Of a DNA stretch of 26,382 bases, positions 1-26,382 are shown in pieces. Both the position numbers and the translations under genes were made by a program. Positions within the stretch are counted from its first letter, which is position 1; every line of letters begins with the position of its first letter. The notes beneath the pieces are model-generated. The model was not told the DNA's origin, did not search any database, and saw nothing but the letters and a program-made list of their open reading frames with translations. Origin of the DNA: a virus. Location of the stretch: IMG/VR virus record IMGVR_UViG_3300005827_000060, positions 1 through 26,382 of that record; one strand, written 5' to 3'.

Positions 1-41
1 GGGGGACGGGGGCGGCGGGCATAGCGGTATGCCGCCGCCAT
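1..41 (-). CDS. Partial downstream tail gene or frameshift extension
   Basis: An open frame runs from an ATG at 41 off the left edge of the window. It overlaps the TGA stop of the preceding tail gene as TGATG. The same frame is entered by a -1 slip at the heptamer just upstream. It therefore has two readings: the second half of a frameshifted G/GT-type tail chaperone, or a separately started, translationally coupled gene. Only 13 codons, rich in Ala and Arg, are visible, so no product can be assigned. Confidence 0.4.
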   Translation of the reverse strand, partial: MAAAYRYARRPRP

Positions 42-373
42 CACCCGTTTGGGATGGATTGCTCCGCGTGAACAACCGCCATAACCTCACCCAGTAGCCA
101 GGTAACTAACTCCAGGCGCGCAGTGGCGGGCGTGGCCGGAAAATTATCCACCGTCACCACCTCGGGGAAATGCGCCAAACGCCACTCAGCCACCACTGCC
201 ACCAGCCCCGGCACCAACGCGCGGTGTTTGCGCGTGATGTTTTTTTGCTGGCTCATCTCGGCAATGGCGTCCTCCCACGCGCAATACTGGTCAAAGTTCA
301 AGTGCGCGGGCAGCAGCACATAGCCGCTAAAGTAGGTCGAAGGCGAGTCGCGGCGGAGCATGTCTGCGGTCAT
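41..373 (-). CDS. Putative tail assembly chaperone (gpG-like)
   Basis: This 110-residue protein starts at ATG 373, two bases after the tail tube gene stop. I recognise no firm family signature. Its position between the tail tube gene and the expected tape measure, its size, and a possible slippery heptamer at its 3' end match tail assembly chaperones of long-tailed phages. These coat the tape measure protein during tail assembly and are usually made as a short form and a frameshifted long form. The assignment rests on context. An unrelated small tail protein is the alternative. Confidence 0.5.
   Translation of the reverse strand: MTADMLRRDSPSTYFSGYVLLPAHLNFDQYCAWEDAIAEMSQQKNITRKHRALVPGLVAVVAEWRLAHFPEVVTVDNFPATPATARLELVTWLLGEVMAVVHAEQSIPNG
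47..53 (-). other. Candidate -1 ribosomal slippery heptamer
   Basis: On the minus strand the bases CCCAAAC sit four codons before the stop. They are in the phase required for -1 slippage (C CCA AAC, with zero-frame codons CCA and AAC). The -1 frame stays open to the window edge. Heptamers of X XXY YYZ form at this place are classical for tail chaperone pairs. No stimulatory structure can be judged because the sequence ends. Confidence 0.45.
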
Positions 374-374
374 A

Positions 375-1406
375 TTAGGGCAGGCTCGCGGCCTCAGTGA
401 CTACGATAAATTTGCCGTTGTCGGCGACGGTGGTGTTGTAGCGGCTGCGAAAATCCATCGTCACTACGTTGTTGCCGTTTTGGTGGCCCACCACGCTCGC
501 GGCCTTCCACTTCAGCGGCAAATCAACGATGAATTTCTTGGTGCTATACGCGGTGCCGGGGGTGGTCAACGCTGTGCCGCTAAATTCAACGCGGAGCTTT
601 TTTGCGGTTTGGGCGCGCCAGTCAGCCTTTGCGCCGCCGCTGCCGCTCACCGCTGCGTCATGTTCAAACGTCACTTTGCCAGTGATGAGGTGGTCAACAT
701 ACAGCCCGTAGCTGTAATACAAAAATCCATCCATCGTGAACTTGGGCAAGATTTTGAACTCAAACGTCATATCTATGCCCAGGATTTGGTTGGCCACCGG
801 CGTGGTGCCGTAGGCCGAGCCTACGGGGTCTAGGTAGAACTTGCCGAGGCTGACCAAAATATCCTCAAACGTGGTGGGGATGGTGGCCGCCGTAAACGCG
901 CCGATGCGCTGCACCTGCCGCCCCATAAACGTCATGCCGCGCCGGAGCGTTTGCCCAGCGACGCCGCTTAGGGTCAGCTTCGTACAGAGCGCGTATTCCA
1001 TGCGCTCCACCTCGAAGTCGTCACCGCCCTCAAACGTTCCGCTTTTGAGCGTGGGCTTGGCGGTGGTAGGCAATGGCGTGGTAAAAACCTTGCCGCTGCC
1101 CACACCGTCGGCGCTGCCGGTGTTGGGGCCACCCGCCGCCAGCATAAGCGGGTACTGGATGTCCTCAAAGGCCGCGGGCTGCGCCGCAACCTCTAGGCCG
1201 CCCATCAGCTTCACAACGGCGGTGCGGTCGGCCCCACCGCCGAACACGCCAATGTCCTCTAAAATTTCTTCTATCTCGCGTGCATCGAGCAACCGCGCGT
1301 TATCCAACCGCCAGCGTGTGGTGATCGTGGCGGGCGTGCCTGCGGGCGATTCTGGGCCGCCGAATTGCAGGCGGCTCAGGGCTTTAACACCGGCGCTTGT
1401 AGTCAT
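375..1406 (-). CDS. Major tail (tube) protein
   Basis: This 343-residue protein starts at ATG 1406. It is soluble, without signal or membrane segments, and rich in beta-prone stretches. A central section resembles tail tube proteins of siphophages: an acidic segment around residues 125-140 followed by long beta-rich stretches. It lies after the connector and tail terminator genes and before the chaperone-like gene, the standard place of the tube gene. It would polymerise around the tape measure to form the tail tube. The family call comes mostly from gene order, length and composition. Confidence 0.65.
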   Translation of the reverse strand: MTTSAGVKALSRLQFGGPESPAGTPATITTRWRLDNARLLDAREIEEILEDIGVFGGGADRTAVVKLMGGLEVAAQPAAFEDIQYPLMLAAGGPNTGSADGVGSGKVFTTPLPTTAKPTLKSGTFEGGDDFEVERMEYALCTKLTLSGVAGQTLRRGMTFMGRQVQRIGAFTAATIPTTFEDILVSLGKFYLDPVGSAYGTTPVANQILGIDMTFEFKILPKFTMDGFLYYSYGLYVDHLITGKVTFEHDAAVSGSGGAKADWRAQTAKKLRVEFSGTALTTPGTAYSTKKFIVDLPLKWKAASVVGHQNGNNVVTMDFRSRYNTTVADNGKFIVVTEAASLP

Positions 1407-1412
1407 AGATGG

Positions 1413-1595
1413 TTACTCCGTTTTAGCCACAGGCGCGTAAACGCCGATGGCCTGGGCTTGGGTCAGCAGCTCGGGGTTGAGTGTGGCCACATCTTCGGCG
1501 GTCAGGTCGCGGGCGGGCAGATCAGGGAGTGCGCCCCGCGCCGCATTCCAGATCAGCACAATGAGCGGCGGAGGCGGCGCGGCTTGCGATGTCAC
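1413..1595 (-). CDS. Small hypothetical tail-region protein
   Basis: A 60-residue frame is placed here from a GTG at 1595, two bases beyond the stop of the upstream gene. Upstream in-frame starts would overlap that gene deeply, so GTG is preferred. The protein has a Pro-rich start, a short hydrophobic patch and an acidic segment. I recognise no family. Its tight packing between the tail terminator candidate and the tail tube gene suggests a small morphogenesis role, but this is inference only. Confidence 0.5.
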   Translation of the reverse strand: MTSQAAPPPPLIVLIWNAARGALPDLPARDLTAEDVATLNPELLTQAQAIGVYAPVAKTE

Positions 1596-1597
1596 GC

Positions 1598-2068
1598 CTA
1601 TGCCCCCATCGCCACCGCTATTTTGTCCGTCACCGGTAGCCTGCCCACCAGCCCCCAATAGGCTCCGTCCGCCCACTGGGTCGTTTGTATGCGGTAAGTC
1701 CATAGCTGCTCTCCATCCACTCCAACAAATTGCGCCGCCCCGCCCAGCTTGAGCCGGGCCACTATCGCGGCGTTGATTAACTCTGGCCACTGAATCACCA
1801 GCGCGTGGCGTTCGTTCAGCGGCTTTTGCAGTGTGCTAACGCTTAGGTAAATGCCGATTACCGGCGTGTGCCTGACCACCCCCAATGCCTCCAACGCAAA
1901 AGCGTGGTCGGTCAGTGGCGCGAGTGCCAGATAAACACAAGGGAAATTTCCCCCGCTCACCGCCTCTTTGGGGTCGGCGTAAACGGTGAGCACGCTGCTG
2001 CCGCCAGGGGGCGGCGTGATGGTGTCTAGGCTCGTTTTTAGGGCCGCGAGAATGACGGGCAGGGTCAT
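1598..2068 (-). CDS. Putative tail terminator / tail completion protein
   Basis: This 156-residue protein starts at ATG 2068, three bases after the connector gene. It shows alternating hydrophobic beta segments and a basic-aromatic C-terminal part. Its size and its place between the head-tail connector and the tube protein match tail terminator or minor tail U-like proteins, which cap the tube and join it to the head. I see no diagnostic motif, so the role comes from synteny. A neck protein is the main alternative. Confidence 0.5.
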   Translation of the reverse strand: MTLPVILAALKTSLDTITPPPGGSSVLTVYADPKEAVSGGNFPCVYLALAPLTDHAFALEALGVVRHTPVIGIYLSVSTLQKPLNERHALVIQWPELINAAIVARLKLGGAAQFVGVDGEQLWTYRIQTTQWADGAYWGLVGRLPVTDKIAVAMGA

Positions 2069-2071
2069 GCG

Positions 2072-2656
2072 CTAAAACTTCCGGGTGTAGTAGTCGAGGC
2101 CGCGCCGAATGTCGGCGGGCCAGTCGGTGGGGGTAATCAAAATGCCCATGTCGGGCATGCCAATTTTCTCCACCGGCGCGTCCTTTTTTTTGTAGGCCCA
2201 CCACACCAGGCGGCGCACCAGCAGCTCAAAATCAGCGGGCACTGCTGCGAGGTTGGCCCAGCCGCCGGTGTAGGTCAACTGCGCCTGCACCCGCGCCGCT
2301 CGTAGGCCCGGTAAAAGCGGCGCGCGGAATAACACCCACGCGCCGTATATGCGATCTTCGGTATAGGCATCAGTCGTTTGCAGCGTGTTCCATGTCTCCA
2401 CACGTATATCCCGGTAAGCCGCCGCGCTGAGGGTCACGGTGGGCACCGGCAGCCACACATTAAGCAAGCCGTGCGCGTCCACTTTTGCCGGGTAAATTGC
2501 GTCGGTGTACGTGGTTTGGCTAAACACCTGGCGGCACACCTTATCCACCTCGCGCGAGTAAGCGGTGATGATGCTGGCCAACAGCGCATCATCGGCGGTG
2601 CCGGTAATTGGCCCCAGCGTTTTCACACTGGCGAGGGTGGTGTAGTCAAACGCCAT
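2072..2656 (-). CDS. Head-tail connector protein (gp6-like)
   Basis: This 194-residue protein starts at ATG 2656. The N-terminal half resembles phage gp6-like connectors: short helical segments where the protein counts dispersed residues (DDALLASIITAYSREVDK) and a following region with tyrosine-rich strands. Such proteins form a ring under the portal and guide DNA into the tail. The C-terminal part has a Trp-Trp pair near residue 150 and ends basic. Position directly after the capsid genes fits. Start and stop abut neighbours with 2-3 bp gaps, indicating one operon. Confidence 0.65.
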   Translation of the reverse strand: MAFDYTTLASVKTLGPITGTADDALLASIITAYSREVDKVCRQVFSQTTYTDAIYPAKVDAHGLLNVWLPVPTVTLSAAAYRDIRVETWNTLQTTDAYTEDRIYGAWVLFRAPLLPGLRAARVQAQLTYTGGWANLAAVPADFELLVRRLVWWAYKKKDAPVEKIGMPDMGILITPTDWPADIRRGLDYYTRKF

Positions 2657-2658
2657 AA

Positions 2659-2895
2659 CTATCCGGCTATTTCAGGCCAGTGCCAAGTGCCGGGGGCGTC
2701 ATCCCGGCGCACGTTCGCATTGAAAAACATCCCCGTGGGGTTTAGCACACACAGGCTCACTGCCTCGGCGCTCAATACTTCAGTCACAATCGCGGCCCGG
2801 CACACCCCAGCGGGAAACTCGCCGCCAGGGGTGCCGTAGGCCACATAATGCACAATCCGCCCAACACTGGGCGCGGGGGGCATGACTGCGGACAT
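2659..2895 (-). CDS. Small hypothetical head-region protein
   Basis: This 78-residue protein starts at ATG 2895, with the next upstream stop only two bases away. It has a Pro-rich start, two beta-prone segments and a Trp-containing C-terminus. I recognise no family. Small proteins between the capsid and connector genes of siphophages are often decoration or neck proteins, and that is the only hint available here. Confidence 0.5.
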   Translation of the reverse strand: MSAVMPPAPSVGRIVHYVAYGTPGGEFPAGVCRAAIVTEVLSAEAVSLCVLNPTGMFFNANVRRDDAPGTWHWPEIAG

Positions 2896-2897
2896 AG

Positions 2898-3101
2898 TTA
2901 TGCCCCCTCGGGCCGAAAGCCCGCTTGCTGGGCGGCGGCGGCGTGTTCCGGCAGGATAGCCACCACCCCGTCTTGTACAGCGTAGGTTTTGTCACCGACA
3001 GCCAGCGCCCCCGACCAGGCCTCCGGGTGATACAACACGATGGTGTCTGGCGGCGCGTCAGATTGTGGCGCGTCGCCAGACACAGGTTTCTTAGCGGCCA
3101 T
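2898..3101 (-). CDS. Small hypothetical protein after the capsid gene
   Basis: This 67-residue protein starts at ATG 3101, nine bases after the capsid gene stop. The first 20 residues are Lys, Pro and Asp rich and probably disordered. The rest is a compact beta-type segment ending in an Ala-rich helix (ILPEHAAAAQQAGFRP). I do not recognise it firmly. Location suggests a head decoration or head-completion protein. Confidence 0.5.
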   Translation of the reverse strand: MAAKKPVSGDAPQSDAPPDTIVLYHPEAWSGALAVGDKTYAVQDGVVAILPEHAAAAQQAGFRPEGA

Positions 3102-3110
3102 ACGTGCCTC

Positions 3111-4664
3111 CTAGCTGCTCGGGGCGATGTTGGCAATCACGCCCAGCGCAAACGTAGCGTAACATTTAAGCACCATTTCGGCATAAACGCCGGTTTCGCG
3201 CGCGCGTGTGATGATGGGCCACGGGATTTGATAGTAGTCCCGGCGGCATTGCACCTCCGCCGTTTGGGGCACGTTCGAGGACACATACTGCGCCGGTAAA
3301 TTCTCTGACCACGCCAACAGCGTGCCCGGCACCGCGTGCGGATGCACCTTGATCGGAATCACCGGCTGCCCAGTGCCAAACGGGTTGGGGTAAAGAATAC
3401 TCCCCACCCCGGCAATAATCTGCGGCGCTTCGCCATTGAGCTGGATGTTGTAGCGCAGCGTGCCGTTGGCCGTGCCGCCGAAAATTTTGGCAAGGATTGT
3501 CTGCATCTCCTGGGCATGAACGTAAATTTCTTCCGGCGACAAACGGTAGTTATCCCAAAAGCTGCGCAGCATGGTGTCAATCTCGGTGATTGACCCGCGC
3601 CCGCTAGCCGTCAACGTGGTGCCGGTGCCCGCCGTCCCAGTGGCCAGCGCCCGGTAATAGGCCAGCGATCCGCTTTTGAAGACGTGATACAGCAATCCGT
3701 CAAAGGCCGTCGCGTTTTTGGAATAATCCGAGCTCGGGCTGCTCACCGCGCTGTAAGCCTGGCCGGTGCCCGCCAGCGGCGCGGTGATGGCGTAGGAGTT
3801 GATAGTGGTGATTGCTTCCAGCTTCTCCGCCGCCGCTGTGCCCACATACCAGGCGTAGGCCACTGCGCCCTTGAGCGCCGTGACCGACATAAACAAAGTT
3901 TGCCCCAGCGTCACCGCCTGGGTCGCGTTGGCGCTCGTGATGCTGGAGCCACCGTTGAGCGTGTAGGTTTTGCCATCCATGCCGGTAATGGTCGCCTGCC
4001 GTTTAATGCCACCCGCCACCGTGGCCATCAGCCAGCCCTCGTAGGTGAGCGCGAACACATACACGCTATAGGTGGCGGTGGGCAACGTCGCCCCCGCGCC
4101 CGACGCGGATAGCACGGGCGTGGCAGGCGTGGCGAGGTCAACGCTCCCATTACCCCCGTATAGCGCATACTCCTCCAAAATCATGGTTTGCTGCAACAAG
4201 CGCGTGCCCGAGCTGGCCAACACATCCTCAAACCCGCTCCCCGCGCTCTCGGCCTCAAACGTCACATCCGCCTCCAGCCCAATCGTTTTATAGCTGGCAC
4301 TGCGGTCAGCAGTGGTGATGCTCATCCGCGCGCTGCGCTGGCCTTCTGGCACCCACGGCAGCGCCGGTAATTGGCTATTGCCCGCAATCGCGCTTACTTC
4401 CTTCCAGTTGGCCGCGGTGCCCGCGCCCGTGCTTTTCGTTTTGCGCGGGATGCGGTTGCGTATCGGCGTCAGCACCGGGTACAGATTTTTTGCCGGGGCT
4501 TCCAGGTCGTATGCCGTCAGCCCGCTCGCAATCGTCACCGTGCCGGTCGCCTTTTGCAAATCGTTCAGTGAGCCATTCTCGCCAACCTGCCCCACAATAC
4601 TCTTAACTGCACCAATCGTCTTTTCGGTCACGTCGGTGCCATCGGCGTTCAGTAAACGTGTCAT
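3111..4664 (-). CDS. Major capsid protein with inserted Ig-like domain
   Basis: This 517-residue protein starts at ATG 4664, behind a GGGAG ribosome site. Residues about 40-175 and 320-517 fit an HK97-type capsid protein, and gene order after the protease gene agrees. Residues about 178-318 are Thr/Ser/Ala-rich alternating strands that look like one or two Ig- or fibronectin-like modules inserted into the capsid fold, making the protein much longer than the usual 300-400 residues. Such insertions usually face outward and may bind surfaces. Capsid identity is inferred from context and overall pattern. Confidence 0.75.
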   Translation of the reverse strand: MTRLLNADGTDVTEKTIGAVKSIVGQVGENGSLNDLQKATGTVTIASGLTAYDLEAPAKNLYPVLTPIRNRIPRKTKSTGAGTAANWKEVSAIAGNSQLPALPWVPEGQRSARMSITTADRSASYKTIGLEADVTFEAESAGSGFEDVLASSGTRLLQQTMILEEYALYGGNGSVDLATPATPVLSASGAGATLPTATYSVYVFALTYEGWLMATVAGGIKRQATITGMDGKTYTLNGGSSITSANATQAVTLGQTLFMSVTALKGAVAYAWYVGTAAAEKLEAITTINSYAITAPLAGTGQAYSAVSSPSSDYSKNATAFDGLLYHVFKSGSLAYYRALATGTAGTGTTLTASGRGSITEIDTMLRSFWDNYRLSPEEIYVHAQEMQTILAKIFGGTANGTLRYNIQLNGEAPQIIAGVGSILYPNPFGTGQPVIPIKVHPHAVPGTLLAWSENLPAQYVSSNVPQTAEVQCRRDYYQIPWPIITRARETGVYAEMVLKCYATFALGVIANIAPSS

Positions 4665-4685
4665 CTTGTTGCTCTCCCAAAAAAA

Positions 4686-5981
4686 TTAGCCCAGCGCCGC
4701 TAATTCGCGCTCGGCGGTTTCCAGTTGTTTGCGATAGTTGTTGGCCACGGCCGGGTTTGGCTCAGTGGAAGATTTGCGCAGCAAGTCGCTCACCTTAGCT
4801 TGCGCAGCGGATCGCCGCTGCGCCAGGTCGCTCGCTCCCCCTGCGCCTTGCCCTGCGATGGTCTTATCTGTGCCGCGCAGATGCGGGCCACCTGGCGCAG
4901 GCTGGCGCTCGATGTTGGCCACGCGCGCGTCCAAACCCTTAAGTAGTGTTTCCAGCCCGCCGAGCTTGGGGTCAAGCGCCTTCACCAGGTCGGCTACGTG
5001 CGCGGCCTGGGCCACATCGCCGCCGCCATAAGCCGCCATGATTTTGGCCGCCACCTCATCTCCTGCCCCGGCCAACATGCCCGCGAGCGCCTTGATGACG
5101 TTGTGCATGGCCGCGCTGTTAGATAGGCTAAAGGTGCGCCCCGCCTTGTTCAGCGCGGCCCAGCCTTGGCCCTCGCCGAGATACTTAAACGCCTTGCCGC
5201 CGCGCTTGGCCAGGTTGCCGGGCTTGGCCGCCGCCGTCACCGCGTCGGCGATTTCCGGTGCTTCATCCGGTGCGTCCATCATTTCACTCGCGCCGGGTTT
5301 GTAGTTGGCCGCCTGCTGCACCAGGGTAATCGCCTGGGTGTACATCTCGGCCAACTCCATCTCCCCCGCCAGCTCCGCCGAATTGCGCAACTCTTGGAGG
5401 ATGACCACCGCCTTGCTGGGTTCGGCGGCCTTGCGAACAAAATCTAAAAACTGGGCTTCGTCTAACATAGACTCTCCCTTCCAAAATAAGAACCGCGCGT
5501 CGGGGTGGGCCGGGCGGTCAACTAGGGAAATTTCCGTCAGGCGCAGGGCTTTTATAACCCGCACCCATATACCGTTGATTTGCTCTACAACGGCCTTCAG
5601 CACCTTGCCGCCGAGACTAAAGCCCTGGTAGACCTTGGCCTTAACTTTGTCCCAGGCGTCGTCATCCTGCACAAACACTTTTAAATACAGGGCGTTGTGC
5701 AGGGGCTTGCCGTCGGCTCCGGTGACCTCGTCTACAACGCGCGCTTCGAGCGCCTTGCCCACCGCGCTGAGCTCGTGCATTTCGCGGATGTTGGCCCAGC
5801 GCATGTAATCCGCGAGCGCCGCGCGCAGCGCCCCCGGCTCGATAATGTCGGCCTCATACCGCTGGCCCTCCCATATCCCGCCCTGAGAATCCGGGGTAGG
5901 GGCCGAGCCAATACCCTCCACAATGCGCTGCTCGCTTTTCGCAAACGGAGAGAAGAAGGTAAGGGTGGGAGTGAATGTCAT
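4686..5981 (-). CDS. Prohead protease fused to scaffold-like region
   Basis: I place the start at ATG 5981 instead of a TTG two codons upstream. The 431-residue protein has an N-terminal S78/U35-type prohead protease of about 165 residues. A His in MHELSAVGKA and a Ser in GFSLGGKV stand at the expected catalytic places, followed by the conserved LTEISLVDRPAHPDA segment. The remaining 250 residues are helical, Ala-rich and charged, with a coiled-coil-like end, as in scaffolds. It would guide capsid assembly and then be cut during maturation. A terminator hairpin lies directly before the start. Confidence 0.75.
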   Translation of the reverse strand: MTFTPTLTFFSPFAKSEQRIVEGIGSAPTPDSQGGIWEGQRYEADIIEPGALRAALADYMRWANIREMHELSAVGKALEARVVDEVTGADGKPLHNALYLKVFVQDDDAWDKVKAKVYQGFSLGGKVLKAVVEQINGIWVRVIKALRLTEISLVDRPAHPDARFLFWKGESMLDEAQFLDFVRKAAEPSKAVVILQELRNSAELAGEMELAEMYTQAITLVQQAANYKPGASEMMDAPDEAPEIADAVTAAAKPGNLAKRGGKAFKYLGEGQGWAALNKAGRTFSLSNSAAMHNVIKALAGMLAGAGDEVAAKIMAAYGGGDVAQAAHVADLVKALDPKLGGLETLLKGLDARVANIERQPAPGGPHLRGTDKTIAGQGAGGASDLAQRRSAAQAKVSDLLRKSSTEPNPAVANNYRKQLETAERELAALG

Positions 5982-5984
5982 AAA

Positions 5985-6033
5985 CAAAAAAGACCGATGC
6001 CGCGCAAGCCCAAAGGCTTGCGCGGCATCGGTC
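5985..6033 (-). terminator. Terminator hairpin abutting the protease gene start (copy A)
   Basis: A perfect 19 bp stem (5992-6010 with 6015-6033) with a 4-base loop is followed on the minus strand by TTTTTTG. The protease ATG lies only about 10 bases after the stem, and no Shine-Dalgarno site is visible between them. It can end transcripts from the genes upstream, or act as a regulated attenuator for the protease operon. A second copy exists at 11421-11468. Confidence 0.75.
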
Positions 6034-6037
6034 GGAT

Positions 6038-6094
6038 GGTAGATGCCCTGCCCGACGGTTAGGCCGGGCGCGGTTTTCAGTTGCGCGTATTATA
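6038..6094 (-). promoter_or_regulatory. Conserved leader element and -10 box (copy A)
   Basis: A 35-base block (6038-6072) is identical to one at 11475-11509. On the minus strand it contains GCCCG-loop-CGGGC and then GGGCATC. GGCATC is complementary to GATGCC in the 5' arm of the terminator stem that follows, so it could form an anti-terminator. A TATAAT sequence at 6094-6089 would start the RNA just upstream, but no good -35 box is seen. This is the layout of a leader RNA control element. The ligand or protein that acts on it is unknown. Confidence 0.5.
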
Positions 6095-6105
6095 CGCCGT
6101 TTGCG

Positions 6106-6543
6106 CTAGCCCGCTTGGTTCACCCGCGTCTCGATAGCGGTGGCCACATTTTGCAGCGCCGTCTCAAAGTATTGCTCGGTCTGCGCTAAGTTGGCTTCCA
6201 TCACCTCGGCGTCGGTTTGCCAGCGCCCCCGGTGAACAGCCGCTTGCATCTCCGAGTCCTGTACGTATGGCCCGTAGGGCGTCGGGTTGGCCAAACTCGC
6301 CTCAAACCCCGATTCCGCCACTTGGTCAAACTCCGGCACGGCGGCGTGCCAGGCGCGGCCCAGCGTGAAGGTGCGCGTGTACTCACTTTCTGGCGGCTCG
6401 GCGGGATACAGAGATATAGGATCAACCATCGCCAACAGCGCCGCCTCTGCCGCCTTTTTCAACTCTGGCGCGGCAATTTCTGGAAACTCTTGCAGCGCCG
6501 CAACCAGCGCATTTAACCCGGAGACTTCGACACTGGCGCTCAT
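6106..6543 (-). CDS. HK97 gp10-like head-tail protein
   Basis: I choose ATG 6543, which overlaps the portal-gene stop as ATGA, over an upstream start that would run 54 bases into the portal gene. The 145-residue product begins with SVEVSGLNALVAALQEF, typical of the HK97 gp10-like family of neck or tail-completion proteins, followed by helical segments. Lying directly after the portal-MuF gene and before the protease is somewhat unusual for this family, which normally sits after the connector. A different morphogenesis role is possible. Confidence 0.6.
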   Translation of the reverse strand: MSASVEVSGLNALVAALQEFPEIAAPELKKAAEAALLAMVDPISLYPAEPPESEYTRTFTLGRAWHAAVPEFDQVAESGFEASLANPTPYGPYVQDSEMQAAVHRGRWQTDAEVMEANLAQTEQYFETALQNVATAIETRVNQAG

Positions 6544-8735
6544 AGGTTTCTCATCTCCTCCGGCGTTTTCACCACCGGCGTTATCCCGCACCGGCAACGC
6601 GGGTGCATGGATGGGCGGTGTTGCTCATCGTCCAGCGGATACACATTGCCGTCAAGCGGTCGGCAAATTGGGCACACCTTCGAGTCACGCGCCGTGCGAA
6701 ACCGATAGCCCTTCACAGTCTCGCTGGCCTTCCATGCGGTGATGTTGCCCTCCGCAAACAGTCCAGTCACCTCGTCCACCGCCGCCACATCCGGGCGCGG
6801 CCCTTGCCAAACGCGCGCCACCCGATTGATTAAATCTGGCATCGTGCCGCCGGTGCTGATCCAGTCGGCCACAATCTCCTGCGTTTGTTGCTGGCTCACC
6901 TCGCTGGCCTTATCCGCGAACGCCTCCGCGCGCGCCCGCGCCACGCGCAACACCGCCGGATTCACCTTGTCCCAATCCACCCCAATGGTGAGCTGGGACG
7001 CGCCCTCCTGAGCGGCTGCGCTGGCCACGTCGTCAAAGAATGGCAAAAGCAGCTGAATAATCTTGGGCGCTTCCTCGCCGAAGGCCGCGCTCAGGGCCAG
7101 TTGGATCGCCTGCGGGTCTGGCCCCGCTTTTTTGATAACCGCCTTAATGCGTTCGGCCTGCTCACCGTAGGCTTGGGCAAAAATCTTTTGCGCCGCCTGC
7201 TCGCGCTTCAGCCGCGTTTCCCAATCCGGCTCTGGCCCCCAGTCGGCCTTAGCCAGCGCCACCCCCGGCGCGGCAGCCCCAAACGGAAAGCCGCCGGACG
7301 CGGGCGGGGCAGCGGGTGGGGTCGGCGGTGGCCCATCGAGTTGGTGGCCAAATTCCAGCGTGCGCACCTCGGCGGGACTCACCACATAATTACGCAGGTA
7401 AATCTCGTTTTCCTGCGCCTTCTGCAGCGCGTCGTCGCGCTCGCCATAATTCCACTGCGCCTCCAGCCCCCAAAACCGACTCTGTTTGCGCCGCGTCGGG
7501 CGGCCCGGCAAGCTCACCGCCGCCCCCCGTTGCATGTCCGCAGACAAGCCATACTCCAGCGAGAGCGGGTCAAACACCGTGTCTTTTAGCCACTTGGTCA
7601 GCGGGCGCAGGCCGCGCCGCTCGTTGATGGCCTCCTGCATTTCGGAAGTCGCGCGGTTGGCGTCGTCGGTAAAGCCCAGCTCGGTGGGCGGCGTCGCGTA
7701 GGCCGCGCACGTCACCCGCAGCATCCAGTAGTCGAGCGTGGTGTCATAGCTAAACTGGCGCAGCTCTTTCACATCCGGCTTCGCCCACGGCCAAAAGTGA
7801 ATCCGCCGCCGGTTGGCGTCATTACCCTGCAAAGTGGCGTTAAAGTTATCCTCAAACGCGCTCACCTGGTCTGGACTAACATCGCTCGGCGGGCTAACAA
7901 TCATGTCGGGGATGTTGCCCTCGGTGAAGTAGCTCAAGTCAAAGGTCTGTTTGCGCAGCGCCTGGTTGACCCGCAAAATAATCCACTCGGTGGGGGGAAA
8001 CCCGTAGGGCGTGAAGGCCCGCGTCCAGCGCGGGTTGTAAACGAGCTGGTGGGTGCCGTAGACCGGGAATTGCTCGTCGGGCGCGTCGGTGTCGGGGCGT
8101 TTGTACTCGCTGAAGGGGTAGCCATAGAGCACCTGCTGATAGGCCAGCGTGCGCCCGCGATTATCCAACAGCGGCTTGATGGTGGCCCCGTCCACCACTT
8201 CCAAATGCAGCAAGCGCCCCGCCACGTCCGGGTGTTTGTACAGCGTCATAGCGTCCACAGTGAACAGGTCATACAACAACATTCCCAGCCACACCGGGAA
8301 ATAATTTAGCCCATCCGGTTGCGACCAAAAATCGGCCAGCTCGTCACAATCCGCCTGCCGCGCGCTCTGCTGTTTTTTATCCTTGGCCACAAACGACAAC
8401 TCCAGCCCTTGCAGCTCCTCAATGCGGCACGCAATGGCCAGCGCCGCCACATCATACAGCGCCGCCAAATTGCGCAGCTGCTCAAACGGCGTCAAACCCG
8501 GCTGCTCCCGGCGCGGGCTGGGCGTTAGGTTCGCGCTCACCGGATATTGATACTGGCGCGGCCCCTGCGTTTGTTCTGGCGAATCCGGCGCGGTGCGCGG
8601 GGCCAGGGGCGCGCCCGGCCCAAAGTCGCGCCCAAATAGCACATCTACAGCGCGGCCCACGCGCGCGCCCATCGCGCTCAGGCGCGCCGCCCACGGGGTC
8701 ATATCGCGGGTTTCAACTCCGGCAGTGTTTGGCAT
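6540..8735 (-). CDS. Portal protein fused to MuF-like domain
   Basis: This 731-residue protein starts at ATG 8735. Residues about 60-430 form a phage portal protein, the dodecameric ring at the capsid vertex through which DNA is pumped. The C-terminal part, from about residue 590, is a Mu F-like head morphogenesis domain. It ends in the typical Cys/His pattern CPIC-PLDG and HPRCRCGITPVV. Portal and MuF are usually neighbouring genes, so a single fused frame is notable though not unique. The linker around residue 460 is Pro/Ala/Gly rich. It follows the large terminase gene directly and overlaps the gp10-like gene by 4 bp. Confidence 0.85.
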   Translation of the reverse strand: MPNTAGVETRDMTPWAARLSAMGARVGRAVDVLFGRDFGPGAPLAPRTAPDSPEQTQGPRQYQYPVSANLTPSPRREQPGLTPFEQLRNLAALYDVAALAIACRIEELQGLELSFVAKDKKQQSARQADCDELADFWSQPDGLNYFPVWLGMLLYDLFTVDAMTLYKHPDVAGRLLHLEVVDGATIKPLLDNRGRTLAYQQVLYGYPFSEYKRPDTDAPDEQFPVYGTHQLVYNPRWTRAFTPYGFPPTEWIILRVNQALRKQTFDLSYFTEGNIPDMIVSPPSDVSPDQVSAFEDNFNATLQGNDANRRRIHFWPWAKPDVKELRQFSYDTTLDYWMLRVTCAAYATPPTELGFTDDANRATSEMQEAINERRGLRPLTKWLKDTVFDPLSLEYGLSADMQRGAAVSLPGRPTRRKQSRFWGLEAQWNYGERDDALQKAQENEIYLRNYVVSPAEVRTLEFGHQLDGPPPTPPAAPPASGGFPFGAAAPGVALAKADWGPEPDWETRLKREQAAQKIFAQAYGEQAERIKAVIKKAGPDPQAIQLALSAAFGEEAPKIIQLLLPFFDDVASAAAQEGASQLTIGVDWDKVNPAVLRVARARAEAFADKASEVSQQQTQEIVADWISTGGTMPDLINRVARVWQGPRPDVAAVDEVTGLFAEGNITAWKASETVKGYRFRTARDSKVCPICRPLDGNVYPLDDEQHRPSMHPRCRCGITPVVKTPEEMRNL

Positions 8736-8742
8736 TGGTTAC

Positions 8743-10203
8743 TTATCCTTTCTTCATGGCCGCCGCTTTTTTGCTGTAGTAGTCGGCCACTTTACTGGTG
8801 ACGCCGCTGGCTGACACCGCCAACGCCAACGCCCAAAATTTATCGGCGTGGTGTTTCTCGTTGGCCTCGGTGTCGAAAACGGCGTTTTTAGCATCGGTTA
8901 GTTTTTTCTTGATGCTATGCACTTGGTAACTCAACGCGCGGTCCAGTGGGAGCGGCACGCGCCCGCGCTGCATTTCGATTTTCAACCCCACCGCCCACAC
9001 TTCCTTGGTGGCGTTGGTGAAGTTCACACCTTCGGCCCGGCTGTGGAACTTGCCGTGTATCTGCTCCGCTAACTGCATCCCCATGCCGTTGCGGTCAATG
9101 AATAGTTTGGTGATGGGCAGTGTTTCCAGGGCCTTGTTCACCACCGCAAACTGGCTATCAAAGGGCGCGTTGGCCAAGCTAATGCCCAACCGATAGGGCA
9201 ACCGATTCGCCTGGCTCTTGCCCACCACCACAATCTCAGAGAGGTCGTGCGTGCGGCCTACGTCAAAGCCTGCCGCGAGTGCGCCCTCGACCTTGCCCTC
9301 TTTGATCGCCCCCGCCAGCGCCTCAATCGCACCCAGCGCAGTGTCTACGCTGTTGGCCTGCCAGTAAAGCAGCTGCCCGTCCTGCGCGTCGAGCTGGTTT
9401 TTTTTGATTTCATCCCATGTAATCCACGCGCTGCTCTCATCCAGCCAGGCACACTCATACTCCTGCTGGAAGTCCTCCAACAGGAGATTTTCAAAAATTT
9501 CCACCAAGCGCGGCGTGCCAAATCGTAACACGCGCTCCTCGGTGAGCATGAGGGGCGCTAACTTCAGTGCCGCGTTGATGTTGCGGCACAGGCTCCGCAC
9601 ACACCACCACGGGATGTATTGGCGCGTGTACCCTGGATACTTCTTCAGCGTCTGGGTTGCTATCTCCCAAAACAACCCGCTTGCCCCCAGCACCGATGAT
9701 CCCATCCGCAAGCGCCCGCCGCGTGTGATCACGGGGATGGCCGCCGTGTAAATCTCCCGTTCGCGCGGGTAGTGCGCGAACTCATCTAAAACGAGATTGG
9801 CCCGTGCCTTGCCGCGTGGGGGCGTGCAAGGGTGGCTAATCAGGCGGCTGCCGTTTTCTAATTCCAGCTCCAGCCGATTGTCTATGATGAGCCGGGGCCG
9901 CACCTCGCGGTCCAACGCCTCAATGGCCTGCCGCGCATAGCGGATTTTCTCAGTGGCCTCTTCCAGGTTGAGGCTCACAAAGATGGTGGTGGAGCGCGGC
10001 ACCAAGCGCGCCTCCGCCACGCCCTCAAACGCGGCCAGCGAGCTCCAGCCACCCTGGCGCGTCTTGCGCGCTTGCGCCAGTAAAGACTCGTTGTTAAGGT
10101 GTGCGAGCTGAAACGGCTCCCACACCGCCGCCGGGTCGCCGGTGGCGGTGGGCAAGTCGAGGTACTCGACCAAAAACCATGCCCGCTGGGTGAGCTCGCT
10201 CAT
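8743..10203 (-). CDS. terL: Terminase large subunit
   Basis: This 486-residue protein starts at ATG 10203, overlapping the stop of the small-subunit candidate as ATGA. The ATPase part shows a variant Walker A around residues 44-55 (ARKTRQGGWSS) and Walker B LVLDEF at 137-142. The RNase H-like nuclease part has candidate metal-binding Asp residues at 314 (AGFDVGRTHD), 370 (LFIDRNGMG) and 454 (HHADKFWALALA). It drives ATP-dependent DNA packaging through the portal and cuts the genome. The Walker A loop departs from the classic GKT form, as it does in several terminase families. Confidence 0.9.
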   Translation of the reverse strand: MSELTQRAWFLVEYLDLPTATGDPAAVWEPFQLAHLNNESLLAQARKTRQGGWSSLAAFEGVAEARLVPRSTTIFVSLNLEEATEKIRYARQAIEALDREVRPRLIIDNRLELELENGSRLISHPCTPPRGKARANLVLDEFAHYPREREIYTAAIPVITRGGRLRMGSSVLGASGLFWEIATQTLKKYPGYTRQYIPWWCVRSLCRNINAALKLAPLMLTEERVLRFGTPRLVEIFENLLLEDFQQEYECAWLDESSAWITWDEIKKNQLDAQDGQLLYWQANSVDTALGAIEALAGAIKEGKVEGALAAGFDVGRTHDLSEIVVVGKSQANRLPYRLGISLANAPFDSQFAVVNKALETLPITKLFIDRNGMGMQLAEQIHGKFHSRAEGVNFTNATKEVWAVGLKIEMQRGRVPLPLDRALSYQVHSIKKKLTDAKNAVFDTEANEKHHADKFWALALAVSASGVTSKVADYYSKKAAAMKKG

Positions 10204-10892
10204 TCATTGGCCGCCGTCTCAGGTGCAGCATCGGCAGCAACGGCGAGGCTCCCGCCGGGCATGTCTGCGGCCATATCGCTATCCTCGGCCTCACCGCCAT
10301 CGCCCATCCGCTGGGCCAGCGCCAGGGCCGGGGCCACTTGTGCCCACCGCGCCTGGCGCTTGGCCTCGGCGGCCTCGGGCGTGATGACGGTCACCTCGCC
10401 GTCGTGCGTAAGCCGGATGTTTTGACCCTCGCCCGTGAATCTGTGAATGAGTGCCAGGTGCTTATCGCCGCCCTTCAGGGATTCAATAAACGCTTTCTCT
10501 ACCAGCGCCCGCACCCACAAGCGACCAGTGGAGTCGCCCGGCACCACTTCCAACAACATCTCGTTGGTGACTTGCTGGAATATGCGCGATCCGGGTTTGG
10601 GGCCTGCCGGGTTGCCGCTTTGACCCGGCTTAAACCCAAAGGTGTTGCCTGCCACGAATCGGCCTTTGGCTCCACGCCCATCTCCGTCGTTGGGTGCTTC
10701 ACCGTTGCTAATCCGTTGCTGGGCAACGGTGGGATCGGGCGCGGGGGTATCGGCGGGCGGCTTGGCCTGGGGCTTGGCGGCCTTACTTGCGCTGTGTTTG
10801 GGCTTGGCGCTGGGTGGTCGCTTTGCCTTCGGCTTTTGAGCCTGGGGCTTGGCGGCCTTTACCTTGGCGCTTGGCTTTTGCTTGGTTGCCAT
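10200..10892 (-). CDS. Terminase small subunit candidate (DUF5681-type)
   Basis: I place the start at ATG 10892. The 230-residue protein has a Lys/Ala/Pro-rich basic N-terminus of about 70 residues. The segment GRFVAGNTFGFKPGQSGNP follows, typical of DUF5681 proteins that precede large terminase genes. A helical C-terminal half completes it. It probably recognises phage DNA and delivers it to the large subunit, whose start overlaps its stop by 4 bp. The repeated AKPQAKP-like basic stretch could bind DNA nonspecifically. The function comes from synteny and the DUF5681-like motif. Confidence 0.7.
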   Translation of the reverse strand: MATKQKPSAKVKAAKPQAQKPKAKRPPSAKPKHSASKAAKPQAKPPADTPAPDPTVAQQRISNGEAPNDGDGRGAKGRFVAGNTFGFKPGQSGNPAGPKPGSRIFQQVTNEMLLEVVPGDSTGRLWVRALVEKAFIESLKGGDKHLALIHRFTGEGQNIRLTHDGEVTVITPEAAEAKRQARWAQVAPALALAQRMGDGGEAEDSDMAADMPGGSLAVAADAAPETAANE

Positions 10893-10998
10893 TGCTCGAC
10901 TCTTCCAAATAGGGCTTGAGACCAGCCTCCTCCAACCGTTGCAGGATGACAGCCACAAACAACGGCTCGCGCTCCAGTCCGTAACAGCGGCGGCCCAT
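10783..10998 (-). pseudogene. Remnant of N4/N6 DNA methylase C-terminus
   Basis: From ATG 10998 (or an in-frame ATG at 11028) a frame begins with MGRRCYGLEREPLFVAVI and continues LQRLEEAGLKPYLEE. This is very like the last 40 residues of phage DNA-modification methylases (N6_N4_Mtase family), which often sit just upstream of terminase genes. No catalytic DPPY or SAM motif remains upstream, where a membrane-protein gene in another frame occupies the space. After residue 45 the frame overlaps the terminase small gene and turns into basic low-complexity sequence. I read it as a decayed methylase tail, possibly still translated. Confidence 0.5.
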
Positions 10999-11002
10999 AA
11001 TC

Positions 11003-11419
11003 TCAGCGGGCCAGCACCCAGAACGCAATCGCCAAGGCGAGGATCAGCATAGAGGCTATCAGCCCCACCGGCACCACCACATCCCACCCGGAGCGCGTAG
11101 CTGATTGCGCCTGTTGTTGGGCAATGATCTGCACTTGCTGTTTGGTGAGCTCGCCGTCGCGCTTGAGATACGTTATCTCATGCTTCATTTCGGCGATTTG
11201 TGTTTTAGCGTCCTCCGATTGCCGGAGTAGGTTGTTGACCGCTTGCTCGATATTCTTGGCAGTCTCGGCGCGCTCGTTGGCGCTCCGTTCAGCTTGCTCC
11301 AGCAAAATCCGCAACCCGACAATTTGAGCAGACTGATTGAGCAGGTCGGTGTACACGGTGCTGGCAAACCGCGCGGGGTCACTGAGGTCGGGCTTGGTGG
11401 GGGGGGTGGTGTTGGTCAT
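11003..11419 (-). CDS. Coiled-coil, tail-anchored membrane protein
   Basis: I choose ATG 11419 because the stretch upstream is a terminator hairpin. The 138-residue protein has an N-terminal Thr/Pro segment, a long charged coiled coil at about residues 35-105, and one C-terminal membrane helix at about 114-136 ending in Arg. The topology is a cytoplasmic coiled coil anchored by its tail. It could be a spanin or holin-like lysis protein or a membrane regulator, but no motif decides. An 8-C tract lies within codons 5-7. The leader matches the one before the protease gene. Confidence 0.6.
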   Translation of the reverse strand: MTNTTPPTKPDLSDPARFASTVYTDLLNQSAQIVGLRILLEQAERSANERAETAKNIEQAVNNLLRQSEDAKTQIAEMKHEITYLKRDGELTKQQVQIIAQQQAQSATRSGWDVVVPVGLIASMLILALAIAFWVLAR

Positions 11420-11420
11420 A

Positions 11421-11468
11421 AATAAAAACCGATGCCACCCTGCGCGGCAAACGCAGGGTGGCATCGGT
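11421..11468 (-). terminator. Terminator hairpin abutting the coiled-coil gene start (copy B)
   Basis: A perfect 17 bp stem (11428-11444 with 11452-11468) with a 7-base loop is followed on the minus strand by TTTTTATTT and then the gene's ATG. The base of the stem (ACCGATGCC/GGCATCGGT) is the same as in copy A. The upper stem has a different sequence but is still fully paired, which is covariation and supports a functional RNA structure. Confidence 0.75.
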
Positions 11469-11474
11469 CTGATT

Positions 11475-11509
11475 GGTAGATGCCCTGCCCGACGGTTAGG
11501 CCGGGCGCG
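11475..11509 (-). promoter_or_regulatory. Conserved leader element (copy B)
   Basis: These 35 bases are identical to 6038-6072 and have the same relation to a terminator and a start codon. They contain a small GCCCG/CGGGC hairpin and the GGGCATC strand that can compete with the terminator. TTGACG on the minus strand at about 11541-11536 could be a -35 box, but the matching -10 is poor. No known riboswitch family was recognised. Confidence 0.5.
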
Positions 11510-11537
11510 TGCTATTTGGAATAAGGATAAACGCGCG

Positions 11538-11762
11538 TCAATGCGCGGATAGTGACGCGCCCGCTGTTGGGGCGGGCGCGGGTTTCTGCTGAGTGCTGGG
11601 TCGGGGCCTTCGCATTTGTTCAACGCGCCTAACGATGGTCACCTTTTCAACAATGGCCTGCTGCTGCAAGTCGTAGGTGACCTCGGTCACACCTTCGCGG
11701 GCCAACTGGCGCAAGCGCAGCATTAGATTTATTTCGTGCTCTTCTAAGACCAGCTGATCCAT
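11538..11762 (-). CDS. Small hypothetical protein
   Basis: This 74-residue protein starts at ATG 11762. The first 50 residues are strongly charged and probably form one helix pair (EEHEINLMLRLRQLAREG, then a beta-type YDLQQQAIVEKVTIVRR). The tail is Pro/Ala rich. I recognise no family. It lies between the secreted Thr/Pro-rich protein and the duplicated leader element, and is probably in the same transcript as the former. Confidence 0.5.
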   Translation of the reverse strand: MDQLVLEEHEINLMLRLRQLAREGVTEVTYDLQQQAIVEKVTIVRRVEQMRRPRPSTQQKPAPAPTAGASLSAH

Positions 11763-11799
11763 GCGCGGATTGTATCACCGCGCACGGCCAGCGCAATAG

Positions 11800-12333
11800 C
11801 TACGGCGTGGCCGTTGGCGTTTCGGTAGGCGTGGGCGCGATGGTGCCGCCTCCCCCGCACGCGCATCCACCCACGCGCGTCTCAGTCGGTGACGGCAGCG
11901 GTGCAGCGGTCGGCGTTTCGGTGTTGGTGGCGGATGGCGGCGGAGCGGTTGGCGCGGGTGGCGGATTGGTGGGCGGGGCAGAGGTGGCCGATGGTGCCGG
12001 ATAAGGGGCGCGCCCTTGCACCGTGGGCGTTGGCATTGGCGGCCTGCGCCGCGTAGCGCTTGCGGTTGGCGTGGTTGAGCTGGTAGCGGTTGGGGTAACA
12101 GATGGCGAAGCGGTGATGGTAAGCGTCAGCGACGACACCGCCGTGCGCGAGGGCGTGGGTGATGCAGTGCTGGATGGTGATGGAGGAACGATGCGTGTAG
12201 CCTCAGGGCGCGGCGATTGGGTGGCGGTGGCCACCACGCCCGGCGCTTCCCCCGGCGCTAAAAACAACACACCTGCGAAAACCAAAAATAACAACGCCGT
12301 GACGGCCTGCAATACCCGCATCTGCTTAAACAT
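11800..12333 (-). CDS. Membrane-anchored or secreted Thr/Pro/Ser-rich protein
   Basis: This 177-residue protein starts at ATG 12333. Residues about 8-27 are a hydrophobic signal or anchor segment after a basic start. Everything after is a Thr/Pro/Ser/Ala-rich low-complexity stalk, with one CACGGGG patch near the end that gives two cysteines. Such mucin-like exported proteins are common in Chloroflexota and would suit a surface or envelope role, for example superinfection control. No enzyme domain exists. A strong TATAAT promoter and then a terminator-like hairpin precede it. Confidence 0.6.
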   Translation of the reverse strand: MFKQMRVLQAVTALLFLVFAGVLFLAPGEAPGVVATATQSPRPEATRIVPPSPSSTASPTPSRTAVSSLTLTITASPSVTPTATSSTTPTASATRRRPPMPTPTVQGRAPYPAPSATSAPPTNPPPAPTAPPPSATNTETPTAAPLPSPTETRVGGCACGGGGTIAPTPTETPTATP

Positions 12334-12354
12334 ACAGCCATTCTACACCGATTC

Positions 12355-12401
12355 AAAAAAGAGCCGCCCCGCTGGTGGAGGGGGGCACCAGCAGAGCGGC
12401 T
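12355..12401 (-). terminator. Hairpin with T-run before the Thr/Pro-rich gene
   Basis: On the minus strand an interrupted stem pairs AGCCGC with GCGGCT and, above it, GCTGGTG with CACCAGC. It is followed by CTTTTTTG and the gene start about 22 bases later. It lies only a few bases after the predicted transcription start, so it may act as an attenuator or a protective 5' hairpin. The alternative is a terminator for transcripts coming from the repeat block. Confidence 0.6.
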
Positions 12402-12411
12402 AATGGGTGGG

Positions 12412-12439
12412 ATTATACAACGCGCCCTCTGCATTGCAA
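12412..12439 (-). promoter_or_regulatory. Minus-strand promoter for the Thr/Pro-rich gene
   Basis: A -35 box TTGCAA (12439-12434) and a perfect -10 box TATAAT (12417-12412) are 16 bases apart. The start would fall near 12405, just before the terminator-like hairpin. The promoter touches the first GTGAC of the repeat array at 12442, so proteins bound to the array could affect it. Confidence 0.55.
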
Positions 12440-12441
12440 GC

Positions 12442-12652
12442 GTGACTGATCCAGGCGCGTGACCCACCGGCAAGTCACAGTCTGAGCGCGGTCACATCGG
12501 CCCGTGACCGCACCGGCAGCGGGCGGCGATGATCTATCACGGCCTCGCCTTCCCCTGTGACCCACCGTCAGGTCACGCGCTGCACAGCGTCACGCCCGAA
12601 CGTGACCGCCCAGGAGTTGCTTATAGCCTGGTCAGTCACACCAGCCTGTGAC
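12442..12652. repeat. GTGAC/GTCAC array 1
   Basis: Eleven copies of GTGAC or GTCAC occur in 211 bases: 12442, 12459, 12474, 12491, 12504, 12557, 12572, 12589, 12602, 12635 and 12648. Chance would give about half a copy. The spacings 15-17-13 recur: the four sites from 12459 to 12504 repeat exactly 98 bases later from 12557 to 12602, while the bases between them vary. No plausible gene lies here. Related segments occur at 24864-25129 and, inverted, at 26155-26311. Confidence 0.85.
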
Positions 12653-12818
12653 GCTACCGGCATCAGCCAGCGGTACTCTGTTACACCACAATTAAATGAC
12701 CGCGCCGGGAGTGCTAGTTGTGCCCGGCGCGGATAAAACAAACAAAAAATTTTAAGTTTTTTGTGTCTTGGGGATGGGCCGCTATTTAATACGGCGCTGG
12801 AGTTATTCTATGCTGATG
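12653..12818. other. AT-rich spacer with inverted repeats inside the repeat block
   Basis: This segment separates two clusters of the pentamer array. A 10 bp perfect hairpin (12700-12709 with 12723-12732, 13-base loop) is followed by an AT-rich inverted repeat, ACAAAAAA and TTTTTTGT at 12742-12749 and 12757-12764. No gene is supported. An easily melted AT-rich stretch beside short iterated sites resembles the layout of iteron-type origins. Confidence 0.5.
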
Positions 12819-13158
12819 GTCACGCTTGTCAATGTGACGAACCGGCCCGCGCTTGGCGCTGCGCCGTTACAGCTCCAGGGTGTTGAGAGCGAGCACGGTC
12901 ACAGTGACGGCCTGCGTGCGTTGCTGCCGGACGCGGTCACACCCGGCGGGAACATCCCCAGCAGTGGAGATGCTGGCCACAGCCACGGGCGGCGCTGGGT
13001 ACCGGTGGGCAACGGCGCGGGCAGCGATGTTCCATGCCTATCGTGGGCATCCCCGCCCGCGCAGATGCAGGCCCGCATGGTGGCCACGCTGCCCGCAGTG
13101 ATGGGCGCGCACACCTGGCTACATCCACAAGGGTGGCGGGGCTTCAGCGCAGCGGCCG
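12819..13158. repeat. Second part of array 1 and gene-free sequence
   Basis: GTGAC/GTCAC occur at 12819, 12834, 12898, 12904, 12936. At 12898-12908 two form the palindrome GTCACAGTGAC, also present at 24864-24874. The stretch 12834-12957 is homologous to 25061-25145. From about 12960 to 13158 I see only GC-rich sequence without a credible gene. Long open frames across it have no protein-like character. Confidence 0.65.
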
Positions 13159-13257
13159 CTATCGGCATGGGCGGTGATACACATCCGGGGTATTGGCGGG
13201 TCGGCCCACAGGCCCATCCACTAACGTGCGGTCCTTGTCAAAAATGATTAGCGCCAT
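13159..13257 (-). pseudogene. N-terminal fragment of a HAD-type phosphatase
   Basis: From ATG 13257 a frame of 32 codons begins MALIIFDKDRTLVDG and continues PVGRPANTPD. This closely matches the start of HAD-superfamily phosphatases, with the motif I Asp pair in FDKDRT. It then loses similarity and stops at 13159. The gene would follow the zinc-ribbon gene in the same operon. Its remainder is replaced by the repeat block, so it looks like a gene cut by arrival or growth of the repeats. The similarity is short, hence moderate confidence. Confidence 0.45.
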
Positions 13258-13262
13258 GTGGG

Positions 13263-13604
13263 TTACTCCAGTAATCTCGCGGGGGCGCACGGCACCACCC
13301 ACGCGCCTGGGCCACACGACCCTTGCAAAGACGGGTTATCGGCGTGGTAATAGTTGGCCGTGCGGTAATTGCGTGGCACAGGCATCTCCCCTTCGCACTT
13401 CACACAAACAACCACGCCGCCCGATAGATCGCTCAGGAACAAAGCCCCTTCGGGCAATTCCTGAAAAGTTATAACGCCCCGGTCTCGGTGCATGACACCA
13501 CAATACGGGCAATAGAGACCATTCAGGCGCTTGACCAAATAATCCCGCTGGCACCGCTGGCACAGTTCGCCCTCGGCCTGGGGGTAGGGTTCGCTTTTAT
13601 CCAT
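13263..13604 (-). CDS. Zinc-ribbon protein
   Basis: I place the start at ATG 13604, preceded by AAAGGACTCTGAC. An upstream start would lack a ribosome site. The 113-residue protein has a clear zinc ribbon at its N-terminus (CQRCQRDY, then YCPYCG about 15 residues on) and a further CVKCEG pair near residue 68. It probably binds metal and perhaps nucleic acid. No enzyme motif is seen. It lies downstream of the recombination-protein gene, separated by a terminator, and upstream of the HAD fragment. Confidence 0.6.
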   Translation of the reverse strand: MDKSEPYPQAEGELCQRCQRDYLVKRLNGLYCPYCGVMHRDRGVITFQELPEGALFLSDLSGGVVVCVKCEGEMPVPRNYRTANYYHADNPSLQGSCGPGAWVVPCAPARLLE

Positions 13605-13650
13605 GTCAGAGTCCTTTGGTTGGGTTGGTGCTAACACATTACAACAAACA

Positions 13651-13676
13651 CCCCGCGAATAATGTGATTCGCGGGG
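13651..13676. terminator. Terminator after the recombination-protein operon
   Basis: CCCCGCGAAT and ATTCGCGGGG form a perfect 10 bp stem with a 6-base loop. On the minus strand it lies just after the stop at 13688 and is followed by TGTTTGTTG. On the plus strand it is followed by TTAGAGTTTTTC. It probably works on the minus strand. Confidence 0.65.
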
Positions 13677-13687
13677 TTAGAGTTTTT

Positions 13688-14890
13688 CTAAAACGGAGTT
13701 TCAGCGTCGTCAGCGGGTCGCGTCTCAACTGGGCCGCCCCCAGCGTCGGCCTTGTTGGGGTGATGCTCCGCCGCGTGTGTGGCCAACGCCTCAAACGCTG
13801 GCTCCAGGTTGGCGGCGGTAATCACAGAGAAGCCGACCGCGGGCAGAGACCACTGAACTTTGGCCATGTCGGGCTTGCCGCCTTTGATCTGATAGTAGGT
13901 AAATCGCTTGGCCAACTCAACGCACTGCGCGGCGAAGTCTTTGGACGGGCATTTTATATCGGCGGGCTTTTTGCCCCGGCCATTGCCATCGGCCTCACCA
14001 TTGCCGTTGCCACCATTGCCGTTTGCGGCCTTGGCCTGGGTTGCGGGCTTATCGGCGGGCGTGCTGGTGGCCGCTGGCGCGGGCTGCGCCACCACCGTGA
14101 ACGCCCCCTCTACAATATCCAAGTCCTCAATGTCCTGGGTGTAGAACTCTGAAGCGTTGGCACCGATCAGTGTGGCCGCAATGAGTGCGCGCTTGACCGC
14201 CATCTTTTGAATGGTGTTCACCTGATCCGCGATGTCAGGGTTGGGCACGCGGTAAACCAGCGTGTCAATTTCCCAGGCATCCATCTCGCTCCCCCCGCGC
14301 GTTTTCTTCATCACCGCCTTGGCCGTGCCCGCGTCAATGGCATCTTGGAATTGCCGCCAGTAAGCCGCTGGCTTTCCATACTTGCCAGTGGTCTCCGCCT
14401 TTTCGATGGCAAAAGCGAACTCGGCGATTTTTCCGCCGCGCGTTTTGAGCGTGGCCTTATCTGTGCCAGCGGGTAAATCCTGCTCACCCACCCAGCGATA
14501 GCGATACTTCGACTCCATGCTATTGCAGCTGCCCTCACCCGCCGCGATTAGGGTGCTGCCCCGGTAGAGCGAAACCCGATAGCGATAGTAAAAGAACGGC
14601 TCCCCCCCGTGCCCTGCGCCCATCCAGTCCTCGACCTTATCCACAATCACCGGGTCGGGCGTGAAGCCAAACAATGAACACAATTTCTCGGCACCGGGCT
14701 TGAGCAGCGTCGGCTTATCCGTGCCAGGTATGCACCCAAAATCTTTGTCTGGCTTCATAAGCTTTTGGGTGAACTCAACGAGGGCGTTGTAACGCATGAT
14801 GCTGTCTTGCAGCGAAAGAACCGGCATAAAGGCGGTGCTGGTAACAGGCACCAGCGCGGTGCTGGGGGTTGGCGCAATTTGGTCGGTCAT
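13688..14890 (-). CDS. Putative single-strand annealing / recombination protein
   Basis: This 400-residue protein starts at ATG 14890. Residues about 28-75 (MRYNALVEFTQKLMKPDKD and a GTDKPTLLKPGAEKL stretch) and a later segment (NTIQKMAVKRALIAATLIG, then SEFYTQDIEDL) form a pattern I associate with a widespread phage protein group near Rad52/Sak/Erf-like annealing proteins. The last 130 residues hold a Gly/Asn-rich linker and a second small domain. It could pair ssDNA during phage replication. The exact family is uncertain, and a phage ssDNA-binding protein is the alternative. Confidence 0.5.
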   Translation of the reverse strand: MTDQIAPTPSTALVPVTSTAFMPVLSLQDSIMRYNALVEFTQKLMKPDKDFGCIPGTDKPTLLKPGAEKLCSLFGFTPDPVIVDKVEDWMGAGHGGEPFFYYRYRVSLYRGSTLIAAGEGSCNSMESKYRYRWVGEQDLPAGTDKATLKTRGGKIAEFAFAIEKAETTGKYGKPAAYWRQFQDAIDAGTAKAVMKKTRGGSEMDAWEIDTLVYRVPNPDIADQVNTIQKMAVKRALIAATLIGANASEFYTQDIEDLDIVEGAFTVVAQPAPAATSTPADKPATQAKAANGNGGNGNGEADGNGRGKKPADIKCPSKDFAAQCVELAKRFTYYQIKGGKPDMAKVQWSLPAVGFSVITAANLEPAFEALATHAAEHHPNKADAGGGPVETRPADDAETPF

Positions 14891-14902
14891 AGCATAAGTC
14901 CT

Positions 14903-15103
14903 TTATTCAGACAAGACGCTGATGGTCTCGCCGTCAATAGTGTAAGTCAAAGATTCAAATTTTGGGTTTTCAATGATTGCCATTGCCCAGAGCAACCAGG
15001 GCCAGCTATCCCACTCCTGGCCCAGCGCCACATGCTCGGCGCGGTTGAGCTCTTGCCCGCCCTGGGTGCGGGTAATGGTGTAAAGGGTGATGTCTGTGGC
15101 CAT
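14903..15103 (-). CDS. Small hypothetical protein
   Basis: This 66-residue protein starts at ATG 15103. It is acidic with a central Trp-rich segment (WDSWPWLLWAMAIIE) and a beta-type end. It lies 12 bases before the recombination-protein gene and 3 bases after the previous gene, so it belongs to the same early minus-strand operon. I recognise no family. Confidence 0.5.
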   Translation of the reverse strand: MATDITLYTITRTQGGQELNRAEHVALGQEWDSWPWLLWAMAIIENPKFESLTYTIDGETISVLSE

Positions 15104-15106
15104 AGC

Positions 15107-15337
15107 TCAATACCCCGGATAGTTTATGGCGCGGGCCAGCGCAGTGATGGCCGTGTGCAGGGCGTCGGCGTCGCCGAAAAAAGCGCACGCGTCCCGCGCC
15201 AGCCGCTCCAGTTCTATTACCCGACTCTGCGCCGCCGCCAGCTGGCCCAGCGTGGTGGGGTCATGCTCTAGCCGCGCTTCGGTCTGCCCCATCGGGCAAA
15301 GCGCTGGTGGCTCGGCGTGGGCCACATTGGTCAGCAC
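15107..15337 (-). CDS. Small hypothetical protein, helical
   Basis: A 76-residue frame starts at GTG 15337. No in-frame ATG exists after the previous stop. Residues about 28-70 form a charged Ala-rich helical region. The N-terminal residues LCPMG hold a single Cys. I recognise no family. The gene is tightly packed against its downstream neighbour, supporting expression in the operon. Confidence 0.45.
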   Translation of the reverse strand: MLTNVAHAEPPALCPMGQTEARLEHDPTTLGQLAAAQSRVIELERLARDACAFFGDADALHTAITALARAINYPGY

Positions 15338-15403
15338 CCAGCGAAAATCATGCGCGCGCAGTAAAACACACTGCCAATGTTGTTAGCGCCCATATACCGA
15401 CAT

Positions 15404-15676
15404 TTACAGTTCATGGCCCACCGCCTTCCGCCAATCCACCGTCGCGCCGGTCAGCGCCAATCCGTCCAGCGCCACTTCGGAGATCGTCACCGCCCGCCCA
15501 CCGGCGGCGGCATAAAAATCACTCCGGGGACGGCCCGGGTTGGCTGCGCACCACTGATCAAACGACTCGGTGCTATACAGCCATTGAATTTGCTCCAGCG
15601 CCCGCTGCATAGCCTCGTACTTGGCCACCTGCGAACGGGTCGCAAGGACGGGGGTGTAGGTGGTCTTAATGCCCAT
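15404..15676 (-). CDS. Small hypothetical protein
   Basis: This 90-residue protein starts at ATG 15676, overlapping the previous stop by 11 bases, with a GGAGG ribosome site inside the previous gene. It has a helical first half (RSQVAKYEAMQRALEQIQWL), a WCAANPGRPRSDFY segment and a beta-rich end. I recognise no family. The overlap points to translational coupling with the zinc-binding gene upstream. Confidence 0.5.
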   Translation of the reverse strand: MGIKTTYTPVLATRSQVAKYEAMQRALEQIQWLYSTESFDQWCAANPGRPRSDFYAAAGGRAVTISEVALDGLALTGATVDWRKAVGHEL

Positions 15677-16073
15677 TGCATACCTCCGCCTGCACTTGCT
15701 GAAACCACGCATTGAAACCATCAGCGATGGCACTGGCCTGCTGCCAATCCGAGGGCTGGGCCGTGAGCGGCGAAAGCGGCGGGTTGTGGAGCGCCAGCAC
15801 CTCGGCGGTGGTGACCAGCGCAAAGCCAGGGCACCGAGTCGCGTAATAGTCGGCGGTGGCCACCGGCGCACTGCGGGCCACCACCGCCGAGGCGTTGCCA
15901 CTGACCGGGCGCGAGCTTGCGCCATGTCCGCGGCCATTATTGGATTTTGACTTGGGGGGCTTGGCGCACGGCGCACACACCGCGCCTTTGCGCGCCACCG
16001 GGCGGCGGTGGCATTTGCGGCATTTGAAACCGGTGCCGCGCTGGGTGGTGGAGTTGCTGCGCTTAAGGATCAT
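15666..16073 (-). CDS. Zinc-finger-like early protein
   Basis: I choose ATG 16073 because AGGAGG lies 8 bases before it. The 135-residue protein has a CRKCHRRPVARKGAVCAPC zinc motif at residues about 18-36, then a basic Ser/Asn/Gly linker, and a helical second half. It is the first sizeable gene of the leftward early operon driven from the palindromic promoter at 16.2 kb. It could be a DNA-binding regulator, but no fold beyond the zinc ribbon is recognised. Confidence 0.6.
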   Translation of the reverse strand: MILKRSNSTTQRGTGFKCRKCHRRPVARKGAVCAPCAKPPKSKSNNGRGHGASSRPVSGNASAVVARSAPVATADYYATRCPGFALVTTAEVLALHNPPLSPLTAQPSDWQQASAIADGFNAWFQQVQAEVCNGH

Positions 16074-16091
16074 AATGGCCTCCTGTGCCAT

Positions 16092-16121
16092 TTGTGGCAG
16101 GATGCCCAATTTTGGTACAAT
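16092..16121 (+). promoter_or_regulatory. Possible promoter of a small RNA
   Basis: TTGTGG (16092-16097) and TACAAT (16116-16121) are 18 bases apart and would start transcription near 16128. The boxes overlap the start region of the leftward zinc-finger gene. Evidence is the boxes and the well-formed terminator downstream only. Confidence 0.35.
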
Positions 16122-16127
16122 CTTGGC

Positions 16128-16201
16128 CAGCCCGCCACTAGATACGATAGTGGTTGGGTTAGCCCCCAGAGAGTGTTTCCGCACTTTCTGGGGGCGTTTT
16201 T
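16128..16201 (+). ncRNA. Candidate small RNA with terminator
   Basis: The predicted transcript has a small hairpin (CCACTA and TAGTGG, 16135-16153), then a strong terminator: a 14 bp stem with one G-T pair (16162-16175 with 16182-16195), a 6-base loop and GTTTTTG. No gene on this strand precedes the terminator closely, so a short RNA of about 75 bases is a reasonable reading. It would be antisense to the 5' region of the leftward operon, including the short leader frame. The alternative is a terminator for read-through from outside. Confidence 0.4.
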
Positions 16202-16209
16202 GTTTGCAT
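16159..16209 (-). CDS. Possible 16-residue leader peptide
   Basis: An ATG at 16209 lies four bases after a TATACT -10 box and opens a frame MQTKTPPESAETLSGG followed by TAA. It would be read from the very start of the leftward early transcript. The frame spans the whole hairpin that is a terminator on the other strand. It may be chance, but its position at a nearly leaderless promoter makes it worth listing. Confidence 0.3.
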   Translation of the reverse strand: MQTKTPPESAETLSGG

Positions 16210-16213
16210 AGAC

Positions 16214-16275
16214 AGTATAGCCCGTATTTTGGTTTTGTCAATACAGTTGACAAAACCAAAATACGGGTGTATCTT
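16214..16275. promoter_or_regulatory. Divergent promoters in a 21+21 bp perfect palindrome
   Basis: Arms 16221-16241 and 16247-16267 are perfect inverted repeats around 5 bases. Each arm supplies a -35 TTGACA. Rightward, TATCTT (16270-16275) is 17 bases from TTGACA, and ATG 16282 follows after 6 bases. Leftward, TATACT (16219-16214) is 16 bases from TTGACA, and an ATG follows after 4 bases. Both transcripts would be leaderless or nearly so. The palindrome is a likely operator for a regulator controlling both directions. Confidence 0.75.
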
Positions 16276-16281
16276 GTCTCT

Positions 16282-16533
16282 ATGCCGAATTATTTATCAA
16301 TCCAGCAGGCAACAAAGTATCTTGTTCGGATAACCACCAGAGCTGGTGTAGCTGCAGCAATAAAGCGCGGCGAGTTCCCGGGCGCGGTGAAGCTCAACCC
16401 GGAATTCGAGAAATCTCCCTGGCTTATACCTGTAGATGACATCAAGGCTCATCCGGCATATAACCATAGCCCGGTGGTGGAAACTGAAACGCCCGACACA
16501 TCCGCAGACGCGGACGAATCGGGCGTTTCATAA
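16282..16533 (+). CDS. AlpA/excisionase-like DNA-binding protein
   Basis: This 83-residue protein starts at ATG 16282 right at the predicted transcription start. Residues about 4-55 (SIQQATKYLVRITTRAGVAAA, then RGEFPGAVKLNPEFEKSPWLIPVDDI) have the form of AlpA or helix-turn-helix 17 type excisionase proteins: a helix-turn-helix followed by a strand and WLIP. The tail is acidic. It sits between the divergent promoter and the att site, ideal for an excisionase or a regulator of integrase. It may bind the 16.2 kb palindrome itself. Confidence 0.6.
   Translation: MPNYLSIQQATKYLVRITTRAGVAAAIKRGEFPGAVKLNPEFEKSPWLIPVDDIKAHPAYNHSPVVETETPDTSADADESGVS
16486..16529. terminator. Inverted repeat at the end of the excisionase-like gene
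   Basis: GAAACGCCCGA and TCGGGCGTTTC form an 11 bp perfect stem, with TCCGC/GCGGA nested inside, overlapping the last codons. Only a weak T-rich stretch follows, so it may be a terminator or a stabilising 3' hairpin. Confidence 0.45.
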
Positions 16534-16616
16534 TTCGGCTGTTCGCATTACCCCAACGCGCTAGCAATCGGCCAAGATAAACAGCGCGTCGGGCTGAACC
16601 TTAACAACCGAATTTA

Positions 16617-16673
16617 GGTGGCGAGGAATGGATTTGAACCATCAACCAAGGGCTTATGAGTCCCCTGCTCTGA
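16617..16673 (-). other. tRNA-Met 3' half: probable phage att core
   Basis: On the minus strand the sequence runs from AGAGCAGGGGACTCATAAG through a T-arm with loop TTCAAAT to an acceptor 3' strand CCTCGCC plus A. This is the 3' two-thirds of an elongator tRNA-Met (anticodon CAT at 16658-16656). The 5' acceptor strand GGCGAGG and the D-stem partner are missing upstream, so it is not a whole tRNA. The integrase gene ends about 50 bases away. Such fragments are phage copies of the 3' end of the target tRNA gene. An inverted repeat at 16684-16700 may be an integrase arm site. Confidence 0.75.
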
Positions 16674-16720
16674 TGCCCCCACAGGCCTATAAAATAGGCC
16701 GCTGGCTGGGTTCAGAGAGA

Positions 16721-17755
16721 TTATTCTACCTCCAAATCCGGCAAACTTACATGCCGCGAGTGTGCCCGCTTCAGCTCCTTATCTGCAAAGATGCCATAGT
16801 GCGCGTTAGTCACATCCACGCTACTGTGGCCCAGCAGTTGGGAAACGTGCGCGAGCGAGGCCCCATCCATCAGCATCCTGCGCGCCGCGCCATGCCGCCA
16901 ATTGTGCGGGTTCCACCCCGCAACAACCCCAGCGGCCTTAGCCAATCGCTTTAGCACCTGGTAAATGCCAGAGGTGCGCAGTCCCCCCTTCAACCCCACG
17001 AACACCGCATCCCCCCGGCCTTTTGGCCGCACCTTTAGCCAAGCCTCCATCGCCTCCACAGCGGCGGGAGCCAGGTACACCACCCTCTCCCTCTCGCCTT
17101 TCTCGCGCACAATCGCCCGGCCCCGCTTCAGCATCAAGTCGCCGACTCTCAGCCCAGCGGCCCCGGCACACCGGCACGCCGTTGACGCCAAAAAAAACAC
17201 CAGCGCCAAATCACGCGGCGACGCCCGCGCGGCCTGCATCATCCGCGCCAGGTCATCATCTGCAATCCCCTTACAGCCCACCTTCGGCAACTTCGGCAAC
17301 TCCAGCCGCAGTGCCGGGTTGTTGCTCAAAACCCCCTCCTCACAAAGCCACCTAAACAACCGCCGCGCTGCGCGGCAATAGCCGTGCAGCGTCCAGGGTG
17401 AAAGTCCCCCCTCGACCACCCCGCGCGTGGGGTGGGTAGTGTAACGCGCTTGTTTGTCTTGCAAGTCCGCTCGCCAGCGCCGCAAGGCACAAGTGTCCAC
17501 ACTTCCCACCTCCACATCTCCCAAAAACTCCACCAGCGAGTTGAGCCTGCGCTCATACCAGCGCCGGGTGGTCTCTGCCTTCGCCCCCATCAGCGAAAGC
17601 AAAAAACCAGCAACCGCACAACGGATTTTCACCTCGGCCTCCCCGTGGCCGCTCCACCGCTTTAAACGCCAAAGCGGCCACGACTCTAGTTTGAAAGAGT
17701 CGCGCCGCTTCTCTAGTGCGCGTTCCCCCGGTTCCGTTGCGGCGATGGCTTGCAC
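16721..17755 (-). CDS. int: Tyrosine recombinase / integrase
   Basis: This 344-residue protein starts at GTG 17755. The N-terminal core-binding domain covers about residues 45-140. The catalytic domain has Arg195 (ACRCAGAAGLRVGDL), a Lys near 219, His284-x-x-Arg287 (HNWRHGAARR), His310 (LLGHSSVDVT) and the nucleophile Tyr320 (NAHYGIFA). It would insert the phage DNA into a tRNA-Met gene whose 3' half lies just after its stop. It is read towards the att site and divergent from the rightward early genes. Confidence 0.9.
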   Translation of the reverse strand: MQAIAATEPGERALEKRRDSFKLESWPLWRLKRWSGHGEAEVKIRCAVAGFLLSLMGAKAETTRRWYERRLNSLVEFLGDVEVGSVDTCALRRWRADLQDKQARYTTHPTRGVVEGGLSPWTLHGYCRAARRLFRWLCEEGVLSNNPALRLELPKLPKVGCKGIADDDLARMMQAARASPRDLALVFFLASTACRCAGAAGLRVGDLMLKRGRAIVREKGERERVVYLAPAAVEAMEAWLKVRPKGRGDAVFVGLKGGLRTSGIYQVLKRLAKAAGVVAGWNPHNWRHGAARRMLMDGASLAHVSQLLGHSSVDVTNAHYGIFADKELKRAHSRHVSLPDLEVE

Positions 17756-17816
17756 CCACCGCCGCTTGGTAGTCGAAGCATATCAAGATTTTTAGTTTTT
17801 GAGAGGAGTTAGAACT

Positions 17817-18212
17817 ATGCAAAAAACACCCCCCCCCAGCACCCTAGCAGCCATTCTCAGCAAGCTAATCAACCAAGCCGCCGCCAATCCAGGTCGGTTG
17901 GTTCCGCACGGCTTAAGCGGGGGTGCAACCCTATACCTCCTGATTGGCGCAGACAAAAAACGCACGCTCACCATTCACCGCGCTGATACCTATCCAGAGC
18001 AGCGCGAAGCGGCCACTTTCCTAGACCACTGGCCCGAAGCCTTGCCCAGCCCGCGCCCCAAGTTTGAGAAGCAATCCATACCCGAAGCCACGCTTGGCCA
18101 CGGCTGGGCATTGGTGGCCAGCTGGATCAAGCCCGGCGCAACAAACCAGCCCGAAGAGGCCCAGCCCGCGCCAGAGCCAGCGCCCACCGAAGTGCAGATC
18201 GCGCTTTTCTAA
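17817..18212 (+). CDS. Hypothetical early protein
   Basis: This 131-residue protein starts at ATG 17817 after GAGAGGAG. The first half is helical and basic, the middle has a beta-type segment (ATLYLLIGADKKRTLTIHR) and the tail is Pro/Glu rich. I recognise no family. Nine C residues in codons 4-7 form a homopolymer tract that could slip. It is the first gene of the rightward early operon, divergent from integrase. Confidence 0.55.
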   Translation: MQKTPPPSTLAAILSKLINQAAANPGRLVPHGLSGGATLYLLIGADKKRTLTIHRADTYPEQREAATFLDHWPEALPSPRPKFEKQSIPEATLGHGWALVASWIKPGATNQPEEAQPAPEPAPTEVQIALF

Positions 18213-18223
18213 CGGATATTGCC

Positions 18224-18424
18224 ATGCCTGACCCAGCGCCCCCCCCCATTTTTTACTACACCACCCAAGCCACCGCACCCGAGGCGGCGGCAACGTTCTG
18301 GGAGCGGCACCACGCGCTCCCCGCTGTTTGCTACACCACCACCGAACACAGCCAGCGCGTGACGGTGGTTGGCCCCATCCCGCCCGCTGCACCACCTGCG
18401 CCCGAGGGGATGCCGTCGAGCTGA
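18224..18424 (+). CDS. Small hypothetical early protein
   Basis: This 66-residue protein starts at ATG 18224 and stops one base before the initiator gene ATG at 18426. It is Pro/Ala/Thr rich with two YYTT-like segments. A 9-C tract lies in codons 6-8. No family is recognised. Close packing supports it as a gene, but composition bias leaves doubt. Confidence 0.4.
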   Translation: MPDPAPPPIFYYTTQATAPEAAATFWERHHALPAVCYTTTEHSQRVTVVGPIPPAAPPAPEGMPSS

Positions 18425-18425
18425 C

Positions 18426-19271
18426 ATGACAACCACCAACCACGAAGCACTCATGCGCATTCGCGCAATTAAACCAGGCCCGCTTTACCTGCTGATCATC
18501 ATGCGCGTGATGGGCCTGATGCCGCCGCCCAACTTGGTGGCTGCTGACGTACAGCAGATAGCGGCGGCGGCTGGGTGGACAGACACCGCAACCAAAAGCC
18601 ACCTGGCGCAGCTCTTATCCATGCTCTATGTAGGGCGCTTGCACTACAGAGCGTGGTACATCACCGACGCGGGCATAAGTCTTGTAAACCCTGAAAGCAC
18701 AAAAAATGTGCTTTCAGCCCTAGTTAGTAGTAGTAGTGAATCTATTAATCAATTAAGTTTATTAACTACTACTACTAACTCTGAAAGCACAAAAAATGTG
18801 CTTTCAGAAAACTCGCAACAGCCCGCGCTCCTAGCCCCCGCGTTAGACCCCAACGTGGCCCGCTTGGCCGCGCTTCTGCATAACGAACATGGCACCGCCA
18901 TGCGCTACGCACTCCAAGCGTGCCAAAACGCCCTGACCGATGGCAGTCCACTACTGACCGAACTGTGCATTTTGTATTGGTCTGAATACCTGATTGAAAA
19001 CTCAAACGGGGTCCGCAACCGCGCGGCTTTGGTCTCGCACTCAGTAGGCCGTGGGGAATTCCCCGCTAACTGGTGGATTGAGAAATACAGGCCCCAGTTG
19101 GCCGATGCCGAACTTTACGAGGATGACTACGCAAAGCTCACAGTGCGCCAGAAGCGCATTGTGGATTTGGAATTCGAGCGTAAGGCGCTGGCCGTGGTGG
19201 TCGAAGAAAACGTCACTACGCCAACGGCACAACTTACTACACACACGCACCCATCTGATACCCATGCCTAA
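18426..19271 (+). CDS. Putative replication initiator (lambda O-like layout)
   Basis: I place the start at ATG 18426. The 281-residue protein has a probable winged helix at residues about 15-85 (DVQQIAAAAGWTDTATKSHL, ITDAG), a Ser/Thr linker at 88-130 with the octapeptide ESTKNVLS twice, and a helical C-terminal domain. The linker is encoded by AT-rich nested palindromes, as expected if an origin lies inside the gene, the plan of lambda O. It would bind the origin and recruit the host helicase. The role is inferred from layout. No family match is certain. Confidence 0.5.
   Translation: MTTTNHEALMRIRAIKPGPLYLLIIMRVMGLMPPPNLVAADVQQIAAAAGWTDTATKSHLAQLLSMLYVGRLHYRAWYITDAGISLVNPESTKNVLSALVSSSSESINQLSLLTTTTNSESTKNVLSENSQQPALLAPALDPNVARLAALLHNEHGTAMRYALQACQNALTDGSPLLTELCILYWSEYLIENSNGVRNRAALVSHSVGRGEFPANWWIEKYRPQLADAELYEDDYAKLTVRQKRIVDLEFERKALAVVVEENVTTPTAQLTTHTHPSDTHA
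18691..18807. repeat. Nested palindromes: candidate replication origin
   Basis: A 27-base palindromic repeat (CTGAAAGCAC, 7 bases, GTGCTTTCAG) occurs at 18691-18717 and again, identical, at 18781-18807, exactly 90 bases apart. Between them a 16 bp perfect inverted repeat, AGTTAGTAGTAGTAGT (18722-18737) and its complement (18765-18780), flanks an AT-rich 27-base centre. Base composition contrasts sharply with the GC-rich surroundings. It looks like an iteron origin embedded in the initiator gene. A transcriptional operator is the alternative. Confidence 0.65.
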
Positions 19272-19491
19272 CCCAACCCCCACCAACTATCTACCACTGC
19301 GCTGGACGTGGCGCGGCGTGCCCACCCACGCGGGAACCTATTACGAGATTCTGGATGGCGGCGTGCCCGCCATGTACACCTACAACCCCAGCATGGCCGT
19401 GCGCGCCATGCTGGCGCTTAATGCGTTTGACCTGCTGCTCGCTAAAAGCGGTGGGTGCCCATGCAACACCAACATCAACACCATCAACTAA
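19264..19491 (+). CDS. Small hypothetical protein
   Basis: This 75-residue protein starts at ATG 19264, overlapping the initiator stop by 8 bases. It begins with LPLRWTWRGVPTHAGTYYEI, has a mid hydrophobic Ala/Leu stretch and ends with a CPCNTN segment. I recognise no family. The overlap suggests translational coupling with the initiator gene. Confidence 0.45.
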   Translation: MPNPTPTNYLPLRWTWRGVPTHAGTYYEILDGGVPAMYTYNPSMAVRAMLALNAFDLLLAKSGGCPCNTNINTIN

Positions 19492-19509
19492 TCAACCACG
19501 AGGCCCACC

Positions 19510-26354: not shown

Positions 26355-26382
26355 ATGCCCCCCACACCTTTTACCACTGACC
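26355..26382 (+). CDS. Start of a further gene (cut by window end)
   Basis: ATG 26355 follows TATAGGAGTCTCT, a good ribosome site with the same form as the leader of the membrane gene. Only nine codons, beginning MPPTPFTTD, are visible, so no product can be named. The preceding 40 bases are T/C rich and may hold its promoter, though I see no clear boxes. Confidence 0.45.

Follow-up and report, generated by a model that had tools for sequence, protein, structure and literature searches.

The window analyzed here is the whole 26,382-nt stretch of IMG/VR record IMGVR_UViG_3300005827_000060, which comes from an uncultured temperate phage. Its late operon lies on the minus strand and includes a terminase large subunit gene (8743..10203) and a gene for a portal-MuF fusion protein (6540..8735), both assigned by family searches, and a gene for a head maturation (prohead) protease (4686..5981; PHROGs phrog_80, 9.5e-19; PF04586 above cut-off). 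The terminase-portal cluster starts with a 138-aa ORF (11003..11419) for which family searches returned no convincing family. By its position only, the ORF at 3111-4664 is a candidate capsid gene. Two sites in this operon, A upstream of the protease and B upstream of the 138-aa ORF, each carry a leader block followed by a terminator hairpin that abuts a start codon.

An earlier reading, made from the sequence alone, had described this leader-terminator unit as duplicated, with an identical 35-base block, a terminator whose lower stem is shared and whose upper stem differs while remaining paired, and a start codon directly downstream. The duplication is real, with both copies on the minus strand; the block is identical at the two sites (6037..6072 at A, 11474..11509 at B), although it spans 36 nt rather than 35, and it is the sole 100% direct repeat of that length among the matches listed for the window. 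Within the block a small hairpin can be drawn (leader hairpin 1; 7 pairs including one G-U, loop CUAACC; minus strand, 6050..6069 at A and 11487..11506 at B), but the leader without its terminator folds with a z of only -1.7 (A) and -2.1 (B) relative to shuffled sequences. With the terminator included, z falls to -8.1 (A) and -7.1 (B), so that the excess over shuffles is due mainly to the terminator. Terminator hairpin A (minus strand, 5992..6033) has 19 pairs and a UUUG loop, and its U-tract (5991-5982) abuts the ATG of the protease at 5981, 10 nt downstream of the hairpin; terminator hairpin B (minus strand, 11427..11469) has 19 pairs, or 20 counting an extra closing pair, and a U-rich tail (11426-11420) that abuts the ATG at 11419, 7 nt downstream. 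Between the two hairpins 11 pairs are kept, 2 are changed on one side, 6 are changed on both sides and none is broken; all 6 two-sided, compensatory changes fall within the 9 pairs of the upper stem, as the earlier description of the stems had it. Both sites have the structure of intrinsic (Rho-independent) terminators, a GC-rich stem followed by a U-tract, and are strong predicted terminators of this kind. Neither site has a Shine-Dalgarno 4-mer, the U-rich tail running directly into the start codon, and neither has a good sigma70 promoter of its own (scores of 3.4 and 7.0 for A and B; control mean 5.0, standard deviation 1.8). We also considered a leaderless promoter that would overlap the U-tract but dropped it, as inspection of the sequences by eye showed no -10 box there.

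The head of the operon contains a third structure of this type. Terminator t1 (minus strand, 12362..12401; 16 pairs) lies 28 nt before the ATG at 12333 of a 177-aa ORF, and t1, B and A are the three minus-strand hairpins of at least 16 pairs between positions 1 and 13.3 kb, each of them followed by a start codon. Upstream of all three strong terminators, at the head of the same operon, lie the two best promoter-like matches, P1 (minus strand, 12805..12832; TTGACA-16-TAGAAT, 11/12) and P2 (minus strand, 12412..12439; TTGCAA-16-TATAAT, 10/12), and read-through therefore seems required. P1 and P2 are consensus matches only, and the number of promoter-like matches in the 1-13.3 kb region is not above that in shuffled sequence (4 versus a mean of 3.5). 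As such matches, P2 and t1 together place a promoter with a terminator close downstream ahead of the late genes, the arrangement of Q- and AlpA-type systems. Between P1 and t1 runs a stretch of about 400 nt (minus strand, 12402..12798) with a strong predicted fold (z -7.15); on the minus strand it contains no ORF of at least 60 aa fully inside it, and a 71-aa ORF with a TTG start overlaps its end.

The layout recurs in related phages even though the block itself was not found elsewhere. Of 17 clade rows, 12 have a terminator directly 5' of the protease start, in most cases preceded by a leader of unrelated sequence, and 5 have no hairpin there; a recount over the labelled rows gave 12 of 21, with 3 changes. 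Two contigs (L121 and L123) were scored as positive from folding, automatic terminator scans having missed both; two others (L120 and L014) were omitted from the clade counts as incomplete, and in L128 the hairpin sits before a longer protease ORF. By comparison, terminators were found before 1 of 14 TerL starts and before none of the portal (23), adaptor (18) or tail-completion (13) starts. When the whole clade was compared with unrelated contigs, using one contig per row, 12 of 18 clade terminators lay 4-24 nt before the ATG of an ORF of at least 130 aa, compared with 0 of 33 in 56 control contigs, which are IMG/VR stretches matching a short pattern rather than a drawn sample (Fisher, 1e-7). 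More distant phages with the protease had 4 of 16 terminators near starts (p 0.02 for the clade against these). The distance from terminator to start is 10-16 nt in most relatives, several of which carry sigma70-like promoters upstream of the terminator; promoter scores, computed with approximate promoter frequencies, were higher 5' of 14 start-adjoining terminators than at 74 control gene starts (p 7e-5). In one pair of relatives (L016 and L119) a block just 5' of the terminator is identical at 38 of 39 positions, within a locus that is 73% identical. A counterpart of leader hairpin 1 is weak as a general feature of the leaders, because its mean z of -1.27 (p 0.034) at 45 nt shrinks to -0.29 (p 0.44) at 70 nt. 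As to the window's own block, a 20-nt piece of it had no exact match in IMG/VR, and none of 396 genomes contained a 28-nt piece, even with 3 mismatches allowed. GGCATCTACCA together with GATGCC occurred in 56 stretches, of which one had GGCATC again within 60 nt and none, read by eye, had the leader-terminator layout of the window. Searches of the open-licence literature found no description of the element.

The sequence-only reading had also noted that GGCATC in the block could pair with GATGCC in the 5' arm of the terminator, and had seen in this the design of a riboswitch or of a phage anti-termination site. A self-contained attenuator or riboswitch would choose, in response to a ligand or to the leader itself, between this helix (minus strand, 6024..6047 at A, GGCATC 6047-6042 with GATGCC 6029-6024; minus strand, 11460..11484 at B, GGCATC 11484-11479 with GATGCC 11465-11460) and the terminator. 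The helix can form: in silico its probability exceeds 0.98 as long as the transcript stops short of the 3' arm, and it would draw on exactly those segments that are identical between A and B. It is displaced once the 3' arm appears. The full terminator is, however, far more stable, and the complementarity does not exceed that of shuffled sequence. The duplex energy against shuffled upstream sequence was not significant at either site (p 0.27 at A, 0.22 at B), an exact 6-nt match within about 40 x 14 positions has by a hand estimate a chance of about 0.14, and 12 of the 14 leaders (winB and L119 being dropped as repeats of winA and L016) showed no excess over shuffles (combined p 0.84, Fisher), L123 alone giving p 0.016. 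Conserved pairing is missing among homologues for the anti-terminator, but not for the terminator. Searches of the window and of 10 relatives against Rfam gave no match at the gathering threshold, and a permissive search of site A gave sub-threshold chance matches only; nor is an aptamer conserved in the homologous leaders, the relatives bearing unrelated leaders at the same place. The lack of an Rfam class and of a conserved aptamer leaves a metabolite riboswitch unsupported. With the block also not found elsewhere, we regard a self-contained switch of either kind as very improbable. Family searches of the window found no antiterminator protein of the BglG/LicT type.

Two other explanations were weighed. 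The hairpin might end a stand-alone small transcript, such as a moron-like cassette or a phage sRNA. Such a unit, with its own promoter and terminator around a short RNA, tRNA or ORF, would be lodged between two late genes, and the head genes would be reached by read-through from upstream in some other way. In four relatives (L012, L017, L118 and L121) near-consensus promoters precede the terminator by about 40-230 nt; these speak for it, as do a tRNA-Met between promoter and terminator in L121, small ORFs there in L004, L005 and L123, and the absence of the hairpin from some clade members, and a moron cassette would fit L121, L123 and L005. Yet the terminator keeps its place next to the start codon whatever the cargo, and even where there is none; in L016 the preceding stop codon is followed by under 100 nt, a space without a good promoter, and no promoter was recognized at A or B. 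We regard this explanation as unlikely. Less likely still is an element of mRNA processing, stability or translation, whereby the hairpin would shield the 5' end of the head-gene mRNA, be cut by RNase III or shape a ribosome site that lacks a Shine-Dalgarno sequence. The position of the hairpin against the start codon suits such a role, as does the rarity of a Shine-Dalgarno-like 4-mer at the protease starts (1 of 10, and that one inside the stem of the hairpin, versus 26 of 55 controls; p 0.037). Against it, the U run directly after the stem, unneeded for these roles, is kept in most leaders (it is weaker in L017 and L121), and a hairpin of 13-19 pairs so close to the start would be expected to hinder ribosomes rather than help them.

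We consider it somewhat more probable than not that A and B are insulating or attenuating terminators placed across the late operon as transcriptional gates and read through by antitermination. Of the two designs first proposed, phage anti-termination receives indirect support from positional conservation and operon layout, and the riboswitch is left without support. The strong hairpins with their U-tracts, their place at the start codon, the conservation of that place and the maintained pairing are observed; from them we infer where polymerase stops, that head genes are silent in the lysogen and that the terminators are passed in the lytic cycle. Polymerase starting from the sigma70-like promoters at about 12.4-12.8 kb, or straying in from elsewhere in the prophage, would halt at one of the three terminators (t1, B or A), which would keep the head genes silent in the lysogen. 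During lytic growth, a mechanism of antitermination encoded by the phage would carry polymerase past all three. Its shared cis-acting part would consist of the 36-nt block, the hairpin in it and the lower stem that A and B have in common, and would serve either as the site of an antitermination factor or as a leader retarding the folding of the terminator. The upper stem would only have to pair and so would have been free to change. The arrangement suggests that the head genes remain off for as long as polymerase obeys these stop signals. Family searches recognized no antitermination gene in the window, and neither an AlpA-like gene nor a Q homologue was recognized there. This absence counts against the gate, as do the lack of a good promoter at A and B, promoter-like counts no higher than in shuffles, the clade rows without a hairpin, the terminators near starts in more distant protease phages, and the tRNA and small ORFs of some relatives, which fit a stand-alone transcript. 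A 113-aa zinc-ribbon-like ORF (13263-13604), without a relative found in IMG/VR, is an antiterminator candidate as a guess by position only. It is possible, if doubtful, that the phages use a new processive antitermination system, in which late operons have several terminators pressed onto gene starts and polymerase passes them all with the help of an unrecognized factor or of a cis-acting RNA particular to the phage, for which the 36-nt block and the structured leader of roughly 400 nt downstream of P1 are the candidates; the leader sequence would evolve fast while its place stays.

To our knowledge, terminator-gated late operons have been worked out in few phages or elements, mostly of laboratory bacteria. 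If a whole clade of uncultured phages conserves a terminator at the start of the protease gene, this would suggest that gating of head genes by antitermination is wider and that its cis-acting part can be replaced quickly. The sites would also supply short, inexpensive constructs for experiments and a starting point in the search for new antitermination factors.

In lambda, the late promoter PR' is closely followed by the terminator tR', which has to be passed for the late genes to be expressed; lambda has a single terminator of this kind and a single Q site. The window likewise has a terminator close after a promoter-like site, one that would have to be passed for late genes, but here there are three terminators, two of them with the same leader. 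The excerpts of PMC7969949 compared here describe Q antitermination in lambda and the AlpA regulon of Pseudomonas aeruginosa, in which a short element is common to two operons, each with an intrinsic terminator just 5' of its first gene; one predicted terminator begins 26 bp after the start site. A shared element and a terminator before the gene are found in the window too, where t1 begins shortly after P2; the AlpA element, however, lies between -35 and -10 (PMC7969949), whereas the block adjoins the terminator on its 5' side and, as RNA, can fold into hairpins. The start-associated sequence (SAS) of Cluster K mycobacteriophages is a 13-bp repeat, GGGATAGGAGCCC, in the non-structural half of the genome, and the inverted repeats of ESAS are conserved; the excerpted description of SAS and ESAS does not mention a U-tract (PMC3203893). 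The sites share with these elements their repetition, inverted repeats with a variable spacer and position just before start codons, whereas the 13-bp repeat with AGGA before the start is absent upstream of A and B. In Tn916, according to the corresponding sections of PMC11658703, the insulating terminator T1 overlaps with the first gene's start, a single long operon contains several terminators, and canT, a leader RNA, lets transcription from one promoter pass them. The late operon resembles it in the insulating terminator at a gene start and the several terminators in one long operon, but T1 insulates against host promoters (PMC11658703), and the roughly 400-nt phage leader is a prediction only. 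The put RNA of HK022, as far as the excerpt of PMC9378689 describes it, has about 70 nt and two stem-loops, lies after the early promoters and acts on distant terminators. Like put, the block would be a short hairpin RNA that has two copies in one phage genome and acts on terminators; unlike put, it places one small hairpin against each terminator.

The two minus-strand leaders, site A before the prohead protease and site B before a 138-aa ORF, share an identical block that the sequence-only reading had put at 35 bases and that spans 36 (6072-6037 and 11509-11474). A linker of 3-4 nt, variable between the sites, joins the block to a terminator of 19 pairs. The lower stem, described as identical, agrees over its ten pairs except for one G-C to G-U change, and the upper stem does differ while remaining fully paired: of its nine pairs six have both bases changed, one has a single base changed and two are unchanged, with no pair lost. 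Both hairpins stand directly before a start codon, as had been claimed, at 10 nt (A) and 7 nt (B) from the ATG, with no Shine-Dalgarno 4-mer before it at either site. The sequences flanking the two leaders are unrelated. Because the outer parts are identical while the inner stem has been replaced, a constrained block and lower stem with a freely changing upper stem would explain the pair better than a plain recent copy.

In the protease tree, the window groups with the related contigs L004, L011 and L114. Among the 17 rows of the protease clade (16 contigs without the duplicate L124), a terminator-like hairpin precedes the protease start in 12 (window, L004, L011, L012, L116, L017, L118, L119, L121, L123, L124 and L128) and is absent from five (L114, L018, L126, L127 and L129); the T-run after it is weak in L017 and L121, and in L128 the gap to the start is 23 nt, with a Shine-Dalgarno following the hairpin. 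An automatic scan of all protease matches examined, mostly distant, placed a terminator before the start in 12 of 131; other gene starts gave 0/23 for portal, 0/18 for adaptor, 0/14 for ORF 1598, 0/13 for tail completion, 0/12 for tail tube, 0/1 for TerS-like, 1/14 for TerL and 3/41 for capsid. Counted per terminator, the 16 clade contigs have 12 of 18 lying 4-24 nt before the ATG of an ORF that is 130 aa or longer; the figures are 4 of 16 for 61 distant protease phages and 0 of 33 for 56 unrelated contigs. The observation is real, and the layout is shared with relatives and conserved in position.

Leader sequences differ among the relatives, a long block being common only to L016 (with L116) and L119. 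Since these keep the upstream block (38 of 39 bases directly upstream of the terminator, at a locus 73% identical overall) while stem pairs change (of 13 pairs compared, two differ on both sides and three on one), the pattern noted within the window phage recurs between two phages, in a different sequence. Two terminators of L011 (7576-7606 and 13739-13769) show the reverse of A and B, with a common 18-nt hairpin core (17/18) and different lower stems. Promoter-like scores upstream of 14 terminators exceed those of 74 control starts (means 8.9 vs 5.0, p = 7e-5) and are best in L012 (TTGACA-17-TATACT), L017 and L121; by the same scoring, A and B in the window do not score well. Near-consensus promoters lie upstream of the protease leader at L012:62-92, with an inverted repeat (TGACAAT-CAT-ATTGTCA) over the -35 region, and at approximately L017:7407-7436. 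Between promoter and terminator, L017 has a long leader (approximately 7490-7620) with a far-reaching helix, GGGGGTGTGT...ACACACCCC, and no Rfam match. A complete tRNA-Met(CAT) at L121:5751-5825 has a promoter on one side and the pre-protease terminator on the other.

The left half of the 26,382-base virus record is a leftward (minus-strand) late region encoding the 138-aa ORF, terminase large subunit, a portal-MuF fusion, a tail-completion-like protein, prohead protease, a conserved 517-aa protein (of unknown PHROG; by position, presumably the capsid) and a head-tail adaptor. A scan of 1-13.3 kb gave four promoter-like matches, where shuffles give 3.5; the two best, P1 (12832-12805, minus strand, TTGACA-16-TAGAAT) and P2 (12439-12412, minus strand, TTGCAA-16-TATAAT), lie in a stretch where no gene was recognised and are directed into the late region. 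Three minus-strand hairpins of at least 16 pairs occur in the same 13.3 kb, namely A, B and the terminator hairpin t1 (12401-12362, minus strand), each followed by a start codon. Unless unrecognised promoters lie downstream, late-gene transcription can only proceed past these terminators. Directly upstream of the promoter-like sites is a 113-aa zinc-ribbon-like ORF (13263-13604), for which no relative was found in IMG/VR; lambda-type phages keep Q at the corresponding place. The P1-to-t1 stretch has an unusually strong predicted fold (z -7.15). It contains, however, GTGAC/GTCAC repeats that are seen again near 24.9 and 26.2 kb, oriented either way with respect to neighbouring genes, and that form three dyad clusters in the window (12442-12940, 16 words; 24864-25129, 10; 26155-26311, 7) that are partly 76-82% alike. 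These are possibly sites for a ParB-like or other DNA-binding protein, and even as such the repeats would fold as RNA in any case.

The phage is probably temperate, judging from its integrase gene (16721-17755) and, on the right side, ParB-like and partition-like genes and two DNA methyltransferases. Terminase relatives of 54-63% identity come from MAGs and a single isolate; several of these carry a Chloroflexi or Anaerolineae label, and others are labelled differently. Adjoining the integrase gene, 16616-16685 resembles by eye the 3' half of a tRNA (anticodon-loop CTCATAA) and is a possible attachment site; ARAGORN found no whole tRNA. An operator-like perfect 21-bp inverted repeat with a 5-nt spacer (16221-16267), containing TTGTCAA...TTGACAA, precedes a rightward ORF.

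The leaders were first read as a riboswitch or a phage anti-termination site, with the terminator as one structure and pairing of GGCAUC in the block with GAUGCC in the terminator 5' arm as the alternative. In silico folding of growing transcripts predicts this helix, together with hairpin 1 (a small hairpin inside each block), at a probability of 0.98-1.0 before the terminator 3' arm emerges, and both disappear once it is out, a course that would look like that of an attenuator. Against shuffled leaders, however, the 45 nt upstream show no stronger pairing with the 5' arm at site A (p = 0.27) or site B (p = 0.22), and 12 leaders combined show no excess either (p = 0.84). The predicted pairing may matter in the window phage. 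The element is not a known riboswitch. The terminator could instead end a small stand-alone transcript, for which the tRNA of L121 and small ORFs in other relatives speak, or the leader could be a processing or translation element. Most likely, terminator gating and antitermination control the head genes: the terminators at gene starts would hold these genes silent in the lysogen, and antitermination would open the late operon in the lytic cycle. The hairpins stand in the gate position; termination at them, silence in the lysogen and an antitermination factor are what we infer.

The closest parallels are AlpA, where two operons with a common element have terminators immediately upstream of their first genes (PMC7969949), and Tn916, whose terminator T1 overlaps the first gene and is passed with the help of canT RNA (PMC11658703).

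Follow-up and report, generated by a model that had tools for sequence, protein, structure and literature searches.

A perfect palindrome with divergent promoter motifs beside an apparently leaderless excisionase-like gene in a putative Anaerolineales phage

The window analyzed here is a virus record of 26,382 bases, taken at its full length. Near its middle lies a palindrome, CCCGTATTTTGGTTTTGTCAA-TACAG-TTGACAAAACCAAAATACGGG, which spans positions 16221-16267 and measures 47 bp overall. Its arms, 16221-16241 and 16247-16267, are 21 nt each, 100% complementary and 5 nt apart, and the centre TACAG (16242-16246) lies between two -35 boxes. The right arm, read on the plus strand, holds TTGACA at 16247-16252 and most of the following spacer, and ends in TACGGG. 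The left arm, read on the minus strand, holds TTGACA at 16241-16236. On the plus strand, a 17-nt spacer separates the -35 from TATCTT (16270-16275), which is followed after a gap of 6 nt by an ATG at 16282; on the minus strand, the spacer is 16 nt, the -10 is TATACT (16219-16214), and a gap of 4 nt leads to an ATG at 16209. Judged by these motifs, the 78-bp segment is a predicted pair of back-to-back strong sigma-70-type promoters. The initial annotation had described a 47-base palindrome with a -35 in each arm, a -10 outside and an ATG 4-6 nt on, and this description is exact; the divergent promoters that it placed within one palindrome are likewise borne out, with an exact TTGACA in both arms and a -10 outside each.

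The arms cannot be explained by chance, because a search with the 21-mer arm, allowing up to three mismatches, finds two sites in the record, both of them palindrome arms, and shuffled sequences give such a matching pair in 0 of 100 trials. No second copy of the palindrome occurs in the record, and an IMG/VR search with a 17-mer of the arm returned 41 matches, none of which has the mirror arm. Chance also fails to explain the pair of -10 boxes, since simulation given the arms puts the probability of an acceptable -10 on each side at P = 0.0023; for both -10s plus the ATGs it is 5e-5. The two predicted promoters rank first and second among promoter-like sites in the 13.5-19.6 kb interval and belong to the four strongest in the whole record, where just two further sites score at least 10/12, at 12832 and 12439, both on the minus strand. 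Symmetry persists beyond the arms (GGGC-TATACTGTCT--ATG versus GGGTGTATCTTGTCTCTATG; P = 0.007), although it falls to P = 0.07 when the -10s and ATGs are held fixed and is therefore weak once the promoter parts are discounted. The palindrome was rejected as a terminator, as a T run is absent 3' of it. Palindrome matches at loci L100 and L098 were also set aside; they stand in an ordinary promoter/terminator context without the divergent layout. A search for host operators similar to the palindrome centre gave matches at 3 mismatches only, which is the chance level.

The plus-strand ATG opens a gene for an 83-aa excisionase-like winged helix-turn-helix protein (16282-16533) that has no Shine-Dalgarno site. 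The protein matches PHROG 10045 HTH weakly (E 4e-4) and HTH_17 at an E value of 0.037, under the Pfam cut-off, and has no NCBIfam match. A tblastn search of phage records found no match to it, and neither did single-sequence searches of viral contigs with this protein, the integrase or the zinc-ribbon-like protein described below. The predicted structure, for which one of five models is confident, is a winged helix-turn-helix of the Xis/MerR type, with similarity to Pukovnik Xis 4j2n (Z 6.9, 31% identity across 52 residues), BldC 6ama (Z 7.0), lambda Xis (Z 5.2) and RdfS (Z 4.8). A profile search of solved structures also places Pukovnik Xis at the top (E 0.0012). Among 11 members of the protein family, TIGR01764 (excisionase) matches nine, HTH_17 ten and Phage_Cox two.

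The attP core lies at 16613-16672 on the minus strand, where 60 bp are identical to the 3' part of the tRNA-Met(CAT) gene of the Anaerolineales MAG SJ338, so that the host of the phage is most likely an Anaerolineales bacterium. The excisionase-like gene ends 79 nt from this core, and a tyrosine integrase gene (16721-17755, minus strand; Phage_integrase E 6e-27, PHROG 1 integrase E 1e-42) converges on attP from the other side. The same position beside attachment site and integrase, as for an excisionase, is found in relatives. Fold, family and this position near attP and the integrase support the excision role that had been proposed for the right-hand gene, and the 83-aa protein probably acts in excision. 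Repeated k-mers around the att site, of the direct-repeat type bound by excisionases, are within chance expectation. An inverted pair, AACAGCCGAATT / AACAACCGAATT, lies beside the attP core at 16532-16543 and 16603-16614, which are the only two exact matches of AACARCCGAATT in the record; these may be integrase or excisionase sites. In SJ338, 44-60 bp of the tRNA-Met 3' end occur on five contigs (L044, L045, L047, L048 and L049) at five places; one copy is a complete tRNA gene, short inverted repeats follow several, and the copies look as if several elements use one site.

A family profile built from the 83-aa protein and two relatives identified members in 18 of 400 Anaerolineales genomes, and viral contigs added 13 further members. 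In nine of the ten best genomic relatives the gene is followed closely by a convergent tRNA gene; in the remaining one it faces an integrase. In three genomes (G167, G375 and G027) the tRNA 3' end is duplicated approximately 11 kb away, beside an integrase. Two of these three elements carry a Zot-like ATPase, as judged by eye: those at L293 (G375) and L295 (G027) are tRNA-Lys-integrated elements of ~10.5-11 kb whose ATPase has the motif GRLGSGKT, and they are possibly filamentous phages of Anaerolineales. On contig C1 of G375, just outside the integrase end of the element, a 20-mer of the tRNA-Lys 3' end is repeated six times with an exact 80-bp period.

In published work, leaderless genes are recognized by a TA-like signal that precedes the start codon by about 12 bp; this signal was present in 4 of 12 Chloroflexi genomes, at approximately 5% of genes (PMC3160421). 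As a criterion this reads TAnnnT some 10-12 bp ahead of the start and no Shine-Dalgarno site. In the window, TATCTT starts 12 bp before the plus-strand ATG, with no Shine-Dalgarno site between. The -10 ends 6 nt upstream, so the usual start point would be the A of the AUG at 16282. The arrangement TTGACA-17-TATCTT-6-ATG thus supports a right-hand gene that is leaderless, as predicted from its spacing. A strict test of this spacing (a -35 with at least 5/6 matches, a 16-18 nt spacer, TAnnnT, and 5-8 nt to the start) is passed by 16 of 24 family members from genomes and viral contigs against 4 of 4000 control ATGs drawn from the same loci, a family count somewhat inflated by the few members in which the promoter guided the choice of start. 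After removal of near-duplicates, 12 of 19 members pass; of ORFs with any start, 7 of 511 do. At a promoter score of at least 9/12 the figures are 20 of 24 members and 31 of 4000 controls. The last eight spacer bases of the window promoter, TACGGGTG, recur unchanged at the corresponding position of G300 and with one base altered in L315. From this recurrence and the family promoter counts, the right half of the palindrome looks like an inherited promoter of the excisionase gene family. A dyad centred on the -10, TTGCGTAnAATnCGCAA, is found upstream of the excisionase gene in L292, L316, L317 and L318 and may be a conserved operator.

The left side is built differently. TATACT starts 10 bp before the ATG at 16209, leaving a 4-nt gap that is shorter than usual, and this ATG opens an ORF of 16 codons, MQTKTPPESAETLSGG (16159-16209, minus strand). 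A gene for a 135-aa zinc-ribbon-like protein with a CxxC-CxxC N-terminus (15666-16073, minus strand) starts 136 nt further along the message, has an AGGAGG Shine-Dalgarno site before its ATG, and is likely the first real gene of that message. The protein has no family match, and its predicted structure is a poor model. Farther along, the leftward gene at 13688-14890 matches PHROG 10048, a family of unknown function. Because the ATG opens an ORF of 16 codons and the next likely gene is led by a Shine-Dalgarno site, the left message probably has no useful leaderless start, and the claim that both messages lack leaders has support on the right side only.

Opposite the leader of the minus message, the plus strand contains a predicted small-RNA promoter, GTGGCA-16-TACAAT (16094-16121), which has a TG before its -10 and scores 9/12. 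The predicted RNA (16126-16204) consists of two hairpins and a terminator and is antisense to that leader. The terminator is a strong intrinsic one (16162-16204) with no plus-strand gene upstream. The 79 nt of 16128-16206 fold with -46.2 kcal/mol (z -9.1), and none of 200 shuffles was as stable. The RNA resembles the SymR model (E 6e-5), although its score of 35.7 against a gathering score of 61 does not make it an Rfam member. With its own predicted promoter and terminator opposite the leader, it has the layout of a candidate cis-antisense RNA. A segment common to the small-RNA promoter and the arms, ATTTTGGT, was dropped for its low rank among arm-like matches.

Several other features of the record lie farther from the palindrome. 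Dispersed repeats rich in GTGAC, up to 132 nt long and 77-86% identical, occur in direct and inverted orientation at 12442-12910, 24897-25163 and 26196-26311; they are perhaps replication or partition sites, and their presence on both sides of attP shows that a single element covers both. The genes at 19510-21462 and 22806-23816 encode ParB-like and ParM-like partition proteins, alongside the integrase and attP of the same phage. The ORF at 18369-19271 contains a 31-nt palindromic segment (AACCCTGAAAGCACAAAAAATGTGCTTTCAG) twice, at 18687-18717 and 18777-18807, and another inverted repeat, of 20 nt, surrounds the two copies. Strong leftward terminators at 5989 and 11427 (minus strand) have the stem ACCGATGCC...GGCATCGGT in common, and beside them lies an identical 36-nt stretch at 6037-6072 and 11474-11509.

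A palindrome not conserved in relatives had been named in advance as evidence against the switch reading, and this outcome is seen in part: the long palindrome is absent from relatives, whereas the right-hand promoter is kept. Relatives of the excisionase have no long palindrome, their best inverted repeats reaching at most 12 nt; no comparable palindrome accompanies integrase relatives in 15 Anaerolineales genomes; and the TerL relatives (60 loci) resemble the window in their packaging genes and lack its control region. The left arm is a mirror image of the inherited -35 and spacer, a pattern that points to an inverted duplication, with the left half as a mirrored addition to an older promoter. 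Convergence under selection is an alternative origin of the left arm. In L320, at 2762-2934, a shorter mirrored -35 (TGTCAAGG/CCTTGACA) stands before the leaderless excisionase gene; it is lacking in the sister loci L318 and L319. The divergent gene of L320 encodes an adenine methyltransferase, is led by a Shine-Dalgarno site, and resembles the methyltransferase gene of the window itself (25176-25889). Taken together, the mirrors of L320 and of the window indicate that a leaderless excisionase promoter has gained a mirror partner at least twice.

Our preferred reading, to which we give a probability of roughly 0.6, is that the right half is the inherited leaderless promoter of the excisionase gene, that the left half is a mirrored copy firing into an early leftward operon, and that a symmetric protein would switch both. 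The rightward message would start at its own AUG and make the excisionase, a recombination directionality factor. On the left, the mirrored -35 and spacer would have acquired a -10 of their own and would fire away from attP. The leftward message would carry a structured leader overlapped by the convergent antisense RNA, which may restrain the leftward genes. The -35 boxes are just 5 bp apart, so polymerase would load in one direction at a time; two polymerases could presumably not sit together at the palindrome, and the directions would compete. A symmetric protein on the arms would shut or free both promoters at once and thereby join excision to leftward expression. We hold the promoter and excisionase parts of this model with considerable confidence, although transcription from both promoters is itself predicted, while a shared repressor acting on both is a tentative proposal. 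The polymerase competition and the origin by inverted duplication are, like the repressor, deductions from the layout. The excisionase fold family, including BldC and Xis, binds head-to-tail direct repeats. As Apl and its kin do so too, a protein of this fold is not a likely binder of the 47-bp dyad.

One rival explanation concerns the small RNA. The plus-strand hairpin at 16162-16204 could be a relic or insulator terminator of the excisionase module instead of the end of a small RNA, a reading that we consider somewhat less probable than its opposite. In G167 a strong terminator does stand right before the excisionase promoter, but there it follows co-directional genes, whereas in the window no plus-strand gene precedes it, and the 9/12 promoter with its TG and the second hairpin make a compact RNA with the z score of -9.1 given above. 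For the palindrome itself, the excisionase promoter may recently have been duplicated in inverted orientation, so that the mirror serves simply as a leftward promoter and has no operator role. The arms hold inherited promoter pieces, TTGACA and TACGGG, without similar sequence elsewhere; unrelated phages repeatedly have mirrored back-to-back -35 boxes in plain promoters; and L320 gained a mirrored -35 that L318 and L319 do not have. Against this account, the perfect identity over 21 nt, which includes spacer positions that are unconstrained in promoters, suggests youth or selection alike, and we regard the account as possible but rather doubtful.

An immunity switch of the lambda/P2 type is less probable still. 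The palindrome would then be bound by a CI-like repressor whose gene lies outside the record, and the 83-aa protein would be a Cox/Apl-like excisionase that also represses the opposite promoter. Apl of phage 186 binds att and also between pR and pL (PMC7498355), XisF4 and Cox combine excisionase and repressor roles (PMC7379572), and two of the 11 family members match Phage_Cox. Against this, no repressor gene is seen in the 26-kb record, the operator-like palindrome is the only one there, and direct repeats one turn apart that are common to the promoters and att are absent. The lack of a CI/Cro-like match among the scanned proteins of the record carries little weight, because the record may be incomplete: it spans 26 kb, its virus classification comes without an estimate of completeness, and its TerL relatives are often on contigs of 40-56 kb. 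That the palindrome is a site of telomere resolution or recombination or a transposon end, and not a promoter pair, is very improbable. A long perfect dyad near a tyrosine recombinase would fit such a site; however, the enzyme here is a phage integrase, whose tRNA attP lies 350 bp from the palindrome, and not a protelomerase, for which reason a telomere-resolution site as in N15-like phages was rejected, and there is no further copy of the arm and a near-consensus promoter on both sides.

That most family members, in phages as well as in small tRNA-integrated elements of a single bacterial order, have a start codon 6-7 nt past the -10 points to a leaderless start that is retained deliberately for excision control, and such a start might, for example, let excision control respond to the state of the ribosome. 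The leaderless promoter rule offers an inexpensive means of locating excisionases and att ends in genomes of Chloroflexota. The mirrored copy, together with the shorter L320 case, shows a route from a one-way promoter to a two-way switch. The widest generalization would be that att-proximal excisionases of Anaerolineales phages and small integrated elements are, as a rule, expressed from promoters close to consensus whose +1 falls on the start codon, and that here this promoter has been duplicated in inverted form into a 47-bp dyad. On such a dyad, excision and expression to the left would exclude each other, one protein could repress both, and an antisense RNA would trim the leftward output. 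In this complete form the proposal is speculative, and we rate it well below the preferred reading.

Among phage messages without a leader, the repressors are the best-known cases, namely lambda cI and PY54 cI, and PY54 cro is another; excisionases with a second role as regulators have also been described. In the immB region of PY54, the divergent cI and cro messages both begin at their AUG and flank one palindromic operator (PMC4488713), and the window likewise has divergent promoters around one palindrome. PY54 differs in having the cI and cro genes and an operator of 16-18 bp, whereas the window has an excisionase homologue, a 47-bp palindrome holding both -35 boxes, and one side that is convincingly leaderless. 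With 186 Apl, P2 Cox and Pf4 XisF4 the window shares an excisionase-fold protein and a divergent early control region near att; Apl of phage 186 binds direct repeats (PMC7498355), and these systems have direct-repeat sites and a divergent repressor gene, where the window has a divergent zinc-ribbon-like gene and no repressor is seen. The bidirectional promoters of E. coli are also symmetric DNA on which polymerase can load either way, one binding excluding the other (PMC12825309), but in the window the promoters stand back to back, the predicted starts are ~75 bp apart and the dyad is long and perfect. Mirrored TTTTGTCAA-N-TTGACAAAA sites were read at 83 places in viral contigs, and in 23 of them, the window among these, a -10 lies on both sides; the other back-to-back TTGACA promoters of this set have arms of 9-14 nt, and their spacers are not mirrored. 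Several of them drive a small-terminase-like gene (MKKELTTKQQSFLDNLV) whose ATG lies 5-10 nt past one -10, and this arrangement of back-to-back consensus promoters is seen at L164, L169, L172, L175, L179 and L221-L224. The small RNA is comparable to SymR and to plasmid counter-transcribed RNAs as a compact two-hairpin RNA with a terminator, antisense to a leader, though it stays below the Rfam gathering score and its target is unrelated. In one published source the terms leaderless and excisionase are applied to different genes (PMC11373665). What appears to be new in the present locus and its relatives is that att-proximal excisionase genes in Anaerolineales elements follow a leaderless rule across the family, joined here to a long mirrored promoter.

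Follow-up and report, generated by a model that had tools for sequence, protein, structure and literature searches.

The gene at positions 18426-19271 (plus strand) of the window, by which we mean the whole 26,382-base stretch of viral DNA analysed here, raises the question of what a nested palindromic element is doing inside a coding sequence. The element is 117 bases long (18691-18807) and consists of two identical palindromes enclosing a central inverted repeat, all in frame with the gene. As the earlier note on this DNA had described, the palindromes are 27 bases long and start 90 nt, or 30 codons, apart. The left copy (CTGAAAGCACA-AAAAA-TGTGCTTTCAG, 18691-18717) has perfect 11-nt arms around a 5-nt run of A (11+5+11), and the right copy (18781-18807) is the same 27-mer; both are candidate binding sites for the initiator that we propose the gene to encode. 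Between them lies the 16+16 bp inverted repeat that had also been reported, with a left arm AGTTAGTAGTAGTAGT (18722-18737) and a right arm ACTACTACTACTAACT (18765-18780) that are perfect complements, built on (AGT)4/(ACT)4, that is, on TAG triplets. The 27-nt centre that separates the arms (18738-18764) is A or T at 23 of 27 positions (85%) and is the proposed unwinding region. No strand is assigned to any of these five parts. The nesting had been called symmetric, and this is nearly but not exactly so, as a 4-nt gap lies between the left palindrome and the left arm, while the right arm directly adjoins the right palindrome (0 nt), leaving the centres of the palindrome pair and of the inverted repeat ~2 nt apart. 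No further palindrome of this sequence was found in the 26,382-base window, even when up to 3 mismatches were tolerated (shuffled sequence gives an expectation of 0), and the element is present as a single copy in the IMG/VR record.

The stretch of protein encoded by the element, PESTKNVLSALVSSSSESINQLSLLTTTTNSESTKNVLSE, is itself repetitive, and we used a chance test in which the protein was held fixed and synonymous codons were drawn according to the window's own usage (20,000 draws). The palindromic arms match at 22 of 22 positions, compared to a simulated mean of 11.3 and a maximum of 21, and were never reproduced in the 20,000 draws. The A/T fraction of the element is 0.68, against 0.473 +/- 0.025 following synonymous resampling, an excess that speaks for the centre as an unwinding region. 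The log10 probability of the codon choice is -32, against -19.8 +/- 1.8 in the simulations, with the element using codons that are rare elsewhere, where AGT makes up 7% of Ser and ACT 10% of Thr codons. The palindromes, the A/T content and the rare codon use all lie outside the simulated range, which argues that selection acts on the DNA; the element is not a product of chance. The element folds with a z-score of -11 as DNA and of -12 as RNA, and Rfam and tRNA scans of the window returned no matches.

The open reading frame starts at the ATG at 18426 and encodes a protein of 281 amino acids, for which we built an AlphaFold2 model on an alignment of seven sequences. The model contains a winged helix (wHTH) domain at residues ~10-88 (18453-18689, plus strand; pLDDT 81-92), a linker predicted to be disordered (pLDDT <50 at residues 95-138) and a helical C-terminal domain of five helices at residues ~141-226 (18846-19103, plus strand; pLDDT about 70-81). 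The element encodes residues 89-128, which places it, as had been suggested, in the linker of a winged-helix protein, between the DNA-binding and C-terminal domains. Fold neighbours of the winged helix, at Z 11-12, are MarR-like transcription regulators and TubR, a plasmid centromere binder. Fold searches with the whole protein were filled by matches to the winged helix; their lists held no RepA_N, DnaD or lambda O structure, and in these wHTH-dominated searches the C-terminal domain matched no known replication domain. The protein has no PHROG match up to E 0.1, and Pfam gave a weak match to MIF4G alone, with no RepA_N domain (PF06970) in the scan up to E 0.1; two homologs, L006 and L110, gave weak IclR/MarR matches.

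Relatives of the protein were difficult to find by sequence. A tblastn search of 50,697 phage records and a close search of viral contigs both returned none, while an alignment search identified two full-length relatives in viral contigs, L006 and L011, both already known from the DNA pattern. The earlier note had proposed looking for the element in relatives carrying the same initiator, and it is present in both of these, each of which was first found via the element. The alignment of the wider phage family held no block of columns conserved enough for scanning.

We observed the same layout, again in this linker, in about 14 further phage contigs. Seven of these, obtained by searching 2.9 million viral contigs for AGT and ACT triplet runs with a gap, carry the arms in the order (AGT)n..(ACT)n (L006, L011, L035, L110, L117, L148 and L153). 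Reversed-arm and GAT/ATC patterns were run as negative controls and gave 5 and 2 further members of the family, respectively: L225, L232, L235, L238 and L239 have (ACT)n..(AGT)n arms, read as TTTT...VVVV, with paired palindromes, and L241 and L242 have a (GAT)n..(ATC)n version. With a profile of the first set we recovered four of the five reversed-order proteins, L232, L239, L225 and L238 (E 2e-24 to 3e-12, on a set of 13 proteins); its match to L242 is weak. Since the controls matched family members, the AGT-to-ACT order and the TAG triplet were dropped as universal signals.

The flanking palindromes are specific to the locus, being CGAGGGGGAAAATTTCCCCCTCG in L006, TTGGAGGAAAAAAACCTCCAA in L011 and CGAAGTTTCGCAGAGAGAAACTTCG in L148, with a related palindrome common to L110, L117 and L153. 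The palindrome of the GAT/ATC set, CGCACAAAATGTGCG (L241, L242), resembles the GCACA...TGTGC half-sites of the window. Within a genome the flanking words match over 27 nt (window), 29 nt (L011), 25 nt (L148), 18 nt (L035) and 14 nt (L153), and over only 8-9 nt in L006, L110 and L117, against a mean of 6.9 between genomes. In the (AGT)n..(ACT)n set the left arm is read as SSSS, and the right arm as TTTT in the window, TTT in L117 and L035, and LLLL in L006, L011 and L110. The L110 and L117 proteins are 62% identical, yet their right arms lie in different frames. These differences in frame and peptide among relatives indicate that the symmetry of the DNA is conserved and not the peptide, so the Ser/Thr linker that had been described earlier does not survive as a conserved trait. 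What the family conserves is an arrangement, a palindrome, a triplet-run inverted repeat and the same palindrome again, situated between the winged helix and the C-terminal domain; the palindrome sequence, the triplet order, the triplet itself and the peptide all vary. The centres in GC-rich phages are about 60-69% A/T, which counts against reading them as the melting centre of an origin. Two observations stand beside this set. L223 and L236 encode a pair of HTH proteins that are 66% identical to each other; their arms follow the (ACT)n...(AGT)n order, read as TTTT...SSSS, and there are no clear paired palindromes. In L148 two perfect DnaA boxes (TTATCCACA) and one near-match adjoin the element (11664-11693), the only relative with these.

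A second group of relatives is found on plasmids. Using the pattern (AGT)4-N14-44-(ACT)4 and one genome per species, we obtained 17 sites in 84,980 species genomes, of which 15 lie in frame in wHTH genes with coding, iteron-like tandem repeats and 2 are plain triplet runs. These plasmid-type proteins occur in Bdellovibrionota, Gammaproteobacteria, Desulfobacterota and PVC, and their element has an (AGT)n-A/T-(ACT)n core with flanking iterons. Similarity between the plasmid-type and phage-type proteins is confined to 42 HTH columns, so evidence from the plasmids transfers to the phages by analogy. Two circular P. salmonis replicons, p5PS2 (L215) and unnamed3 (L222), have the head and tail genes of a phage as well as parA and a plasmid-type gene of this class, and look like phage-plasmids. 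A search at the protein level in 290 genomes from a single phylum, in which the DNA element was not directly selected for, gave homologs in 18 genomes, with the core at 55-62% of the open reading frame in most of the full-length proteins. The core in the plasmid set is often degenerate, for example TAGTAGTAATAGTA/TACTATTACTACTA; L195 and L204 have neither core nor linker iterons, and L165 also lacks the core. The real triplet order was found at 4 places in 2 genomes of the 290-genome sample and the reversed order at 0 sites. Covariation of the arms is mixed, with compensated changes in L180, L194, L197 and L199 and one-sided changes in L191/L208, L196 and L201, and strict pairing of the arms in the plasmid set is thus not proven by these sequences.

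The plasmid relatives also contain a natural exchange. Between the L003 and L018 genes, identity is 97-100% at the start, about 50-57% across the iterons and winged helix, and 95-100% after the core as far as the stop codon, the break falling at the core. L192 and L209, from one genome, have a similar pattern as judged by eye. The iterons and the winged helix therefore change as one cassette and the core and C-terminal domain remain, which is expected if the winged helix reads the iterons. Natural chimeras such as pPR9 are known to exchange the N-terminal domain plus the origin in the pSK41 family (PMC5703833), and the L003/L018 swap repeats this pattern.

The plasmids additionally provide a link to replication. 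On complete plasmids the gene lies directly after parA and is annotated as hypothetical. On the 11.9-kb plasmid pBdHAGR4, whose copy has the left arm and A/T stretch only, its product is the sole replication (Rep) candidate, with no other initiator recognisable. The authors of a study of three P. salmonis plasmids found an origin or iterons on none of them, and no initiator on pPSLF89-2 and -3 (PMC6963756). Of six complete plasmids, four (136, 48, 12 and 32 kb) have the minimum of their cumulative GC skew at 1.0, 1.6, 1.6 and 1.9 kb from the gene, respectively; on the remaining two it lies 16 kb away (a 109-kb plasmid) and far away (an IS-rich plasmid). Over the six plasmids, one of which does not fit, this proximity has a combined p of 0.024. 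The result supports an origin and falls short of proof, as gene direction partly sets the skew and partition genes also sit near origins.

Within the window, a ParB-like protein distinct from the proposed initiator is encoded at 19510-21462 (plus strand; HTH_ParB, PF17762, E 2.7e-10; PHROG ParB-like), a ParM-like actin partition protein at 22776-23816 (plus strand; phrog_691 partition protein, E 1.4e-12; NCBIfam ParM, E 1e-4, below its cut-off) and a tyrosine integrase at 16721-17755 (minus strand; PF00589, E 6.2e-27). These three genes give the record the look of a temperate phage or phage-plasmid. Among those proteins of the window that were scanned, we recognised no further candidate for replication. 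Half-sites GTGACC/GGTCACG cluster in three intergenic places (12440-12820, 24830-25080 and 26155-26306), taking the form GTGAC-N10-GTCAC at 12459, 12557 and 24914, and are a candidate centromere or operator for the ParB-like protein. A perfect 21+21 inverted repeat (CCCGTATTTTGGTTTTGTCAA / TTGACAAAACCAAAATACGGG, 5-nt loop, 16221-16267) to the left of the integrase gene may be an operator, terminator or attachment site, and perfect inverted repeats of 19+19 bp (5992-6033) and 17+17 bp (11428-11468) close to gene ends are probably terminators.

We consider it likely, from sequence and its comparison across relatives, that a temperate phage or phage-plasmid uses the element as its origin of replication, situated within the linker of the gene for its initiator; the replication function is one that we infer. 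Each palindrome would be bound by a dimer of the winged-helix domain, and the proteins on both sides could bend or strain the central inverted repeat. The A/T-rich middle would then melt, possibly aided by extrusion of the triplet-repeat arms, and the C-terminal domain would recruit a host helicase loader, helicase or primase to the opened region, as in pSK41 Rep and lambda O. An origin inside the initiator gene would keep the binding domain and its sites together, so that a new specificity can move as one cassette, as seen directly in the plasmid relatives.

Why a winged-helix gene should carry such sites could also be answered by partition. The chief rival, which we think unlikely, is that the element is a parS- or tubC-like centromere in the gene of its winged-helix centromere-binding protein. 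The fold is TubR-like, partition genes lie nearby in the window, and ParA is directly upstream of all the plasmid-type relatives checked, as would be expected for a partition partner. Against this, the window encodes ParB-like and ParM-like proteins apart from the winged-helix protein, the L006 phage has a separate ParB_N-like protein, and the GTGACC/GGTCACG clusters are the more usual kind of centromere candidate. Partition needs neither an A/T-rich melting centre nor a second folded domain, and a centromere would leave pBdHAGR4 without any recognisable initiator. A role in regulation, in which the palindromes serve the protein as operators for repressing its own operon, or an mRNA structure controls expression, would suit the MarR-like fold, palindromes of the MarR operator type and a very strong RNA hairpin. 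We regard it as improbable, since the site is absent upstream of the gene and elsewhere in the window, a two-sided layout in mid-gene is ill-suited to an operator, and the plasmid relatives keep the core only, with direct iterons that give no hairpin.

Linkers tolerate insertions, and slippage expands triplet runs. The element could on these general grounds be a selfish palindromic element inserted in frame, like the Rickettsia RPE, or low-complexity linker repeats that have drifted, but there is one copy in the record, its position is fixed relative to both domains across divergent homologs, the arms stay complementary despite changing triplets and reading frames, and the flanking sites are genome-specific pairs. 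We consider this explanation very improbable. The chance that the inverted arms belong to an attP or other recombination site for the tyrosine integrase, whose gene (16721-17755) lies ~1 kb away, appears slimmer still, as the same core in the plasmid relatives adjoins parA and not an integrase, and integration at a site in a coding linker would break the gene.

If the origin reading is right, the pairing of palindromes or iterons around a triplet-run inverted repeat in a wHTH gene would be a signature that locates an origin and its initiator at once. For most environmental phages and many plasmids no origin is known, and the signature would apply to a large number of phages and plasmids that lack annotation, among them circular plasmids of Bdellovibrio and Piscirickettsia where the gene is listed as hypothetical. 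The exchange of cassettes around a constant core provides a clean natural experiment. More tentatively, the triplet-run inverted repeat around an A/T centre may be a portable origin-opening module, common to distantly related initiators with exchangeable binding domains and sites in phages and plasmids of several phyla. Such a module might act through dyad symmetry, by paired opening or a cruciform, or through a host protein that reads single-stranded triplets, a mechanism undescribed for any known origin; we regard this proposal as possible, if on balance doubtful.

How does the element compare with known systems? The triplet runs adjoining an A/T-rich stretch are reminiscent of the DnaA-trio, and plasmid variants such as TAGTAGTAATAGTA resemble degenerate trios. 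No DnaA box (<=1 mismatch) lies within 400 bp of the element in the window, however, the 3' end of the trio strand in the window lies at the A/T centre, a polarity with respect to the flanking sites opposite to that described previously (PMC8287927), and the phage relatives use either triplet order, or even GAT/ATC. The trio reading was lowered on these grounds, and for the same reasons a structural role for the inverted repeat, in easy opening and possibly as a cruciform, is more likely than trio binding. With TubR-tubC the locus has in common a winged-helix protein, repeated sites and a partition neighbourhood, and differs in the separate ParB and ParM of the window, the inverted-repeat core and the extra C-terminal domain. 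The ParM-like neighbour is a candidate for the partner NTPase of such a system, but a separate ParB-like protein is present too.

The analogy drawn earlier with lambda, where ori, made up of iterons and an A/T tract, lies in the middle of O (PMC7466680), is correct. As judged here from sequence and model, both have an origin or origin candidate in mid-gene, in the coding linker between a DNA-binding domain and a C-terminal domain, with protein-binding repeats and an A/T-rich region. In lambda the four to six iterons form a single array with the A/T tract to one side, whereas here two palindromes lie one on each side of the core, and lambda O has no detectable sequence relation to the window protein in Pfam and PHROG scans up to E 0.1. 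The RepA_N initiator of pSK41 is a closer analogue still. Its winged-helix N-terminal domain binds Rep boxes located centrally within rep, the origin-coded part forms the linker and the C-terminal domain contacts primase (PMC5703833); the window gene likewise combines a winged helix, a central candidate origin and a separate C-terminal domain. The differences are that the window protein has no RepA_N match and that the two-sided triplet-run layout is undescribed for pSK41. As neither a RepA_N domain nor a relation to O was found, and given the two-sided layout, the locus is filed as a member of neither class. The earlier statement, to the effect that an origin of this nested form is not known, agrees with the open-access literature, in which we found no description of such a two-sided layout, and has to be amended in that the layout is not a one-off and recurs widely. 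The nested-origin principle is already known from lambda and pSK41; the new and interesting part is the stereotyped triplet inverted repeat common to distantly related initiators.
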